Shown piece after piece: positions 1-64,000 of a stretch of DNA of 64,000 nt. The stretch covers positions 1-64,000 of the forward strand of contig CAILUD010000039.1 in assembly GCA_903837285.1 (NCBI GenBank), in the 5' to 3' direction. Every line of letters begins with the position of its first letter. Positions within the stretch are counted from its first letter, which is position 1. The notes beneath the pieces are model-generated. The model did not search any database. It was not told the origin of the DNA and was given only the letters and a program-made list of their open reading frames with translations. Source of the stretch: an uncultured Bacteroidota bacterium (GTDB taxonomy: Bacteria > Bacteroidota > Bacteroidia > Bacteroidales > GWA2-32-17). A program made the position numbers and the translations under genes.

Positions 1-1503
1 AAGTTCTCTTAAAATGCCGGTGTTGCTAACTATGTAACTTGCAAGTTCGAATGCGTCTATTTCGAGTGATTTTTCTGTAAAATGTTCAATTATACTTTTA
101 AAATTTAAAAGTTTTGAAACTGTACTTTGATTAAGAACTTGTGCCAATATTTCTTTACTTGAAATTGTTTTCCATAGACTAATTTCATTAGTCATTGCAA
201 TTACTTCAATTTTTTCAAAAGTAGTTTTACCAATACCTCGTGCAGGGAAATTTATAATTCTTTTTAGGGCTTCGTCGTCGTTATGGTTAATTATAAGTCT
301 GAAATATGCTATAACATCTTTAATTTCTTTGCGTTGGTAAAACGACAATCCTCCATAAACTTTGTATGGAATTCCGCTTCTTCGAAAAGCTTCTTCAAAA
401 ATTCTTGATTGTGAATTTATTCTGTATAGTATAACAAAGTCGCTATAATTAAATGTATGCTGAAGTTTATAATCTTTTAATATGCTGGCAACCAGATAGC
501 CTTCTTCTGCATCAGTTAAAGCTTTTTGTACTTTAATTTTTTCGCCTTCTTCGTTATCACTCCAAATTGTTTTTGGAATTCTGTCGCGGTTTTTGCTAAT
601 TAAGCTATTTGCAGCTTCAACAATTGTTTTAGTAGATCTGTAATTTTGCTCGAGTTTGAAAAGTTGATAACCAGGATAATCTTTTTTGAAATTTAAAATA
701 TTCTCAATTTTTGCTCCTCTGAAAGAATATATGCTTTGTGAGTCATCTCCAACAACAGTAATATTTTGACTTACTGTGCATAATCTTTTAATGATTAGAT
801 ATTGAGCATAATTTGTATCTTGATACTCATCAACAAGAATATATTTAAAATGTTTTTGATATTTTTCGGTAACATCAGGGTTATCGCGTAATAAAATATT
901 AGTATTCATTAATAAATCGTCGAAATCCATTGAGTCGGATGTCTTCAATCTATTTTGATAAATAGTAAAAATTTTTCCAATTTCTGGTTTTCTTGAATTT
1001 TTATCTTGCTCTTGAATTACAGGACTATTAACATAAGTAGCAACAGTTATCAAGTTGTTTTTAGCCATGCTGATTCTACTTAATATATCTGATGCTTTAT
1101 ATTGTTTGTCGTCGAGATGAAGATCTTTAATAATAGATTTTATAAGACTTTTTGAATCGTCGGAATCATAAATTGTAAATTTGGAAGTAAAGCCTAGTTT
1201 ACTGCATTCAATTCTTAAAATTTTATTAAACAAGCTATGAAAAGTTCCCATCCATAAGTAACGTGCAGTTTCAAATCCAACCAAAGAATTAATTCTTTCT
1301 TTCATTTCTTTTGCCGCTTTGTTAGTAAAAGTTAACGACATTATGTTACCGGCAAACACCCCTTGGTTGAGTAAATATGCAATGCGATAAGTTAACACCC
1401 GGGTTTTACCCGAACCTGCTCCTGCAATTATAAGGTTTGGTCCTTGATAATTTACAACAGCTGCGTGTTGAGATGGATTAAGTTCTTTTAAAAAATTTTT
1501 CAC
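1..1503 (-). CDS. uvrD: UvrD/PcrA-like ATP-dependent DNA helicase (C-terminal part cut off by the window edge)
   Basis: Superfamily 1A helicase that unwinds DNA during repair and replication restart. I translated the minus strand from a GTG at 1501-1503 and it stays open to base 1 (501 codons). Motifs visible in order: the Q-motif region LNPSQHAAV near residue 8, Walker A GAGSGKT at 28-34, TFTNKAAKEM (motif Ia), the DEYQDTN box (motif II, around base 820), GDDSQSIYSFRGA (motif III, around base 740), QNYRST (motif IV) and YGGLSFYQRKEIKD. These fit the PcrA/UvrD/Rep family rather than RecB or AddA. The C-terminal third, including the last helicase motifs, is outside the window. No ATG is available upstream in frame, so GTG is the likely start. 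The next gene to the right is also on the minus strand, 93 bp away. Confidence 0.95.
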   Translation of the reverse strand, partial: MKNFLKELNPSQHAAVVNYQGPNLIIAGAGSGKTRVLTYRIAYLLNQGVFAGNIMSLTFTNKAAKEMKERINSLVGFETARYLWMGTFHSLFNKILRIECSKLGFTSKFTIYDSDDSKSLIKSIIKDLHLDDKQYKASDILSRISMAKNNLITVATYVNSPVIQEQDKNSRKPEIGKIFTIYQNRLKTSDSMDFDDLLMNTNILLRDNPDVTEKYQKHFKYILVDEYQDTNYAQYLIIKRLCTVSQNITVVGDDSQSIYSFRGAKIENILNFKKDYPGYQLFKLEQNYRSTKTIVEAANSLISKNRDRIPKTIWSDNEEGEKIKVQKALTDAEEGYLVASILKDYKLQHTFNYSDFVILYRINSQSRIFEEAFRRSGIPYKVYGGLSFYQRKEIKDVIAYFRLIINHNDDEALKRIINFPARGIGKTTFEKIEVIAMTNEISLWKTISSKEILAQVLNQSTVSKLLNFKSIIEHFTEKSLEIDAFELASYIVSNTGILREL

Positions 1504-1596
1504 TTTATTTTATGGAAAGGAGAATGCAAAAATAGTTATCTATTTGCTAAATAAAGAATCAAATTATTCACATTAGCAATGTTGATAAATAAAAAA

Positions 1597-2622
1597 CTAT
1601 AAAAGTCTGCTAGAAGTTCCCGTTTTTATTGGTAGATATTTAAGTGATATTTCGAAGCCGCCTCTTCCGGAACTAACTTTTGCTAATGATGAAATATTAA
1701 TATCATAACTTAACCCAAAAGCAATTTGTCCAAGTTCACATTGTGCCGCAATAACAACAGCATCTTGACCTCTAAAAAAGCCACCAATACTAACCGTTCT
1801 GGATAAAACATAATCGGTATATTTTGAAGATTCTTGTAATTTGTATTTTAAAAATGATCCAAAATATATCATTCTTGCTGGTCCTTGCATTTCATAAATA
1901 ACTAAGGGTGAAATTTGCATGTTTGTGTTTTTAAAGCCATACGAACCAGTAAAATGGAACATATATCTTAATGCTCTTTTATCAACTACTTGATAAAAAC
2001 CTGATCTTGGACTATTAACATGAAAAACTGAAATTCCTGCTTGTGCGCCAAACATATCATTTGATGAAAGAGTTCGTTGACCTTTTCCATAGCTCCATTG
2101 AATTCCTGTACTAAAATCACCGTTTAAAAATCTTTCACCAGAAAAAGTTTCGTTAGAGGGTAAATTTGCATCGTAAACTAAACCATTATATTGGTTTCCC
2201 CAGGTTAAATTACTTACACCAATTTTTCTTTGAATAATTCCGCCAGATATTCCAGCTGATAATGTTTGGTTTTTAGCAAGAGTTACTTTTCCCGCAACAG
2301 CAGCAACCACTTGGTTCGTGTTTAGTTGCCCTGCACCGGCAATATCATTAAAAAGACTTAGACCTACACCAATTGATGAACCCGTTTTTCCTTTTGAAAA
2401 AATTCTTCCATCAACACCTGCTGCAATTGTTCTGAATGGATCAGTAACGCTTCTCCATTGTAAACGATAATTTGCTGTAGCTCTTAAATTATATTGTGCA
2501 CCAGCATTAGCGGGATTTAAAATTAAAGGTGCTTCATTTGGTTGAGAGAAAAGAATATCCTGTCCAAATATTGAAGTTGGAATTACAAATACTATTGTTG
2601 CGATAATTATTAAGTTTTTCAT
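1597..2622 (-). CDS. PorP/SprF family outer-membrane protein (type IX secretion associated)
   Basis: A 341-residue outer-membrane barrel-type protein with an N-terminal signal peptide (hydrophobic to about residue 18, then FGQ). The beginning DILFSQPNEAPLILNPANAG matches the PorP/SprF family signature (Q-F-xx-xPxxxNPAxAG). The rest is strand-rich with alternating hydrophobic residues and many Gly/Tyr/Phe. In this phylum PorP belongs to the type IX machinery, and SprF paralogs are encoded beside the large surface proteins they help to export. Here it lies 11 bp downstream of a giant protein with a gliding-type C-terminal domain, on the same strand, so it is probably the dedicated SprF-like partner of that protein. 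The partner role is inference from gene order. Confidence 0.88.
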   Translation of the reverse strand: MKNLIIIATIVFVIPTSIFGQDILFSQPNEAPLILNPANAGAQYNLRATANYRLQWRSVTDPFRTIAAGVDGRIFSKGKTGSSIGVGLSLFNDIAGAGQLNTNQVVAAVAGKVTLAKNQTLSAGISGGIIQRKIGVSNLTWGNQYNGLVYDANLPSNETFSGERFLNGDFSTGIQWSYGKGQRTLSSNDMFGAQAGISVFHVNSPRSGFYQVVDKRALRYMFHFTGSYGFKNTNMQISPLVIYEMQGPARMIYFGSFLKYKLQESSKYTDYVLSRTVSIGGFFRGQDAVVIAAQCELGQIAFGLSYDINISSLAKVSSGRGGFEISLKYLPIKTGTSSRLL

Positions 2623-2633
2623 ATTGTTATCTC

Positions 2634-5600
2634 CTATCGCATTAGTGTTATATTTCCTTTTGTCTCTACCTTAGTTCCAATGAAGTACTCTGCTTTTAGA
2701 AAGTATACAAATACATCAGTGTCTGCTGCTTTGCCTTTATATACTCCATCCCAGCCAAAATCCGGATCGGAAGTTTCAAAAACTTTTTCGCCCCATCTGT
2801 TATATATTTTAAATTCCATAGATTTTACACATTTTCCATAAACATACATTATGTCGTTTTGGCCATCACCATTAGGGCTAAAGCCAGATGGAACAAATAC
2901 CTCACCGCATTCTGTATCCACTGTTATGTTAATACAAGCGGTATCGCTGCAATCGTAACTGTTTCTTCCAATAACACAATACTCAATAGTTGAGTAAGGT
3001 TTAGCTACCGGGTTAGGGCAATCGATACAAGACAGGTCATTAATTGGACTCCAATCATAGAATTGAGCACCAGTAGCATTTAGCTGAACATATTGTCCTA
3101 TAATTAATATAGTGTCATGTGTTAATGTTAAAACAGGTTTTGGGTTTACAGTAAGTATAAAGGTTGTTGTATCGTAACATATTGTAGAATTCGCAATTAA
3201 AGTGTAGGTATATGTTGAAGCAGAATTTGGTGTAACGTTAATATCCTGAGTGGTAAAATTTCCAGGTTGCCATAAAAAGCTAGTTCCGCCTGATCCATGT
3301 AAATCAATTGAATTTCCATAACAAATTGGAGAAAGTCCTGTTATCTTAGCTATTGGTAATGTGTCAACATTTATTTGGAAGTTAACAGTATAGTGGCAGG
3401 TATTTGTGTCTGTGCCTATTACCGTATAGCTGGTAGTATCCTGTGGTGAAATAATAACGGAATCTCCATTAAGATTACCTGGTTGCCACAAATAAGTTAT
3501 TGTATTATCAAATGTGCTATCCACTTGAAATAAAGTACTATTTCCTTTGCAAATATGATTGTTTCCTAAAACATTAAATTTAGGAAGTGAGTATACAGTA
3601 ATGAAAGTGGAGGTTGTGTCTTTACAAAGTTCGGTAGAAGTGCCTATTAGGGTATAAGTAGTATTAATACTTGGGGATATTGTTATTTGAGATGTTGATG
3701 CAACAAAATTTGTGTCAATTGACCATTCATATGTGTTTCCACCAAAACCAAAGATTGTAATACTGTCAAGTAAACAAAGTGCAGTGTCAATTGGTGCTAT
3801 TGATACATTAATAGAAGGATATACAACAACAAATGTATTTGCGGTATCTTTGCAATTATTAGTAGTTGTTCCATAAAGCGTATAAGAATATGTTGTATCT
3901 GCAGTATTAGGATGGAATACTATAAACGAATCTGTATTATTGCTTGGATCCCATAAATATGAAACTGGCATTGAACTCGAGGCAGTAAGTGTTATTGTTT
4001 CATATGGACACATCAGATACAGTGATGCAACGCTAAGAACTGGTTTTTCGTAAATTAAAACTGAAACAGAATCAAGATTTTTACATCCATGAATACTGTC
4101 TATAGCATGAGCAATATAATTATATGTGTAGCCTACAGAGTCTGGAAATAAAGTAGCGCTTGAATTCATAATGCTGTCAGGAATAGTCCAGAATAAGTTG
4201 GATGGCATATTTGAAGTAATATTAATATTAATTGGTTGGCCATAACATATTGCAGTATCGCTAGGTGTTATATTTACGGTTGGAATAGGCCAAGCAATAA
4301 AGGTTGTATAAGCAGTATCTCTGCAACCAAATGGAGTTTGAACATAAACAGTGTCAAAATAAATTGAATCAGGTGTGTTAAGTACAAAAGTTAATATTGA
4401 ATCTGGTGTATTTATTGGGTGCCAATCATATGTTAAAGGCAGATGGTAAATGTCATGCACTTGAATGTTAATTGTAGTGTCTGGACAAAAAGAACCTGCA
4501 CCAGTAATATAAATATCGGGTTTCCAGTTCACGAAAATTGTTGTATTTGCAGTATCTCTACAACCATTTATTGTGTCTGTTACTATAACAGAGTAACTAA
4601 AAGTATTGCCGGCAGTATCTGGATTAACGGTAAATGTAGAATCAATTCCAGTTCCTGGACTCCATTGATAAGTTGAAGGTAAGTTGCTTGTTACATGAAG
4701 AGTATAAGGTGTTCTATAACATGTTGAATCTGGAGCTGAAATTATAAGTTGAGGAAGTGCATTAACATATATTGAAGTTGTTGCAGTGTCTTTGCAACCG
4801 TTTAATGTGTCAGTTACTATAACGGAATAATAGAAAGTATGGCTAACAGTGTCTGGATTTACGGTAAAATTAGAGTCTAATCCGTTACCAGGATTCCATA
4901 AGTATGCTGATGGTATATTACTAATTACATTAAGAGTATAAGGTGTGCCAAAACATGTTGAATCAGGAGCGGAAATTTGAAGTACAGGTTTTGAGTTTAC
5001 TATAACTGTTGCATTTGCAATATTTGAACAATTCATATCATCGGTTCCTGTAACAATATAGTTAAATGTTAATGGGGGAGTAAATGAAAGTGTGTCGTTT
5101 AAAATATTTAGTGGTGACCATAAGTATGATTCTGCTCCGTTTCCTACAAGTATCATCGTATCTCCATAACATATTGAAGGAGTTACATTGTTAATAGTTA
5201 CATTAGGTTTAATACAAACATCAAATTTTAATATGTATGCATCTCTGCCACCACCTGATGATCCTTGAAAATATGTTGTGCCTCCTGGGTTTAAATTAAA
5301 TATATTTGCAGAGTTAGTAAAGCCTGTAACCCATAGGTTTGTTGTATCTGAAAAAATGCCAATGGCATCTTCTGCTGCCGAACCACCAAAATATGTAGCC
5401 CATTGTCTTATACCATTTAACTTGAATTTTAATATAAAACCATCTTGAGTTCCACCTATAGTTCCTGAGTAATAAGTTCCCATTCCAGGATTTAATTTCG
5501 GGAAATTTGCAGACTGCGTACTTCCAACAGCCCATAAACTTAGACCGTCAGTGTTAATTGTTTTAATGTTTTCTGCGCTGTTGCTACCATAATAGGTTGC

Positions 5601-7412
5601 CCATTCTAAAGCACAAGTGTTAGTATTAAATTGAGAAATAAAACCATCGGATAAACCGCCAACAGCGCCTTGGAAATATGCTCCTCCTCCTGGATTAAAA
5701 GTTGTCATGTTTGGAGAAAGAGTATGCCCTGCAAAAAATACTTTATTCCCTGTTAATGCAATAGTTCTCGAATTTTCAGTAGCTGAACCTCCAAAATAAG
5801 TTGACCATAACAATTGTCCATTATAAGTGAATTTTGCGAAAATCATATCTTCGCCACCTGCATTAGCAGCCTGAAAAAAAGCTGTGCCTCCGGGGTTAGC
5901 AGTTGGGAAATTAGTTGATGTTGTGCTACCTGTTACAAATAAATTTGTTCCGTCTGATGTAATATTTGCATTACCTTTTTCGTCGCCGGTTCCACCAAAA
6001 TAGGTGCTCCAAACAGGAATTCTTGAAGAATTAAATTTTATTATATAAAAATCATTTGGTCCACCATTTAAAGTGCCTTGGTTGAAAGCTCCACCAGGAT
6101 TAACTATTGGTAAACCAGAAGATTCTGTTCCTATTAAAACGAATAAATTTGTATTGTCCGAATATGATGAAAAAGCAATATCCCATAGATTTCCTCCAAA
6201 ATACGTTGCCCACTGCAATATGCCAGATTTATTAAATTGAGAAATAAAACCTTCGCTAGTTATTGCATTAGGATTTGTTGCCTGAAAAAAAGCACCACCA
6301 CCATAATCCAGGGTAGGAACATTACTTGACAATGTTTGAAAAGTAAGGTAAACAGAATTATTATCAAGACTAATGTTTTCTTGAATTTCAAACCCAGAAC
6401 CACCAAAATAAGTTGACCATTCCATTGTACCAGAAGTGTCAAATTTTGAAACTATTGCATCGTCATTTCCTGCCTGAACACCTTGAAAATATACGCCGCC
6501 AGGATTTAAAGTAGGAAAATTAAAGGAACCAATTCTTCCAGATACAAATACTGAACTACCATCACTTTTTATACTATATGTTTCATCGCTTCCGGTTCCT
6601 CCAAAATAAGTTGACCAGAAGATAATAGGGTCAATTATAAGTTCAACATTTGGATTATAAGAATTAATGTCAAAAGAAAGTATTCCATTTTTATCTATAA
6701 ACCAGTTGCTTTCAACAGTATTCTCGTTTTGAGTTACTAAAAGACCTTTTTCTGAAAGAGTTCCCATAGGACCTTTAATTAACACATCTTTAGATGCATC
6801 AAGTTCTGGAAAATCAGCCCATTTATATTTGATTTTTATGTCTTTTGGATTTCCCCCAGGATTAACAATAAAATCATATTTAAAAATGCCATCTTCTTTA
6901 AAATAAATAACCCAGTCAATTTGTGGATAAACATCTTTAATTATAATTTTTTTAAAAGATTTTACTTTAGTAATTCCTTTAGAGCAATGAGGGTAATAAA
7001 AGTTCTGATAAAATTCTTCTTCGTTTTCAGCTAGTGCTTTTGCATTAGGATTAGCACCTTCTAAAACCATATCAATGCGCATCCAGTTGTAACTAGCATT
7101 TAATCTGTTGATTGCATGTGGGTCCTCGCTAGGCTCATCTGAAATAGAGTTTATGAAAAGATATGATATTGAATTGTTTTGAATGTAAAGGTTAAGATTA
7201 TCAGAGTTTGAATAATATAAAATTGAAGGAATTTGTTTTTGTTCCTCCATGCTTACTAATTGACCTTTGTTTTCAATAAAATAGCCGCTTTTAGAGTTCT
7301 CGAAGTCAGGGTTTTTAGGCTGACTATTAGCTTGTACAGTTAATATGGAGCTAATTAGGATTAATAATAAAACCTTTAAAAAACGATGTTGGAGTATTAT
7401 ATTAATTCTCAT
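2634..7412 (-). CDS. Giant surface protein: SBBP beta-propeller, PKD/Ig-like repeats and gliding-motility-type C-terminal domain
   Basis: About 1592 residues from the ATG at 7410-7412; an ATG-less upstream extension to 7478 is open but would bury the signal peptide (MRINIILQHRFLKVLLLIL, ending near QANSQ). Domains: an N-terminal region beginning FIENKGQ typical of SBBP proteins; seven W-[SA]-T-Y-[FY]-G-[GS] repeats spaced about 60-70 residues apart, consistent with a seven-bladed propeller; then about nine Ig/PKD-like repeats of roughly 78 residues, each with a Cys near its start (ICYGD, TCFGT, MCPYE); then the terminal domain FSPNGDGQND...YNRWGEKVFE...WDG, the CHU_C (type B) T9SS sorting domain. 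The protein is probably exported by type IX secretion to the cell surface. The PorP/SprF-like gene follows 11 bp downstream. The ligand is unknown. Confidence 0.9.
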   Translation of the reverse strand: MRINIILQHRFLKVLLLILISSILTVQANSQPKNPDFENSKSGYFIENKGQLVSMEEQKQIPSILYYSNSDNLNLYIQNNSISYLFINSISDEPSEDPHAINRLNASYNWMRIDMVLEGANPNAKALAENEEEFYQNFYYPHCSKGITKVKSFKKIIIKDVYPQIDWVIYFKEDGIFKYDFIVNPGGNPKDIKIKYKWADFPELDASKDVLIKGPMGTLSEKGLLVTQNENTVESNWFIDKNGILSFDINSYNPNVELIIDPIIFWSTYFGGTGSDETYSIKSDGSSVFVSGRIGSFNFPTLNPGGVYFQGVQAGNDDAIVSKFDTSGTMEWSTYFGGSGFEIQENISLDNNSVYLTFQTLSSNVPTLDYGGGAFFQATNPNAITSEGFISQFNKSGILQWATYFGGNLWDIAFSSYSDNTNLFVLIGTESSGLPIVNPGGAFNQGTLNGGPNDFYIIKFNSSRIPVWSTYFGGTGDEKGNANITSDGTNLFVTGSTTSTNFPTANPGGTAFFQAANAGGEDMIFAKFTYNGQLLWSTYFGGSATENSRTIALTGNKVFFAGHTLSPNMTTFNPGGGAYFQGAVGGLSDGFISQFNTNTCALEWATYYGSNSAENIKTINTDGLSLWAVGSTQSANFPKLNPGMGTYYSGTIGGTQDGFILKFKLNGIRQWATYFGGSAAEDAIGIFSDTTNLWVTGFTNSANIFNLNPGGTTYFQGSSGGGRDAYILKFDVCIKPNVTINNVTPSICYGDTMILVGNGAESYLWSPLNILNDTLSFTPPLTFNYIVTGTDDMNCSNIANATVIVNSKPVLQISAPDSTCFGTPYTLNVISNIPSAYLWNPGNGLDSNFTVNPDTVSHTFYYSVIVTDTLNGCKDTATTSIYVNALPQLIISAPDSTCYRTPYTLHVTSNLPSTYQWSPGTGIDSTFTVNPDTAGNTFSYSVIVTDTINGCRDTANTTIFVNWKPDIYITGAGSFCPDTTINIQVHDIYHLPLTYDWHPINTPDSILTFVLNTPDSIYFDTVYVQTPFGCRDTAYTTFIAWPIPTVNITPSDTAICYGQPININITSNMPSNLFWTIPDSIMNSSATLFPDSVGYTYNYIAHAIDSIHGCKNLDSVSVLIYEKPVLSVASLYLMCPYETITLTASSSMPVSYLWDPSNNTDSFIVFHPNTADTTYSYTLYGTTTNNCKDTANTFVVVYPSINVSIAPIDTALCLLDSITIFGFGGNTYEWSIDTNFVASTSQITISPSINTTYTLIGTSTELCKDTTSTFITVYSLPKFNVLGNNHICKGNSTLFQVDSTFDNTITYLWQPGNLNGDSVIISPQDTTSYTVIGTDTNTCHYTVNFQINVDTLPIAKITGLSPICYGNSIDLHGSGGTSFLWQPGNFTTQDINVTPNSASTYTYTLIANSTICYDTTTFILTVNPKPVLTLTHDTILIIGQYVQLNATGAQFYDWSPINDLSCIDCPNPVAKPYSTIEYCVIGRNSYDCSDTACINITVDTECGEVFVPSGFSPNGDGQNDIMYVYGKCVKSMEFKIYNRWGEKVFETSDPDFGWDGVYKGKAADTDVFVYFLKAEYFIGTKVETKGNITLMR
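4503..4970 (-). repeat. Two adjacent 234-bp direct repeats inside the giant surface protein gene
   Basis: The stretch at about 4503-4736 and the one at 4737-4970 encode consecutive 78-residue Ig-like modules (APDSTC...PYTL...VNPDT...YSVIVTDT.NGC.DTA). They are clearly alike at nucleotide level: both end in the complementary-strand motif atgttgaatc[ta]ggagc, 234 bp apart. They are the closest pair among the repeats in this gene and suggest recent duplication. Unit boundaries are approximate. Confidence 0.7.
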
Positions 7413-7517
7413 TTTTAGTATATCTGATAAATAAATTTTAGTTTTGACGCTTGAAATAAACCAAAGGTTGTTTGTCAACCATAAAAATAGATATAATTTT
7501 ATTGCTTATATTCATTC

Positions 7518-9947
7518 ATGAAAAAATTTTTCTTAAATATTAAAAATCTATTCGAAAAATTTAATCTTAAGGATTTTAGTAAACAGTATGGTATATATTT
7601 TTTAACCTTTATAATTGCTGTAATTTCCTTTCCTGGAGTTTCGCCAGAATATGATGGTTCGTATGATGGTTCTGCATATTGGGGATTAAATTATTTATTT
7701 GCAAATGATGTTTCTTCGTTTAATAATTTAATTTTTCCCTGGGGACCACTTTCGTTTTTGAAGGTACCGGTGGTTATGGGTAACCATGTTTTATTTGCTA
7801 TAATTACTCTTAGTATTTTTTGGGTAACTTTTATATATTTAACATTGTTACTTGCAAAAAAAGTATCTCAAAATAGATTTCCATTTGCTTTTATTGTTGT
7901 ATTAATAATGGCAATGTTTTTTCAGCTCGATCAAGCAATAATAACAATTGTTGCAGTTTCCTTACTAATTAATAATTTTAATAAATCTTGGATTTGGATT
8001 ATTATTGCTGCTATTACGGCTTCTATAGGTATGTATATTAAGGCAAATATTGGAATTATTAGTTACACTATTATTGCGTCTCAACTTTTATACGATTTAG
8101 TTTATTTAAAAAATTACAAGCAATTTTTTATTAATGTGTTAATTATTTTAATTGCAATATTAATTCCCGGGATTATTATTTTTCATTCAATTTCGGCAAC
8201 TTTTATATATTTTATTAATGTATTAAAATTGACTTTTTCATATTCTGGAACACAATCACTTTTTCCCGAAAACAACTTTTTTGTATTAATTCCTGCTATA
8301 TTGTTATTTTTTATTTTTCCGTTTTTAGTAAAAGATAAAAATGTTAGAAAGGCTTATGCAATTTTATTTTTATCTTTTTTTATTAATTGGAAGTATGCAA
8401 TTTCAAGAGAAGATTTACCTCATTATTCGTCTCTTTATACTTTTATAGTTTTGGGTTTTGGCATTTTTATTATTTATGCCGAAAAAGTAAGATTTCGTCA
8501 GATAATATTACCACTAATTATTTTTTCGCTATTTTATTTGAACATGACATTTTTTCCATATTTTAGTGGAAGAAACATTGAATACAGTAGAATTAGCAGA
8601 ATTAATGATTGTTTTTTTAATTTATCTTCATTTGAAGAATTTTCTTTAGCAGAATCAAAAAGTTATTCGGCAGTAAATATTTTAGAGTCTTCAATTTTAA
8701 AAGAAATTTCTAATAGTACGGTTGATGTTTACCCCTGGAATTTAGCTTATATATCTGAAAATAATCTAAATTGGAAACAAGGACGACAACTTCTCTACCT
8801 AGCTTATTCTTCATCAATTGATAATGAAACTGCTGCTGACTTTTCCATAAAAAATGGTCCAGATTATTTAATTTTTCACAGCTTTAATAATCGTTATAAT
8901 GGAACTTTAGGTTCATTAGATAATAGATATATGCTAAATGATGAGCCAAATACAATTTTAGCAATTCTTAATAATTATTTATTTGTAAGGGAAATTCCGA
9001 ATGGGGCAATTTTGTATAAAAAACTTGAAAATTCAAGATTTAATGAGAATGTTGTTATAAAGAAAGAAAATGTTAATTGGAGCGAATGGATAACAATACC
9101 CAAAATAACAGATGGAATTCTGAGAGCTAAAACACATTTCGACAATAATATTTTGCAATCTGTTAAATCATTTCTTTATAAGGGCCAGCAGTTTTATATA
9201 GAATATAAACTTTTTAATGGAAAAATATTCAAATATTCATTTAATCCTCAAACTGCAATAAATGGATTATGGATTAATCCATATTTTAATGATTATTTAA
9301 AAACTGTATATGCAAATCAGGTTCAAGCTATTCGGTTTTCGTGCGATAATGAAAATGGAGTTTCAACTCAAATTAATTTGGAGTGGGAAGAAATAAGTTT
9401 TACGTATGATATTGCTAATAAAAGTATAGTTGAAAGTACACCGTTTTATAAAACTGCAAAATTATTCGGATTGCAGGAAAATAAACAGAGTGCAATAATG
9501 GTTAATGTTAATGATTTTGAGAATACCGATTCTTTATGGTCTTATGCTGAGATTTCTAATAAAGCATATACAGGTAAAAGTTCAGGCAAGATAGTTAAAC
9601 AAGGTTATTCGTCAACATTTTCTGTAAATTCCACAGAATTTGCTAATGATTCTGTGAGTAAAATTTTGATTAATGTTACTGTATTTTCAAATTTACCTAA
9701 AAAGGCTAAAGGCAGTCTTGTAATTACCTATAACGACGATTCGTTAAAGACAAATGATTTGTATTCATATGTTGAATTGCCAAATGTTAGCAAAGTATTT
9801 AATGATAATTGGGGATATAGTCAACTTTCTTTAGAAATTACAATACCTGCAAACAGTAAAGGAAAAATAAATACTTATGTATGGAATTTTGGGAATGAAG
9901 ATTTTGTAATTGACGATTATGAGGTAAGTATTTTTAAGATTCAGTAA
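7518..9947 (+). CDS. Polytopic inner-membrane protein with a large extracytoplasmic C-terminal part, function unknown
   Basis: An 809-residue protein. Roughly residues 20-360 hold about ten hydrophobic helices. The layout (short loop with YDGSYDGSAYWGLNYL after the first helix, then a series of helices) resembles polyprenol-linked glycosyltransferases of the GT-C fold, but I see no decisive catalytic motif. Residues about 370-660 are soluble. The last 145 residues form a beta-rich module ending YVWNFGNEDFVIDDYEVSIF, which resembles carbohydrate-binding jelly rolls and also the lipoprotein at 38526-39041. It begins at ATG 7518, divergent from the giant surface protein with about 105 bp between start codons. 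A cell-envelope glycan role is possible but inferred from shape only. Confidence 0.7.
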   Translation: MKKFFLNIKNLFEKFNLKDFSKQYGIYFLTFIIAVISFPGVSPEYDGSYDGSAYWGLNYLFANDVSSFNNLIFPWGPLSFLKVPVVMGNHVLFAIITLSIFWVTFIYLTLLLAKKVSQNRFPFAFIVVLIMAMFFQLDQAIITIVAVSLLINNFNKSWIWIIIAAITASIGMYIKANIGIISYTIIASQLLYDLVYLKNYKQFFINVLIILIAILIPGIIIFHSISATFIYFINVLKLTFSYSGTQSLFPENNFFVLIPAILLFFIFPFLVKDKNVRKAYAILFLSFFINWKYAISREDLPHYSSLYTFIVLGFGIFIIYAEKVRFRQIILPLIIFSLFYLNMTFFPYFSGRNIEYSRISRINDCFFNLSSFEEFSLAESKSYSAVNILESSILKEISNSTVDVYPWNLAYISENNLNWKQGRQLLYLAYSSSIDNETAADFSIKNGPDYLIFHSFNNRYNGTLGSLDNRYMLNDEPNTILAILNNYLFVREIPNGAILYKKLENSRFNENVVIKKENVNWSEWITIPKITDGILRAKTHFDNNILQSVKSFLYKGQQFYIEYKLFNGKIFKYSFNPQTAINGLWINPYFNDYLKTVYANQVQAIRFSCDNENGVSTQINLEWEEISFTYDIANKSIVESTPFYKTAKLFGLQENKQSAIMVNVNDFENTDSLWSYAEISNKAYTGKSSGKIVKQGYSSTFSVNSTEFANDSVSKILINVTVFSNLPKKAKGSLVITYNDDSLKTNDLYSYVELPNVSKVFNDNWGYSQLSLEITIPANSKGKINTYVWNFGNEDFVIDDYEVSIFKIQ

Positions 9948-9964
9948 ACCGAATAATACCATTT

Positions 9965-10075
9965 ATCCGCCGCTGCGGATTATAAAATAGCCCAATTTTT
10001 TTATTAATCTCCCTTACCCTCTTCAAAAAAGAGGGACAATATGTTGGACTATTTTATCCGCCGAGGCTGATTATA
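9965..10075. repeat. Nested intergenic repeat between two convergent genes
   Basis: Outer direct repeats at 9965-9984 and 10056-10075 match at 17 of 20 positions (both ATCCGCCG...GATTATA); the left one is itself a hairpin, ATCCGC/GCGGAT. Inside them lies an inverted repeat, 9984-9995 against 10044-10055 (11 of 12 pair). At the centre is a hairpin CCCTCTT/AAGAGGG at 10017-10035 with a 5-base loop. The element fills almost the whole gap between the membrane protein gene and murB, so it may also end transcription from both sides. It is not coding. Confidence 0.75.
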
Positions 10076-10085
10076 GTTTTTATAA

Positions 10086-11099
10086 TCACAAAAAGTTAAC
10101 TTCAGTTTCTAGTTTTATTCCAAATTTATCAAAAACCGATTTTTTAATATTTTCTGATAGATTTATTATCTCAATTCCTTTAGCATTTCCATAATTTACA
10201 AGAACAAGTGCTTGTTTTTTGTGAACTCCTACATTGCCTATTTGCTTGCCTTTCCATCCGCATTGTTCAATTAACCACCCTGCAGCTAGTTTTACTTCCG
10301 TTTCAGAAAATTTGTACACTGGTGCATTCGCAAATATTTTTATAATTTCTTCGGCTTTTTTAATTTTTACAATTGGATTTTTAAAAAAACTACCTGCGTT
10401 ACCCATTTCTTTTGGGTCGGGAAGTTTAGAAGTTCTTATAAATATTACTGATTCTCTTATTGATTTTAAACTTACCTCATTGTGCTTTTTTAATTCTTCG
10501 CTTAAAGCTCCGTAACTTGTATTGAAATTATGATTTGTGTTTGTAAGTTTATAAGTAGTAGAAATAATTAACCAATTGTTTTTAAAATCAGTTTTAAAAA
10601 TACTTGTTCTATATCCGAATTTGCATTCGTTATTTGTTAATGTTATTTTTTCTCCTGTTTCAATATTGTAAAGCTCTACAGATTCCATGCAATCTTTAAT
10701 TTCTACACCAAATGCACCAATATTCTGAACAGGTGCGGCTCCGCAATTTCCGGGAATTAATGAAAGATTTTCAATGCCACTTAAATTATTTGTTACGCAG
10801 AAATTAACAAAGTCGTCCCAAACTTCACCGGCAAAAACTTTTACAAGGGAAGAGTCTTTATTTTCTTCAATTATTACAATTCCTTTAAAATTCGGGTGGA
10901 TAATGGTTCCGGCAAAATCTTTTGTAAATAAAATATTCGAACCACCTCCAAGAATATAATATGGTTCTGATTTTAATATTTCTGTTTTATGAAAATTTGT
11001 TAGATCATTTATATCAGAAATTTCAATAAAAGTCTTTGCAATAGCTTCTATCCCAAAACTGTTTAGTGACTTAAGCGATATGTTATTATTTATTTCCAT
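10086..11099 (-). CDS. murB: UDP-N-acetylenolpyruvoylglucosamine reductase (MurB)
   Basis: Cytoplasmic FAD/NADPH enzyme that reduces UDP-GlcNAc-enolpyruvate to UDP-MurNAc, the second committed step of peptidoglycan precursor synthesis. Motifs: YYILGGGSNILF (FAD-binding), IPGNCGAAPVQNIGAFGVEI (the GxVGAxPxQNIGAYG family motif with minor changes), YRTSIFK, NAGSFFKNP with the catalytic Ser, and the C-terminal AAGWLIEQCGWKGKQIGNVGVH. The presence of the inserted Tyr-loop region and the NAGSFFKNP wording place it with type I (E. coli-like) MurB. I prefer the ATG at 11097-11099 (337 residues, MEINNNISLKSLNSFG) over one five codons upstream. It is convergent with the upstream membrane protein gene and separated from it by the nested repeat. 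Confidence 0.96.
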   Translation of the reverse strand: MEINNNISLKSLNSFGIEAIAKTFIEISDINDLTNFHKTEILKSEPYYILGGGSNILFTKDFAGTIIHPNFKGIVIIEENKDSSLVKVFAGEVWDDFVNFCVTNNLSGIENLSLIPGNCGAAPVQNIGAFGVEIKDCMESVELYNIETGEKITLTNNECKFGYRTSIFKTDFKNNWLIISTTYKLTNTNHNFNTSYGALSEELKKHNEVSLKSIRESVIFIRTSKLPDPKEMGNAGSFFKNPIVKIKKAEEIIKIFANAPVYKFSETEVKLAAGWLIEQCGWKGKQIGNVGVHKKQALVLVNYGNAKGIEIINLSENIKKSVFDKFGIKLETEVNFL

Positions 11100-11190
11100 A
11101 TAAATTACCGACAAAGTTAAATTTTTCTTATTATTAAGCGTTTAATACATGCTCGAATATTATTTTTATTTTTACAGAAAAATATACTAA

Positions 11191-12294
11191 TTGAAAAGGA
11201 TTATAGTTTCGGTTACTAATGATTTGGTTTCAGATAATCGTGTACACAAAGTATGCACTAGTCTTGAATCAATGGGAAATAAAGTATTGCTGATTGGCAG
11301 AAAATTTTCTAATTCACATTCTGTAAACCGAGATTATAAAATAAAAAGGTTCTCATTATTGTTTAATAAGGGTCCATTATTTTATGCTGAATACAATTTT
11401 AGATTATTTTTTCTGCTATTATTTTCAAGAGCCGATATTTACCTGGCAAATGACCTCGATACTTTGTATGCTAATTATTTGGCATCTAAAATTAGGGGCA
11501 AAGTATTAGTTTACGATAGCCATGAGTATTTTACCGAAGTTCCGGAACTTATTGGAAGAAACTTTGTAAGAAACTTCTGGCTTAGAATTGAAAAAAGAAT
11601 TATTCCAAAATTAAAATATGCTTATACTGTTTGTCAATCTTTATCTGATGAATATTATAAAAAATATAATGTTAAATTTTCTGTATTAAGAAATGTTCCT
11701 TTTAAACTCGATAAAACAATATGTACAAATAAAAAAATATTTCCTGTTGATAAAAAGATAATTATTTATCAAGGTGCATTAAATATTGGACGAGGAATAG
11801 AGTCTGTTATTAAGTCAATCAAATTTCTTGAAAATGTAAATTTTGTTATAATAGGTGATGGCGATATTCGAGAACAGTTGAAAGATCTTGTTATGAGTGA
11901 AAATGTAAGCGAGCAAGTTTTTTTTACAGGTAAAATTCCATTAGAGGAACTTACAGAATATACAGTTTCTGCTCATTTAGGAATTTCATTGGAAGAAAAT
12001 ATGGGTTTAAATTATTTTTATTCGCTTCCAAATAAAATATTTGATTACATACAAGCAGGGATTCCAGTTTTGGCATCAGATTTCCCTGAAATGAAAAGAA
12101 TAATTGAAAGCTATAATGTTGGTGTTTGTACTTTGGAAAGAGATCCTAAGAAACTTGCAGAAATAATAAAATCAATGCTTTTTGATGAATCTGTAAGAGA
12201 TATATGGAAAAAAAATACTATAAAAGCTGCTGCCGAACTTTGTTGGGAAAATGAAGAAAAAGTATTTAAAGATATTATTAAAAATATTTCCTGA
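11191..12294 (+). CDS. Glycosyltransferase, GT-B fold, family 4-like
   Basis: A 367-residue cytosolic or membrane-associated sugar transferase. The start is a TTG at 11191 giving MKRIIVSVTNDLVSDNRVHKV, the usual N-terminus of this group (first strand, then DxRVxK), and no ATG lies nearby. The middle has the acceptor-domain motif YDSHEYFTE. The C-terminal Rossmann half has IYQGALNIGRGIESVI, VIIGDGD, VFFTGKIPLEEL and LPNKIFDYIQAGIPVLASDFPE, which is the nucleotide-sugar-binding and E-x7-E-like region. The donor and acceptor cannot be read from the sequence. No other polysaccharide gene adjoins it. It ends 2 bp before the convergent Fur-family gene. Confidence 0.88.
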   Translation: MKRIIVSVTNDLVSDNRVHKVCTSLESMGNKVLLIGRKFSNSHSVNRDYKIKRFSLLFNKGPLFYAEYNFRLFFLLLFSRADIYLANDLDTLYANYLASKIRGKVLVYDSHEYFTEVPELIGRNFVRNFWLRIEKRIIPKLKYAYTVCQSLSDEYYKKYNVKFSVLRNVPFKLDKTICTNKKIFPVDKKIIIYQGALNIGRGIESVIKSIKFLENVNFVIIGDGDIREQLKDLVMSENVSEQVFFTGKIPLEELTEYTVSAHLGISLEENMGLNYFYSLPNKIFDYIQAGIPVLASDFPEMKRIIESYNVGVCTLERDPKKLAEIIKSMLFDESVRDIWKKNTIKAAAELCWENEEKVFKDIIKNIS

Positions 12295-12296
12295 TT

Positions 12297-12746
12297 TTAT
12301 TTTTTACAATCACCACATGTACCATATATATACAGAGAATGAAAAATTGGTTCAAAGTCGGTGTTTTGCTGAACCGATTTAATTATTTCATGTAATCTCG
12401 GATCGCAGAATTCTGTTACTTTTGAGCACTTAATGCAAATTAAATGATCATGTTGACGGCATGCATAAGATTTCTCAAACTGAGCTATGTTTTTTCCGAA
12501 TTGATGCTTAATGACTAAGTTAGAGTCCAAAAGTAGCTCAATAGTATTATAAAGAGTAGCACGACTAACACGATAATTTTTATTTTTCATAAAAATATAT
12601 AGCGTCTCTATATCAAAATGCCCGGTTTGTGAATATATTTCATCTAAAATAGCATAGCGTTCAGGAGTTTTACGATGACCTTTTTTCTCAAGATATGTTG
12701 TAAATAGCTGAACAACTGTAGATTTTATGCTTTTTGTATTAGTCAT
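12297..12746 (-). CDS. Fur-family metal-responsive transcriptional regulator
   Basis: A 149-residue DNA-binding repressor. The winged helix is at about residues 14-85 ([18 protein letters not shown], then [20 protein letters not shown]). The metal-binding half shows HDH at 99-101, the structural zinc pair CIKC at 104-107 and CGDC at 144-147. The family includes Fur (iron), PerR (peroxide) and Zur (zinc); the residues visible do not settle which. The 217-bp AT-rich gap up to gpsA is divergent and probably carries both promoters. The stop codon is 2 bp from that of the convergent glycosyltransferase, so the two transcripts probably overlap. Confidence 0.93.
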
Positions 12747-12963
12747 TTCGTTAGTGATTTATAAATGCTAAATTAATTATTATTTTTTATTTATACAAAT
12801 TCTAAATATAAATAGTGTTTCGTTAATTATTGTAATTATCATATAATGTGTTCTATATGAATAAAAATAAAAAAAAGTATAATAGGTTAATTTCTTTTTA
12901 AAACTTAATTTATTCAATAAATTAAAAATATGTAGGTTTAACGTTTGTTTAAATATTTTTAAT

Positions 12964-13962
12964 ATGTCTGATAATCTTAAAATTGGAGTAATAGGAGAGG
13001 GCAGTTGGGCGACTGCAATTATTAAAATTCTTCAGCAAAACCTTAAAAATTTCTTTTGGGTTGTTCGCGAAGAAGAAATGGCGGCACAAATTAAAGAAAC
13101 CGGACATAATCCGTTATATCTTAGCGATGTCGAAATACATAAAGATGTAGTTTCCATTGTGCCTACTGTTAAAGAATTAATAGAGAAGTCTGATATAATT
13201 TTAATGATACTCCCGGCTGCATTTATAGAGTCGAGTTTAGAAGGAGTTTCTGTTGCTGATTTTAAAAATAAATATATTTTTTCTGCCACAAAAGGTATGA
13301 TTCCTTCATGTCATAAAACAGTGTGTACATATTTTAATGAAAACTTTCATGTCCCATTTGATCATTTAGGGTTTATTTCTGGTCCGTCGCATGCTGAAGA
13401 AGTTGCATTAGAAAGATTAACATTTTTAACTGTACTTTCTTCTAATTCTGAAATGGCCCAAAATATAGGCAATATGCTTAATTGTCGTTTTATCAAAACT
13501 ATTATTTCAGACGATGTTATAGGGGCAGAATATGTTACTGTTTTGAAAAATGTTATGGCAATTGCTACAGGTGTTTGCCATGGTTTAGGTTATGGTGATA
13601 ATTATATTTCGGTATTGGTTTCAAATGCAATTCGCGAAATAGAACATTTTTTAACTATTGTAGCTCCATCAAATAGAAAACTTCTGAATTATGTTTATCT
13701 TGGTGATCTTATTGTAACAAGCTATTCGCAATTTAGCAGAAACAGAACCTTTGGTGCTATGTTAGGAAAAGGCTATACTGTTAAATCTGCTCAATTAGAA
13801 ATGAGTATGATTGCAGAAGGTTATTATGCTGCAAATAGTATAAATGAAATTTGTGTTGAAAAGAATATCGAAATGCCTATTGTTCAGGCATTGTATAGGA
13901 TATTATACGAAAAATATTCCCCGTCTGTAGAAATGAAACTATTAACCGATAAACTCAAATAA
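12964..13962 (+). CDS. gpsA: Glycerol-3-phosphate dehydrogenase [NAD(P)+]
   Basis: Cytoplasmic enzyme reducing dihydroxyacetone phosphate to sn-glycerol 3-phosphate for phospholipid synthesis. Of 332 residues, the N-terminal Rossmann motif is GVIGEGSWATAI (residues 8-19), the middle has SATKGM and GPSHAEEV, and the catalytic Lys sits in EYVTVLKNVMAIATGVCHGLGYGDN. The C-terminal half has the family RNRTFGAMLGKG and AEGYYAANSI segments. Its stop codon abuts the pgi start (TAA then ATG with no spacer), so the two genes are almost certainly cotranscribed and translationally coupled. Confidence 0.97.
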   Translation: MSDNLKIGVIGEGSWATAIIKILQQNLKNFFWVVREEEMAAQIKETGHNPLYLSDVEIHKDVVSIVPTVKELIEKSDIILMILPAAFIESSLEGVSVADFKNKYIFSATKGMIPSCHKTVCTYFNENFHVPFDHLGFISGPSHAEEVALERLTFLTVLSSNSEMAQNIGNMLNCRFIKTIISDDVIGAEYVTVLKNVMAIATGVCHGLGYGDNYISVLVSNAIREIEHFLTIVAPSNRKLLNYVYLGDLIVTSYSQFSRNRTFGAMLGKGYTVKSAQLEMSMIAEGYYAANSINEICVEKNIEMPIVQALYRILYEKYSPSVEMKLLTDKLK

Positions 13963-15321
13963 ATGGAACCGATAATTTTAAGTGTTGACCAGGTTTTTGC
14001 AACTGCACCCGAAAATGAAATTCTAAGTCTAAAAGAAGATGTAAAAAAACACATCAATGCACTTTACCAGAAAACCGGAAAAGGTAATGATTATCTTGGA
14101 TGGGTCGATTTACCAACAAGAACATCTGATCATTTGTTAAAAGAAATTCAGGATGCCGCTAATGCGTTAAGAGAAAAAATTGAAGTGTTAGTTGTTATCG
14201 GTATAGGCGGTTCTTATTTAGGTGCTAAATCTGTGATAGATATTTTATCGCATAATTTTAATGCTTTACTTCCTGATAGAAAAAAGCCAATTATTCTTTA
14301 TGCAGGACAAAATATTGGTGAAGATTATTTGTTCGAACTTCTTGAGGTTCTTGAAAATTATGACTATGGGATAACAATAATCTCAAAATCTGGAACTACT
14401 ACAGAACCTGCAATTGCTTTCAGGTTGTTACGTCATCATCTGGAAACAAAATACGGAAAAGATGAAGCTAAGAAAAGAATTGTTGCCATTACCGATGAGA
14501 AAAAAGGAGCATTAATTGATTTGGCAAAAAAGGAAGGTTATAAGACTTTTGTTATTCCTGATGATGTAGGTGGTAGGTATTCTGTTTTAACTCCGGTTGG
14601 TTTATTTCCAATTGCTGTTGCTGGTGGTGATATTTTTGCAATAATGAAAGGTGCAAAACACATGATGGAACTTACAAATGCTAAAGTTCCTTTTGAAGAA
14701 AATCCTGCTGCATTATATGCAGCGGCTCGCTATTGTCTTTCTACTAAAGGAAAGCATATTGAAATAATGGTGAATTTTACTCCACGTATGCATAATTTTG
14801 CAGAATGGTGGAAACAACTTTATGGCGAAAGTGAAGGTAAACAAGGAAAGGGAATTTTTCCTGCAAGTGTTGATTTTACTACAGATTTGCATTCCATGGG
14901 ACAATATATTCAGGATGGACAAAGAAATCTTTTCGAAACAGTATTGTCAGTTTCTGAACCAAGAAACAGTTTAGCAATTCCTCATGAAAATGATGATTCT
15001 GATGGCTTAAATTTTATCAGCTATAAACCTTTGAGTTATGTTAATAAAATGGCCCAGTTGGGCACTTTGTTAGCTCATGTTGATGGTGGTGTTCCAAATA
15101 TTCTTATCGAAATTCCTAAATTAAATGAGAATTACATCGGACAACTTATTTATATGTTTGAAATGGCATGCGGAATAAGTGGATATTTGCTTGATGTTAA
15201 TCCTTTTGATCAGCCCGGAGTTGAGGAATACAAGCGTAATATGTTTGCATTGTTAGGCAAGCCCGGTTGTGAAGAAGAATCAGAAAAGATAAGGAACAGA
15301 ATTGATAAAATGTTTAAATAG
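13963..15321 (+). CDS. pgi: Glucose-6-phosphate isomerase
   Basis: Interconverts glucose 6-phosphate and fructose 6-phosphate. At 452 residues it is the short bacterial form (about 450) rather than the 550-residue form of E. coli and eukaryotes. Motifs: VIGIGGSYLGAKSVID (near residue 80), IISKSGTTTEPAIAFR (sugar-phosphate loop), VGGRYSVLTPVGLFPIAVAGGD, GESEGKQGKGIFPASVDFTTDLHSMGQ with the catalytic Glu, and a C-terminal NPFDQPGVEEYKRNMF with the catalytic Lys. The start follows directly on the gpsA stop codon. Together the pair links hexose phosphates to glycerolipid precursors. Confidence 0.97.
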   Translation: MEPIILSVDQVFATAPENEILSLKEDVKKHINALYQKTGKGNDYLGWVDLPTRTSDHLLKEIQDAANALREKIEVLVVIGIGGSYLGAKSVIDILSHNFNALLPDRKKPIILYAGQNIGEDYLFELLEVLENYDYGITIISKSGTTTEPAIAFRLLRHHLETKYGKDEAKKRIVAITDEKKGALIDLAKKEGYKTFVIPDDVGGRYSVLTPVGLFPIAVAGGDIFAIMKGAKHMMELTNAKVPFEENPAALYAAARYCLSTKGKHIEIMVNFTPRMHNFAEWWKQLYGESEGKQGKGIFPASVDFTTDLHSMGQYIQDGQRNLFETVLSVSEPRNSLAIPHENDDSDGLNFISYKPLSYVNKMAQLGTLLAHVDGGVPNILIEIPKLNENYIGQLIYMFEMACGISGYLLDVNPFDQPGVEEYKRNMFALLGKPGCEEESEKIRNRIDKMFK

Positions 15322-15347
15322 TTTTTTGCGCAACCTTTCTTTCTCAT

Positions 15348-15380
15348 TGTTTCGTGTCTTCCGCCGCGGCGGACGAAACA
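15348..15380. repeat. Hairpin with an embedded 14-bp GC-rich palindrome
   Basis: Outer arms TGTTTCGT (15348-15355) and ACGAAACA (15373-15380) enclose a perfect 14-bp palindrome TCCGCCGCGGCGGA (15360-15373). It lies 26 bp after the pgi stop. A near-identical palindrome occurs inside another hairpin at 21284-21297. No T-run follows, so a terminator role is unproven. Confidence 0.75.
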
Positions 15381-15401
15381 AAATTTTATATAGTAAATTA
15401 T

Positions 15402-15422
15402 AGGTTCGTGAGACACGAACCT
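15402..15422. repeat. Perfect hairpin just upstream of the EamA transporter gene
   Basis: Nine-base arms AGGTTCGTG and CACGAACCT enclose a 3-base loop AGA. The right arm ends 13 bp before the ATG at 15436, so if transcribed it would sit in the leader next to the start codon. Its arm core resembles the outer arms of the neighbouring hairpin at 15348-15380 (TTCGTGTCT), suggesting relatedness. Confidence 0.75.
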
Positions 15423-15435
15423 AGGAAAAAGTTAT

Positions 15436-16323
15436 ATGATTAAGAACCCGCAAACAAAAGGTTATTTATTTGCATTGGCGGCCGCATTTACTGCAACAAA
15501 CACATATTTTGCAAGTAAGCATATTTTAAATTTTGTTACAGTTTTTCAGTTTGGAATATTATGGTATGGGTTCGGGCTTTTTTATAATTCGGTTTATTTA
15601 ACCGTTACAGGAAAAGTAAGAGAAACCTTTACGTTTTCTTTTAAGGCTTTTTTAATGCTTCTGGTTTTTGCCGTTTTAGAAGTTATTTCAACTACGTGTT
15701 TCTTTACAGCGATTAAATTGGTTGATAATCCTGCTATCGTTTCTTTTTTAGTGAATTTATCGCCAGCTTTGGTCACGTTGTTAGGGATGTTATTGCTTAA
15801 AGAAAAATTTAGTTTAAGAGAGGGGTTAGGAATAATACTCGCAATAACCGGAGCTTTTCTAATTAGTTTTAAATGGAGTTTAAATATTCATTCTCTTTTT
15901 GTTACTGGTAGTGAACTTGTTTTAATATCTGTATTATGTTTGTCGTTAAATGTTATTATAGCTAAAAAATATATTAGTGAACTAAAGCCTCAATTGCTTG
16001 CTATTACAAGGGTTATTGGTTTGTTTACATTTTCATTAATTGCTATATCATTTTCAAAAGATACTTTTAGTTTTCCAAAGGAGGCTGTTGTTTTTGCAAT
16101 GTATGGTGCTTTGGTTGGTCCTTTTTTTGGTGCCTATGCGCAATATTTTGCATTAAAATATATTCCAGCTTCAAAAGCAATGATTATTCAATCATCAAAA
16201 AGCTTTTTAATATTATTTATGGCATTTTTTGTTTTAGGTCTATGGCCTTTGTGGATTCAAGTTGTTGGCGGTGTGTTAACTATTACCGGAATAATTTTGG
16301 TAACGGTTAAGTTGAAAAAATGA
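15436..16323 (+). CDS. EamA-domain (DMT superfamily) transporter
   Basis: A 295-residue inner-membrane permease with ten predicted helices in two five-helix halves, the standard EamA layout. Helix 4 and its following loop carry the family-like NPAIVSFLVNLSPALVTLLGMLLLKEKFSLREGLGIILAITGAFLIS, here broken into parts: NPAIVSFLVNLSPALVTLLG and then LLLKEKFSLREGLGI. The second half has FGAYAQYFALKYIPASKAMI and GGVLTITGIILV. Substrates in this superfamily range from amino acids to metabolites and cannot be predicted. It is convergent with the PorV/PorQ-family gene with only 15 bp between stop codons. A hairpin lies immediately before the start. Confidence 0.92.
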   Translation: MIKNPQTKGYLFALAAAFTATNTYFASKHILNFVTVFQFGILWYGFGLFYNSVYLTVTGKVRETFTFSFKAFLMLLVFAVLEVISTTCFFTAIKLVDNPAIVSFLVNLSPALVTLLGMLLLKEKFSLREGLGIILAITGAFLISFKWSLNIHSLFVTGSELVLISVLCLSLNVIIAKKYISELKPQLLAITRVIGLFTFSLIAISFSKDTFSFPKEAVVFAMYGALVGPFFGAYAQYFALKYIPASKAMIIQSSKSFLILFMAFFVLGLWPLWIQVVGGVLTITGIILVTVKLKK

Positions 16324-16338
16324 AACTGTAAAATACTC

Positions 16339-17406
16339 TTATTTCTTATCCAGGCTATAATAAACCGAAAATACATTTGAGTAAAGAGCAATTGATTGGT
16401 CGCCAATATCAGTTAACGCGTAGTCTAAACCAAATCGTTTATAGCGAATTCCAATTCCAATATTTGGCTGGAATGTAGTTTCTTCTTTTCCGTCAATATT
16501 TGGTACTTTTTGAATATTTCCAACTCCCATTCTTAAGTAAACTAATTTATTATAAGAAAACTCAAACCCAATGTGAGGATCAATGCTTATAGGATCAGAT
16601 TTAATTAGTACATCACGTTTTCCATCAAAAGTCAAATCGCTATTAAATTCTGCTAAGCCATCAAATTTCTTGTAAATATGAAAACGATATGCTGCACCAA
16701 GCATTAGTTTAGGCATAGTAATCTCCAATCCGTTTTTTGGAATCTCATTACCTGTTTTTATAAATGCTTCTTCAAATGTTGAGGTATTAAATTTCCATGC
16801 ATTAAAAGTTGTGGTAATATCTCTTGCCATTGCTCCAAATGTCCATTTACCTTTATCGTATTGTGCACTTGCATCAATGCCAAAACCCCATGCAGAGGCA
16901 AATTTGCCAGCAACTCTTCTTATAATTTTTGCATTTGCTCCGTAACGTAATCCGGGAATAGTTGACTTACGTGCATAGCTGAACATAAAAGCATAATCGG
17001 CTATAGAAAAACTCGAAATTTTATCGTAATTAATATTACCATTATTATCAACTAAATCTAAAGTATTTGGAATATCGTCAACACCAAAGCGAATAAGTGT
17101 AAATCCAATTGCAGAAGAATCTGAATTTTTTATTGCAACAGCACCATAATCAAGTTTTGCAATTCCGGCAAAATATTCAGCATGCATTAATCCCATATTA
17201 AGATTATGCTCAAGATTTAAAAGTCCTGAAGGATTCCAATAACCTGCTGTAACATCATTAACTGAGGCTACTGATGAATTTGCCATAGCTAAAGAACGAG
17301 CTCCCACGCCAACAGATAAAAATTCGTTACTATATTTTGGTGCCTGTGCAAAACTGCTTGAGACAAAAATAAGTAACGATATGATAATCAGGATATTCTT
17401 TGGCAT
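16339..17406 (-). CDS. PorV/PorQ family outer-membrane protein
   Basis: A 355-residue protein with a signal peptide ending near SSSFAQ. The start of the mature protein, FLSVGVGARSLAMANSSVA...AGYWNPSGL, is the hallmark of the PorV/PorQ family (formerly UPF0164), which are FadL-like outer-membrane barrels. PorV shuttles T9SS substrates to the surface attachment complex, and PorQ supports the attachment step; other members have no known role. The C-terminal strand LYSNVFSVYYSLDKK is compatible with a barrel end. Whether this is PorV itself is not certain because it is not next to other machinery genes here. Confidence 0.88.
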   Translation of the reverse strand: MPKNILIIISLLIFVSSSFAQAPKYSNEFLSVGVGARSLAMANSSVASVNDVTAGYWNPSGLLNLEHNLNMGLMHAEYFAGIAKLDYGAVAIKNSDSSAIGFTLIRFGVDDIPNTLDLVDNNGNINYDKISSFSIADYAFMFSYARKSTIPGLRYGANAKIIRRVAGKFASAWGFGIDASAQYDKGKWTFGAMARDITTTFNAWKFNTSTFEEAFIKTGNEIPKNGLEITMPKLMLGAAYRFHIYKKFDGLAEFNSDLTFDGKRDVLIKSDPISIDPHIGFEFSYNKLVYLRMGVGNIQKVPNIDGKEETTFQPNIGIGIRYKRFGLDYALTDIGDQSIALYSNVFSVYYSLDKK

Positions 17407-17565
17407 AAGTTGATGTTTTCTTATTAATGTAAAAATAATAATTTTAAGCTATTGTAAAAGCATTGTAAATTAACTTATTTTTGTTCGGATTATTGCATGT
17501 TTGTACTAAAAATTAAAACAAAGCAAAAACTCTGACTTGTTTTTAAAATAAATATTTTCTAAAAA

Positions 17566-18315
17566 ATGAATCCAATAAAGCATATTCCAAATTTTATTAC
17601 CTCTCTTAATGTATTGGCTGGTTGTCTTTCTATTGTTGCTTCGGTTGAAGGCTTTCCTGTTTTAGCCTCTTTATTGATTTTAATTGCAGCTGTTTTTGAT
17701 TTTTTTGATGGCTTTTTTGCACGCCTTTTAAAAGCTTATTCTGACATTGGTAAAGAACTGGATTCTTTGGCCGATGTAATTAGTTTTGGTGTAGCTCCTG
17801 CTTTTATAGTTTTTAGTCTTTTAAAATCAGTGCTTTGTATTAATGATATTACATTTGAAACAATTACAATTACAGAAATATTATTGTTATCATCACCTTT
17901 TTTATTAGTAGTTTTTTCCGCTTTAAGGCTTGCAAAATTTAATGTTGATACCCGTCAGACTTCATCTTTTATTGGATTGCCAACGCCTGCAAACGCAATT
18001 TTAATAGCTTCTTTGCCTTTGATTATGGCTTACACTGGAAGTATGAAATATTTTTTTATTTTTTTAAATCTAAAATTTTTATTGCCATTAATTTTTATTC
18101 AATGTTTTCTTTTGGTTAGCCCGATACCAATGTTTGCGCTTAAATTTAAAAATTTAGCTTTAAAGGAAAATTTAATAAGGTATATTTTTTTAATTCTAGT
18201 GATTGTATTAATAATTGCATTTAAAATAGTTGCAATGCCACTGGTAATTGTACTTTATGTTATTTTAAGTATAATTAATGCAATAGTTTGTAAATTCTTC
18301 TGCAAAAAACATTAA
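17566..18315 (+). CDS. pssA: CDP-diacylglycerol--serine O-phosphatidyltransferase
   Basis: Integral membrane enzyme that makes phosphatidylserine, precursor of phosphatidylethanolamine. The CDP-alcohol phosphatidyltransferase motif D-G-x2-A-R-x8-G-x3-D-x3-D is intact as DGFFARLLKAYSDIGKELD followed by SLAD. The N-terminus has HIPNFITSLNVLAGCLSI and the middle has FIGLPTPANAI, both typical of the PssA subgroup rather than phosphatidylglycerophosphate synthase. Length is 249 residues with about seven or eight helices. It is upstream of polA on the same strand, but a repeat-bearing promoter-like stretch separates the two. Confidence 0.93.
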   Translation: MNPIKHIPNFITSLNVLAGCLSIVASVEGFPVLASLLILIAAVFDFFDGFFARLLKAYSDIGKELDSLADVISFGVAPAFIVFSLLKSVLCINDITFETITITEILLLSSPFLLVVFSALRLAKFNVDTRQTSSFIGLPTPANAILIASLPLIMAYTGSMKYFFIFLNLKFLLPLIFIQCFLLVSPIPMFALKFKNLALKENLIRYIFLILVIVLIIAFKIVAMPLVIVLYVILSIINAIVCKFFCKKH

Positions 18316-18394
18316 TTGGTTTTTTTTACTTTTCTCTTAGGGATGCCTATGATCTGTCACTTTTTACTTTTCCCGAAAGGATTCTTGTGGAAAA

Positions 18395-18442
18395 GTACTT
18401 TAGACATTTTAGTCACTTTAGACACTTTTTTTCTATATTTAC
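18395..18442 (+). promoter_or_regulatory. polA upstream region: 9-bp tandem repeat running into a TATATTTAC promoter-like box
   Basis: Between pssA and polA a 9-bp unit recurs in tandem: CTTTAGACA, TTTTAGTCA, CTTTAGACA, then CTTTTTTT. It is followed at 18434-18442 by TATATTTAC, which fits the Bacteroidota -7 element TAnnTTTG/A-C. The box is 13 bp before the polA ATG at 18456. A very similar arrangement precedes mutS (29028-29080). Promoter activity is inferred from motif fit only. Confidence 0.5.
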
Positions 18443-18455
18443 AAAAAATCCTTAT

Positions 18456-21248
18456 ATGTCGAAAAAACTTTTTCTTCTCGATGCTTATGCTCTTATTTTT
18501 AGGTCGTATTATGCTTTTATTAAAAATCCGCGAATTACCTCAAAAGGTTTAAATACTTCTGCAATTTTCGGATTTTTAAATTCCTTGATCGAAATAATTC
18601 AAAAAGAAAAACCTTCACATATTGCAGTTGCTTTTGATTCTGGAGCAAAAACATTTCGCCATGATAAATTCCCTGCTTATAAAGCAAATCGCGATGCCAC
18701 ACCTGAGGACATTAAATTATCTATTCCTTATATTAAGAACTTATTAGATGCATTAAATATTCCTATTTACGAAGTTCCAGGTTTTGAAGCTGATGACGTT
18801 ATTGGAACCCTTGCAAAACAAGCTTCAGAGCAAGAATTTGTAACTTATATGATGACTCCCGACAAAGATTTTTGTCAGTTGGTTTCGCCAAATGTTTTTA
18901 TGTATAAACCCAGTCGTTCTGGTAATGGCGTTGAAATATGGGGAATTGATGAGGTTAAAAAGAATTTTGAAGTTGATTATCCAAGTCAGGTAATAGATAT
19001 ATTAGGACTTTGGGGAGATGCGTCAGACAATATCCCCGGAGCACCTGGAATTGGCGAGAAAACGGCCAAAAAACTTATTAAAGAATATGGAAGTATTGAA
19101 GCTATTTTGCACAATGTGAGCAAACTTCAAGGGAAAGTTAAGGAAACGCTACAAACTCACGTCGAACAAGTATTATTGTCAAAAGAACTTGCAACAATAT
19201 GTACTGAAGTTCCGATAAAAGTTCATGATGAAGAAATGAAATATAGTGAACCTGATATTCCTAAACTTACTGCTTTGCTTGATGAACTTGAATTTAACAA
19301 TATTGCAGCAAGAATTTTAAGAATGCGACCAGGTTCCAGTGAGATTGTTTATGAAGCACCTGTTAGAATTCAAAACAAAATGCAACCTTCGCTTTGGGAT
19401 TTGCCTGTTCCAGATCAGATTCCACAAAAAGACTATAAAACTATTAAAGATATTGATCATAATTATCTTTTAGTAAATACAAATGAAAAAATTGATGAAT
19501 TAATTTTAATGCTCGAAAAATCTGAATCATTTTGTTTTGATACCGAAACAACAGGTTTAGACCCATTGCAAAGTGATTTAGTAGGTATCGCTTTTTCTGT
19601 AAAAACTCACGAGGCTTACTATGTTCCTTTTTCACATAATCGCGAAGAAGCTACATTACGATTAGAAAAATTCAGAAATATTTTAGAGAATGTTAGAATT
19701 GAAAAAATTGGTCAGAACATTAAGTACGATATTCTGGTTTTAAGTACTTATAATATTGTTGTAAAGGGTAAATTGTTTGATACTATGATTGCGCATTACC
19801 TTATGCAGCCTGATTTACGGCATAATATGGATTTTCTTGCAAGAACATATTTAAATTACTTGCCTGTTCCAATTGAAGATTTGATTGGGAAAAAGGGAGT
19901 AAGTCAGTTAAACATGGGTTTGGTTGATGTCGAAAAAATTAAAGAATATTCAGGTGAAGATGCAGATGTAACATTACAACTTAAAGAAATATTTGAACCT
20001 AAATTAAAAGAATTAGGTTTGTCAACTTTATTTACTGATATGGAAATGCCGTTAATTCATGTGCTTGCTGCACTTGAAAAAACCGGTGTTAAAGTTGATG
20101 AAAAAGTACTTAAAGATTATTCGGTAATTTTAAAAGGTGAATTGCAGAAATTCGAAAGTGAAATTTATACTTTAGCCGGTTCTGTTTTTAATATTAATTC
20201 TCCAAAACAACTTGGCGAAGTGCTTTTCGATAAAATGAAAATATCATCGGAGGCAAAGTTAACAAAGACAAAACAATATGCAACTGGTGAAGAAGAGTTA
20301 GTAAAATATGCAGGCAAACATGAAATTATTAACAAAATACTCGAATATCGTTCTGTTCAGAAATTATTAAGCACTTATGTCGAGGCATTACCATTATTAA
20401 TTAATCACCGAACACGTCGTTTACATACTTCATTTAATCAGGCTGTGACTGCAACCGGAAGGTTAAGTTCTAATAATCCTAATTTGCAAAATATTCCAAT
20501 TAAAGAAATTAGAGGAAGAGAAATTCGTAAAGCATTTATTCCGGGACAAAAAGATTTTGTTTTTCTTTCTGCCGATTATTCGCAAATTGAGTTGAGGTTG
20601 ATGGCGCATCTAAGTCAGGATGCTGCAATGATGGAAGCTTTTGTGCAAAATGAAGATATTCACACAGCAACAGCTGCGAAAATTTATAAAATTTCAAATG
20701 CTGAGGTAACACGCGAACAACGTTCACGTGCAAAGACTGCAAACTTTGGAATTATTTATGGTATTTCTGCATTCGGACTTTCGCAACGTTTAAATATTTC
20801 ACGTACTGATGCAAAACAATTGATTGATCAGTATTTTGAGACATACCCACGCGTAAAAGCATACATGGAGGAATGTATTTCTTTAGCCAGAACAAATGGT
20901 TACGTTGAAACATTGTATGGTCGACGCAGAATGTTATCTGATATAAATTCTAAAAATGGAATGGAGCGTGGAATGGCAGAACGTAATGCTATAAATGCAC
21001 CAATACAAGGCTCTGCTGCAGATATTATTAAAATTGCAATGATAAAGGTTTATAAAGCATTCCAAGAAAAACAACTTTGTTCAAGAATGTTGTTACAAGT
21101 TCATGATGAGTTGGATTTTGAAGTTGCACCAAATGAAATTGACGTTGTTAAAACAATAGTTAAATACGAAATGGAAAATGCAATTAACCTGTCAGTTCCT
21201 TTACTTGTTGAGATTGGCACTGGGGTTAACTGGATGGATGCACATTAA
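18456..21248 (+). CDS. polA: DNA polymerase I
   Basis: Gap-filling and Okazaki-fragment-processing polymerase, 930 residues. I use the ATG at 18456 (MSKKLFLLDAYALIFRSYYAF), which is where family members begin; the frame is open 23 codons further but that stretch encodes only a short tandem repeat. Three domains: 5'-3' exonuclease with FEADDVIGTLA and WGDASDNIPGAPGIGEKTA; a 3'-5' exonuclease that keeps DTETTG and DADVTLQL, so proofreading is probably active; and the polymerase with GRLSSNNPNLQNIPI, SADYSQIELRLMAHLS (motif A), RAKTANFGIIYG (motif B) and QVHDELDFEV (motif C). It is the last gene before a strong bidirectional terminator. Confidence 0.98.
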   Translation: MSKKLFLLDAYALIFRSYYAFIKNPRITSKGLNTSAIFGFLNSLIEIIQKEKPSHIAVAFDSGAKTFRHDKFPAYKANRDATPEDIKLSIPYIKNLLDALNIPIYEVPGFEADDVIGTLAKQASEQEFVTYMMTPDKDFCQLVSPNVFMYKPSRSGNGVEIWGIDEVKKNFEVDYPSQVIDILGLWGDASDNIPGAPGIGEKTAKKLIKEYGSIEAILHNVSKLQGKVKETLQTHVEQVLLSKELATICTEVPIKVHDEEMKYSEPDIPKLTALLDELEFNNIAARILRMRPGSSEIVYEAPVRIQNKMQPSLWDLPVPDQIPQKDYKTIKDIDHNYLLVNTNEKIDELILMLEKSESFCFDTETTGLDPLQSDLVGIAFSVKTHEAYYVPFSHNREEATLRLEKFRNILENVRIEKIGQNIKYDILVLSTYNIVVKGKLFDTMIAHYLMQPDLRHNMDFLARTYLNYLPVPIEDLIGKKGVSQLNMGLVDVEKIKEYSGEDADVTLQLKEIFEPKLKELGLSTLFTDMEMPLIHVLAALEKTGVKVDEKVLKDYSVILKGELQKFESEIYTLAGSVFNINSPKQLGEVLFDKMKISSEAKLTKTKQYATGEEELVKYAGKHEIINKILEYRSVQKLLSTYVEALPLLINHRTRRLHTSFNQAVTATGRLSSNNPNLQNIPIKEIRGREIRKAFIPGQKDFVFLSADYSQIELRLMAHLSQDAAMMEAFVQNEDIHTATAAKIYKISNAEVTREQRSRAKTANFGIIYGISAFGLSQRLNISRTDAKQLIDQYFETYPRVKAYMEECISLARTNGYVETLYGRRRMLSDINSKNGMERGMAERNAINAPIQGSAADIIKIAMIKVYKAFQEKQLCSRMLLQVHDELDFEVAPNEIDVVKTIVKYEMENAINLSVPLLVEIGTGVNWMDAH

Positions 21249-21274
21249 ATTCTTCCTCGAACCTCACACAATTT

Positions 21275-21310
21275 GTCATGCTGTTCGCCGCGGCGAATTG
21301 ATTCAGCATC
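21275..21310. repeat. Intergenic hairpin with inserted GC-rich palindrome
   Basis: The arms GTCATGCTG (21275-21283) and CAGCATC (21304-21310) belong to the same hairpin type seen intact at 55951-55976. Here the loop region holds a perfect 14-bp palindrome TTCGCCGCGGCGAA (21284-21297). It lies just after polA. No coding potential. Confidence 0.7.
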
Positions 21311-21320
21311 TTCATAAATA

Positions 21321-21346
21321 GATGGCGGATCAAGTCCGCCATGACG
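21321..21346. repeat. Intergenic hairpin with TCAAG loop
   Basis: Arms ATGGCGGA (21322-21329) and TCCGCCAT (21335-21342) enclose the loop TCAAG and are followed by GACG. The hairpin at 55952-55976 has the same layout (same loop, same flank) with arms ATGCTGAA and TTCAGCAT, so four arm positions differ together on both sides. Confidence 0.75.
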
Positions 21347-21380
21347 ATAAGGTATCCTTCTTTGTAATTTGTTAAAATAA

Positions 21381-21408
21381 AATAGCCATACAAAAATGTA
21401 TGGCTATT
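21381..21408. terminator. Bidirectional intrinsic terminator between polA and the AOR gene
   Basis: A perfect 12-bp stem (AATAGCCATACA with TGTATGGCTATT) encloses the loop AAAA. It lies between convergent genes, 133 bp after the polA stop and 22 bp from the end of the oxidoreductase gene. The flanks are A/T-rich on both sides, so it can serve both directions. Confidence 0.8.
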
Positions 21409-21430
21409 ATTATATATAAAGTAATTTAGG

Positions 21431-23584
21431 TTATTGCAATGGTGTAACAATTTCTAAAAGTTCTGGTAAGTCCATTCCAATTGATTTTAAACGTTCAATT
21501 GTAGGAATTCCGTTTGGTGTCCATCCGCGGCGGAAATAAACAGCATCTAAAAGTTGTTCATATTGATCTTCACGGAATTTTCTTGTAATAGCTACTTTTT
21601 CTTTAGTGGATTTTCCTGTAGGATCAATACTGATTTTTTCTTTCATTTGTTTATCATAGCGTTCAGCTCTTGATTCGTATTCTTCTTCTGTTACAGGTCC
21701 AGCCGCGCGGTATGGTTGTGCGTCATGCTTACGTAAGCCGTATCCTCTACGAATATTAAAAATTCTCTGGAATTGGTAAACTCTTTCAGATTGAACTATA
21801 ATAGAATCTTTATCAACTTCAATACCTGTTACAGCTTTGAATATTGTTACATAATTATCAACATGCTCAGGAACTTTTGCTGGTTCCTTTTGTTCATGGT
21901 TATTTGCAGGCTCAACATCGTTCCAAGGAAGTTTGCATAATCCATTTAATCCAAACCATGTACGGAACATAGGGAAATAATATAATGCTTCAGCTTTCTT
22001 CTCGAATGTTGGAATCTGGTTATTTACCATATCCATGAATATAAGCCATGCTTCATCGTGTTGAGGTCCTTTGTTTGTCATTGCATAACCACCTTGTTGA
22101 GCTAAAGATTCTTTAGAAACATATTGTGAATATTCAAGACCTTTATTTTCCATTGCAATATCAAAAAGGAATTGAGGATCGCCCCAGCCTTTTTCGATAA
22201 AGTAATTTTTCATCCAGCGAACACCCATACCAGCTATTTTGCCAAAACCTTCGCCTCTTGAGCATTGGTGTAATAATTCCATTGCTCCGTCTGAGTTTCC
22301 GAAGTTTAATTTTAATCCACCTGTGCGTTCGTCATTAAGAATTCCATTTTCGTAGCATTCCATAACAAAACCCAGAATTGTTCCCCAGCTGATTGTGCAA
22401 ATTCCGTATGTATCGCAATAAAAATTAGCTTCGATAGTAAAGTCAGGATCAAAAATTCCAGCACAAGAACCTAATGATGCTGCGGTTTCATATTCTGGTC
22501 CGTCAACAATTACTAAATCATCTTTGTATGGTCCTGTGCGTAGTTTATAGTTATCTACACCTTTTGCGCAAGACATATTACAACCAATCCAACAACCGTC
22601 AGGTACATTTTGGGTAAAACGAGCTTTATAAACATCTGCATGAACATTTATTGCATCTTTATGACTTCCGTATTTAAAGTTATTTGTTGGGAACAAATCG
22701 TAGTCATTCATAATATGAGTAAGATGTGCTGTTCCGATTTTACGCATTTGGCATTGTGAATCGTCAAGCTCACGCATCTCCTTATTGAAGATTTTACCAC
22801 GTTCCATGATAGGAGCAAGGTCAACAACATTATTTAAATTACCTGTAACACCAGCAACTTTACAAACTATAGCTTTAATTCTTTTATCTCTGAAAACTGT
22901 ACCAATACCACCACGACCAGCTTGTTTCAATCTTACTTTTTTACGTTTCATATCAAAAAACGTAAAGTTTAGCATTCCAATAAGCGAATGATCGGCTGCG
23001 GTACCTGCCGAAACAACAGCAACATTTTTCATGTCTCTTTCGTCATTGGCGTACATTTCGTGTAGCTGTTCGCCTAAAACATGACTATCAATTGCTTCTA
23101 GTGGTGCATCTAATACTTCTACAATCCCATTTACTGCATCAATAAAAATAATAACATCACGATCTGCTTTACCCTGAATTTCCATTGAATCGAATCCGGC
23201 AATTTTTAGAAATGGCCCAAAATATCCGCCAACATTGCTATCAATTGGAATATCAGTTTGTGGAGAAATACAAACAACCAAAGATTTTCCTGTTCCGGAA
23301 TATTGTGTAACTCCACAAATAGGACCAGTATTTATAATGATTTCGTTTTCAGGATCATTCCATTTTGTGTCTGGTTTTGTTGCATCCCATAATAATTTAA
23401 GACCATAACCTCTACCGCCAGTAAATTTATCTTTCATTTCCTGAGGAACGTCTTTTATTTTAATATCATTGTTTGATAAATTCAAATATAAAATTTTGTC
23501 AGCATAACCTTTTTGAACTGGTGTGACTGTATACTTGAACTCTTTCAGCAGTTTATGCGATGCTTTTAATTCTTGAATGTTCAT
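21431..23584 (-). CDS. Aldehyde:ferredoxin oxidoreductase family protein (tungstopterin enzyme)
   Basis: A 717-residue member of the AOR family, which oxidises aldehydes to carboxylates with ferredoxin using a tungsten- or molybdenum-bispyranopterin cofactor and one [4Fe-4S] cluster. N-terminal motifs GGRGYGLKLLWD, NTGPICGVTQYSGTGKS and GRGGIGTVFRDKRIKAIV are pterin-binding segments. Cluster ligands are probably Cys in CWIGCNMSC (Cys spaced by three residues each) plus the Cys of GLNGLCKLPW near the C-terminus. The enzyme class is oxygen-sensitive, so an anaerobic or facultative lifestyle is suggested. It stands alone, without ferredoxin or cofactor genes nearby. The substrate is unknown, and it is longer than classical AOR (about 605), as in a distinct subgroup. 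Confidence 0.93.
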   Translation of the reverse strand: MNIQELKASHKLLKEFKYTVTPVQKGYADKILYLNLSNNDIKIKDVPQEMKDKFTGGRGYGLKLLWDATKPDTKWNDPENEIIINTGPICGVTQYSGTGKSLVVCISPQTDIPIDSNVGGYFGPFLKIAGFDSMEIQGKADRDVIIFIDAVNGIVEVLDAPLEAIDSHVLGEQLHEMYANDERDMKNVAVVSAGTAADHSLIGMLNFTFFDMKRKKVRLKQAGRGGIGTVFRDKRIKAIVCKVAGVTGNLNNVVDLAPIMERGKIFNKEMRELDDSQCQMRKIGTAHLTHIMNDYDLFPTNNFKYGSHKDAINVHADVYKARFTQNVPDGCWIGCNMSCAKGVDNYKLRTGPYKDDLVIVDGPEYETAASLGSCAGIFDPDFTIEANFYCDTYGICTISWGTILGFVMECYENGILNDERTGGLKLNFGNSDGAMELLHQCSRGEGFGKIAGMGVRWMKNYFIEKGWGDPQFLFDIAMENKGLEYSQYVSKESLAQQGGYAMTNKGPQHDEAWLIFMDMVNNQIPTFEKKAEALYYFPMFRTWFGLNGLCKLPWNDVEPANNHEQKEPAKVPEHVDNYVTIFKAVTGIEVDKDSIIVQSERVYQFQRIFNIRRGYGLRKHDAQPYRAAGPVTEEEYESRAERYDKQMKEKISIDPTGKSTKEKVAITRKFREDQYEQLLDAVYFRRGWTPNGIPTIERLKSIGMDLPELLEIVTPLQ

Positions 23585-23825
23585 TTTAAAAAGTATTTAT
23601 TTTTTTACAAATATAACTTTTTGACTCAATCAAACAATATGATTTCTATCAATATGCAGTAGTTTACATAACGGTTTATAATGTTTTTGATTTTGCGATA
23701 TTTATTATAGTGATGTTTTTTATATTTGCTAATGAGTATTTAGTTTTTTTATTTCTGAGATTAACTGCGGTGAATACTCAAAATGAAAAAATTATAGCTT
23801 TTTGAATAAAATATTTAAAGTAAAG

Positions 23826-24746
23826 ATGGAGTTAAGCGGAAGAGAAAAACTGGATTTTGTAGGTGATATTCATGCCAACAGTAGAAAATTATTGATATTA
23901 TTAGAAAAATTAGGATATAAAAATACTGAAGCAGGTTGGGTGCATCCAGATAATCGTCAACTTGTGGTACTTGGAGATTTTATTAATGTTGGCTCAGATA
24001 ATCATCAGACTTTAGAAATTCTTTATAAAATGTGGATGAATAAATCTGCATATATTATTTTAGGCAATCATGAATATTTTTTAGCCTGGTATTTTTTTAA
24101 ACATGGAAGTAGTGCTTTTACATCACCAAAATCTCCATTATTTCCAGATTATGAGACTTTACTTTCAGAATTTTCAAAAAACATAGATGAATTATGTGTT
24201 TACGCTGAATGGTTAATGTGTTTACCTCTATATATTAAAAATGTAAAATTCAGAGCTGTTCATGCTTGTTGGTCTGAAGAGAACATAGAACAACTTTCAA
24301 AATATAAAAATTTAAACGAATTATTTTTATCTTTTAATGGTGAAAAACCTAAAAAGGAAAAGAAATTAAAACGTGCAATTAATGAAACTGTTGAAGGCAA
24401 AAAGATGTCGTTATATATTAATGGTAAAATTGAAAAACCAGTTAAGTTAAGAGTGAAATGGTGGCAAAGTATTTATAATAAACCTTTAACTCAAAGTATT
24501 TTGACTAATAAACCAGTAAAATACCCTGATGTAACTATTACACCCGAAATATTTCCTGATTTTAATCCTTATGAAGAAACGGAAAGACCTATATTTTTTG
24601 GTCATTACTGGTTTCAGTCATTACCATATTTACTAAGAAATAATGCATGTTGTTTGGATTTTGGAGCAGCAAAGGGAGGGTATTTGTCTGCATATAGATG
24701 GGATGGCGAAATGCAGTTAGATGCAGGCAAGATAGTATATGTTTGA
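23826..24746 (+). CDS. Calcineurin-like metallophosphoesterase
   Basis: A 306-residue phosphoesterase from the ATG at 23826; a TTG eight codons upstream (23802) is also possible. Metal-site motifs are in order: DFVGDIHANSRKL (GDxH), VVLGDFINVGSDN (GDxxxxG, with N-V-G in place of the usual D-R-G), ILGNHEYF (GNHE), AVHACW and FFGHYW. The pattern is that of PPP-type protein or dinucleoside phosphatases (PrpE/ApaH-like), with the last histidine block shortened from GHxH to GHYW. The downstream photolyase gene starts before this gene ends (8-bp overlap), so they form one operon. The substrate is unknown. Confidence 0.87.
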   Translation: MELSGREKLDFVGDIHANSRKLLILLEKLGYKNTEAGWVHPDNRQLVVLGDFINVGSDNHQTLEILYKMWMNKSAYIILGNHEYFLAWYFFKHGSSAFTSPKSPLFPDYETLLSEFSKNIDELCVYAEWLMCLPLYIKNVKFRAVHACWSEENIEQLSKYKNLNELFLSFNGEKPKKEKKLKRAINETVEGKKMSLYINGKIEKPVKLRVKWWQSIYNKPLTQSILTNKPVKYPDVTITPEIFPDFNPYEETERPIFFGHYWFQSLPYLLRNNACCLDFGAAKGGYLSAYRWDGEMQLDAGKIVYV

Positions 24747-26064
24747 TTCTAAAATAAAAAGTAAAAAAGAAAATATTTCTATTTTCTGGTTTAGGAGAGA
24801 TTTGCGTTTATTTGATAATAACGGTTTATTTCATGCTTTAACAAGTGGTTTAAAAGTTTTGCCCGTCTTTATCTTTGATAAAAATATATTAGAAAAATTA
24901 TCAGACAAAAATGATGCAAGGGTTAGTTTTATTCATAGTCAGATTGAATTGTTAAATCATGAACTTAAAAAATATAATTCTACAATTATAACAATATATA
25001 ATAATCCTGTTGCTGCATTTAATTATATTATTAATAATTATTGTGTTAAAAAAGTTTATACAAATAACGATTATGAACCTTATGCAATAAAGCGAGATTC
25101 TGAGGTATCTGCTTTTTTAAGTGCACAGGGTATTGATTTTATTACTTTTAAAGATCATGTGATATTTGAGAAAGGTGATATTCTAAAGTCAGATGGCAAG
25201 CCCTATACAATATTTACCCCATACATGAAGCAATGGAAACTTAAGTTTACTGAAAATTGTTGTAACACCATTCAAACTGAAAAATATTTTAATAATTTCT
25301 TTCTCTCTGAAAATATAGCTCCAATATCTTTAATAGAATTAGGTTTTGTAAAATCTAAACTTGAAATTATTGCTTGTAAGGTAGATGAAGAAATTGTGAG
25401 AAATTATGAATCTACTCGAAATTTTCCTGAATATAATACTACAAAGCTTGGCCTTCATCTTAGGTTTGGCACAGTTAGTATCAGGGAATTGATAAAAAAA
25501 GCTTTTGAGTTAAGCAATGTTTGGTTAAATGAAATAATATGGCGTGAGTTTTTTCAGATGATTATGTTTCATTTTCCATATTCTGCAAAGAATTCTTTTA
25601 AACCTGCCTATGATAGAATTAAATGGCGAAACAACGAGCAAGAATTTGAATTATGGTGCAATGGAAAAACTGGTTATGCATTGGTTGACGCAGGAATGCG
25701 TGAGTTAAATAAAACCGGATTTATGCATAATCGTATAAGAATGGTAGTGGCAAGTTTTTTATGCAAAAATTTATTAATCGATTGGCGTTGGGGTGAAGCA
25801 TATTTTGCTGAAAAACTTCTGGATTTCGATTTAGCTTCAAATGTTGGAAACTGGCAATGGGCAGCTGGTTCGGGATGCGATGCAGCACCATATTTTAGAA
25901 TATTTAGTCCAACACTTCAGGCTGGTAAATTCGATAAAAATCAAAAATATATTAAAAAATGGATTCCGGAATTTGGCACAAATACATATTCAAAACCAAT
26001 TATTGATTCTAAAATAACTGCAAAAAATACAATTGAAGTTTATAAAAAGGCCTTGAATAGTTAA
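24739..26064 (+). CDS. phr: Deoxyribodipyrimidine photolyase / cryptochrome family protein
   Basis: Flavoprotein that reverses UV pyrimidine dimers using blue light. Of 441 residues, the N-terminal alpha/beta antenna domain begins ISIFWFRRDLRLFDNNGL. The FAD domain has TKLGLHLRFGTVSIREL, NEIIWREFFQMIMFHFP, WCNGKTGYALVDAGMREL, GFMHNRIRMVVASFLCKNLLIDWRWGEAYF (quoted here as the HNR-containing block) and NWQWAAGSGCDAAPYFRIF with the FAD-contacting Asn/Trp/Asp. These are typical of class I CPD photolyases, which usually have a Trp triad for electron transfer. It overlaps the phosphoesterase gene by 8 bp and its stop overlaps that of the convergent lipoprotein gene by 4 bp. Confidence 0.93.
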   Translation: MFDSKIKSKKENISIFWFRRDLRLFDNNGLFHALTSGLKVLPVFIFDKNILEKLSDKNDARVSFIHSQIELLNHELKKYNSTIITIYNNPVAAFNYIINNYCVKKVYTNNDYEPYAIKRDSEVSAFLSAQGIDFITFKDHVIFEKGDILKSDGKPYTIFTPYMKQWKLKFTENCCNTIQTEKYFNNFFLSENIAPISLIELGFVKSKLEIIACKVDEEIVRNYESTRNFPEYNTTKLGLHLRFGTVSIRELIKKAFELSNVWLNEIIWREFFQMIMFHFPYSAKNSFKPAYDRIKWRNNEQEFELWCNGKTGYALVDAGMRELNKTGFMHNRIRMVVASFLCKNLLIDWRWGEAYFAEKLLDFDLASNVGNWQWAAGSGCDAAPYFRIFSPTLQAGKFDKNQKYIKKWIPEFGTNTYSKPIIDSKITAKNTIEVYKKALNS

Positions 26065-26399
26065 TGCTCAAGCTCAACAGTTCCTTCAGTTTTGTTAACT
26101 TCTGATTTATGTAGGTAACCTGTTTTATCGTATTCCATATAAAAATCCCAACGTCTCATACTTAACCCATATCCAATCATTTCATCTCTTATAAACTTAC
26201 CGGCAGAATCGGTATAGCCTTGTAAGTTGTATGCAGACTTTTCTTTTTTTCCGGCTTTAACTATGACTTTTACTAATACACTATCTATAGGTTGTTGTGT
26301 TTGTTTGTCAACAACAGTTACAGAAAAGTATTTTGGTCCTTCGCAGGAGAACAACATAAATCCAAGAAAAAAAAATATAGAAAATATTATTGTTTTCAT
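26061..26399 (-). CDS. Small lipoprotein with carboxypeptidase-regulatory-like (beta-sandwich) fold, coupled to mutS
   Basis: A 112-residue protein with a lipoprotein signal ([10 protein letters not shown], lipobox Cys at about residue 19), followed by [21 protein letters not shown], the common start of a CarboxypepD_reg-like or DUF-type surface sandwich, and YTDSAGKF. No enzyme motif is present. Its ATG overlaps the mutS stop codon (ATGA), so it is translationally coupled to mutS although their functions seem unrelated. Its stop overlaps the photolyase stop by 4 bp. Confidence 0.75.
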
Positions 26400-29002
26400 A
26401 TTCCTGTTATCCTTTTAATCTCATTTAACTTGTTAAGTGCATCAACAGGAGTAAGATTATTTATGTCAAGATTTTTTATTTCGTCTCTAATTTGCTTTAG
26501 AACAGGATCATCAAGCTGGAAAAATGAAAGTTGTAATCCTTCTCTATGGTCGGCAATTTCGCTTACGGGTTTTGTTAGAGAATTTTTCTTGTGCGATTTT
26601 TCTAAATCTTTTAAAATTTCGGCACTTCTTTTTACCACCGATTTTGGCATACCAGCCATTTCTGCAACATGAATACCAAAGCTATGTTCGGTACCACCTG
26701 GCTGTAGTGTGCGCATAAAAATTACTTTGTTACCAATTTCTTTAACACTTACATGAAAATTTTTAATTCTTTTAAAAGAATTTGCCATTTCGTTAAGCTC
26801 ATGGTAATGTGTTGCGAAAAGTGTTTTTGCTTTTGTTTGAGCATGCTCGTGAATATATTCAGAAATAGCCCATGCAATTGAAATCCCATCGTAAGTGCTG
26901 GTTCCACGACCAATTTCATCTAATAAAATAAGGCTTTTAGTAGAAATGTTATTTAAGATACTGGCGGTCTCAATCATTTCTACCATAAAAGTAGATTCTC
27001 CCTGCGAAATGTTATCAGATGCACCAACTCGGGTAAATATTTTATCAACAAGTCCTATGCTTGCATTAGCAGCAGGAACATAACTCCCAATCTGGGCAAG
27101 TAAAACAATGAGTGCAGTTTGTCTGAGCAGAGCTGATTTACCCGACATATTTGGTCCGGTAATAATCATTATTTGTTGGTTGTTAGAATCTAATAAAACA
27201 TCATTAGCAATATATGGCTGATCAGGTGGAAGTTGTTTTTCGATAACAGGATGTCGACCAGCTTTAATATCGATAATATCAGAATTGTTGAGTACTGGTT
27301 TACAGTAATTATTTTCTGTAGCAAGTTTAGAAAATGATAATAAACAATCTAATCGTGCTATAAGTGATGCATTAAGTTGAAGTGTTTGAATAAATTCTGC
27401 AATTGCTGCAACTAGGTTATTAAAAAGTGTAGTTTCGAGATGAAGAATTTTTTCTTCTGCTCCGAATATTTTTTCTTCATATTCTTTTAATTCAGCAGTA
27501 ATATATCTTTCTGCACTAACAAGAGTTTGCTTCCTAATCCAATCGGTAGGGACTTTATCTTTATGAGTATTTCTTACTTCAATATAATATCCGAATACGT
27601 TGTTGAAACTAATTTTAAGAGAGGGTATTTGTGTTCTTTCTGCTTCACGTTGTTGTAATTGAAATAAGTAATCTTTACCGTGATGAGCAATAGCCCTTAA
27701 ATCATCTAATTCTTTAGAAACACCTTCGGAAATTACTCCACCCTTTGAAATTTGAACAGGTGGGTCTGGTTTTATTTCTTTTGATATTCTTTCAAGGATG
27801 GAGAGGCAAGGATTTAATTGTTCTGCAATATGTTTTAAGTTTGTTTCATTACTTTTGTTACAGGCTTCTTTAATAGGTATTATAACATTAAGTGCAATTT
27901 TTAGTTGAACAACTTCCCTTGGAGTAACCTTTGCTACTGCAACCTTTGAAACCAGTCTCTCAAGATCGCCAACTTGTTTAATGTAAGAAATTAATTCAGA
28001 GTTGGTCTCTTGATTATTTATTAAATATTCAGCAGAATTTTGACGATGATTTATTGCTTCTAAATCTTTTAAAGGAAATGCAATCCATCTACGAAGCATT
28101 CTCGTTCCCATTGGTGTTAAGGTGTGGTCGATAACATCTATAAGGGTTTTGGCGTTTTCGTTAGCCGATCTGAATAATTCGAGATTACGGACAGTAAATT
28201 TATCTAACCACACAAATTCTTCATGATCGATACGGGAAAGGCTTGTTATATGTTGAAGTTTATCATGTTGGGTGACATCAAGATATTGCATTATTGCACC
28301 AGCAGCAACAATACCTGCACTTAAATCGTGAACCCCAAATCCCTTTAACGAAGAAGTTCCGAAATGTTTCATCAGCCGTTCGGTTGCTGCATCTTTTTGA
28401 AACATCCATTCGTCGAGTTTATAAATATAAAATTTATTGCCAAAAAGCTCATTTATTTCATGATGCTTTGATCTTTCGTAAAGCACTTCTTTAGGTTGAA
28501 AGCTTTGTAAAAGTTTTTCGGCTTGCTCAATAGAGCCTTCTGATGCCATAAATTCACCAGTAGAAATATCAAGAAATGCAACACCTGCAATTTTTTTATC
28601 GATATGTATACAGGCCAGGAAATTATTCTCGCGATGAGTTAAAACATTATCGTGAGTTGTTACGCCTGGAGTTACCAGTTCTGTAACGCCTCTTTTTACA
28701 ATGTTTTTTGTAAGTTTTGGGTCTTCAAGTTGATCGCAAATTGCAACTCTTTGTCCGGCTCTTACTAATTTTGGTAAATATGTATCTAATGCATGATAAG
28801 GAAAACCAGCTAATGGTGATTCGGAAGCATAGCCAGCATTGCGACTTGTTAATGTGATGCCTAAAATGCCAGATGCTTTTATTGCATCGTCGCCAAATGT
28901 TTCGTAAAAATCGCCAACTCTGAAAAGTAAAATAGCATCTGGGTATTTTGATTTGATGCTATTATATTGCTTCATCAAAGGTGTATTCTCGTTGGCGGCC
29001 AT
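26396..29002 (-). CDS. mutS: DNA mismatch repair protein MutS
   Basis: Recognises mismatches and recruits MutL. At 868 residues it is of normal length. The mismatch-reading motif F-Y-E is in [15 protein letters not shown] (residues 27-41). The ATPase part has [13 protein letters not shown] (Walker A, near residue 615), [15 protein letters not shown] (signature), [21 protein letters not shown] (Walker B, read as [12 protein letters not shown]) and LFATHYHEL. The order and spacing are those of the MutS1 line, not MutS2. The gene's upstream region carries the same 9-bp repeat and promoter-like box as polA. A lipoprotein gene is coupled by a 4-bp overlap. Confidence 0.98.
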
Positions 29003-29027
29003 TTTAAATTATTGCTTTTTTTGAATT

Positions 29028-29080
29028 GTAAATATATAAAAAAGTGCCTAAAGTACTTAAAGTTTAAAGTGTCTAAAGTT
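29028..29080 (-). promoter_or_regulatory. mutS upstream region: 9-bp repeat and TATATTTAC promoter-like box
   Basis: Read on the coding (minus) strand: CTTTAGACA, CTTTAAA, CTTTAAGTA, CTTTAGGCA, CTTTTTT, followed by TATATTTAC at 29028-29036 (reverse complement), 25 bp before the ATG. The run from ACTTTAGRCACTTTTTT to TATATTTACAA is nearly the same as that before polA. Promoter role inferred. Confidence 0.5.
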
Positions 29081-29155
29081 GATATTTTTAAGTGTTTAAT
29101 TTTAAGTACACTTTCGTGAAATTTTGCGTCTTTGTGTTTTAGTGGCAAATAAAAA

Positions 29156-29812
29156 TTACATAATCTTAATCATTTCTTTTATTACATTTTCTGCACCTTC
29201 GGCAATTTGAACTATACTTGAATCTAACATATAGCAGGGATTTGTTACGATTTTATTTTTACTGTCAACCACTACTTCGCATTGCTTGGTTTGTATATGT
29301 GTTGAGCCCATTTTTGTTAAATTATTTATAGAGCTATTATCGTTACCAATTGTTAATGTGATATCTCCAAGAACTTTTGCTAAAAGGGTAGGGGCAATGC
29401 ATAAAGCACCTATTGGTTTGTTAGCGGTTGCCATGTCGATAATTGCTTTTGAAACTTCAGTATTAACTTTTGCATTTGCACCATTAAAAGCATAATCAGA
29501 TAAGTTTTTTGCTGCACCAAAACCGCCGGGAAATACTAGTCCGTCAAAATCAGATGCTTTAAAATTCTGAAGTGGTTTTATTTTTCCACGTGCAATTCGT
29601 GCCGATTCAACTAAAACATTTCGTTTTTCGTTAATCTCTTCACCTGTAAGGTGATTAATTACATGATGCTGATCGATATCAGGCGCAAAAATTTCGTACT
29701 CGGCACCTTGTTTATTAATTGCTAATAAAGTTAAGGTTGCTTCATGTATTTCGGCACCATCATAAACACCGCATCCCGAAAGTATAACGGCAATTTTTTT
29801 TGGATGAGTCAT
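29156..29812 (-). CDS. elbB: Isoprenoid biosynthesis glyoxalase ElbB
   Basis: A 218-residue DJ-1/PfpI-superfamily protein of the ElbB (SCRP-27A) subgroup. The N-terminus KKIAVILSGCGVYDGAEIHEA, the segment PLQNFKASDFDGLVFPGGFGAAKNLSDYAF and the nucleophile region GALCIAPTLLAKV (Cys in the elbow) are characteristic. ElbB was named from E. coli, where it was linked to isoprenoid production and has weak glyoxalase activity; its true role is not settled. It is on the same strand as mutS but about 150 bp upstream, with the mutS promoter-like stretch between, so it is probably a separate unit. Confidence 0.93.
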   Translation of the reverse strand: MTHPKKIAVILSGCGVYDGAEIHEATLTLLAINKQGAEYEIFAPDIDQHHVINHLTGEEINEKRNVLVESARIARGKIKPLQNFKASDFDGLVFPGGFGAAKNLSDYAFNGANAKVNTEVSKAIIDMATANKPIGALCIAPTLLAKVLGDITLTIGNDNSSINNLTKMGSTHIQTKQCEVVVDSKNKIVTNPCYMLDSSIVQIAEGAENVIKEMIKIM

Positions 29813-29942
29813 CAGTAGAAATTTTGGTTTAGATTACGAAAGTACAAAAAAATCTGAATGGGAAAGACTTTTAAATAATTGAGATAAATATAAAAGTTGA
29901 TAATACTAACTTTGGATAAAAAAATATTGATATTTTGGAAAA

Positions 29943-29964
29943 TGTCAAGCGAGGACGCTTGACA
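29943..29964. repeat. Intergenic hairpin
   Basis: Nine-base arms TGTCAAGCG and CGCTTGACA enclose AGGA. It lies 43 bp beyond the stop of the sugar transferase gene and upstream of elbB. It lacks a T-run, so it may be an interspersed palindrome rather than a terminator, although it is well placed to end the operon coming from the right. Confidence 0.65.
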
Positions 29965-30006
29965 TATCAAAGGGATTATTTCTGAAGTCTTAAAAGATAT
30001 AGATTT

Positions 30007-31422
30007 TTATTTCCCTCTTCTTTGTAAAATAATTTTTACAGTATAAATCATAATTTTAAAATCGATATACAGCGACATGTTTTCAATGTAAATAAGATCG
30101 TATTTAAGTCTTTCTATCATTTCTTCTACATTTTCGGCATATCCGAATTTAACTTGTCCCCAAGAGGTAATGCCTGGTCTTACTTTTTGCAAATGGGAGT
30201 AATGAGGTGCTTCTTTTATTATTTGATCGATAAAATACTGTCGTTCGGGGCGTGGTCCAACTAAAGACATATCGCCTTTAATTACATTAAAAAATTGTGG
30301 AACTTCATCAAGTCTAACCTTTCGCATAAATTTTCCAAACTTTGTAATTCTGCTGTCATTATCGCTAGAAAGTGCAGGTCCGTTTTTTTCTGAATTCATA
30401 AACATCGACCTGAATTTATAAATTCTAAAAGGTTTGCCATATCGTCCAATTCTTTCGTGTGTATATAAAATTGGGCCAGGTGAAGATAACTTTACACCAA
30501 TAATTAAAAAGATATAAACTGGTAATAGTATAATTATGGCAATAATAGAAAATAATATATCTAGCAGTCTTTTCACATTTAATTGCCATTCGGGCATTAA
30601 GTCACGTGAAATTTGAATTAATGGTGCTGAATATAGCGATGACATTCTAACGCTACCAGTAAGAATATCATATAGAGTAGGAATTACTTTTACAACTAAA
30701 TTTTTATTGTCTATTTTGTTAATAATAGAATTTATCTGGTCGTGTTCAGATGTTTCAATCGCTATAATTACTTCTTCAATTTTATTTTCGTCAATAATTC
30801 TTGGAAGGTCGTTTACATTTCCAACAAATTTTAAATTTTTATCTAATAAATATTTCGATTTTTCTGTAACACTTACAAAGCCTATAAATTTATTTCCGGC
30901 CGATTTTTTTTCAGCTTCCATTTCTTCAAATAATTCTAGTGCTTTTCTATTACTTCCTATAAGTAAAGTGTTAAAACCAAATATTCTGTTTTGAATTTTG
31001 TGTACAATGCGAGTTGTTAGAATTAATCGGGGTATATAGGTTAGTATGAACTGAAGCCCTAGCAGCATTAAAATTGAACGGTAGTAATTTTTATACGAAA
31101 AAACATAGTCGTCAAGAATTATAACAAAGAAAATAATAATTACGCCGATTAAAGAAACAGTAATTGTTTGCCCTAATTCTTTTAAACGCGATTTTCTGTA
31201 AATATCTTTATAGTAACCCGAGAGGTAGTTTAAAAAAATCCAGAAAAAAGGTATGAAAATAAGTCCTAGATAAAATTGTCGGTCGTAAATAATTTCAATT
31301 TGATATCCAAAAAATGCAGACTCGATTAGAATTTTTCTAAAAATATAAAACAAACCCCAACTTATGCAACCAGCAAAAAAATCGGAAATAATATATTTTG
31401 AAGTTTGTAAACGTTTATTCAT
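30007..31422 (-). CDS. Polyprenyl-phosphate sugar-1-phosphate transferase (PNPT-type initiating enzyme)
   Basis: A 471-residue inner-membrane enzyme that starts exopolysaccharide or O-antigen synthesis by moving a sugar-1-phosphate onto undecaprenyl phosphate. The first 130 residues hold four or five helices, then a soluble CoA-binding-like (NAD-like) domain (LLIGSNRKALELFEEM), then one helix and the catalytic bacterial sugar transferase domain: KRLLDILFSIIAIIILL, SPGPILYTHERIGRYGKPF, KFRSMF, KFGKFMRKVRLDEVPQFFNV, GDMSLVGPRPER and RPGITSWGQV. These are all typical of WbaP/WcaJ relatives. Its ATG overlaps the stop of the upstream lipoprotein by one base (TAATG). The sugar is unknown. Confidence 0.93.
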   Translation of the reverse strand: MNKRLQTSKYIISDFFAGCISWGLFYIFRKILIESAFFGYQIEIIYDRQFYLGLIFIPFFWIFLNYLSGYYKDIYRKSRLKELGQTITVSLIGVIIIFFVIILDDYVFSYKNYYRSILMLLGLQFILTYIPRLILTTRIVHKIQNRIFGFNTLLIGSNRKALELFEEMEAEKKSAGNKFIGFVSVTEKSKYLLDKNLKFVGNVNDLPRIIDENKIEEVIIAIETSEHDQINSIINKIDNKNLVVKVIPTLYDILTGSVRMSSLYSAPLIQISRDLMPEWQLNVKRLLDILFSIIAIIILLPVYIFLIIGVKLSSPGPILYTHERIGRYGKPFRIYKFRSMFMNSEKNGPALSSDNDSRITKFGKFMRKVRLDEVPQFFNVIKGDMSLVGPRPERQYFIDQIIKEAPHYSHLQKVRPGITSWGQVKFGYAENVEEMIERLKYDLIYIENMSLYIDFKIMIYTVKIILQRRGK

Positions 31423-32291
31423 TAAAAGTGAATTAGCTTAATATTATCAATTTTAACTTCTCCTTTTGTATATCCTGAGCCAGAATCAAGAGTTGAACCA
31501 AAAAATATACTGTAGTCAATTGCATCGTTATTCTGTGCAATGTAATATGATAAGTCAATATAAATATGATTAAAAGAATTTGGGTGTGGATTTATATAAA
31601 TAATATTAGTGGCAATACTTTGTATTGATGTGTTTTTAAATACACCTACAAAAAACGGGTGATTGCATTGATAATCGAGCTCAAGAAAAACTGCATTACC
31701 ATTTGAAGGAATATCAATACTCTCAGTTGATTTGTATTGAAACTTTTGTCTAATTGCATCAATATAAAAAACGCCATACTTTATAAGTGGGTTGATACTG
31801 TCAATTCCGGTGTATAATAATGTGTCACTATTTAAAGTTCTTTCAAGTGAAAATCCATTACCCTGAAAATTTTCTAACCAGCCAAATACAGCATCGGGAA
31901 CATAAGTAAAAACCGGAGAAAATGTTAATTGAGTCTCGGGGGTTAAAACAGTATCAATATCAATTGTATTATAAAAAGGATAAATTACTCTGCTGGCAGC
32001 GATGCCGTTAGCTTTAATTCCGGCTCTAAAAGTTATTTTTGATTTACCCGAGCCAATTACTGGAAAATTTACCGGCAATTCATAAGTTCCTTGTCGATTG
32101 CCATTAATGTTTACCCAGATATCAGTAATGTTGCTTATTGTACTGCCTTGCGAAGCACTATCACTATTTAGACTGCATTTAGGTATTTTTATGAAAGATG
32201 GAATGGGCTCTTCTTTGTTGAATTTCTTACAACTAGAAAAGACGATTAAAGCAACTGAAATTAAGAGAAAAGTAATCTTTATTTTTGTCAT
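31422..32291 (-). CDS. Uncharacterised lipoprotein in a sugar-transferase operon
   Basis: 289 residues from the ATG at 32289-32291; the open frame extends 12 codons further but the lipoprotein signal (MTKIKITFLLISVALIVFSSC) starts here, with the lipobox Cys at about residue 21. The mature part contains two likely beta-sandwich modules: WVNINGNRQGTYELPVNFPV...ITFRAGIKANG, and a second with VFLELDYQCNHPFFVGVF and VKIDNIKLIHF, similar in shape to carbohydrate- or polymer-binding domains. I do not recognise a named family. The gene lies between an oxidoreductase and the sugar transferase on the same strand, with 53 bp and a 1-bp overlap, so an operon is likely. Confidence 0.7.
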   Translation of the reverse strand: MTKIKITFLLISVALIVFSSCKKFNKEEPIPSFIKIPKCSLNSDSASQGSTISNITDIWVNINGNRQGTYELPVNFPVIGSGKSKITFRAGIKANGIAASRVIYPFYNTIDIDTVLTPETQLTFSPVFTYVPDAVFGWLENFQGNGFSLERTLNSDTLLYTGIDSINPLIKYGVFYIDAIRQKFQYKSTESIDIPSNGNAVFLELDYQCNHPFFVGVFKNTSIQSIATNIIYINPHPNSFNHIYIDLSYYIAQNNDAIDYSIFFGSTLDSGSGYTKGEVKIDNIKLIHF

Positions 32292-32344
32292 GATACAATA
32301 AACGTTCGTTAAACGAAAAGGACACAAATTTATTGTATCAGAAA

Positions 32345-33292
32345 TTAAAAATCGTTAGAAAGTTTAATTTTTTCTATTATTTCATTTGCTACTCGCAATG
32401 CTTTAAAGCCATCGTCAAGTGTTACAGATGGTTTGTGATTATTATTAATGCAATTAAAAAATGAAATAAATTCTTCTCTTAAAGAATTCGAGTTTGATTT
32501 TTGAGGATTTTCGAAATGGATTTCTTTTAATATTTGCTCTTTGTTTGAAATATCTTCTTTAAATATAGCAACTTCAGCTTTTTTATTTAAGAAATCGATA
32601 AAAATAAATTTTTCTTTCTGATAGATTTTATATTCAATTACATTTTTTGGCGAAATAATACTCGAAGTTATATTTGCAACACATCCATTATCGAATTCTA
32701 ATCGGGCATTAGCAATGCTGGTTATACCATTTATTAATTTCAATCCAGTCGCACTAACTTTTTTAATATTTGAATTAATTGTGCTTAATACAATATCAAT
32801 ATCATGAATCATTAATTTTAAAACTATGGATTCTTCAAAAGCATGGTCATTCATTGTTTGCAATCTTTGAATCTCGATATAATTAGGATTAAAGATTAAT
32901 GGAAGCGCAGCTTTAAAAGCTGGATTAAAACGCTCAATATGTCCCACTTGTACTTTTACAGATGCTTCTTCTGCAAGTTTTATTAAATTTTCAGCATCTT
33001 CTACAGTAATAGTGACGGGCTTTTCAATAAAAACATGCTTTTGTTTTTTTATTGCCTCAGTAGCACACTCAAAATGTAATGAAGTAGGAACAGTTATATC
33101 AATAATATCTATTTCATTTAAAAGAGCTTCGTACGATGGAAACGAAGGGATATCAAATTCTGCAGAGATGTTTTTAGAGGTTTCGGGATTAATATCATAA
33201 AATCCAACAAGATCAAATTCATGTAATTTTTTTAATTCTTTTACATGAAATTTGCCAAAATGCCCAACCCCAACAATTCCTATTCTTTGCAT
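32345..33292 (-). CDS. Gfo/Idh/MocA family NAD(P)-dependent oxidoreductase
   Basis: A 315-residue enzyme with an N-terminal Rossmann domain (IGIVGVGHFGKFHVKELKKL), the family motif FIEKPVTITVEDAENLI with catalytic EKP, GHIERFNPAF and a C-terminal alpha/beta domain with MNDHAF, HDIDIVLSTINS and NEIIEKIKL. The family acts on sugars, nucleotide sugars, inositols and biliverdin. RFNPAF together with HDIDIVL is often found in UDP-N-acetylglucosamine or nucleotide-sugar 3-dehydrogenases. Position at the head of a glycan-initiation operon supports a nucleotide-sugar role, but the substrate remains a guess. Start ATG 33292 is 115 bp from the divergent pcm gene. Confidence 0.88.
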   Translation of the reverse strand: MQRIGIVGVGHFGKFHVKELKKLHEFDLVGFYDINPETSKNISAEFDIPSFPSYEALLNEIDIIDITVPTSLHFECATEAIKKQKHVFIEKPVTITVEDAENLIKLAEEASVKVQVGHIERFNPAFKAALPLIFNPNYIEIQRLQTMNDHAFEESIVLKLMIHDIDIVLSTINSNIKKVSATGLKLINGITSIANARLEFDNGCVANITSSIISPKNVIEYKIYQKEKFIFIDFLNKKAEVAIFKEDISNKEQILKEIHFENPQKSNSNSLREEFISFFNCINNNHKPSVTLDDGFKALRVANEIIEKIKLSNDF

Positions 33293-33407
33293 TTACTTGT
33301 GTTTGTGCAAAATTATACCAATTTAATGCTGTCGTTTTATTTTTGTTTTCATTTTATTAACATTTTAAGTTTGATAAAGCTATTTTTGTATTTGATTATT
33401 TTTGGCA

Positions 33408-34055
33408 ATGGAAGACTCGTACGTACATAAAGGTTTGAGGAGGAAATTAGTACAGGAATTAACTGCACGAAACTTGTTTTCTGCTGAGTTAATGGATGCT
33501 TTTATGAGAGTACCCCGACATTTATTTATGGCAAAGGGGCTCGAAAAACTGGCATATAAAGATCAGGCATTACCAATTGCATCAGGACAAACAATTTCTC
33601 AACCTTTTACTGTGGCATTTCAAACACATTTATTAGAAATATCCAAAGGCGATAAAGTTCTTGAGATTGGTACTGGTAGCGGATATCAGACTGCAGTTTT
33701 ATTAGAAATGGGGGCAAAAGTTTTTTCAATTGAAAGACAGAAAGAGTTATTTGATGTAACTCAAATATTGCTGGCAAACTTAAATTATCGTCCGCAACTT
33801 TTTTATGGAGATGGGTACTTGGGGCAACCAATGTACAGTCCGTTTGATAAAATAATTATTACTGCTGGGGCACCATTTATACCCGAACCCTTAAAACAAC
33901 AATTAAAAATTGGAGGAAGAATGGTTATTCCAGTTGGCGATAAAGCTCAGAAAATGATATTGTTAGTAAAAAAAGATGAAAATAATTTTGAAGTAACTGA
34001 GCATGGTAATTTTCAATTTGTACCATTACTTCAAGGAAAATCGATAAACAAATGA
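33408..34055 (+). CDS. pcm: Protein-L-isoaspartate O-methyltransferase
   Basis: Repairs damaged isoaspartyl residues using S-adenosylmethionine. I use the ATG at 33408 (MEDSYVHKGLRRKLVQEL, 215 residues); a TTG two codons earlier is in frame. Motifs: MRVPRHLFM, YKDQALPIASGQTISQPFTVAFQ, KVLEIGTGSGYQTAVLL (SAM motif I), FSIERQ and DKIIITAGAPFIPEPLKQQLKIGGRMVIPVG, quoted by its GAPFIPEPLKQQLKIGG core. Length and order match the bacterial family. The stop overlaps the start of the next gene (ATGA), indicating translational coupling. Confidence 0.95.
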   Translation: MEDSYVHKGLRRKLVQELTARNLFSAELMDAFMRVPRHLFMAKGLEKLAYKDQALPIASGQTISQPFTVAFQTHLLEISKGDKVLEIGTGSGYQTAVLLEMGAKVFSIERQKELFDVTQILLANLNYRPQLFYGDGYLGQPMYSPFDKIIITAGAPFIPEPLKQQLKIGGRMVIPVGDKAQKMILLVKKDENNFEVTEHGNFQFVPLLQGKSINK

Positions 34056-34693
34056 TAAAAATTAAAGAATTTATTTTTAACCCTATTCAGGTAAACACAT
34101 ACGTGCTTTATGCCGAGAATAATGAATGTATAATAGTTGATCCAGGTTGTTATACCGATGCTGAATATTTAAAACTTTATGGTTTTATTGAAGAAAATAA
34201 TCTTAAACCAGTTGAAATAGTTATAACTCATTTTCATTTCGATCATGTAATGGGGTGTGCTCAAGTTTCAAAAAAATATAATTTAACAGTTTCAGGACAT
34301 GCGGATTATAAGTTGTTGTTTAAGCATATGGATGTGAAAATGCAGGCTCAGTTATTCGATTTTGATTTTGAGATGCCTCCTTTGCCCGAGCGGGAATTAA
34401 AGCATGATGATGAAATTATTTTAGGTAATAATGTTATTAAAGTTATTCATGTGCCTGGTCATAGTCCATGCGGAATTGCCCTATATGTTAAGGAAGATAA
34501 ACTTTTATTAACTGGTGATATTTTATTTGAAGGAAGTATTGGCCGAACTGATTTATATTTGGGAGATATGAGTTTATTGGTAACTGGCATTCAGAAAAAA
34601 TTACTTTGTCTTGATGACGATACTAAAGTTTATTCTGGGCATGGCTATACAACCACTATAGGAAAAGAAAAAAGAACTAATCCATTTTTTTAA
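34052..34693 (+). CDS. MBL-fold metallo-hydrolase (glyoxalase II-like)
   Basis: 213 residues with the metal-binding THFHFDHVMG (HxHxDH), HVPGHSPCG with the next histidine, LTGDILFEGSIGRTDL with the bridging aspartate, and VYSGHGYTTTIG with the final histidine; all ligands of a two-metal hydrolase are present. The family includes hydroxyacylglutathione hydrolases and persulfide dioxygenases; length around 210 is usual for stand-alone bacterial hydrolases without the C-terminal glutathione-binding domain of classical glyoxalase II. It overlaps pcm by 4 bp. Confidence 0.92.
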   Translation: MIKIKEFIFNPIQVNTYVLYAENNECIIVDPGCYTDAEYLKLYGFIEENNLKPVEIVITHFHFDHVMGCAQVSKKYNLTVSGHADYKLLFKHMDVKMQAQLFDFDFEMPPLPERELKHDDEIILGNNVIKVIHVPGHSPCGIALYVKEDKLLLTGDILFEGSIGRTDLYLGDMSLLVTGIQKKLLCLDDDTKVYSGHGYTTTIGKEKRTNPFF

Positions 34694-34764
34694 TTATTTT
34701 TAGATTTTTTCAACGTAATTGTAACGATAATCTATTTATTTCAGTATAAATCTAAAATTATATC

Positions 34765-35460
34765 ATGAGAAAAATAGTAATTCTAATTATCTGTATTTGT
34801 TTCGGGTTTTTCGTAAATGCTCAACAATCAGATACTACAAAATCAAACTGGGATAATAGTGTTTATGCTGATTTGGTTAGCAGATATGTGTGGAGAGGCT
34901 CCGATTTTGGTAATTCCCCTGCAATACAACCTGGATTAGATATTTCGTATAAAAATTTTACTGTAGGAGCGTGGGCATCGGCAAGTTTTGCCTCTTTAAA
35001 TATACAGGAAGCAGATTTGTTTGCAAGTTTTAGTTTTTGGAAATTAAAATTTTCTTGCTGGGATTATTTTTATATGAATATGGACTCGTTAAGAAACAAT
35101 TATTTTAATTATGATACAAAAAAGACAGGACATGATTTTAGTTTCGATACTGAATTTAAGTTATCAGAAAAAGTTCCTTTGAAATTATTGATTTCTTATA
35201 ATTTTTATGGTGCAGATACTTTACATTCTTCGTATTTTGAATTATCTTACACATTAACAAAAAAATTACCACTTGAGTTTTTTGCAGGGTTTACTCCAGA
35301 AAAAGGTTGGTATGGAAATGGACCCGGTATTGTAAATATTGGATTAACTGTAAAAAAGGATTGTAAAATTTCTGATGATTATTCGGTTCCTTTATATTGT
35401 AAATTAGTTTTTAATCCTCAGCGAGAAAACATTCACTTAGTTGCTGGAATTACATTTTAA
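34765..35460 (+). CDS. Secreted barrel-like protein, TorF/gcw_chp-like
   Basis: 231 residues with a clear signal peptide (ends at VNAQ). The mature sequence begins VYADLVSRYVWRGSDFGNSPAIQPGLDISYKNFTVGAWAS; the W-R-G and P-A-I-Q-P-G words recall the TorF putative porin (TIGR02001) group. The remainder is made of amphipathic strands with many aromatic residues, ending HLVAGITF, an aromatic terminus typical of outer-membrane barrels. No catalytic motif. A porin-like role is inferred only. It stands between the MBL hydrolase and an AI-2E family permease, all on the plus strand. Confidence 0.65.
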   Translation: MRKIVILIICICFGFFVNAQQSDTTKSNWDNSVYADLVSRYVWRGSDFGNSPAIQPGLDISYKNFTVGAWASASFASLNIQEADLFASFSFWKLKFSCWDYFYMNMDSLRNNYFNYDTKKTGHDFSFDTEFKLSEKVPLKLLISYNFYGADTLHSSYFELSYTLTKKLPLEFFAGFTPEKGWYGNGPGIVNIGLTVKKDCKISDDYSVPLYCKLVFNPQRENIHLVAGITF

Positions 35461-35508
35461 AATAGATTTGTTTTTTTATTTTACTAAAATGGCTACTTTT
35501 ACCCTGCA

Positions 35509-36612
35509 ATGAATAAGAAAACCAAATATTTTCTAATAGCTTCAATAATAATTGTTGTTGGTTTATGTGTTTGGTTTCTTGGTAATATAATAGCATACAT
35601 ATTAATAGGACTAGTTTTGTCTTTAATATTACAGCCTGTTACACGGTTGTTAAACAAAATCAGAATTAAAAAATTTGTTTTACCGAAGTTTATAAGTGCA
35701 ATTATTACTTTGGTAGCTTTTTGGGCAGTTGTAATTTTGTTTTTCAGATTAATGATTCCGCTTATTGCTTCAGAAGCTCAGCAAATATCTTCTATAGATC
35801 CAAATAAAATTGTAGCAAACCTTGATCAACCGATTCAGCAGGTAACTAAAGTGTTATCGGATTTAAATATTTATACCAATAAGGAAAAAAGTTTAACCGA
35901 TGAGGTTGTAAATAAGATTATGGGAATAGTGAATTTTTCTGATTTCTCTGTCTTTTTTAGCTCTTTAGCAAGTACTTTGGGCAGTATTTTAGTTGCATTT
36001 TTTGCAATTACTTTTATCACTTTTTTCTTTTTATTGGACGACAGATTATTTATTAAACTTTTCTTAGCTTTTGCCACTGTTGAGTATGAATCAGAAGTCA
36101 AGCATGCTATATTGTCTATTAAAAAACTTTTGTTAAGATATTTTTTAGGAATTATTTTCGACATGTTTGTTGTGTTTGTTCTAACAACATTAGGCATGAC
36201 AATACTCGGTTTAGGTTTTGAACATGCTTTGGTGTTAGGGTTAGTAGGCGGATTATTTAATATTATTCCTTATGTAGGCCCAATTATTTCAATTTTATTT
36301 GGAATGTTAATTGGAATTTTAACAAATATTGATGCTAATTTCTATACTGAGGTTCTTCCGCTTTTAGAATGGATGTTTATAGTTTATGTTATTATAAATA
36401 TTCTAGATGCTACTTTAGTGCAGCCATTTATCTTTTCAAATAGTGTTAAGGCACATCCATTGGAAGTATTTCTTGTTATCTTATCAGCAGGTACTTTAGC
36501 TGGAATTCCTGGGATGATACTTGCTATACCTTCATATACAGTTATTAGGGTTATTGCAAAAGAATTTTTTTATAACTTTAAAATTGTTAAAAAATTAACT
36601 AAAAACATTTAA
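35509..36612 (+). CDS. AI-2E family transporter (PerM-like permease)
   Basis: A 367-residue inner-membrane protein with two N-terminal helices, a further helix, a soluble segment (IDPNKIVANLDQPIQQVTKVLSD) and then several C-terminal helices. Family motifs are LGLVGGLFNIIPYVGPIIS and LLRYFLGIIFDMFVVFVL, with HPLEVFLVILSAGTLAGIPGMILAIP near the end (cited by its core LSAGTLAGIPGMILAIP). TqsA-type members export autoinducer-2; others are sodium/proton-coupled efflux proteins of unknown substrate, so the name should not be read as proof of quorum sensing. TACTTTTAC just upstream (35488-35499 region) resembles a Bacteroidota -7 element. Confidence 0.9.
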   Translation: MNKKTKYFLIASIIIVVGLCVWFLGNIIAYILIGLVLSLILQPVTRLLNKIRIKKFVLPKFISAIITLVAFWAVVILFFRLMIPLIASEAQQISSIDPNKIVANLDQPIQQVTKVLSDLNIYTNKEKSLTDEVVNKIMGIVNFSDFSVFFSSLASTLGSILVAFFAITFITFFFLLDDRLFIKLFLAFATVEYESEVKHAILSIKKLLLRYFLGIIFDMFVVFVLTTLGMTILGLGFEHALVLGLVGGLFNIIPYVGPIISILFGMLIGILTNIDANFYTEVLPLLEWMFIVYVIINILDATLVQPFIFSNSVKAHPLEVFLVILSAGTLAGIPGMILAIPSYTVIRVIAKEFFYNFKIVKKLTKNI

Positions 36613-36663
36613 AATAAAAGAAATTAGCCAAAGCAAATTTTATATTTTTGCAGATATAGATTA

Positions 36664-37497
36664 ATGATTAAACACTTAATTATATTATCGTTTTTATTTT
36701 TTACTGTTTCAGATATTTTATTTGCACAAATTGAAGTAAATTTTGAATCAGATACTACTGTTATTTGCGAAGGAGGATCAATATCTTTTGCCGATTTATC
36801 TGTTAGTGATACTGTAAAAAACTGGCATTGGAATTTTGGAGATGGCGGAATTGATTCTATTAAGAATCCAACACACACCTATTTAATTTCAGGAGTTTAT
36901 TCGGTCTCATTAACCGCATCAGGTTCAAATGCAACTCAAACAAAAGTAAAAACAAATTATATTTTTGTGCGCAAATTTCCTACTGCTTCATTTAGTTTTA
37001 CAGATACAATGTTTCTTCCTTCTTATATTTTTTATTTTCATGGCACGGTGTTAAATAGAGATACATTACCTTATAAATATTATTGGAACTTTAATCAATC
37101 ATCATTTAATATTGGTGATAGTATTGCTGTTAATACTTTCCCGTCATTTGGGAGCTTTGTTGTAAGTTTAATTATTGAGGCTGGTAATGGTTGTCAGGAT
37201 ACAGTTTCAGACACTATTCAAGTTAATGATATTCTTGAAGTACCAAATGTCTTTTCGCCAAATGGAGATGGACAAAATGATGTTTTTATTGTAAAATCTA
37301 ATGGAGTAAATGATTTTGAATTAGTTGTTTTTAATAGATGGGGAGCAATTGTTTATACACAAACTGCAAAAAGATTACAATGGGATGGGCGCACATCAGC
37401 TGGAGTTCAAATACCTTTTGGGACTTATTTTTACCATATTACATCTCCTGATGTTAAGGGATATAAAAAATCCGGTGCATTACTTTTGGTTAAATAA
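36664..37497 (+). CDS. PKD-domain protein with gliding-motility-type (T9SS type B) C-terminal domain
   Basis: 277 residues. A signal peptide (to about residue 22, ILFAQ) is followed by an Ig/PKD domain with VICEGGSISFADLS, WHWNFGDGGIDSIKNPTHTY and GVYSVSLTASG; a second beta-sandwich; then the CHU_C sorting domain (FSPNGDGQNDVFIV, VVFNRWGAIVYT, WDGRTSAGVQIPFGTYFYH). It is a small version of the giant protein at 2634-7412 and is probably a surface protein exported by type IX secretion. The region before the ATG has TATATTTTTGC, a good match to the Bacteroidota -7 element. It is followed 11 bp later by a glycosyltransferase. Confidence 0.88.
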   Translation: MIKHLIILSFLFFTVSDILFAQIEVNFESDTTVICEGGSISFADLSVSDTVKNWHWNFGDGGIDSIKNPTHTYLISGVYSVSLTASGSNATQTKVKTNYIFVRKFPTASFSFTDTMFLPSYIFYFHGTVLNRDTLPYKYYWNFNQSSFNIGDSIAVNTFPSFGSFVVSLIIEAGNGCQDTVSDTIQVNDILEVPNVFSPNGDGQNDVFIVKSNGVNDFELVVFNRWGAIVYTQTAKRLQWDGRTSAGVQIPFGTYFYHITSPDVKGYKKSGALLLVK

Positions 37498-37508
37498 ATT
37501 TTATTGTT

Positions 37509-38537
37509 TTGAAGCGAATTATAATTAGCCGTACAGATAAAATCGGTGACGTTGTGCTTACCTTACCTCTTGCAGGCTATTTAAAAAGTATATTTCCAGA
37601 TTGTTTTATAATTTTTCTTGGAAGGAAATATACAAAACCGATTATAACAGCTTCTACTAATATAGACGAGTTTGCAGATTGGGATAACATAAGTGAACAT
37701 TCATTCTCCAGGCAAAAAAAAGTATTTGCATATTATAATGCTGATATTATAATACATGTTTACCCAAATGCTAAAATTGCAAAGCTTGCATGTTTTGTTA
37801 AAATTCCAATCAGAATAGGAACAAATAGAAGATTATATCATTGGTTTTACATAAATAAGCCTGTAACACTAAGCAGAAAAAAATCTGATTTACACGAAGC
37901 ACAACTAAATTTAAAACTTGCAGAGCCTTTAATAAATAATTTTATAGTTCCTGGCTTAAAAGAGATTCCCGATTTTTATGGTTTTTCAAGATTTGAAGTG
38001 TTAGAAAATAATATGCATTCAATTATTGAAAATAAGAAATTTAACATTATACTTCATCCAAAATCAAAAGGAAGTGCAAGGGAATGGGGGTTGGATAGAT
38101 ATTCTGAATTAATTAGAATTTTAAACCCTCAAAAATTTAATATAATTGTTGCCGGAACCGATGAAGAAGCTGCGCAAATGGAACAATTGCTTAAAATTTA
38201 CAGCAACAATATATTTGATGTTACCGGAAAGTTAACATTAAGTCAGTATATAAGTTTAATATATCATGCAGATGGTATTGTTGCATGCAGTACCGGGCCG
38301 TTGCATATTGCTTCGGCTATAGGTAAATATGCATTGGGTCTTTATGCTCCAATGAAACCGATATTTCCGCAGAGATGGGCACCAATTGGTAAAAAAGCTT
38401 CGTATTTTGTTCTTGATAAAAGTTGCGAGAAATGCAGAAAATCATTAAACTGCGAATGCATTAGAAGCATTACAGCAAATGAAGTTGCAAATCGTTTAGA
38501 ACAATGTTATAACGAAAAATTCGGTTTACTCAATTGA
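37509..38537 (+). CDS. Glycosyltransferase family 9 (heptosyltransferase-like)
   Basis: 342 residues from a TTG at 37509, giving MKRIIISRTDKIGDVVLTLPLAGYLK, the typical N-terminal motif (R-x-D-x-I-G-D-V-V-L-x-x-P); no ATG fits better. The C-terminal half has NIILHPKSKGSAREWGLDRY and the donor-site motif CSTGPLHIASAIGKYALGLYAP. GT9 enzymes add heptose or related sugars to lipopolysaccharide core or O-antigen. A C-terminal Cys cluster (SCEKCRKSLNCECI) is a known accessory of GT9 proteins in this phylum, perhaps metal-binding. Its last 12 bp overlap the convergent lipoprotein gene. Confidence 0.92.
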   Translation: MKRIIISRTDKIGDVVLTLPLAGYLKSIFPDCFIIFLGRKYTKPIITASTNIDEFADWDNISEHSFSRQKKVFAYYNADIIIHVYPNAKIAKLACFVKIPIRIGTNRRLYHWFYINKPVTLSRKKSDLHEAQLNLKLAEPLINNFIVPGLKEIPDFYGFSRFEVLENNMHSIIENKKFNIILHPKSKGSAREWGLDRYSELIRILNPQKFNIIVAGTDEEAAQMEQLLKIYSNNIFDVTGKLTLSQYISLIYHADGIVACSTGPLHIASAIGKYALGLYAPMKPIFPQRWAPIGKKASYFVLDKSCEKCRKSLNCECIRSITANEVANRLEQCYNEKFGLLN

Positions 38538-39041
38538 GAATTCAAAGTCGTCAACAAAGAACATAAGTTTATTTGGATTCCATATGTACACACCTAGTTC
38601 TGTGTCTGGAGTAATATTTTTGGGAAGATCAAAAGTTGCTATTACTTCTGTCCATTCATTAGCTTTTTTAATAACTGGCTTAAAGTCAAAGTTCTTCCAT
38701 CCAAGTTTTTCTCCGTTAATTATTGGGTCGCAAACAATAGAAGCTTCAAGGTTTGGTGTTGTAGAATAAACCCAACATTTAACTGTAACTTTTTTTGGAG
38801 TTTTATCTGTAAGGTCTTTCACTTTTGGGTTTAATCCAATGCCAAATTGAAAAAGCGTATCCAATTTTGATGCATAATATCCGGTATGGGCAGTTCCTTT
38901 GGTTATAGTATTTATGTTCATCCAGAAATTAGCAGCATCCATATTATTAGAAGTGCTAAATAATGCATTGCTTGTTTCTTCTTTTTTACCGCAACCGAAT
39001 AAAATAACACAAGTAAAAATAAATAAAATATATTTTTTCAT
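38526..39041 (-). CDS. Lipoprotein with single jelly-roll-like domain
   Basis: 171 residues from the ATG at 39039-39041; an ATG eight codons upstream is possible but the lipoprotein signal (MKKYILFIFTCVILFGC) begins here. The mature protein is one beta-sandwich (SKLDTLFQFGIGLNPKVKDL, VTVKCWVYSTTP, VIKKANEWTEVIATFDLP, VYIWNPNKLMFFVDDFEFSIE). The final strand pattern matches the last part of the 809-residue membrane protein at 7518-9947 (YVWNF...FVIDDYEVSIF), so both carry the same type of carbohydrate-binding-like module. Function unknown. It overlaps the convergent GT9 gene by 12 bp. Confidence 0.72.
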   Translation of the reverse strand: MKKYILFIFTCVILFGCGKKEETSNALFSTSNNMDAANFWMNINTITKGTAHTGYYASKLDTLFQFGIGLNPKVKDLTDKTPKKVTVKCWVYSTTPNLEASIVCDPIINGEKLGWKNFDFKPVIKKANEWTEVIATFDLPKNITPDTELGVYIWNPNKLMFFVDDFEFSIE

Positions 39042-39105
39042 AATAAAGAGATTATTTTTTTTCAAAATTATAAAACATTTTTTAAATTTCTAACATTAAT
39101 AAAAT

Positions 39106-42100
39106 TTATTGACCTTCTTCTTTGTTTTTATTTTCACCTTCTGTTTCTTCCTGGTCATTTATTACTTCATTTTCTTTTAAAGCACGCATTCTTTTTAAGA
39201 ATTTATTTTTCACAGTAGGAGCTGCCGGATAGTAAGAATAAGGTTTTTGTCCTTTGTCTGCATCTACTTTTCGTTGATCGGGTTTTAAAGTTTTTATAAC
39301 AGTGTTAAATTCCTCGTTGCTCGAAACAACTTGCATAACTCCTCGGGCATAAGCAAAGTAGTACCATACATTATCATTTAATTCGAAATATAAAGAAAAC
39401 ATATCGCCACTTCGTTTTTTAATTATTTCCAGGTAACCAGGAATTATTTTGTTTACATATTCTTTACCAATACTACCAACTCCAAGAAGAGTATCGGCAA
39501 TGTATGATTTAGTAATAGTGTTCCAATTTAATTTTAAATCGGTAAACATAATTGTATGCTCAAGTTCTTTTGGCATTTTTTTAAATTTACCCAAGCTATA
39601 TTCAGAAATTAGATCGTTAGCTTTTTCGCGACCAAGAATTTCTGCAATACCTTTTTCAAAAACTTTTCTCGATAAATCTATTGGTTCTAAACCGCTATAT
39701 GAATTTAAATCTTTTGTAAATAACTCCATACATTTCCCGTCAATAAAGAAATCTAAACCCAATAATAAATCAAGATAGACATCAGATTTAATTAAATCTT
39801 CGTTAATGTTACCTACAGAGGAAATTGATGCCTGACCAAAATCAACTCCTAAATCAAGTTTACCTTCTCCGTATAAATTACATGCAGAACGGTGAATACT
39901 CAAGTAGTCGCCAGGAAGATTAAACTCAACCAGTTTTTCTTTGCTAGATATCTTGTATTTGCTATCAGTTTTGTCAAATGTTAAGAATCCTTTGGCCTTA
40001 AAAATTGCGATGTCACTATAGTTTTTACGCTTTGTTAAAAATGCAGGATAAATATGTGTTGAGTCATTTGTTATATAAAATCCGTTATACATTTTATTGT
40101 TGTTAATTTCTTTAAGCGAATCTCCAATAGGAATGTATATTTCATTTGGATCTATTGATGACATAAAGTTTATCCAATACCTTGATAAATTCTGGCATTC
40201 GTGAGAAATTTTAGTAGATCCATTAAAAACAAGAAATTGTTCGTTTGCAACAAGTAACACTTCACCTGTAAAACCAAAATTAGGGCTAAGCATAAAGTTT
40301 TCTGTAATACCAATTTTACCTTTTGCATAAGTTTGATATGTAGAGTCCACACTAACAACATCAAGCTTTATAACTTGTTTTATTTTTGTTTCGTCAAAAT
40401 AATCATATAATCCTGATGAAGAGTAGTTTTTGCGACCATAAATATTTGTGGTTGCTCCATAAATTGAATGATATCTATTTGTGTTGTTTGCAATAATTTT
40501 TGACTCTTTTAAAGTTTGCATTACTGCTTGTTTTTCAATTACAATTTTGCCATCTCCAGGGTAAATTGTTGCATCGGCTACTCTAATAAATTTAACTTCA
40601 TTAGCTGCAATAATGTATTTTCTTAGATTATATTTTGCAGAAGGGGCAACAAAAGTTAATGAATCTTGATTTGGGTGAATAGAAATAAATTGCGATCCCT
40701 TTAATTGAACATCTTCTAGTTCGGTTGGACTCAAATTAGCGTTATTTTCAGGTAGGGTATTAAGGGCTTTTTTACTTGCACTCATTTCAATTTCATCTTT
40801 ATCCATAAACCAGGTAAACTGATCCATGAAACATATATATTGATTTTTTGGAAATTCAACAAAAGAAGCTTCTCCATTTGATTGAAAATCTCCTTTTCGT
40901 TCTTTAAAATCTATATGTGAGTTTACATTAGTTGTTTTAAATGCAAAATCATTCATGTCGGCTGTTTTTAAATTGAAGTTTGAGGTATCTGCATCAACAA
41001 TATGCTCTTTAAAATTAAACATTGTTGAAGTTAGCTGAGCTGTTGAAAACTCAAGCTTACCCCAACCTGATAAACCTGTTGGCTCAATTTGTAAAGTACC
41101 AGTAAAAGTTGCACCACCATCATACATTTGAAATGGTTTTGTTGTGTTGGATATAAACATTCTGTCGTTATTTGGCATCCAGTGAACATAAATGTTTTCA
41201 CCTTTTACTGAAGCAAATTCAACACCTTTGGCTTGCTTTTCAATTTCAAAAGTTTTAGCAGTGGTATTCATAGAATCAGGAAAGAATAGAAAATTATCTG
41301 AATTCGCTTTTGCAGTTAAAAATTTGAGTTCTCCATCACCTCTTAACCCTTTGTTACTAAGAAAAATCTCTTTTTTGTAATTTCCTTTCCCACCATATGC
41401 TTGAAAACCGTCAGTTGGCGTATTCCTTTTGAAACCCAGAGAGTAGTCAGGCTGAACACTAATTGTTTCGTCAAATGGTGGAAAAATACCAGCAGAAACA
41501 AAGTGACCTTTAAACAGTAAATTCTTTTTTGTTAAGATTCCAATACTGTCAATGGAATATGGATATATTTGAAAATAAAAATTATCTCTTTTATATACTC
41601 CAGTCTGTATTGACTGACTATCATAAAAAACATAAGAATCTTTTTTGCTGTTAAAAACAGGAAATTTTGGAAACTTTTTAATTCCTGATTTGTTAGTAAT
41701 ATCATCTATTAATAATTCTCCGGTTGAGTTTTCTATTATGCTTATCAAATCCTTATCAACGGGTGCTCCGTATTGGTCAAGCTCGTCAATACGAACTCGC
41801 ATTTTTATTGTTTTAACATCAGTTAAGTTAATTTTAAAACTATTATAACTGAATGAGAAATTAGATCCTATAAATAAAAATAAACCTGCTCTTACTTTTC
41901 CATCAAAAACAAAATCACGATTCTTTTTAATTGTAATTTCCTGATCTTTTGGAAAAATAGCCACGCTCTGGGAATCGGAAAGATAAATTTCCTGAACACC
42001 TTTCATTTTTAAATTAAAATCGAGGAGGCTAAGCATTGCATTGTTATCGTTTTCCTCAACAGTTGAAAGAAAGCTAATTGCGTCATAATCTCGTTGACCA

Positions 42101-43677
42101 ACACTGCATTTTAAATAATTGAAAGTTTTTTCTACTACTGTTACATCACCTGATTGTATAGAGTATGATATAAACCCTTTAAATGCTAAACTTAAGAGGT
42201 ATTGTTTTGTCGCAGGCATTGATGCTTTTATAAAATCTGCAAATTGAGTGTCGGTAAATTTTCTGGAATTTATTTTTTTGCTGAAATTCTTTAAATTTTG
42301 AAGAGGATTAACTAAATCCATTCCTTGTAATTCTAGAAATTTATTTCTACTAAAAAAATCAACGGATTCGAATTTTGCTATTTTGTTAGTTGTTTTAGGT
42401 ATTGGTTTAAAATTAATTTTTGGGTCTCCAATTTTCCATGTTAAATAAGGAAAGTCGAGTTCTAGATTATGGTAAGTATCGAAATATGGACTTCTTGACA
42501 TGCCTTCATCATTTCTGATTAACGATACTTCTTTGCGTTCTGAACTATATTTAAATAAAAGGCCTGGATGAAAAATAGAATCTGTGTCTAATCTAAATGT
42601 AATAGAAGCATTCTGCCCAATAATTCCATCTGTATTAAATACAAATGTTTTTGTTGCTGCTATAAAAAATAATGTGTCGTTTCTTAAAATTTTAATCATA
42701 GCAAGATCTTCATCGGTACCTTCACCAATAAATTTGGCTCCCTTCATAGTAAAACCGCCATCGTAGTTCATTCCGGGATAAATGTTATTTATTTTATATC
42801 TTTTGGAATATGAAATAAATTGCGGATAATTGGCATTTGTAGAATCTGCATCTGCCATTACTTTTTCACGTAATTTTCCTAACAATGGATCTTTAAAATA
42901 TCTTGTATTCACAAAAACAACAGAGTCGGCTTCAAATGCAGATTTTGTTAAATCAATGCTGTAGTTTTGAAAATTTGCATAAACTTCACTTTCTTTAAAG
43001 CCAGCTCTTTCCCAGTTTAATTTGCCGCCCTGACCTTGCCATTTTCTGGTTAATGCATTAAAAATTCCCTGTGTATTATAAATATTTGTGCTATCTTTTT
43101 TTGCATAACAGGTTAAATCTGATTGACCAATAGAAACAATAATATTTTCTCCATCAAAATAGAATTTTATATCCTTAGAGTTTGTTTTCCATTTTGTTGT
43201 GAGTGACTTGTACATATTCCCTTTGCCAATTAATCCTGCCGAATTTTCTAGAAATAAATCTATCGCGTTAAGTGTTATAGTTTTCTTTTGACACAAAAAC
43301 ACAAGACCTTTTTCCCAGTTTTCGTAACTTGATTTTGGGTGGTTAGTATTGCTAAAAGCAATCAGACTTTGTAAATATTCCTGAAAATGCGGAAATGCTA
43401 AAGCTCGTTTTTTTAGTAATTCGTTTGATGTTTGAATTATGTTTTTCTTTTCATTTTCATTAAAATATGCTCCGTTAAATGATAATGTAAAAATCTCCAT
43501 TAAATCTTTGCCTTCTTTTTTATCTTTTGCTTCAAGTAAATCTTTCATATCTGCAAGATAACCTGGGAAGTCGCTTCTGAAATTTTTTAATTGCTGAGCA
43601 TTAACTTTATTTATATTAAAAAGTAAGCCGGCAATAAATAAAATAAAAAATATTTTCTGCATGTTATTAAATTTCAT
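39106..43677 (-). CDS. Very large exported protein of unknown function, downstream of prmA
   Basis: 1523 residues from the ATG at 43675-43677 (a second ATG is five codons further); the open frame upstream overlaps prmA and is not used. A signal peptide (MQKIFFILFIAGLLFNINKVNA) precedes QQLKNF. I recognise no established domain. The first 350 residues are probably helical, then comes about 1000 residues of beta-rich sequence with recurring words such as G.G.L.F.T...S..F.F, Y..D...F...D.I.I.., resembling OstA/LptA- or LptD-like stacked strands, and a helical, highly charged tail (DQEETEGENKNKEEGQ). It begins one base after the prmA stop codon, so the two are translationally coupled. Confidence 0.75.
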   Translation of the reverse strand: MKFNNMQKIFFILFIAGLLFNINKVNAQQLKNFRSDFPGYLADMKDLLEAKDKKEGKDLMEIFTLSFNGAYFNENEKKNIIQTSNELLKKRALAFPHFQEYLQSLIAFSNTNHPKSSYENWEKGLVFLCQKKTITLNAIDLFLENSAGLIGKGNMYKSLTTKWKTNSKDIKFYFDGENIIVSIGQSDLTCYAKKDSTNIYNTQGIFNALTRKWQGQGGKLNWERAGFKESEVYANFQNYSIDLTKSAFEADSVVFVNTRYFKDPLLGKLREKVMADADSTNANYPQFISYSKRYKINNIYPGMNYDGGFTMKGAKFIGEGTDEDLAMIKILRNDTLFFIAATKTFVFNTDGIIGQNASITFRLDTDSIFHPGLLFKYSSERKEVSLIRNDEGMSRSPYFDTYHNLELDFPYLTWKIGDPKINFKPIPKTTNKIAKFESVDFFSRNKFLELQGMDLVNPLQNLKNFSKKINSRKFTDTQFADFIKASMPATKQYLLSLAFKGFISYSIQSGDVTVVEKTFNYLKCSVGQRDYDAISFLSTVEENDNNAMLSLLDFNLKMKGVQEIYLSDSQSVAIFPKDQEITIKKNRDFVFDGKVRAGLFLFIGSNFSFSYNSFKINLTDVKTIKMRVRIDELDQYGAPVDKDLISIIENSTGELLIDDITNKSGIKKFPKFPVFNSKKDSYVFYDSQSIQTGVYKRDNFYFQIYPYSIDSIGILTKKNLLFKGHFVSAGIFPPFDETISVQPDYSLGFKRNTPTDGFQAYGGKGNYKKEIFLSNKGLRGDGELKFLTAKANSDNFLFFPDSMNTTAKTFEIEKQAKGVEFASVKGENIYVHWMPNNDRMFISNTTKPFQMYDGGATFTGTLQIEPTGLSGWGKLEFSTAQLTSTMFNFKEHIVDADTSNFNLKTADMNDFAFKTTNVNSHIDFKERKGDFQSNGEASFVEFPKNQYICFMDQFTWFMDKDEIEMSASKKALNTLPENNANLSPTELEDVQLKGSQFISIHPNQDSLTFVAPSAKYNLRKYIIAANEVKFIRVADATIYPGDGKIVIEKQAVMQTLKESKIIANNTNRYHSIYGATTNIYGRKNYSSSGLYDYFDETKIKQVIKLDVVSVDSTYQTYAKGKIGITENFMLSPNFGFTGEVLLVANEQFLVFNGSTKISHECQNLSRYWINFMSSIDPNEIYIPIGDSLKEINNNKMYNGFYITNDSTHIYPAFLTKRKNYSDIAIFKAKGFLTFDKTDSKYKISSKEKLVEFNLPGDYLSIHRSACNLYGEGKLDLGVDFGQASISSVGNINEDLIKSDVYLDLLLGLDFFIDGKCMELFTKDLNSYSGLEPIDLSRKVFEKGIAEILGREKANDLISEYSLGKFKKMPKELEHTIMFTDLKLNWNTITKSYIADTLLGVGSIGKEYVNKIIPGYLEIIKKRSGDMFSLYFELNDNVWYYFAYARGVMQVVSSNEEFNTVIKTLKPDQRKVDADKGQKPYSYYPAAPTVKNKFLKRMRALKENEVINDQEETEGENKNKEEGQ

Positions 43678-43678
43678 T

Positions 43679-44515
43679 TTATGATTTTTCAAATATGGCT
43701 GCAACCCAATTATTTTTAGTAACGACTTTTGCAGGTAATAATTTAAACACTTCAGCTTTTTTCCAAAGAATTTCAATATCTGATTGTAAAAAGCCACTAA
43801 TAACAAGATTGCTATTTTTATTTAGATGTTTAAAATATGTGCCAATATCTTCTAGTAAAACATTTCTGTTAATATTTGCCAAAATAATATCATAGTTTTC
43901 GTTAGGTATTTCAGTGGCTGTTCCTTTTATAACTTCAATATTTGTGCAATTATTCTTTTTTGAATTTTCAATTGTGTTTTCGTATGCCCATTCATCAAAA
44001 TCAATGGCAGTAATTTTTTTTGCCTTTTTTAATGAAGTAATAATTGCTAATATTCCAGTACCACAACCCATATCAAGAATAGTTTTATTTGCAATATCCA
44101 TTTCTAGAATTAGTTCAACCATTAATGAAGTTGTTGAATGATGACCAGTGCCAAACGACATTTTTGGTTCAATAACTATTTCAAATTCTGTTTTTGGAGT
44201 GTTTAGATGAAATGGAGCTCTTATTAAACAACGTTCTGAAATAATGGTAAAAGGATAAGATTTTTCCCATTCTTCGTTCCAGTTTTTTTCGGGCAAAGTG
44301 TTAATTATTGTTTCAACTGTAAAAATGTTTTGAATGGAATTACAAATACTTTGTAAATTTTCTACTGAAAATAAATTTTCTTGTATGTATGCTTTTAATT
44401 CATTTTCGGTTTGCCAAAAGGAATCGTATTCATTTTCGCTTAAGATTGCAATTAGTAGGTCCTCATTTTCTTGTGAATAAGGTTCTATAATAAAGGATAC
44501 TTCTATATATTTCAT
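43679..44515 (-). CDS. prmA: Ribosomal protein L11 methyltransferase
   Basis: SAM-dependent enzyme that trimethylates ribosomal protein L11. 278 residues. The N-terminal substrate-binding lobe (about residues 1-60) ends at LPEKNWNEEWEKSYPF; the catalytic domain starts MSFGTGHHSTTSLMVEL, then TILDMGCGTGILAIITSLKKAK (motif I), AIDFDEWAYENTIEN and YDIILANINRNVLLE (the NINRN motif of PrmA). The gene is short by comparison with E. coli PrmA (293) but complete. Downstream, one base away, is the giant exported protein. Confidence 0.95.
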   Translation of the reverse strand: MKYIEVSFIIEPYSQENEDLLIAILSENEYDSFWQTENELKAYIQENLFSVENLQSICNSIQNIFTVETIINTLPEKNWNEEWEKSYPFTIISERCLIRAPFHLNTPKTEFEIVIEPKMSFGTGHHSTTSLMVELILEMDIANKTILDMGCGTGILAIITSLKKAKKITAIDFDEWAYENTIENSKKNNCTNIEVIKGTATEIPNENYDIILANINRNVLLEDIGTYFKHLNKNSNLVISGFLQSDIEILWKKAEVFKLLPAKVVTKNNWVAAIFEKS

Positions 44516-44674
44516 TTGTTATTTATTCTGCGTGCATAAAGGTAAAAATAAATAAAGTAAAGTAATCTGTAACTTTTAAACATCCTTTTTATAAAATTAC
44601 TCGTCTTTAAAATAATTCTGTAAAAAATTATAGAATTAAAAAAAATACTACTTTTAAAACTTAAACCGAATAAA

Positions 44675-44929
44675 GTGAAAACCATCTCATTTAATGAATT
44701 AAGACGCATAAAAGACCGCTTGCCAAACGGAAGTATGCAAATAATAGCCACTGCTCTTGATATTAGCTTAGAGACTGTTCGTAACTATTTTGGTGGAACC
44801 GATTATGAAAAAGGAGAGATAGTCGGTATTCATACTGAAAAAGGTCCAGATGGAGGAATAGTTCTTTTGGATGATACTACTATTTTAGAACTAGCAATGA
44901 AAATTCTTAAAGAAAATAATTTAAATTAA
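44675..44929 (+). CDS. Small helix-turn-helix-like protein
   Basis: 84 residues from a GTG at 44675 (MKTISFNELRRIKDRLP). The middle (MQIIATALDISLETVRNYFGG) looks like a helix-turn-helix, and the second half is a compact GG-rich segment (GPDGGIVLLDDTTILELAMKIL). I know this as a conserved short protein of this phylum without a known job. It lies 4 bp before the GTG start of cysE on the same strand, so cotranscription is probable and a link to sulfur or cysteine metabolism is possible but unproven. No ATG alternative is available. Confidence 0.72.
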   Translation: MKTISFNELRRIKDRLPNGSMQIIATALDISLETVRNYFGGTDYEKGEIVGIHTEKGPDGGIVLLDDTTILELAMKILKENNLN

Positions 44930-44933
44930 AGTT

Positions 44934-45836
44934 GTGGAAAATAAGGAAGTTAAAGAAAGTGTGAGTGATATTTTATTAAAAACTACGTCAAAATTAGCAC
45001 AGCCAGAATCGTACGAAACTGTTTATACAATTCCATTACATGGCATGCCAATGCCAGATTCTGAAGTGCTTGTTGAAATAGTAAATACTTTACGTCAGAT
45101 TATTTTCCCAGGCTATTTTGGTACATCAAACGTAAATGCCGGGAATATTAGTTTCTACACAGGTGTAAATATTGACAAAGTTCATAAATTACTTTCAGAG
45201 CAAATTTTAAGAGGATTATGTTTTGATTGTATCAAGGAAAACAAAAATAGTTGTAAGGATTGTGAGAATAATGCAGAAATATTATCTGCTAAATTTATTT
45301 CTCTGCTTCCTGAAATCAGAGAGAGGCTTTCAACAGATGTAAAAGCTATGTATGATGGTGATCCTGCTGCTAAAAGTTTTGGCGAAATAATATATTGTTA
45401 TCCAGCAATAAGAGCAATTACAAATTATAGAATTGCTCATGAATTATTGCAACTTGAAGTTCCTTTAATACCTCGAATTATTTCTGAACTTGCTCATTCT
45501 GAAACAGGAATAGATATTCATCCTGGAGCAAATATTGGAAATTATTTTGCTATTGATCATGGAACTGGTGTTGTTATTGGAGAAACTTGTGTTATTGGAA
45601 ATAATGTTAAAATTTATCAGGGTGTAACACTAGGTGCAAAAAGTTTCCCACTGGATGAAAATGGAAATCCAATTAAGGGTATACCCCGTCATCCCATTGT
45701 TGAAGATAATGTTGTTATTTATGCAGAAGCAACAATTTTAGGAAGAATTTGTATTGGTGCAAATTCAATTATAGGTGGAAATATGTGGATAACAGATAAT
45801 GTTGCTCCTAATTCGAGAATGAATCCTAATCGTTAA
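44934..45836 (+). CDS. cysE: Serine O-acetyltransferase
   Basis: Makes O-acetylserine for cysteine synthesis. 300 residues from a GTG at 44934. The N-terminal helical part (DILLKTTSKLAQPESYETV to about residue 170) is longer than in E. coli CysE, as usual for plant/Bacteroidota-type (EpsC-like) SAT. The left-handed beta-helix carries hexapeptide repeats: GIDIHPGANIGNYFAIDHGTGVVIGETCVIGNNVKIYQGVTLGA (cited by its HGTGVVIGET core with the catalytic His), GIPRHPIVEDNVVIYA and GANSIIGGNMWITD. An intermediate Cys set (CFDCIKENKNSCKDC) may bind metal and is an unusual addition. Confidence 0.93.
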   Translation: MENKEVKESVSDILLKTTSKLAQPESYETVYTIPLHGMPMPDSEVLVEIVNTLRQIIFPGYFGTSNVNAGNISFYTGVNIDKVHKLLSEQILRGLCFDCIKENKNSCKDCENNAEILSAKFISLLPEIRERLSTDVKAMYDGDPAAKSFGEIIYCYPAIRAITNYRIAHELLQLEVPLIPRIISELAHSETGIDIHPGANIGNYFAIDHGTGVVIGETCVIGNNVKIYQGVTLGAKSFPLDENGNPIKGIPRHPIVEDNVVIYAEATILGRICIGANSIIGGNMWITDNVAPNSRMNPNR

Positions 45837-45937
45837 AAATTATTTCCTTTTTATTATAGTAAGTGATTAGTTTTTGTTGAAAATTATTTTAACTTTGAGC
45901 AAGATTGTTAAAATGTTCAAACTTAAAAAGACTAAAA

Positions 45938-47125
45938 ATGAAAAACTCAACTAAACTTCTATCTGGTTTTGTGTTAATTGTTTTTTTTATGCATGCAATT
46001 CAAAGTCATGCACAAGTTTATGCAATTGGACATAAGCAAATAACTTATACCGATCCTGCAAGAAGTAATCGTAGTGTTCCTTGTGAGATTTATTATCCTT
46101 CAAATACTGCAGGCGAAAGTACTCCAATTGCTTCAGGTCAATTTCCAATAATAGTTTTCGGACATGGTTTTGTTATGGGTTATGATGCATATCAAAGTTA
46201 CTGGGATTCTATTGTGCCTAAAGGTTATGTTATGGTTTTTCCAACTACTGAGGGTTCTATTTTTCCAACTCCAAATCATTTAACATACGGACTAGATTTA
46301 GCATTTGCTGTAACCAAAATGCAAAGTGAAGGAAATTTAAATACATCATTTTTTTATCAGAAAATAGCATCAACTTCAGCAATATTAGGTCATTCGATGG
46401 GAGGTAAAGGTTCGGTAATTGCTGCTTCTAATAATACAAACATAACAACTACTGTTTCTTTTGGTATGTCAAATAGTAATTCTCCAGATGCAATTGCAGA
46501 TTATGCGCCTTTAGTTACTGTTCCTGCTATTGTTTTTTCGGGAGCAAATGATTGTGTTGCTCTTCCAGCAGATAATCAGGTTCCATTATATAATGCACTT
46601 GGTTCGCAATGCAAAACATTTATTAGTATAAATGGTGGTAGTCATTGCCAGTTTGCAGAATCAAATTTTAATTGCAATTTTGGTGAAACTACTTGTTCGC
46701 CTGCACCAACTATTACCAGAGATGAACAACATGTAACAGTGCTTTCATTGCTTTTGCCATACCTTGATAATATGTTAAAAAATAATGTAGCTGCTGGTAT
46801 TTTATTTATGAATAGATTAACATCAGGCACAAGTACTACTTATTTAAGAAGTTGTTCTACTTCTGGAAACGATTTGCAATATTTGAATGATAATAAATTT
46901 CGTTTCAACCCAAACCCAGTTGAGAGTTCAGTGGAGATTGAATTAGAAAGTTCTGAACTGCCAGCTCAAATAACAATTACTGATATAACTGGAAGAAAAA
47001 TATTTACTAAAAAAATTAACTCATCAAAAGAAAGTTTAACCATTTCTGATTTAGATTCTGGAAGTTATTTAATCTCATTTAATGGAAAGCATAACAGGGT
47101 GACTAAGAAATTAATTAAAAAATAA
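45938..47125 (+). CDS. Secreted alpha/beta hydrolase with T9SS type A sorting domain
   Basis: 395 residues from the ATG at 45938; an upstream TTG (45905) would put charged residues before the signal peptide (KLLSGFVLIVFFMHAIQSHAQ). The hydrolase core has IIVFGHGFVMGYDAYQSYWDSI, the nucleophile elbow GHSMGGKGSVIAAS (GxSxG), and GGSHCQFAES with the likely catalytic His; it resembles chlorophyllase/PET-hydrolase-like or platelet-activating-factor acetylhydrolase-type esterases. The last 75 residues (FRFNPNPVESSVEIELE...ITDITGRKIFTKKI...LDSGSYLISF) form a type A sorting domain. It is therefore an exported ester-bond hydrolase; substrate unknown. Confidence 0.87.
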   Translation: MKNSTKLLSGFVLIVFFMHAIQSHAQVYAIGHKQITYTDPARSNRSVPCEIYYPSNTAGESTPIASGQFPIIVFGHGFVMGYDAYQSYWDSIVPKGYVMVFPTTEGSIFPTPNHLTYGLDLAFAVTKMQSEGNLNTSFFYQKIASTSAILGHSMGGKGSVIAASNNTNITTTVSFGMSNSNSPDAIADYAPLVTVPAIVFSGANDCVALPADNQVPLYNALGSQCKTFISINGGSHCQFAESNFNCNFGETTCSPAPTITRDEQHVTVLSLLLPYLDNMLKNNVAAGILFMNRLTSGTSTTYLRSCSTSGNDLQYLNDNKFRFNPNPVESSVEIELESSELPAQITITDITGRKIFTKKINSSKESLTISDLDSGSYLISFNGKHNRVTKKLIKK

Positions 47126-47148
47126 AAAGTTATTTATATTGTAATTTT

Positions 47149-47739
47149 ATGGACGAGAATAGTAAAGAAAAAACGCGGGAAAATATAATTAAGTCTGCCA
47201 TTATTGTTTTTGGAAAATTTGGTTATAAAAAAGCTACAATGGACGATATAGCTGTTGCAGTTGGAAAAGGCAAAACCGGATTATACTATTATTTTAAAAA
47301 TAAAGAAGATGTTTTTAAAGCTGTTATTGAAAAAGAAGCAAATGAATTAGCTTATGCAATTAATGAAGCAGTAAGTTCTTGTTCTAACCCTATTGAAAAG
47401 TTAAAAGCTTATTTTTTTACTAGAATGAATACTTTGCTAAAAGTTTCTATTTTTTACGAAGCAATGAAATCTGAAGTTCTGGATAATTTGCAGTTTATGA
47501 ATCAAACCAGATTAGCTTATGATAGAGCAGAATTAGAGCTGGTAAAGCAAATTCTTAATGATGGCATAAAGCAAAAATATTTTGAATTAAAAGATGTTGA
47601 AACTTCTGCCATAACAATAGTAACAGCCTTAAAAGGATTAGAAATTCCATTTTTTGTTCAGAATGGAAATCATGACTTTGAAAAAAATATTGAAAATCTC
47701 TTTAATTTAATATGTTTTGGATTAATTAAAAGAAATTGA
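47149..47739 (+). CDS. TetR/AcrR family transcriptional regulator
   Basis: 196 residues. The N-terminal helix-turn-helix (IIKSAIIVFGKFGYKKATMDDIAVAVGKGKTGLYYYFKNKEDVFKAVIEKEA, cited here by TMDDIAVAVGKGKTGLYYYF) is canonical for the family; the C-terminal ligand-binding half is unassigned. TetR-type proteins usually repress an adjacent gene until a small ligand is bound. Its tail end (last 23 codons) and terminator occur again at 56016-56146. A dyad at 47928-47951 downstream could be its operator, controlling the surface-protein block. It begins 24 bp after the hydrolase gene. Confidence 0.93.
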   Translation: MDENSKEKTRENIIKSAIIVFGKFGYKKATMDDIAVAVGKGKTGLYYYFKNKEDVFKAVIEKEANELAYAINEAVSSCSNPIEKLKAYFFTRMNTLLKVSIFYEAMKSEVLDNLQFMNQTRLAYDRAELELVKQILNDGIKQKYFELKDVETSAITIVTALKGLEIPFFVQNGNHDFEKNIENLFNLICFGLIKRN

Positions 47740-47803
47740 TTTAGTGTAATTTGTTTTGATTAGTTTTGGTTAGGTTGGTTGTAAAATAACCAACCTTTTT
47801 TTT
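47668..47803 (+). repeat. Direct repeat copy A: tetR 3' end plus terminator
   Basis: This 136-bp stretch (last 23 codons of tetR, stop at 47737-47739, then the untranslated tail and terminator) recurs at 56016-56146 with roughly nine-tenths identity by eye. It is the resident end of an intact gene. The two copies bound the three-gene surface-protein block. Confidence 0.88.
47772..47803 (+). terminator. Intrinsic terminator after tetR
   Basis: Arms AGGTTGGTT (47772-47780) and AACCAACCT (47788-47796) with the loop GTAAAAT, followed by a run of T to 47803: a standard factor-independent terminator. Confidence 0.85.
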
Positions 47804-47927
47804 ATTAATATTTTATTTATTAGATGGTTACTATTTACATTAAATAGCAACTACAGAAAAATTTTACCAGTTACAAACTCAAAGCAACCAATTAAAATTT
47901 AAAACAACCAGATATACAATAACATTG

Positions 47928-47951
47928 ATTATATGATTTAAGTCATATAAT
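47928..47951. promoter_or_regulatory. Candidate operator: 24-bp dyad upstream of the surface-protein block
   Basis: Perfect 9-base arms ATTATATGA and TCATATAAT are separated by TTTAAG, in the 208-bp gap between the tetR terminator and the first exported gene. The dyad is 60 bp before the ATG at 48012. Such a symmetric site is compatible with a TetR-type or other dimeric regulator. Activity is not shown. Confidence 0.4.
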
Positions 47952-48011
47952 ATTAGTTCTTTAATCACAATGTTTAAGCAACAGAAATTTAACAACCTAA
48001 AATAACCACCT

Positions 48012-48428
48012 ATGAGAACTTTTTTATTAACTGCAATTGGCTGCTTTGCTTTTATAATAAGCTCTGCCCAATTAAAAATTATGGATCTAAATGTTTTACC
48101 TATTTCACAAGGCGAAACTTTAAGTAATGATTCTATTCAACTACTTATTCAATTTAAAATTTCAAATCCGGCACTTTCTCAAAATATTCATTTTCAATTT
48201 GGAACACAACCAAATATAGGTGATGTTTTAAATGAGGTAGCGCCTGTAACCCTGCAAGGTTCAGAATATATTGTTACATATAATGGCAGACAAGAAATAA
48301 TTCGTAATCATGATGTACGCATATACTGTAAAATGAGCATGACAAATTATAATGCATGGCAAAATCTCACAGTTTTTGCAGTTTCTACAACAGGAAATAA
48401 TTCTGAAAATCTATATCAAACAAGATAA
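48012..48428 (+). CDS. Small exported protein, first gene of the adhesin block
   Basis: 138 residues with a signal peptide (MRTFLLTAIGCFAFIISSAQ). The mature protein is probably a single beta-sandwich (LKIMDLNVLPISQGETL, IQLLIQFKISNPALSQNIHFQFG, GDVLNEVAPVTLQGSEYIVTYNGR) of unknown family. It has no sorting domain of its own. It lies 10 bp before the 1897-residue adhesin, on the same strand, so it may be a chaperone or accessory surface protein, but this is inference from position. The gene begins after a long untranslated gap containing a dyad. Confidence 0.72.
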   Translation: MRTFLLTAIGCFAFIISSAQLKIMDLNVLPISQGETLSNDSIQLLIQFKISNPALSQNIHFQFGTQPNIGDVLNEVAPVTLQGSEYIVTYNGRQEIIRNHDVRIYCKMSMTNYNAWQNLTVFAVSTTGNNSENLYQTR

Positions 48429-48438
48429 TTAAAGAGCT

Positions 48439-51400
48439 ATGAAAAAGATATTTATACTTTTATTTGGCATTTTATTACTTAACATAAGCATTAATGCCCA
48501 AAATATTTTTACAGTTACAAAAACAACTGATCCTGATCCGTTTACATACAGTTATAATTATATTGATAGTTTATGTGATACAACTATGTATGGAACATTG
48601 CAATGGGCAATTCGTAAAGCAAATGAAATAGTAGGCCAATGTGAAATTCAATTTAATATTTCTGGAGTAGGACAGCAAACAATCTATTTAGAGGGATTTA
48701 TTCCCGGAATTAATAATAAAACATTCATTAATGGAACAACACAAGCAGGTTATCAAGCTGGGAACCCACAGATTATTCTTGATGGACAAAATATTGTTTT
48801 TCAAGGTCTCTTTTTTGCACATGCAAACGGTTCAAAAGTTGAAGGAATTTATATTAAAAACTGTACAACTCAAGGAATTGCAATTTCTAGTTCAGATAGT
48901 GTAACAATTCAGGATTGTATAATCAATCAAATTTCAAATGGTACTAATAATTCTGAATATACTATTGGTATTGCTATAGCTAATTCATCTTATTGTATAA
49001 TTAAAGGAAATAAAATTGGTACTGATATTTTAAACGCAGTTTTGCCTGTCGAGGATGATGGAATAATGTTGTGGATTAATTCAAATAACAATATAATTGG
49101 TGGGATTTTATCTGGTGAATCAAATATAATAAAACATTGTGGAAATAGAGGTGTTGATATTGGAGCATTATCTTTATACAACCGTATTTCTGGAAATATT
49201 ATAACAAATTGCCCGATTGCCATATTTTTAGGTATTGGTTCAAATAATGAAAAGTTAGCACCTGTTATTACTCTTGCTACAAATAATACTATTTCTGGAA
49301 CTTCTGAGCCAAATGATATTATTGAAATATTTGGTAGTACAGGAAACGGAAATACTAATGAATATTTAGGAACAACGCAAGCAGATTTAATCGGAAATTG
49401 GTCAACAATTTTAAATACTAGTTTTGATTATATTGTTGCAACAGCAACTGATTTAAATAATAACACATCAGTTTTATCGAGTGCATTTCAAAAACTAATA
49501 TTACCTGGAACATCATGTGAAACTGCAATTGAATTAACAACAGGAATTACTTATTTAAGCGTTAATAGTACTAGTTCAAACTGGTATCATTTTATCCCTG
49601 ATACCAATTCTTATTATTTTATAATACCAAGAGATAGTTCATGTATAACAAATATTTCATTGTATGAAGGAATATGTGGACAAAATAATCTACTTATCTC
49701 AAGCGATTCGTTAGCTATTCTAAAAGAAACATTTATTGCAGGTAATGATTATTATATACAAATAATAGGAAACGATTTATGTTCTACTTATTTAAAAGTT
49801 GACACATTTTTCTTTAAATATATTGATCAAAATTGCCCCCCAATTGAATGTTGTGGTAAACTAAGCAACGAAGGTTTTGATATAGTAGCTCCCCTGACAT
49901 CTGGCACTCCACAATGGATAAGTCCATATTTCTGGAATCTTGTTTGTGCTTGGCAATGTGGATGGGGAACTCCTCAGGCTCTTGGAATTACTGATAAATA
50001 TGCATATTTATGGTCTTATACACAACCTTCGTTTGCAGGTACTTTTAATCTTGTAGGCGAAGGTATTAGGCAGCCAATAGATTTACAGCCAAATAGAATA
50101 TACCAGATGGATATTAGATATAGAACTTCTAATAATAACAATAATAATATTAGTGGGTTGGTAAATGCTTTTGTTTCAAATGTAAATTACAATGTATGTT
50201 TAAATGGAAATACTGGAAGTGGAACTCTTTATGGGACAGAAATCGCAGATATACATGATCATGGGTTTGGTTTGTCATTTCCTTCCTCCCTTACTATTCA
50301 AAGCACAACAGTTAACTTTCCAACACCAAATACCGTACTTCCAAATTCATTTTTATATGTTTGGCCTACTTCAACACATCTTAATTCAGCTGGAGATACA
50401 GTTTTAACTTTATTTTTAGAATTGTATGACATTAAAATTCATTATCCTGCACCTCAATTTTCATATACAAGTAATTGTAACCATACCGTTACCTTAAATA
50501 ATACTACTCCACATAGTAATGAAAACATACATAATATTCATTGGAACATATATGATATGACTGGAGGTTTAATTGATCAGGCAAATAATATTGAATCTTA
50601 TACACATACATTTTCTAGTAGTTATAATCAAATTCAAGTTGTAATAGTGTATGATTATATTATGGATAATGGCAGTATAGAATGTACTTGTGATACGACC
50701 ATGAATATTGTTTTTCCTCAGTTAAATGTAAATATTACTGGTCATCAAAATAATATTTGTTCAAATGACAACCATTCCTATGTAACTGCTAACGCAAGTA
50801 ACGGTACTGCACCATATTCCTACCTTTGGAATACAACCGCAACAACTGCAACAATTATTAATCTTCCATCAGGAACATATTCTGTAACAGTAACTGATGC
50901 AACTGGATGTACTGGTACTGATAATTTTATAATTACCGGAGCACCAAATCCAGTTATAAGTTTAATTTCACCACAAACTCCCTGTTTTCAACAGTGTAAT
51001 GGAACTATTGTTTCAACAGTAACAAATGGTACACCTTCCTATACATATAATTGGAGTAATGGAAGTCATACAGCAAATTTAATCCAACTTTGCTCTGATT
51101 CTTATACTGTAACTGTAATAGATGGAGTTGGATGTACTTCAACAAATACAATTAGTCTATCAACAAATCCTCAAATAAATATTACAACTTCGTCATTTCA
51201 GAATGAATGTTCGGGACAAAGTAACGGAAGTATTTATGTTGCGGTTACAGGAGGTACTCCTAATTATATTTATAATTGGTCAAATGGTCAAAATACAAAT
51301 TCAATTATTAATTTAGTAGCTGGAAATTATACTGTAACTGTTACAGATGCTAATGGCTGTACTGCTTATACTACATTTATTGTAAACAGTTTATCAGTAC

Positions 51401-54132
51401 CGATAATTACTCCTACTGTTACACCTTCTGATCCTTGTGTATCTTTATGTAACGGGAGTATTATTCTGAATGTAACTCCCCTAGACTCGTATTCATATTT
51501 ATGGTATTATAATGGAAATATAGATGCAACAACACAAAATATACCTACAGCATGCTTAGGAGGTTATACTGTGGTTGTTACAAGTAATGCAACTGGTTGC
51601 TCTGTGACACAACCTATTGCTGTAAATTCATTGTCAATTTGCCATGCAGGTACAGATACTTATATTAGTTCAGATCTTCTTATACCAGGTAATTCTGGAA
51701 TTATTTATGTTCCAGGAAATATATTTATTACAAATAATGCCACTCTGACAATTTCGGGTCCTAATACCGAACTAAGATTTATGTCAAACAAGAGAATTGA
51801 GCTAGATAAAGGATGTTCTTTAAAATTATTCAGACATTCAAAGTTGTCATCATGTTGCAATATGTGGGATGGAGTAAAGGCAATAAATAATGCTGCAGCA
51901 TATCCCAATACTGTATTTATTTCGCAAAGTACTATTGAAAATGCCGTCATTGGGATTAATGCTTACGATTATTCGAAGGTATTAAGTTATAGATCATATT
52001 TTATAAATAACTATGTTGATTTCTATTTAAATAAAACAAAGATATCTCATGTAATAGATTCATGTACATTTGAAACTAACATACCGCAACTTCCTTATGT
52101 ATTTTACCCATCATATGTTCAAAATCCATATGCTCACATTTATACTATTAAAAATGCAAATAAATTGAATATCAAAAGGAGTTATTTTAGAAACACAACC
52201 CCATTTTTAACTACAGATATAGCATGGAAAAAGGGAATGGGAATATATTCTGATTTGACACAGGTAAATGTATCTCATTCAGAATTTACCAAATTATGGT
52301 ATGGGGTTAAATCTAATTATATAACAAAAGTTGATACAAATATTTTTAATGGTAATAATCGTGGAGTATTAATTGAAGGACTTAATTCTGCAACACGAAT
52401 TATTTTTAACCAATTTACTATTACAAATAATGGAAATCAATATACTTCTGCTACGTACCCATGGGGAGCAGGTGTTTCAAATAGCATTGGTTATGAAATA
52501 GAAAACAATGAGTTTAAAAATGGGTTTATTGGTCTTGCTATGATAGGTAATGCAGCCACAGGTCGTAAAGTGTATAAAAACTCTTTTGATAGCCTCGAAC
52601 ATGCTTTTGTTGCCAACGGAACAAATAGCGTTAAACTAACCTGTAACGATTTTGGCTTAACCGTTCCTAATATTACAAGTAATATTCTTTTGTGGTATGG
52701 GTCTATTAATCCAAAACAGGATCATGCACCTTATTGGGATGCTTATGGAATATCTATCAACTCTCACAACCGTTTTTCTACAAGTAAAGATTTATTGCCA
52801 GATTCACGAAAGTTTAACAGATATGGGTCAACCCAGACTTATGATTATTATTGGGGTGTATATCCAACGCCATATAACGATTTAACAAGAATTTCTCCAC
52901 CTTCATGGACTCCTGTTACCTATGTTACCTTACATCCTGCTTTAAATCCATCGGAATATTACAATTCCTTAAATTGCTTAACTGAAATCAACGGAAATAA
53001 ATCAGTTGGTAAAGAATTAACAAAGGTTGATTTATTAAAAGACGCTCTTACGTACCGCAATAATTATTATAATGCTTTGGTTGATAATGGTAATACCGAT
53101 TATTTATTATCGTTAATACAGAATATGAAACCAAACAATTTTAATTTTGCATACAATCAACTGATGAATGCGTCACCTTATCTTTCAGACGCTGTATTAA
53201 TACAATTTATGATTAATCCAATAAATAAACCTCCCTTTAAAAAGGATGTTGTGCTAGCAAACTCACCGCTTCCATTAAATGTACGACCATACATCAATCA
53301 AATGAATGTAAATCAGAACTTCAAAAACCAGATGTGGGCGGCACAGGTTGGAACAAGCCCACGTGTAGCAATTGAAATGGAACTCGAAAACAGGGATTTT
53401 GGAATAAATGGCATATTCGGCGACCTTGTTCAATCGGTTTTAATGGATACTATTCCCCAAAAAACGGACAGTCTGTTGAGTTATGTGTTACAAAAAGGTT
53501 CGCTTAACGAAAGATTGATTACTGACCCTGTTTTTATTGAAAAAGAACGGTACGTCGATGCCCAGACAAATCTAACCGAAATTTCTTATTTAAACCAAAC
53601 AGGTAACCAACAAATAGTCGATTTTATTCAACTGCAACAATTGCAAATACTATTAAACCAAACGCCAGATAGTTTACAAAAGAATGTAATTTTGCAAAAC
53701 GAAGATTGGATTAATTCAATAGCTAATGATTCTACTCATTTCTGTATGGCAGATGCTTTAAACTTACTTGAAAAAGCAAACGATACATTATATCCGAGAA
53801 ATGTTTATATAGGTACGGGAGCACAATTAAAAGTGACGGAATTTTTAAATAATGGAGTTAGTGAAAATGATGAAAAAGAAGAATGTAGTCTTACTGTTAC
53901 TCCTAATCCGGCAAAGTCAACCGTAAGCTTTATTGTAAATCCTGATGAAATTACAGAAAATATGAGAATTTCAATTTATGATGTACAGGGAAGATATATA
54001 CAGGAAGTTGAAATAAAAACATCAAAAGAAATTTATTTGATGGATATAAATAATTATAAAAAGGGAATTTATTATGCTTCACTTCGTATAAACGATAATA
54101 TATTATGTGTGCGTAAATTAATTGTTGAATAG
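48439..54132 (+). CDS. Very large adhesin-like protein with parallel beta-helix regions, SprB repeats and T9SS type A sorting domain
   Basis: 1897 residues with a signal peptide ending near INAQ. Residues about 25-280 begin like CSLREA-type beta-helix proteins (YGTLQWAIRKANEIVGQCEI, FINGTTQAG) and include repeated right-handed helix turns. Then an Ig-like module (NNTISGTSEPNDIIEIFGS), an N-acetyl-type sandwich region, and at about 760-1070 four SprB-like repeats (Y.Y.W.N....I..L..G.Y.VTVTDA.GC). A second beta-helix covers about 1080-1400, and a helical part carries short repeats (PYLSDAVLIQFMINPINKPPFKKDVVLANSPLPL, shortened as SPLPL/PYLSD words). The final domain (NPAKSTVSFIVN...IYDVQGRYIQEVEI...YKKGIYYASL) is a type A sorting signal. 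SprB repeats are named after the F. johnsoniae gliding adhesin. Confidence 0.87.
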   Translation: MKKIFILLFGILLLNISINAQNIFTVTKTTDPDPFTYSYNYIDSLCDTTMYGTLQWAIRKANEIVGQCEIQFNISGVGQQTIYLEGFIPGINNKTFINGTTQAGYQAGNPQIILDGQNIVFQGLFFAHANGSKVEGIYIKNCTTQGIAISSSDSVTIQDCIINQISNGTNNSEYTIGIAIANSSYCIIKGNKIGTDILNAVLPVEDDGIMLWINSNNNIIGGILSGESNIIKHCGNRGVDIGALSLYNRISGNIITNCPIAIFLGIGSNNEKLAPVITLATNNTISGTSEPNDIIEIFGSTGNGNTNEYLGTTQADLIGNWSTILNTSFDYIVATATDLNNNTSVLSSAFQKLILPGTSCETAIELTTGITYLSVNSTSSNWYHFIPDTNSYYFIIPRDSSCITNISLYEGICGQNNLLISSDSLAILKETFIAGNDYYIQIIGNDLCSTYLKVDTFFFKYIDQNCPPIECCGKLSNEGFDIVAPLTSGTPQWISPYFWNLVCAWQCGWGTPQALGITDKYAYLWSYTQPSFAGTFNLVGEGIRQPIDLQPNRIYQMDIRYRTSNNNNNNISGLVNAFVSNVNYNVCLNGNTGSGTLYGTEIADIHDHGFGLSFPSSLTIQSTTVNFPTPNTVLPNSFLYVWPTSTHLNSAGDTVLTLFLELYDIKIHYPAPQFSYTSNCNHTVTLNNTTPHSNENIHNIHWNIYDMTGGLIDQANNIESYTHTFSSSYNQIQVVIVYDYIMDNGSIECTCDTTMNIVFPQLNVNITGHQNNICSNDNHSYVTANASNGTAPYSYLWNTTATTATIINLPSGTYSVTVTDATGCTGTDNFIITGAPNPVISLISPQTPCFQQCNGTIVSTVTNGTPSYTYNWSNGSHTANLIQLCSDSYTVTVIDGVGCTSTNTISLSTNPQINITTSSFQNECSGQSNGSIYVAVTGGTPNYIYNWSNGQNTNSIINLVAGNYTVTVTDANGCTAYTTFIVNSLSVPIITPTVTPSDPCVSLCNGSIILNVTPLDSYSYLWYYNGNIDATTQNIPTACLGGYTVVVTSNATGCSVTQPIAVNSLSICHAGTDTYISSDLLIPGNSGIIYVPGNIFITNNATLTISGPNTELRFMSNKRIELDKGCSLKLFRHSKLSSCCNMWDGVKAINNAAAYPNTVFISQSTIENAVIGINAYDYSKVLSYRSYFINNYVDFYLNKTKISHVIDSCTFETNIPQLPYVFYPSYVQNPYAHIYTIKNANKLNIKRSYFRNTTPFLTTDIAWKKGMGIYSDLTQVNVSHSEFTKLWYGVKSNYITKVDTNIFNGNNRGVLIEGLNSATRIIFNQFTITNNGNQYTSATYPWGAGVSNSIGYEIENNEFKNGFIGLAMIGNAATGRKVYKNSFDSLEHAFVANGTNSVKLTCNDFGLTVPNITSNILLWYGSINPKQDHAPYWDAYGISINSHNRFSTSKDLLPDSRKFNRYGSTQTYDYYWGVYPTPYNDLTRISPPSWTPVTYVTLHPALNPSEYYNSLNCLTEINGNKSVGKELTKVDLLKDALTYRNNYYNALVDNGNTDYLLSLIQNMKPNNFNFAYNQLMNASPYLSDAVLIQFMINPINKPPFKKDVVLANSPLPLNVRPYINQMNVNQNFKNQMWAAQVGTSPRVAIEMELENRDFGINGIFGDLVQSVLMDTIPQKTDSLLSYVLQKGSLNERLITDPVFIEKERYVDAQTNLTEISYLNQTGNQQIVDFIQLQQLQILLNQTPDSLQKNVILQNEDWINSIANDSTHFCMADALNLLEKANDTLYPRNVYIGTGAQLKVTEFLNNGVSENDEKEECSLTVTPNPAKSTVSFIVNPDEITENMRISIYDVQGRYIQEVEIKTSKEIYLMDINNYKKGIYYASLRINDNILCVRKLIVE

Positions 54133-55944
54133 ATGAAGCATTCATTGTTGTTATTCATATTGTTACTGTTGGGAAAACTTGTATTTTCCCAACAGTATTT
54201 AAACAGTACTTACATTACACAAGGATTGGCATATCCTCCTACTAATATAATTCCAACAGATAGTGGTTATATTATTGGCTCTTCTACTGCAAATACAATA
54301 TATTTATTAGATTCTTCAGCAAATGAAAAATGGTTTAAACAATATCCACTTAGTTTGCCCGGAGGATATGGTAATTTAATATCTGATAATAATGGGAAGT
54401 ATATTGCTTCCGGCACTTTACAGGGTGGTATTGATGGAGCATATTTAATTAAATTCAATAATTCTTTCGATACTATTTATTCAAAAATATTAATTACAGA
54501 AACAATTTGTAGTAGTTGTTTATCTATGGTTCACTGTTTTGTAGACAACAATGGAAAATACATTCTTTTAGGGCATAATTCAAGAGACAGTAGCGGTGTG
54601 TCAATTCCTGATGTTGATGCGCTTTTTATAAAAACGGATACATCCGGTACAATAATAAATCATAAATTAATTGGGCCTTCTAATAATGCTGATTGGTTCA
54701 ACACTGGTCTTCAAATGGGTAATAACTACTATTTGTTTGGCGGAACATATAGTTATGCGCCAGGTAGTGTTGTAGGTATGGATAGAACGGATGGATGGAT
54801 AGTAAAAACAGATTTGCAGGGAAATGAAATTTCAAGTGCTGCGTTTGGGAATCCGAATATATATGATCATGATTTTATCTTTACCCTTAAAACACATCAG
54901 AACAAATTGCTTACAGGAGTAGATTATGGTATTGCAAAACATTCAAGCGGCTTTAGAATGTTTAAACCAAGATTATTAGTTTTAAATGATGATTTAAGTG
55001 TTTATAAAGATCTGTTTTTTAAGAATTCATATGTGTCAAATGATACTTTATTTAATAGTTCAATTGTAGATGGAATTCTGAACATTGATTCAACATATAC
55101 TTTTTTAGGAAGAGATGTTGCAGTAAGTATTTCAACTCATAGTGGATTACACTCAAATGGATTTGTTTTAAAATTAAATAAAAGTTTAAAAGTTTTATAT
55201 TTTCGTAATTATATTCATAATGGCGGTAATTATACGAGTATTATACCTACAGTAATTGCATCAACGGCTGATAGTGGATATATATTTGGTGGTTATGTTA
55301 ATGACAATACCTTAACCCCCTCTCAGCAATCGTGGCTTGTAAAAACCGATAGTCTCGGTTGCGATGGTTTTCATAGTTGTGATGATACAACTTTAGTTTG
55401 TCAAATATTACAAGCACCAGATACGGCATGTAAAAATGACACATCATGGATACATGTAAAATTTAAAGGAAGAAGCGCACCATATTTTATTTATGCAAAT
55501 ACAACACTTGCATTGGATAGTGTTTATTACCCATACACTTTACCTTTATGGATAGATACACTTATGCCATATTTCCCAACAACAACAGGCATGCAACAAG
55601 TAATTGTTAAACTACAAGACCCCTGGGGTTGGTATCAAACTGATACCGTACAGATATTTGTAAAAAACTGCGGATCTGGAAGTATAGAGGAAACATGGTA
55701 TCCTAAAAAAGTAGAAGTCTTTCCAAATCCTGCTACAAATGAATTACATGTAAAAATACGTTCTGCAATAACCACTCCTGTTTCTATAACAATTTACGAT
55801 ATGCAAGGTAAAGTTGTAAAACAAATTGCAACGAAACTTAACGAAACGGTAATAAATATTAGTGGGTTAAAAGAAGGGGTATATGGGATAAGGGTCGTTG
55901 GGGATAATATAACTGTGAGTGATAGATTTGTGAAATTAGAGTAA
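54133..55944 (+). CDS. Secreted propeller-like protein with T9SS type A sorting domain
   Basis: 603 residues with a signal peptide (ending KLVFSQ). The first 400 residues are probably a beta-propeller: repeated blade words such as SGYIIGSS.., GKYIASGTLQGGIDGAYLIKF, NNGKYILLG, NYYLFGGTY, DSGYIFGGYV with WIVKTD / SWLVKTD / AYLIKF. An Ig-like domain with paired Cys (CQILQAPDTACKNDTSWIHV) follows, then a type A sorting domain (VEVFPNPATNELHVKI, SITIYDMQGKVVKQI, KEGVYGIRVVGD). The ATG directly follows the TAG of the adhesin gene, so the two are coupled. Related in style to the SBBP protein at 2634-7412. Confidence 0.86.
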   Translation: MKHSLLLFILLLLGKLVFSQQYLNSTYITQGLAYPPTNIIPTDSGYIIGSSTANTIYLLDSSANEKWFKQYPLSLPGGYGNLISDNNGKYIASGTLQGGIDGAYLIKFNNSFDTIYSKILITETICSSCLSMVHCFVDNNGKYILLGHNSRDSSGVSIPDVDALFIKTDTSGTIINHKLIGPSNNADWFNTGLQMGNNYYLFGGTYSYAPGSVVGMDRTDGWIVKTDLQGNEISSAAFGNPNIYDHDFIFTLKTHQNKLLTGVDYGIAKHSSGFRMFKPRLLVLNDDLSVYKDLFFKNSYVSNDTLFNSSIVDGILNIDSTYTFLGRDVAVSISTHSGLHSNGFVLKLNKSLKVLYFRNYIHNGGNYTSIIPTVIASTADSGYIFGGYVNDNTLTPSQQSWLVKTDSLGCDGFHSCDDTTLVCQILQAPDTACKNDTSWIHVKFKGRSAPYFIYANTTLALDSVYYPYTLPLWIDTLMPYFPTTTGMQQVIVKLQDPWGWYQTDTVQIFVKNCGSGSIEETWYPKKVEVFPNPATNELHVKIRSAITTPVSITIYDMQGKVVKQIATKLNETVINISGLKEGVYGIRVVGDNITVSDRFVKLE

Positions 55945-55950
55945 TGAGCA

Positions 55951-55976
55951 GATGCTGAATCAAGTTCAGCATGACG
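55951..55976. repeat. Intergenic hairpin with TCAAG loop
   Basis: Arms ATGCTGAA (55952-55959) and TTCAGCAT (55965-55972) around TCAAG, followed by GACG. It lies just after the stop of the 603-residue gene and about 40 bp before the tetR-tail copy. It belongs to the same family as the hairpins at 21275-21310 and 21321-21346. Confidence 0.75.
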
Positions 55977-56015
55977 GTTTGGGTTATGAGAAGTGAATTA
56001 ATTGTTAATTAAAAT

Positions 56016-56146
56016 AATCATGACTTTGAAAAAAATATTGAAAACCTATTTAATTTAATATGTGTTGGATTAATTAAAAGAAATTGATTTAGTGTATTGT
56101 GTTTTGATTAGTTTTGGTTGGTTATAAAATAATCAACCTTTTTTTT
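56016..56146 (+). pseudogene. Direct repeat copy B: tail remnant of a second tetR allele with terminator
   Basis: The stretch encodes NHDFEKNIENLFNLICVGLIKRN followed by TGA (56085-56087), matching the tetR C-terminus at all but one of 23 residues (V for F). In DNA three of 69 coding bases differ and two of these are silent. The untranslated tail and terminator also recur, with a few substitutions and a short deletion. No start codon or upstream tetR sequence is present, so it is a 3' remnant. Upstream, the frame meets a stop codon two codons before the matching part. Confidence 0.85.
56116..56146 (+). terminator. Intrinsic terminator, copy of the tetR terminator
   Basis: Arms GGTTGGTTAT and ATAATCAACC (one G-T pair) around AAA, followed by T8. 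It is the counterpart of the terminator at 47772-47803, and separates the surface-protein block from the next gene. Confidence 0.78.
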
Positions 56147-56168
56147 ATCTTTATAAAAAATATTAATC

Positions 56169-56645
56169 ATGCATATTAGAGATAAAGCAATAAAAGAGAT
56201 AACATTACAAAATGAATTGTTGGAAGTGATTAATAAATGTAAAGTTTGTCATGTTGGGTTTGTAGATGGCGATAAACCTTATGTTTTGGCATTTAATTTT
56301 GGTTTCGATGGTAAATCGGTTTATTTGCATTGTGCTAAAGAAGGGTATAAAATAGATGTTTTAAATAAGAATAACCAGGTATGTATTGAATTTGATACAG
56401 ATCATGATTTATTTGCCAGACACGAAGAAGTTGCATGTAGCTGGAGAATGAGATATAGAAGCGTTATAGTGTGGGGAAAAGCGGAATTTGTTTCAGATTA
56501 TAACGAGAAAGTAGATGGACTTAAAATATTTATGAAGAATTATTCTGATTTAAATTTTGAATTTTCAATTCCTTCGGTTAATAATATTCTTATAATAAAG
56601 ATACCTATTGATAAAATGACTGGAAGAAAATTCGAATATTTATAA
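56169..56645 (+). CDS. Pyridoxamine 5'-phosphate oxidase-like flavin split-barrel protein
   Basis: 158 residues. The sequence HVGFVDGDKPYVLAFNFGFDGKSVYLHCAKEGYKIDVLNKNNQVCIEFD is the standard N-terminal barrel of the NimA/pyridoxamine-oxidase-like group (shown here through its words PYVLAFNFGF and YLHCAKEGYKIDVL). The group includes flavin- or heme-binding proteins, and some members reduce nitroimidazoles. SWRMRYRSVIVWGKAEFV is the second common block. Physiological substrate unknown. It probably followed tetR directly before the surface-protein block arrived, because a tetR tail plus terminator sits immediately before it. Confidence 0.85.
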   Translation: MHIRDKAIKEITLQNELLEVINKCKVCHVGFVDGDKPYVLAFNFGFDGKSVYLHCAKEGYKIDVLNKNNQVCIEFDTDHDLFARHEEVACSWRMRYRSVIVWGKAEFVSDYNEKVDGLKIFMKNYSDLNFEFSIPSVNNILIIKIPIDKMTGRKFEYL

Positions 56646-56715
56646 AAATTAATAACAATAATGCTTTTATTTACATTTAATTTAATAGTTTTGAGATAAT
56701 AAAATTTTTTTCTAG

Positions 56716-57267
56716 GTGATTGATTATTCGAACTCAGTTTTTGATCTTAAAAAGTGGCTTGACGCTGGACAGCAGGGTAATGTATTACAGTCGTTTAGTG
56801 GCGAAATTACATCGGTTGTTATTACCGATTTAATTGAAAGAACTGAAAATATTTTTGCTACAACACCTTCGATTGAGTCGTTACGAAAAGCTACCATTCA
56901 TGTGTTTGTAGAATGTATTCAGAATCTTTTTCATCATGGATTAGAATTAGAAGAAGGAAAACCAAAATTTGGTGTGTGCTATTTATCCTATTTCGAGAGT
57001 TCTATTAAGGTAATAACTGGCAATTATATCTTAAAAGAGAAGCAACAAATGATAAGCGATAGAATAAATCAGATAAATTCTTTATCAAAAGAAGAATTAA
57101 AAGCACTTTATAAATTAATTCTTAACAATGAAGAATTCTCCGAAAAAGGTGGCGGTGGCCTTGGTATGATAGATATGGCACGCAAAACCGGCACTAAAAT
57201 GGAATACGAATTTTTACCTGTTAATGAAAAACTTTTATTTTACGTTTTGAAAATTAATATAATTTAG
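56716..57267 (+). CDS. siaB: SiaB-like protein kinase
   Basis: 183 residues from a GTG at 56716. It has the features of a HATPase-type anti-sigma/serine kinase: the N-box FVECIQNLFHHG (Glu66, Asn70, His74) and a glycine-rich box KGGGGLGMIDMARKTG (Gly145-148). In Pseudomonas aeruginosa SiaB phosphorylates SiaC, and unphosphorylated SiaC activates the diguanylate cyclase SiaD. SiaC follows 34 bp downstream here, supporting the assignment. SiaA (phosphatase) and SiaD are not in the window. Confidence 0.85.
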   Translation: MIDYSNSVFDLKKWLDAGQQGNVLQSFSGEITSVVITDLIERTENIFATTPSIESLRKATIHVFVECIQNLFHHGLELEEGKPKFGVCYLSYFESSIKVITGNYILKEKQQMISDRINQINSLSKEELKALYKLILNNEEFSEKGGGGLGMIDMARKTGTKMEYEFLPVNEKLLFYVLKINII

Positions 57268-57301
57268 CATATCTTTAAACTCTAAAAAAAAAATAAGGCA
57301 T

Positions 57302-57682
57302 ATGGATCCAATAATTATTGAAGGAACACCAAAAACACCAACTGTGAATTTTGATGCAACCACAGGAAAAATAGAAATCAAAGGAAGATCCATTCCCGAA
57401 AATTCTATTGAATTCTACAAACCACTTGTTGATTGGTTAGAGTCATATAGTGGAGCAGCACTTGCAAATACTGTAGTTAATATTCAACTTGAGTATTTTA
57501 ACACTAGCTCATCAAAATGTATTCTTGATATTTTTAAGAAATTAGAAAACATTGCTAAAGCTGGTAGTGCGGTAATTATTAATTGGTATTACGAAGAAGA
57601 CGACGAAGATATGTTGGAAGCTGGTGAAGATTACCAATCAATTATTAAAGTTCCTTTTAAAATGATTGAAATAGAAGAATAA
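57302..57682 (+). CDS. siaC: SiaC-like regulatory phosphoprotein (DUF1987)
   Basis: 126 residues, the normal length. The STAS-like fold has GTPKTPTVNFDATTGKIEIKGRSIPE at the start (cited by IKGRSIPENS) and YFNTSSSKCILDIFKKLE in the middle. Counting from the ATG, the Thr of NTSS is residue 68, the same number as the phosphorylated Thr of P. aeruginosa SiaC. The C-terminus (WYYEEDDEDMLEAGEDYQSII) is strongly acidic, as in the family. Its partner kinase lies directly upstream. The output partner here is unknown. A strong terminator follows. Confidence 0.9.
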   Translation: MDPIIIEGTPKTPTVNFDATTGKIEIKGRSIPENSIEFYKPLVDWLESYSGAALANTVVNIQLEYFNTSSSKCILDIFKKLENIAKAGSAVIINWYYEEDDEDMLEAGEDYQSIIKVPFKMIEIEE

Positions 57683-57702
57683 AAGATATTTCTTAAATAA
57701 AA

Positions 57703-57733
57703 AAGCCGGGTAATTTGATATTATCCGGCTTTT
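57703..57733. terminator. Bidirectional terminator between siaC and the ABC transporter gene
   Basis: AAAAGCCGG and CCGGCTTTT form the outer part of a 14-bp stem, with a GTAAT/ATTAT inner part (one G-T pair) and a short TTGAT loop. T-runs exist on both outer sides, so it serves both convergent genes. Confidence 0.85.
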
Positions 57734-60700
57734 ATTTTTTTAGTTTGTTCTTCTTTTTGATTCTTTCAGAAGTCCATTCTCCTAGTTCTAATAGTCTTCT
57801 TAATAGATTAAAATATAGGCAAATGAATAATACAATTGACATTAGCCAAATTACTGCTATGTTAACCCAGAAAGTATCGAAATATTTGCCAAAAACCATT
57901 TTACGTGGTGCATAAAAATGTGCAGCTAAAATACCGCCTGGTGTATCAAAAAATATAGGATCAGCTTTTTGATATAATCTGTGGTCGTACTCAATAATTT
58001 TTACACCTTCATTCTCATTTCTAACAAACTCTTTTAAATTTTCATTGTAATATTCTTTCTTTAGCTGAATAAATTCTTTATTTGCTTTTTCAGTATTTGT
58101 TAACTTAGCCGAAAGCCTATCTTTTGCTTCGCTTGCTTTCTTGTATTTTTGAATATAATATTTATTTAATTCATCAAAATAAAAAACTAACTTATCAATT
58201 ACCATGTTGTTAACTTTTCCGTATACTAAATTTGAAACTGTAACAGGTAGCGGAATTTTCTTATTTGTTTTAACTTCAACTGAAAGCTCATTTCTTAAAA
58301 GTAATAAATTGTCTTCTATTAAATCTTTTTTATTCTTATCATTAAGCAATCTCTTTACATCCGAAACTTTATTTCGCATAGATACAAGCCAGAAATCTTT
58401 TTTAAAGTTTGAAGAACTCATGATTTTCTCATAAGCATAAAACTGTTTTTCATATTTGTTTTCGCGAAACTGGTACACGGCTAACGCCTCATATGCCCAT
58501 CTGGCAGTAATAATTTGTCCGTAAATTGGAATGTGGCTTGGGCTACTAATATCAGGATTAAGTTTGTCAAATTTAAAAATTATACCACTTAATATAAGTT
58601 GAGGTATTACTAAAAAAGGAATTAATATATATATTGTTACAGCAGAATTAAATGCATCAGATATATTAAGACCTAAAATATTTGAAAAAACCCAGGCACT
58701 AAATAACACTAACCAATATTGCCAGTACATACCCTGAATTTCTAGAACAGAGTTTCCTATAATCACAAAAATAGCTGCTTGTATTGCAGATAGTACAGTG
58801 AGTATTGCAACTTTTGAAAACAAATAACTGCCCCAACTTAAATTCAGGTATTTTTCACGTTTTCTGATTTTTCTGTCTCTAAAGATTTCTTCAGCACTAA
58901 CGGTTAATCCAATAAAAATGGAAATAATTACCGACATGAAAATAAAAATGGAAATATTACTGTTTTCGCTAAAAGAATAGCCAGTATCATTAGCGGCATC
59001 AATATTATAATATTTAATAATGTATGAAAGAAGTAGAGCTAAAAGAGGCGCTTCTAACAGATTAATAAGCAGATATTGAGTGTTAGAAAGTTTAGATAGT
59101 ACATCTCTAACTACAAATACTTTAAATTGTTTTATTTTTCCGGGAACTTTAAAAAATATTTCAGGAAGTCTGTAATGTGATTTCTCTTCTTCTGTTTTTG
59201 CTTCTAGTTTAACATGATATTTATTATAACTACCAAGCCATTCGTTTGGAGAGAATTTACGGGTATGAGTCATGTTTCCATACTCATCAAGCACATTTGC
59301 TTCTACTATATTAAATATTTGTTCTGGATTAACATTACCACAGGTTGGACATTCACTTTCGCTCCAGTTTGCCTGGTGGGTTCTTGATTTAAAGTAAATT
59401 ATAGAATCAACCGGATCTCCATCATAAATTAAATATCCACCAGTATCAAGTATCAGTAGTTTATCAAACATTTTAAAAATATCTGATGATGGCTGATGAA
59501 TAACAACAAAAACTAATTTCCCTTTTAAAGTTAAATCTTTAAGTAAATCAAGTATGTTTTCAGAATCTCTTGATGATAAACCAGAAGTTGGTTCGTCAAG
59601 AAAAAGTATTGAAGGTTCTCGAATAAGTTCTAATGCAATATTTAAACGTTTACGCTGACCACCGCTGATTTTTTTATTCATCGGGTTTCCAACTTTCATG
59701 TGTTTTATCTTATACAAACCAAGGCTTTGCAGGGTTTTAAGAACTATTCTTAAAATTTGAAAGTGGCTAAGATTATCAAAACAAAGTTTTGCGTTGTAAT
59801 ATAAATTTTGGAATACAGTTAAATCTTCAATAAGTAAATCGTCCTGAGAAACATAGCCAATTAATCCTTCTATTGATTCGTCTTTTGAATAAATACTAAT
59901 ATCATTTATTAATATTTCTCCACTTGTTGGGGGATACGAACCATTTAAAACATTCAATAAAGTTGTTTTTCCTGCTCCGCTGGCTCCCATAATACCTACC
60001 AGGTGTCCAGATTCTTCAAGAAAATTCATGTCATGCAGACCAATACCTCCACCTTTAAAAGCATACTCGATATTTCTGGCTTCGAATATAATTTTCGATT
60101 TAAGTTTGTCTTCATTAAAAATACTGAGAATATCTGAGTAGTAAATAGGAGAGATTTTAGCCGAACGAATTGAACTACCATTTGTTAGTACATATACTTT
60201 TTGCAAATGAATTAACTGCCCATTTAAATATAATTCCTTTTCGCCTAAATATTTTAAAAGGAACATGTTTGCAATTCTAACATGGAATACTCGAATCTGA
60301 CCTTGTAAGCCTGAGCGATATAAATGTTTTGCTTTAGGATGATTAAACTCTTTTTGGCTGTCAACCAATAGCATTCTTGTAGAATTAGGAACCTCGTCAA
60401 AAGTGTATAGAATAAATGCTTTTAAACGAATATACTCTTCGGAAACAATGTGAAATGTATCAGCAACTGTTTCTACAAATTCTTGTTCTTGCTCAGAAAT
60501 TTCGTCGGAGTCTGATTTTATAAATTCAAGTAAACGAACAACAACTATTATCTTTTGTTTTTGAGTTAGTTCTTCGTTTATTTCTGTACAAATTTTTAAA
60601 ACTTTTACAGAACTTCCTGCAATTCTCTTTTTTCGTAAAGTGCTGTCGGTTTGTTTTGCCTGATATTGTTCATAGTAATTATTAAATACCTTTAAGTATT

Positions 60701-60833
60701 CGTTAACTAATTCGCTATTTAATTGTTGAAGTAAAAATGAACCAACTACAGACCTGCGTTCTTCGGCATTACTCTCTGGACGAGCAATGATTGCAAACAA
60801 CTGCATTAGGGCCTTTAGTATTCTTTCGCTCAT
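57732..60833 (-). CDS. ABC transporter fusion: TerB-like N-terminus, ATPase and ABC-2 type permease
   Basis: 1033 residues. Residues 1-150 are helical and TerB-like (LLQQLNSELVNEYL, EFIKSDSDEISEQEQEFVETVADTFHIV). A beta-rich stretch at about 160-250 (LYLNGQLIHLQKVYVLTNGSSI) may be FHA-like. The ATPase (about 255-470) has GIMGASGAGKTTLLNVLNGS (Walker A), ISGGQRKRLNIALELIREPSILFLDEPTSGLSSRDS (signature and Walker B, cited by ISGGQRKRLNIA and LFLDEPTSGL) and VVIHQPSSDIF (switch His). A CPTCG pair follows and then about six helices of an ABC-2 (White/ABCG-like) permease with a large extracytoplasmic loop. The ABCG-type order ATPase-permease suggests export of a lipid or hydrophobic compound. The TerB part suggests membrane-stress sensing; both are inferences. 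Confidence 0.88.
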   Translation of the reverse strand: MSERILKALMQLFAIIARPESNAEERRSVVGSFLLQQLNSELVNEYLKVFNNYYEQYQAKQTDSTLRKKRIAGSSVKVLKICTEINEELTQKQKIIVVVRLLEFIKSDSDEISEQEQEFVETVADTFHIVSEEYIRLKAFILYTFDEVPNSTRMLLVDSQKEFNHPKAKHLYRSGLQGQIRVFHVRIANMFLLKYLGEKELYLNGQLIHLQKVYVLTNGSSIRSAKISPIYYSDILSIFNEDKLKSKIIFEARNIEYAFKGGGIGLHDMNFLEESGHLVGIMGASGAGKTTLLNVLNGSYPPTSGEILINDISIYSKDESIEGLIGYVSQDDLLIEDLTVFQNLYYNAKLCFDNLSHFQILRIVLKTLQSLGLYKIKHMKVGNPMNKKISGGQRKRLNIALELIREPSILFLDEPTSGLSSRDSENILDLLKDLTLKGKLVFVVIHQPSSDIFKMFDKLLILDTGGYLIYDGDPVDSIIYFKSRTHQANWSESECPTCGNVNPEQIFNIVEANVLDEYGNMTHTRKFSPNEWLGSYNKYHVKLEAKTEEEKSHYRLPEIFFKVPGKIKQFKVFVVRDVLSKLSNTQYLLINLLEAPLLALLLSYIIKYYNIDAANDTGYSFSENSNISIFIFMSVIISIFIGLTVSAEEIFRDRKIRKREKYLNLSWGSYLFSKVAILTVLSAIQAAIFVIIGNSVLEIQGMYWQYWLVLFSAWVFSNILGLNISDAFNSAVTIYILIPFLVIPQLILSGIIFKFDKLNPDISSPSHIPIYGQIITARWAYEALAVYQFRENKYEKQFYAYEKIMSSSNFKKDFWLVSMRNKVSDVKRLLNDKNKKDLIEDNLLLLRNELSVEVKTNKKIPLPVTVSNLVYGKVNNMVIDKLVFYFDELNKYYIQKYKKASEAKDRLSAKLTNTEKANKEFIQLKKEYYNENLKEFVRNENEGVKIIEYDHRLYQKADPIFFDTPGGILAAHFYAPRKMVFGKYFDTFWVNIAVIWLMSIVLFICLYFNLLRRLLELGEWTSERIKKKNKLKK

Positions 60834-60849
60834 TTTCTTTTTTCAAGTG

Positions 60850-60883
60850 AAAGAGGCATTATCATTTTAAATAATGCCTCTTT
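60850..60883. terminator. Hairpin terminator between the 142-residue exported protein and the ABC transporter gene
   Basis: A perfect 12-bp stem (AAGAGGCATTAT with ATAATGCCTCTT) encloses an 8-base loop. On the minus strand it follows the stop of the exported-protein gene and precedes the ABC transporter start by 17 bp. T-rich flanks are short, so it is a moderately strong candidate, or it may be an attenuator for the ABC gene. Confidence 0.65.
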
Positions 60884-60911
60884 TATAAGATAATGTTCAA
60901 GTTAAATAAGT

Positions 60912-61340
60912 TTACTGTTTAAATCCAATAAGCATAATTGCAAATCCTGAAGCAGTTTTATCTGTTCCATCAAGCTCTGCCTCAATAATGCAATCAATGG
61001 TTGAAGTAAATTTAAAATCCCAATAAGGAGAGTTTTGATAATCGCGGTTTGTAAAAAGAAGATTTCGTTCTTTATCATATAAAGAAAAAACTATATTTCC
61101 TTCGGTTTGTCCTGAAGCAGCTATAATTCTATAAGTAGTTCCTCCATAAAAAGTAGCATGAAATTCAGCTATTTCTTCACCATTTAGAAGTGCTTTATAT
61201 TGTTGTCCATCAGAAATAAATGGAGAAACAATATATTTTGTACATAAAGCAGTAGTAACATCAGCCTGCGCCATGGTTTTATTTGAATAAAAAACCAATG
61301 TAATTAATGCGGCTAAAATGACGGTTATGATCTTTTTCAT
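60912..61340 (-). CDS. Small exported beta-rich protein
   Basis: 142 residues with a signal peptide (MKKIITVILAALITLVFYSNKTMAQ). The mature protein is one beta-sandwich: ISDGQQYKALLNGEEIAEFHATFYGGTTYRIIAAS, then EGNIVFSLYDKERNLLFTNRDYQNSPYWDFKFTSTIDCIIEAEL (cited by FYGGTTYRI and YWDFKFTSTIDCIIEA), resembling the bacterial pre-peptidase C-terminal (PPC)-like sandwich. No catalytic motif. It begins 13 bp after the stop of the 304-residue lipoprotein gene, so both form one unit, upstream of the ABC transporter. Confidence 0.75.
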   Translation of the reverse strand: MKKIITVILAALITLVFYSNKTMAQADVTTALCTKYIVSPFISDGQQYKALLNGEEIAEFHATFYGGTTYRIIAASGQTEGNIVFSLYDKERNLLFTNRDYQNSPYWDFKFTSTIDCIIEAELDGTDKTASGFAIMLIGFKQ

Positions 61341-61353
61341 TATAAATACTTTA

Positions 61354-62268
61354 TTATTCTACTATCTTTTTTCTAATTGCACTAATTTTATCTGAGATGG
61401 TTTTGATTTGTTGATCAGTCATTACCAACTCCGATTTACTGTTTATTACAGTTAGTTTGTTTTTAACATCAACTGTTGGTGCTGAGTATGTGTAATTAAT
61501 ATCAATTCCATCAAAATCATAAGCTAAATCAATAAGAGCATCAATAAGCTCGCCGTACTCTTTTGATTGATTATAAAATGGAGATAAAATTTTAATTAAG
61601 TTATCTAAAGGATGTTTTTGTTCACCAATTCTGGTAAGAATATCTTTGTTTTTAGATGTTCTAGAAATTTCTGTAAGCATATATGTGCTTTCTAACCAAC
61701 CGCCCGCTAAAACTAAAACACCAACATCATTTCTGTTATTGTCTTTTAAATATTGATCGGCTTTACGATATGAATTAGAAATAATAAACATTAAAGAATC
61801 TTTATTTCCTAAGTTGCCTTCAATTCTATTTATTGTTTGTTTATCAAAAGCATTTTCGATACCAAGTTCTTGCGATAAAATTTTTATTACAGAAAAATAT
61901 TGAATTGCCTCGGAGTTTTGTTCAAAAACGTTTAAATAACCCAAGTTAGCACCGTAAACACCAAGGTTTAAAGCTTTTTGAAAACTGCTTGTATAGTTAT
62001 GTGATTTATTATATGGATTTAATAGGTTTTTGTCAAAGTCAAGCTTGGAATTTTTTAGTAAAAAAGCAATTTCGTAAGGTGAAGGAATACTAAAAAGAGT
62101 ATTGTCAAATTTTATTAGGGTGCTAGATGTTGAATCTATCTTTGATTCAATGTTTTGTTCGATATTATCATCTGAATTTCCATCCGAGTTACATCCATTT
62201 ATGGCGAATGCCATAATAAAAATGGCTGGAATCAATTTTATTTGTGCACGTAATTTATTGCTTAACAT
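61354..62268 (-). CDS. Helical lipoprotein of unknown function
   Basis: 304 residues with a lipoprotein signal (IKLIPAIFIMAFAINGC, lipobox Cys at about residue 26). The mature part is almost all helical, with NTLFSIPSPYEIAFLLK, YGANLGYLNVFEQNSEAIQYFS and VLVLAGGWLESTYMLTE. I recognise it only as a protein recurrent in this phylum, without a named family. It is the first gene of a three-gene run (lipoprotein, small exported protein, then the TerB/ABC fusion), which is a plausible envelope module. The start is ATG 62266-62268. Confidence 0.75.
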   Translation of the reverse strand: MLSNKLRAQIKLIPAIFIMAFAINGCNSDGNSDDNIEQNIESKIDSTSSTLIKFDNTLFSIPSPYEIAFLLKNSKLDFDKNLLNPYNKSHNYTSSFQKALNLGVYGANLGYLNVFEQNSEAIQYFSVIKILSQELGIENAFDKQTINRIEGNLGNKDSLMFIISNSYRKADQYLKDNNRNDVGVLVLAGGWLESTYMLTEISRTSKNKDILTRIGEQKHPLDNLIKILSPFYNQSKEYGELIDALIDLAYDFDGIDINYTYSAPTVDVKNKLTVINSKSELVMTDQQIKTISDKISAIRKKIVE

Positions 62269-62399
62269 GATAATCCATATAATTAATTAGAATATGCAAG
62301 TAAGAAAAAAAAGTTGAATTATCAAAAGTTTTAATCTCACTTTCAATAATTTTATTTGATATTTTTTAATGCCAATATCTAAGTATGTGAAATAAAGCA

Positions 62400-63563
62400 T
62401 TATTGAAGTAGCTCAGTTGCATCTTTTATTCCAATTCTTTCATTTTTATTAAATGCAACTACAAACGCATCTTTAAACCCATCATTTCTTGTTTGCGAAA
62501 GCTGTAACATAGCTTCTTCCACTGTTTTGTATTTACCAATTGTATATTTATATAATCCTTTGTGGAGGTATTCGTTAACCTTTTTGTTTTTGAATATAAT
62601 ATCCGATTGTTTTAGTTTGTTTTCAGAGGTCATTATTTGTATTCTGAAATTTATATCATTTACATTTGGTTCTTTAATTTCAGTTTTGACATTGTCTGTT
62701 TTTGAGGCAGTTACAAAACTTGGATTGTCTGATAAAATATGCGAAACAATTAACGGATAATTTTTCTTGGCAAAATCGCGTGAACATGAGTTAAAATGCC
62801 ACCATTCTGTTGAGATACTCGAAAAGCCTGCAAATTTCATGGCAGATCGTAAAATCAATCTGTTATTTATTTGTATTGCAGTGAGTTTTCCTGTTTTTAA
62901 TAATTCTGGTTCAAGCGAAGGATAAGCTAGGTCATCAAAAGAATCAAAGCCGGTTCCCATATCTAGCCATTTACCTAATGAATCAGAGAGTGTTATATCA
63001 ACCGCTGCACCGTAATTATGAAGACTATGATAAATTGGATTTGCAATAAATTTATCTTTGTCATTTTCCGGAACCTGAGCTTCGTTCCACATAATTTGTT
63101 GTAAAGAAAGCGGACGGGCAGCATCTAATACTACAATTCGATATTGAGGCATTATTTTAATCAGATTATTTGATGCCGATATAAGTTTTGCAGCTACATC
63201 TTTATGAAGGTAAGCATGAGTTAAATTTCCGTAAATATTTTTTTTAAGAAAATTTGAAGTTGTTGCATATTGTAGGCTGACAATAATATTCGAATCTAAA
63301 TCTCTAATGTCAACCAAGTTGTAGTTGCGCATTATTTGCTCGATATCACTGATTTCGCGTTTGTGTTTTAAGCTGTCTGAATGCTTAATTTCGTAATATT
63401 TAAAACCGTAAATGTTTTTTGATTCAAGCAATTCTATGTTATTTCCTTGTGTATAGTGATTTATAACAACGTGAAATTGTGGAATTGTTAAAACTTTAAA
63501 TAATGATATTAGTATTAAAAAGTTTTTTAATAAAAAGTATATCTTTGAAAATATAACTATCAC
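62400..63563 (-). CDS. VanX/DdpX-like D-Ala-D-Ala dipeptidase with SPOR-like C-terminus
   Basis: 387 residues from a GTG at 63561-63563. A TTG at 63600-63602 extends it by 13 codons but would leave only 20 bp to the divergent peptidase gene, too little for two promoters. After an N-terminal hydrophobic anchor, the peptidase domain begins NLVDIRDLDSNIIVSLQYATTSNFL, and the zinc site is visible as HSLHNYGAAVDIT (SxHxxGxAxD) and EWWHF with the catalytic Glu, as in VanX-type M15D peptidases. The last 75 residues (NFRIQIMTSENKLKQSD..., TIGKYKTVEEAMLQLSQ) match a SPOR-type peptidoglycan-binding repeat. It probably trims wall peptides or salvages D-Ala-D-Ala. Confidence 0.8.
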   Translation of the reverse strand: MIVIFSKIYFLLKNFLILISLFKVLTIPQFHVVINHYTQGNNIELLESKNIYGFKYYEIKHSDSLKHKREISDIEQIMRNYNLVDIRDLDSNIIVSLQYATTSNFLKKNIYGNLTHAYLHKDVAAKLISASNNLIKIMPQYRIVVLDAARPLSLQQIMWNEAQVPENDKDKFIANPIYHSLHNYGAAVDITLSDSLGKWLDMGTGFDSFDDLAYPSLEPELLKTGKLTAIQINNRLILRSAMKFAGFSSISTEWWHFNSCSRDFAKKNYPLIVSHILSDNPSFVTASKTDNVKTEIKEPNVNDINFRIQIMTSENKLKQSDIIFKNKKVNEYLHKGLYKYTIGKYKTVEEAMLQLSQTRNDGFKDAFVVAFNKNERIGIKDATELLQ

Positions 63564-63622
63564 TGCTTCGGCTTTGGGCGTGAAAATAGAATAATAAGTC
63601 AATAAATCAAAATAATGAGCAT

Positions 63623-64000
63623 ATGAAAAAATTAAGCATTTTGTTTATCTTTCAGATAATCTGCTTTGTAGCGGTATTTTCGCAAGGTCGTTTACTCACA
63701 ATAGATGAAGCAACAATTGGGCAATATCGTCAGTTTTATCCAAAAACTATAAATCAACTTCAATGGCGAACAGGTGGCGAAACTTATACTTTTATTAAAA
63801 AAGGAAATTTATTTGAAGGTTCGGTTAAGAATGCAAATGAAACTGAAATAATAACAAATAAAGAATTAACAACTGCTTTTGAAGCAGTAAATGTTAAGGA
63901 AGTAAATGGCTTTGGATCTTTTTCGTGGATTTCGCAAACAATAATAAAAATTGATCGTCCCGATGGTATTGCATTGTTAAATGCAAAAACTAAAAAGGTT
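63623..64000 (+). CDS. DPP-IV-like serine peptidase (S9B), N-terminal part only
   Basis: 126 codons to the window edge from the ATG at 63623. A signal peptide (MKKLSILFIFQIICFVAVFSQ) is followed by LLTIDEATIGQYRQFYPKTINQLQWRTGGETYTFI, which is how dipeptidyl-peptidase IV proteins of this phylum begin (start of the propeller). The catalytic part is outside the window. Periplasmic release of dipeptides from peptides is the known role of the family. Confidence 0.75.
   Translation, partial: MKKLSILFIFQIICFVAVFSQGRLLTIDEATIGQYRQFYPKTINQLQWRTGGETYTFIKKGNLFEGSVKNANETEIITNKELTTAFEAVNVKEVNGFGSFSWISQTIIKIDRPDGIALLNAKTKKV

Follow-up and report, generated by a model that had tools for sequence, protein, structure and literature searches.

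Genomic islands that carry an integrase insert at gene 3' ends; the gene end is then found as a direct repeat on both sides of the cargo, and the gene itself is left intact. In E. coli, linear DNA can circularise and integrate by a single crossover, which results in the same repeat structure (PMC3240628). One-sided illegitimate joining is documented for naturally competent species, and at low frequency it also happens during E. coli conjugation (PMC2884548). It was also proposed that resident 3' regions are displaced by imported modules at T6SS and Rhs loci (PMC5361080).

In this paper we looked at an 8.2-kb block that follows a tetR-family gene in a 64-kb stretch of DNA (the window), part of a 114-kb contig (C39) in a draft, MAG-like assembly of 233 contigs (G000) from an uncultured Bacteroidales bacterium. 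The mechanism that fits our data best, with a probability of about 0.62, is the import of the block from a related genome by RecA-type recombination, anchored in a core gene whose resident 3' end was displaced. The locus shares features with each of the described systems. Like the integrase-borne islands it has an intact gene whose 3' end is directly repeated around the cargo, but no integrase, fixed target or shared core was found. As in homology-facilitated illegitimate recombination (HFIR) and the single crossover of circularised DNA (PMC3240628, PMC2884548), homology to a resident gene anchors one end and foreign genes are gained without a mobility gene; a single crossover yields exactly the architecture of copy A, cargo and copy B that is seen here. 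Unlike those systems, our cases are deduced from the genome structure of uncultured Bacteroidales, the cargo consists of surface operons of 3-10 kb and the divergence of the anchors is at the interspecies level. The displaced 3' ends and orphan immunity genes of the Vibrio T6SS and Rhs loci (PMC5361080) are similar in that a module lies beside a conserved anchor and the resident 3' end is pushed downstream. Here, however, the anchor is an unrelated core gene (a regulator, yaaA or a membrane protein) and not the module's own 5' region, and the remnant encodes nothing useful but a terminator. This kind of event is already known, and the novelty is modest: a scar that is repeated in one genus and its tie to T9SS surface operons.

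Table 1. Features of the tetR locus and of the inserted block (positions in the window).
Feature	Position	Strand	Remarks
tetR-family regulator	47149..47739	+	intact, anchor gene; TetR_N E 1.6e-12; orthologues in G001 (93% aa identity) and G004 (79%)
Copy A	47668..47805	+	tetR 3' end (final 23 codons, tail, intrinsic terminator); 91% direct repeat of 56016-56148
Cassette left end	47806..48011	+	presumed site of the cassette promoter; not similar to the native tetR-flavin spacer
S138, small exported protein, 138 aa	48012..48428	+	adhesin partner
1897-aa T9SS adhesin	48439..54132	+	SprB repeats E 1.6e-11; Por_Secre_tail E 8.8e-9
603-aa T9SS cargo protein (C603)	54133..55944	+	Por_Secre_tail E 1e-14
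Cassette right end	55945..56015	+	hairpin TGCTGAATCAAGTTCAGCA; joins the tetR remnant at about 56016
Copy B	56016..56148	+	displaced tetR 3' remnant; frame, stop and folding terminator; runs into the native flavin-gene leader
Flavin split-barrel (Pyridox_ox_2) gene	56169..56645	+	Pyridox_ox_2 E 1.2e-20; native downstream neighbour of tetR

The block holds three genes, for a small exported protein, an adhesin and a T9SS protein, as an earlier note on this DNA had described (Table 1). The adhesin has a conserved N-terminus of about 350 aa and a C-terminal sorting domain. This domain (PF18962 / TIGR04183), which is the criterion for T9SS surface proteins, is present in both the 1897-aa and the 603-aa protein, and both are predicted to belong to this class. 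S138 has no match in Pfam or NCBIfam, and the GC content of the block is not distinct from that of its surroundings. The same note had seen a hairpin of an interspersed family before copy B. The hairpin itself (TGCTGAATCAAGTTCAGCA, at 55953) is real and is predicted to fold. With about 2 per 100 kb, however, it is rare, it is missing from the other comparable insertions, and it was rejected as a mobility signal.

The recurrence of the tetR 3' end and its terminator beyond the block, also reported before, is confirmed by a direct repeat with 91.3% identity over 138 aligned positions (E 3.9e-50), which contains 7 substitutions and one 5-bp indel. Copy B includes all of the last 23 codons, the stop, the tail and the terminator. 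In the coding part (66-69 bases) the codon comparison gives the same three differences as before, two of them silent, and the third replaces Phe with Val. The predicted folding energies of the terminators are -13.5 kcal/mol for copy A and -10.5 kcal/mol for the other copy (z about -3) and, because both still fold, transcription of the operon is probably isolated from that of its neighbours at either end. This repeat is one of just two significant repeat pairs across the window, and the 4.29-Mb assembly contains nothing else that compares with the two copies: the sole other match is 51 bp long with 80% identity. A local repeat pair of 203 bp and 77% identity is found at 4547-4983 of the window.

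Comparison with related genomes indicates how the locus looked before the block arrived. In the congeners G001 and G004 tetR is directly followed by the flavin gene on the same strand, ~80-90 bp apart, and in G006, a member of the family, the two genes are separated by about 115 bp with no block between them. The order hydrolase, tetR, flavin gene is also seen in G006, and hydrolase-tetR in G005, G007 and G009; the empty arrangement is thus ancestral and the block was gained. By alignment with the G001 and G004 junctions, copy B is continuous with the native leader of the flavin gene, and the sequence 3' of copy A (from 47806) has no match at the empty sites of these two genomes. The empty sites in G001, G004 and G006 prove that the block was inserted at the 3' end of tetR. 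This was the proposal of the earlier note, and relatives with tetR directly before the flavin split-barrel gene were the check that it had named. In G002 (locus L034, G002:C106) the cysE-type, hydrolase and tetR genes are missing from the locus, and a homologue of an 84-aa gene (window 44675-44929) directly adjoins the flavin gene.

The tetR insertion is not the only one of its kind. In contig C190 of the congener G002 a related operon is flanked on both sides by the 3' end of yaaA (111 bp, 77%). The DUF4412-type gene lies beyond the yaaA remnant, and the sequence 3' of the remnant is the native spacer; in G000 and G001 yaaA is directly followed by the DUF4412-type gene, which is the empty site of the G002 insertion. 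In contig C105 of G004 the cargo comprises a lipoprotein gene and a T9SS gene, and what is repeated on either side is the 3' end of a gene for a 243-aa membrane protein (198 bp, 82%). At the tetR, yaaA and membrane-protein gene 3' ends alike, the cargo is flanked on one side by homology to the recipient, and the empty site is known for two of the three insertions (tetR and yaaA). A protein-level scan of 1.68 Mb found just these three clean displaced C-terminal ends. Other C-terminal matches were set aside: two in G004:C11, where the pairs are similar at the N-terminus too, as expected of decayed full-length paralogues, and one in G004:C32, with 28% identity and a distance of 19 kb. No clean displaced N-terminal gene end was confirmed in the same scan, and the numbers are too small for a claim of bias; an N-terminal match in G004:C69, considered as a mirror (5') case, was rejected as an intergenic hairpin repeat, and a further N-terminal match occurs in G002:C201.

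One question that is raised by these structures is whether the second gene end was simply made in place. One possible option is that an unknown transposition-like event duplicated about 130 bp of the target, after which both copies drifted. The tight fit of the repeat ends around the operon agrees with this, and so does the sister grouping of A and B relative to G001, with 7 differences between them and 10 from each to G001. This grouping counts against import and leaves an ordinary duplication in the lineage compatible with the window; the earlier note had named the clustering of copy B with copy A, ahead of the relatives, as an outcome that would speak against its own reading, and this clustering is what is found. 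Yet no transposase is present and the cassette ends are not shared, and duplication with drift predicts similar non-synonymous and synonymous change in the remnant. This is not what is seen in the parallel cases, in which the yaaA-end copies of G002 have a dS of 1.68 and a dN of 0.21 (Fisher p = 3e-4) and the membrane-gene-end copies of G004 a dS of 1.29 and a dN of 0.10 (Fisher p = 4e-10). The G004 remnant, with differences at 24/163 positions from G001 and at 24/154 from G000, is no closer to the intact gene in G004 itself (29/163) than to these other species. Because the divergence of the copies is mainly synonymous, plain target duplication with drift is rejected for G002 and G004; before they came to share a genome, the two copies diverged as functional genes in different lineages. 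In the window two of the three coding differences are silent, which for tetR alone is not significant (Fisher p = 0.07). Copy B did not change faster than copy A, and in a rough Poisson estimate the joint probability is at most 0.02 if B drifted neutrally and 0.49 if it was constrained. The earlier suggestion that copy B came from a functional diverged allele is overstated: the silent bias on which it was based does not reach significance, and simple drift of a duplicate is disfavoured in the window just at p about 0.02. The window fits the same account with a closer donor, although weakly (p about 0.02-0.07), and alone it would not prove import. On balance we consider target duplication unlikely, with perhaps one chance in five.

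Another hypothesis is a site-specific genomic island, for which an integrase acting in trans would target gene 3' ends and the element would bring the replacement 3' end. All three insertions lie between copies of a gene 3' end and leave that gene intact, and the longest exact shared words (32, 26 and 17 bp) could be cores. However, the block encodes just S138, the SprB/T9SS adhesin and the T9SS protein, with no integrase; related operons lie at different targets (tetR and yaaA), their orientations relative to the target gene are opposite, and no motif common to the three ends can be found by eye. This mechanism, one of the two that the earlier note had offered, is improbable. The assembly itself may also be suspected, since the assemblies used here are drafts and a MAG-like metagenome assembly could fuse two strains or loci. 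Such an artefact is very improbable: the contig is long and has no N in the region of tetR and the block, operon-remnant joins of the same kind exist in two other assemblies, and the copies are diverged, not identical. A more probable mechanism is the second proposal of the note, homologous recombination with a related strain, which is likely and is preferred over a site-specific element because the two analogous insertions show strongly synonymous-biased copies of the 3' end. Homologous integration is also indicated by the intact gene, the old 3' end beyond the cargo, the varied anchors and orientations and the lack of a recombinase.

According to the import mechanism, a DNA fragment that came from the genome of a related Bacteroidales bacterium and comprised a tetR 3' end with a surface-adhesin operon behind it would enter the lineage, and RecA-type homologous recombination inside tetR may join it to the chromosome. 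The other end would be closed either by a single (Campbell-type) crossover, if the fragment was circularised, or by illegitimate end joining, as in HFIR; the two are not separable by sequence. The outcome would be a hybrid but intact tetR that ends in copy A, the operon behind it, and then the displaced resident 3' end (copy B) on the native downstream gene. For the window we infer the foreign origin of the block, the dependence on RecA and which copy is the resident one. Among the genomes compared no donor with tetR followed by the operon was found, and no foreign tract could be delimited inside tetR, where lineage-specific changes per segment show no consistent break. A rise of dS after tetR codon 75 relative to G001 was considered as such a tract and rejected, as it is lost on outgroup polarisation.

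The operon belongs to a family with a patchy, locus-hopping distribution. Relatives of the S138-adhesin operon are found in G002, G003, G004 and G007, at other loci and in several copies, and the operon is absent from G001, the closest species. The 603-aa protein has relatives with 64% identity in G002, 55% in G004 and 50% in G007, and of 393 genomes from the order 8 contain S138 relatives. As in the window (48012-49490), a small exported protein of about 140 aa (S138) lies before the conserved adhesin N-terminus in 19/20 homologous loci across the order (L102-L107, L109-L111 and L333-L342), the exception being L108, where the homologue is at a contig edge. This suggests that S138 is an obligate partner of giant T9SS adhesins.

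If these imports are real, they show how giant adhesin genes can pass from one species to another with no mobility gene involved, and the displaced in-frame 3' end of a core gene is a readable scar that can be searched for elsewhere in order to count imports and identify donors. Recombination between A and B could possibly delete the operon cleanly and restore tetR. A more far-reaching idea, which we regard as doubtful, is that the surface-adhesin operons of this Bacteroidales family are integrase-less cassettes that repeatedly land at the 3' ends of unrelated core genes and provide reversible surface variation; if so, the short flanking repeats would allow gain and loss by ordinary recombination.

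Some other repeats were seen in these genomes. Two repeats, one of 186 bp around a relative of C603 in G004:C105 and one of 105 bp in G000:C229, resemble dispersed hairpin elements and were rejected as copies of gene ends. In G004:C105 palindromic 186-bp repeats that are 97% identical (L131, 7208-7393 and 12101-12286) flank three genes and seem to be copies of a dispersed hairpin element. In the same contig a gene that adjoins paired hairpins (L153, 13132-13671; G004:C105:248132-248671) probably encodes a REP-associated (IS200-like) transposase, judging by its sequence. The operon in G004:C27 has no detectable flanking repeat, which counts against the import reading, as does the low number of clean cases; its empty site was not located, as the flanking genes have no clear orthologues. 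Within this contig the end of a C603-type gene with about 60 bp downstream is repeated (L115, 17070-17158 and 18297-18383; 83%), with the copies 1.2 kb apart around a 168-aa gene, and this may be a fourth, smaller displaced 3' end.
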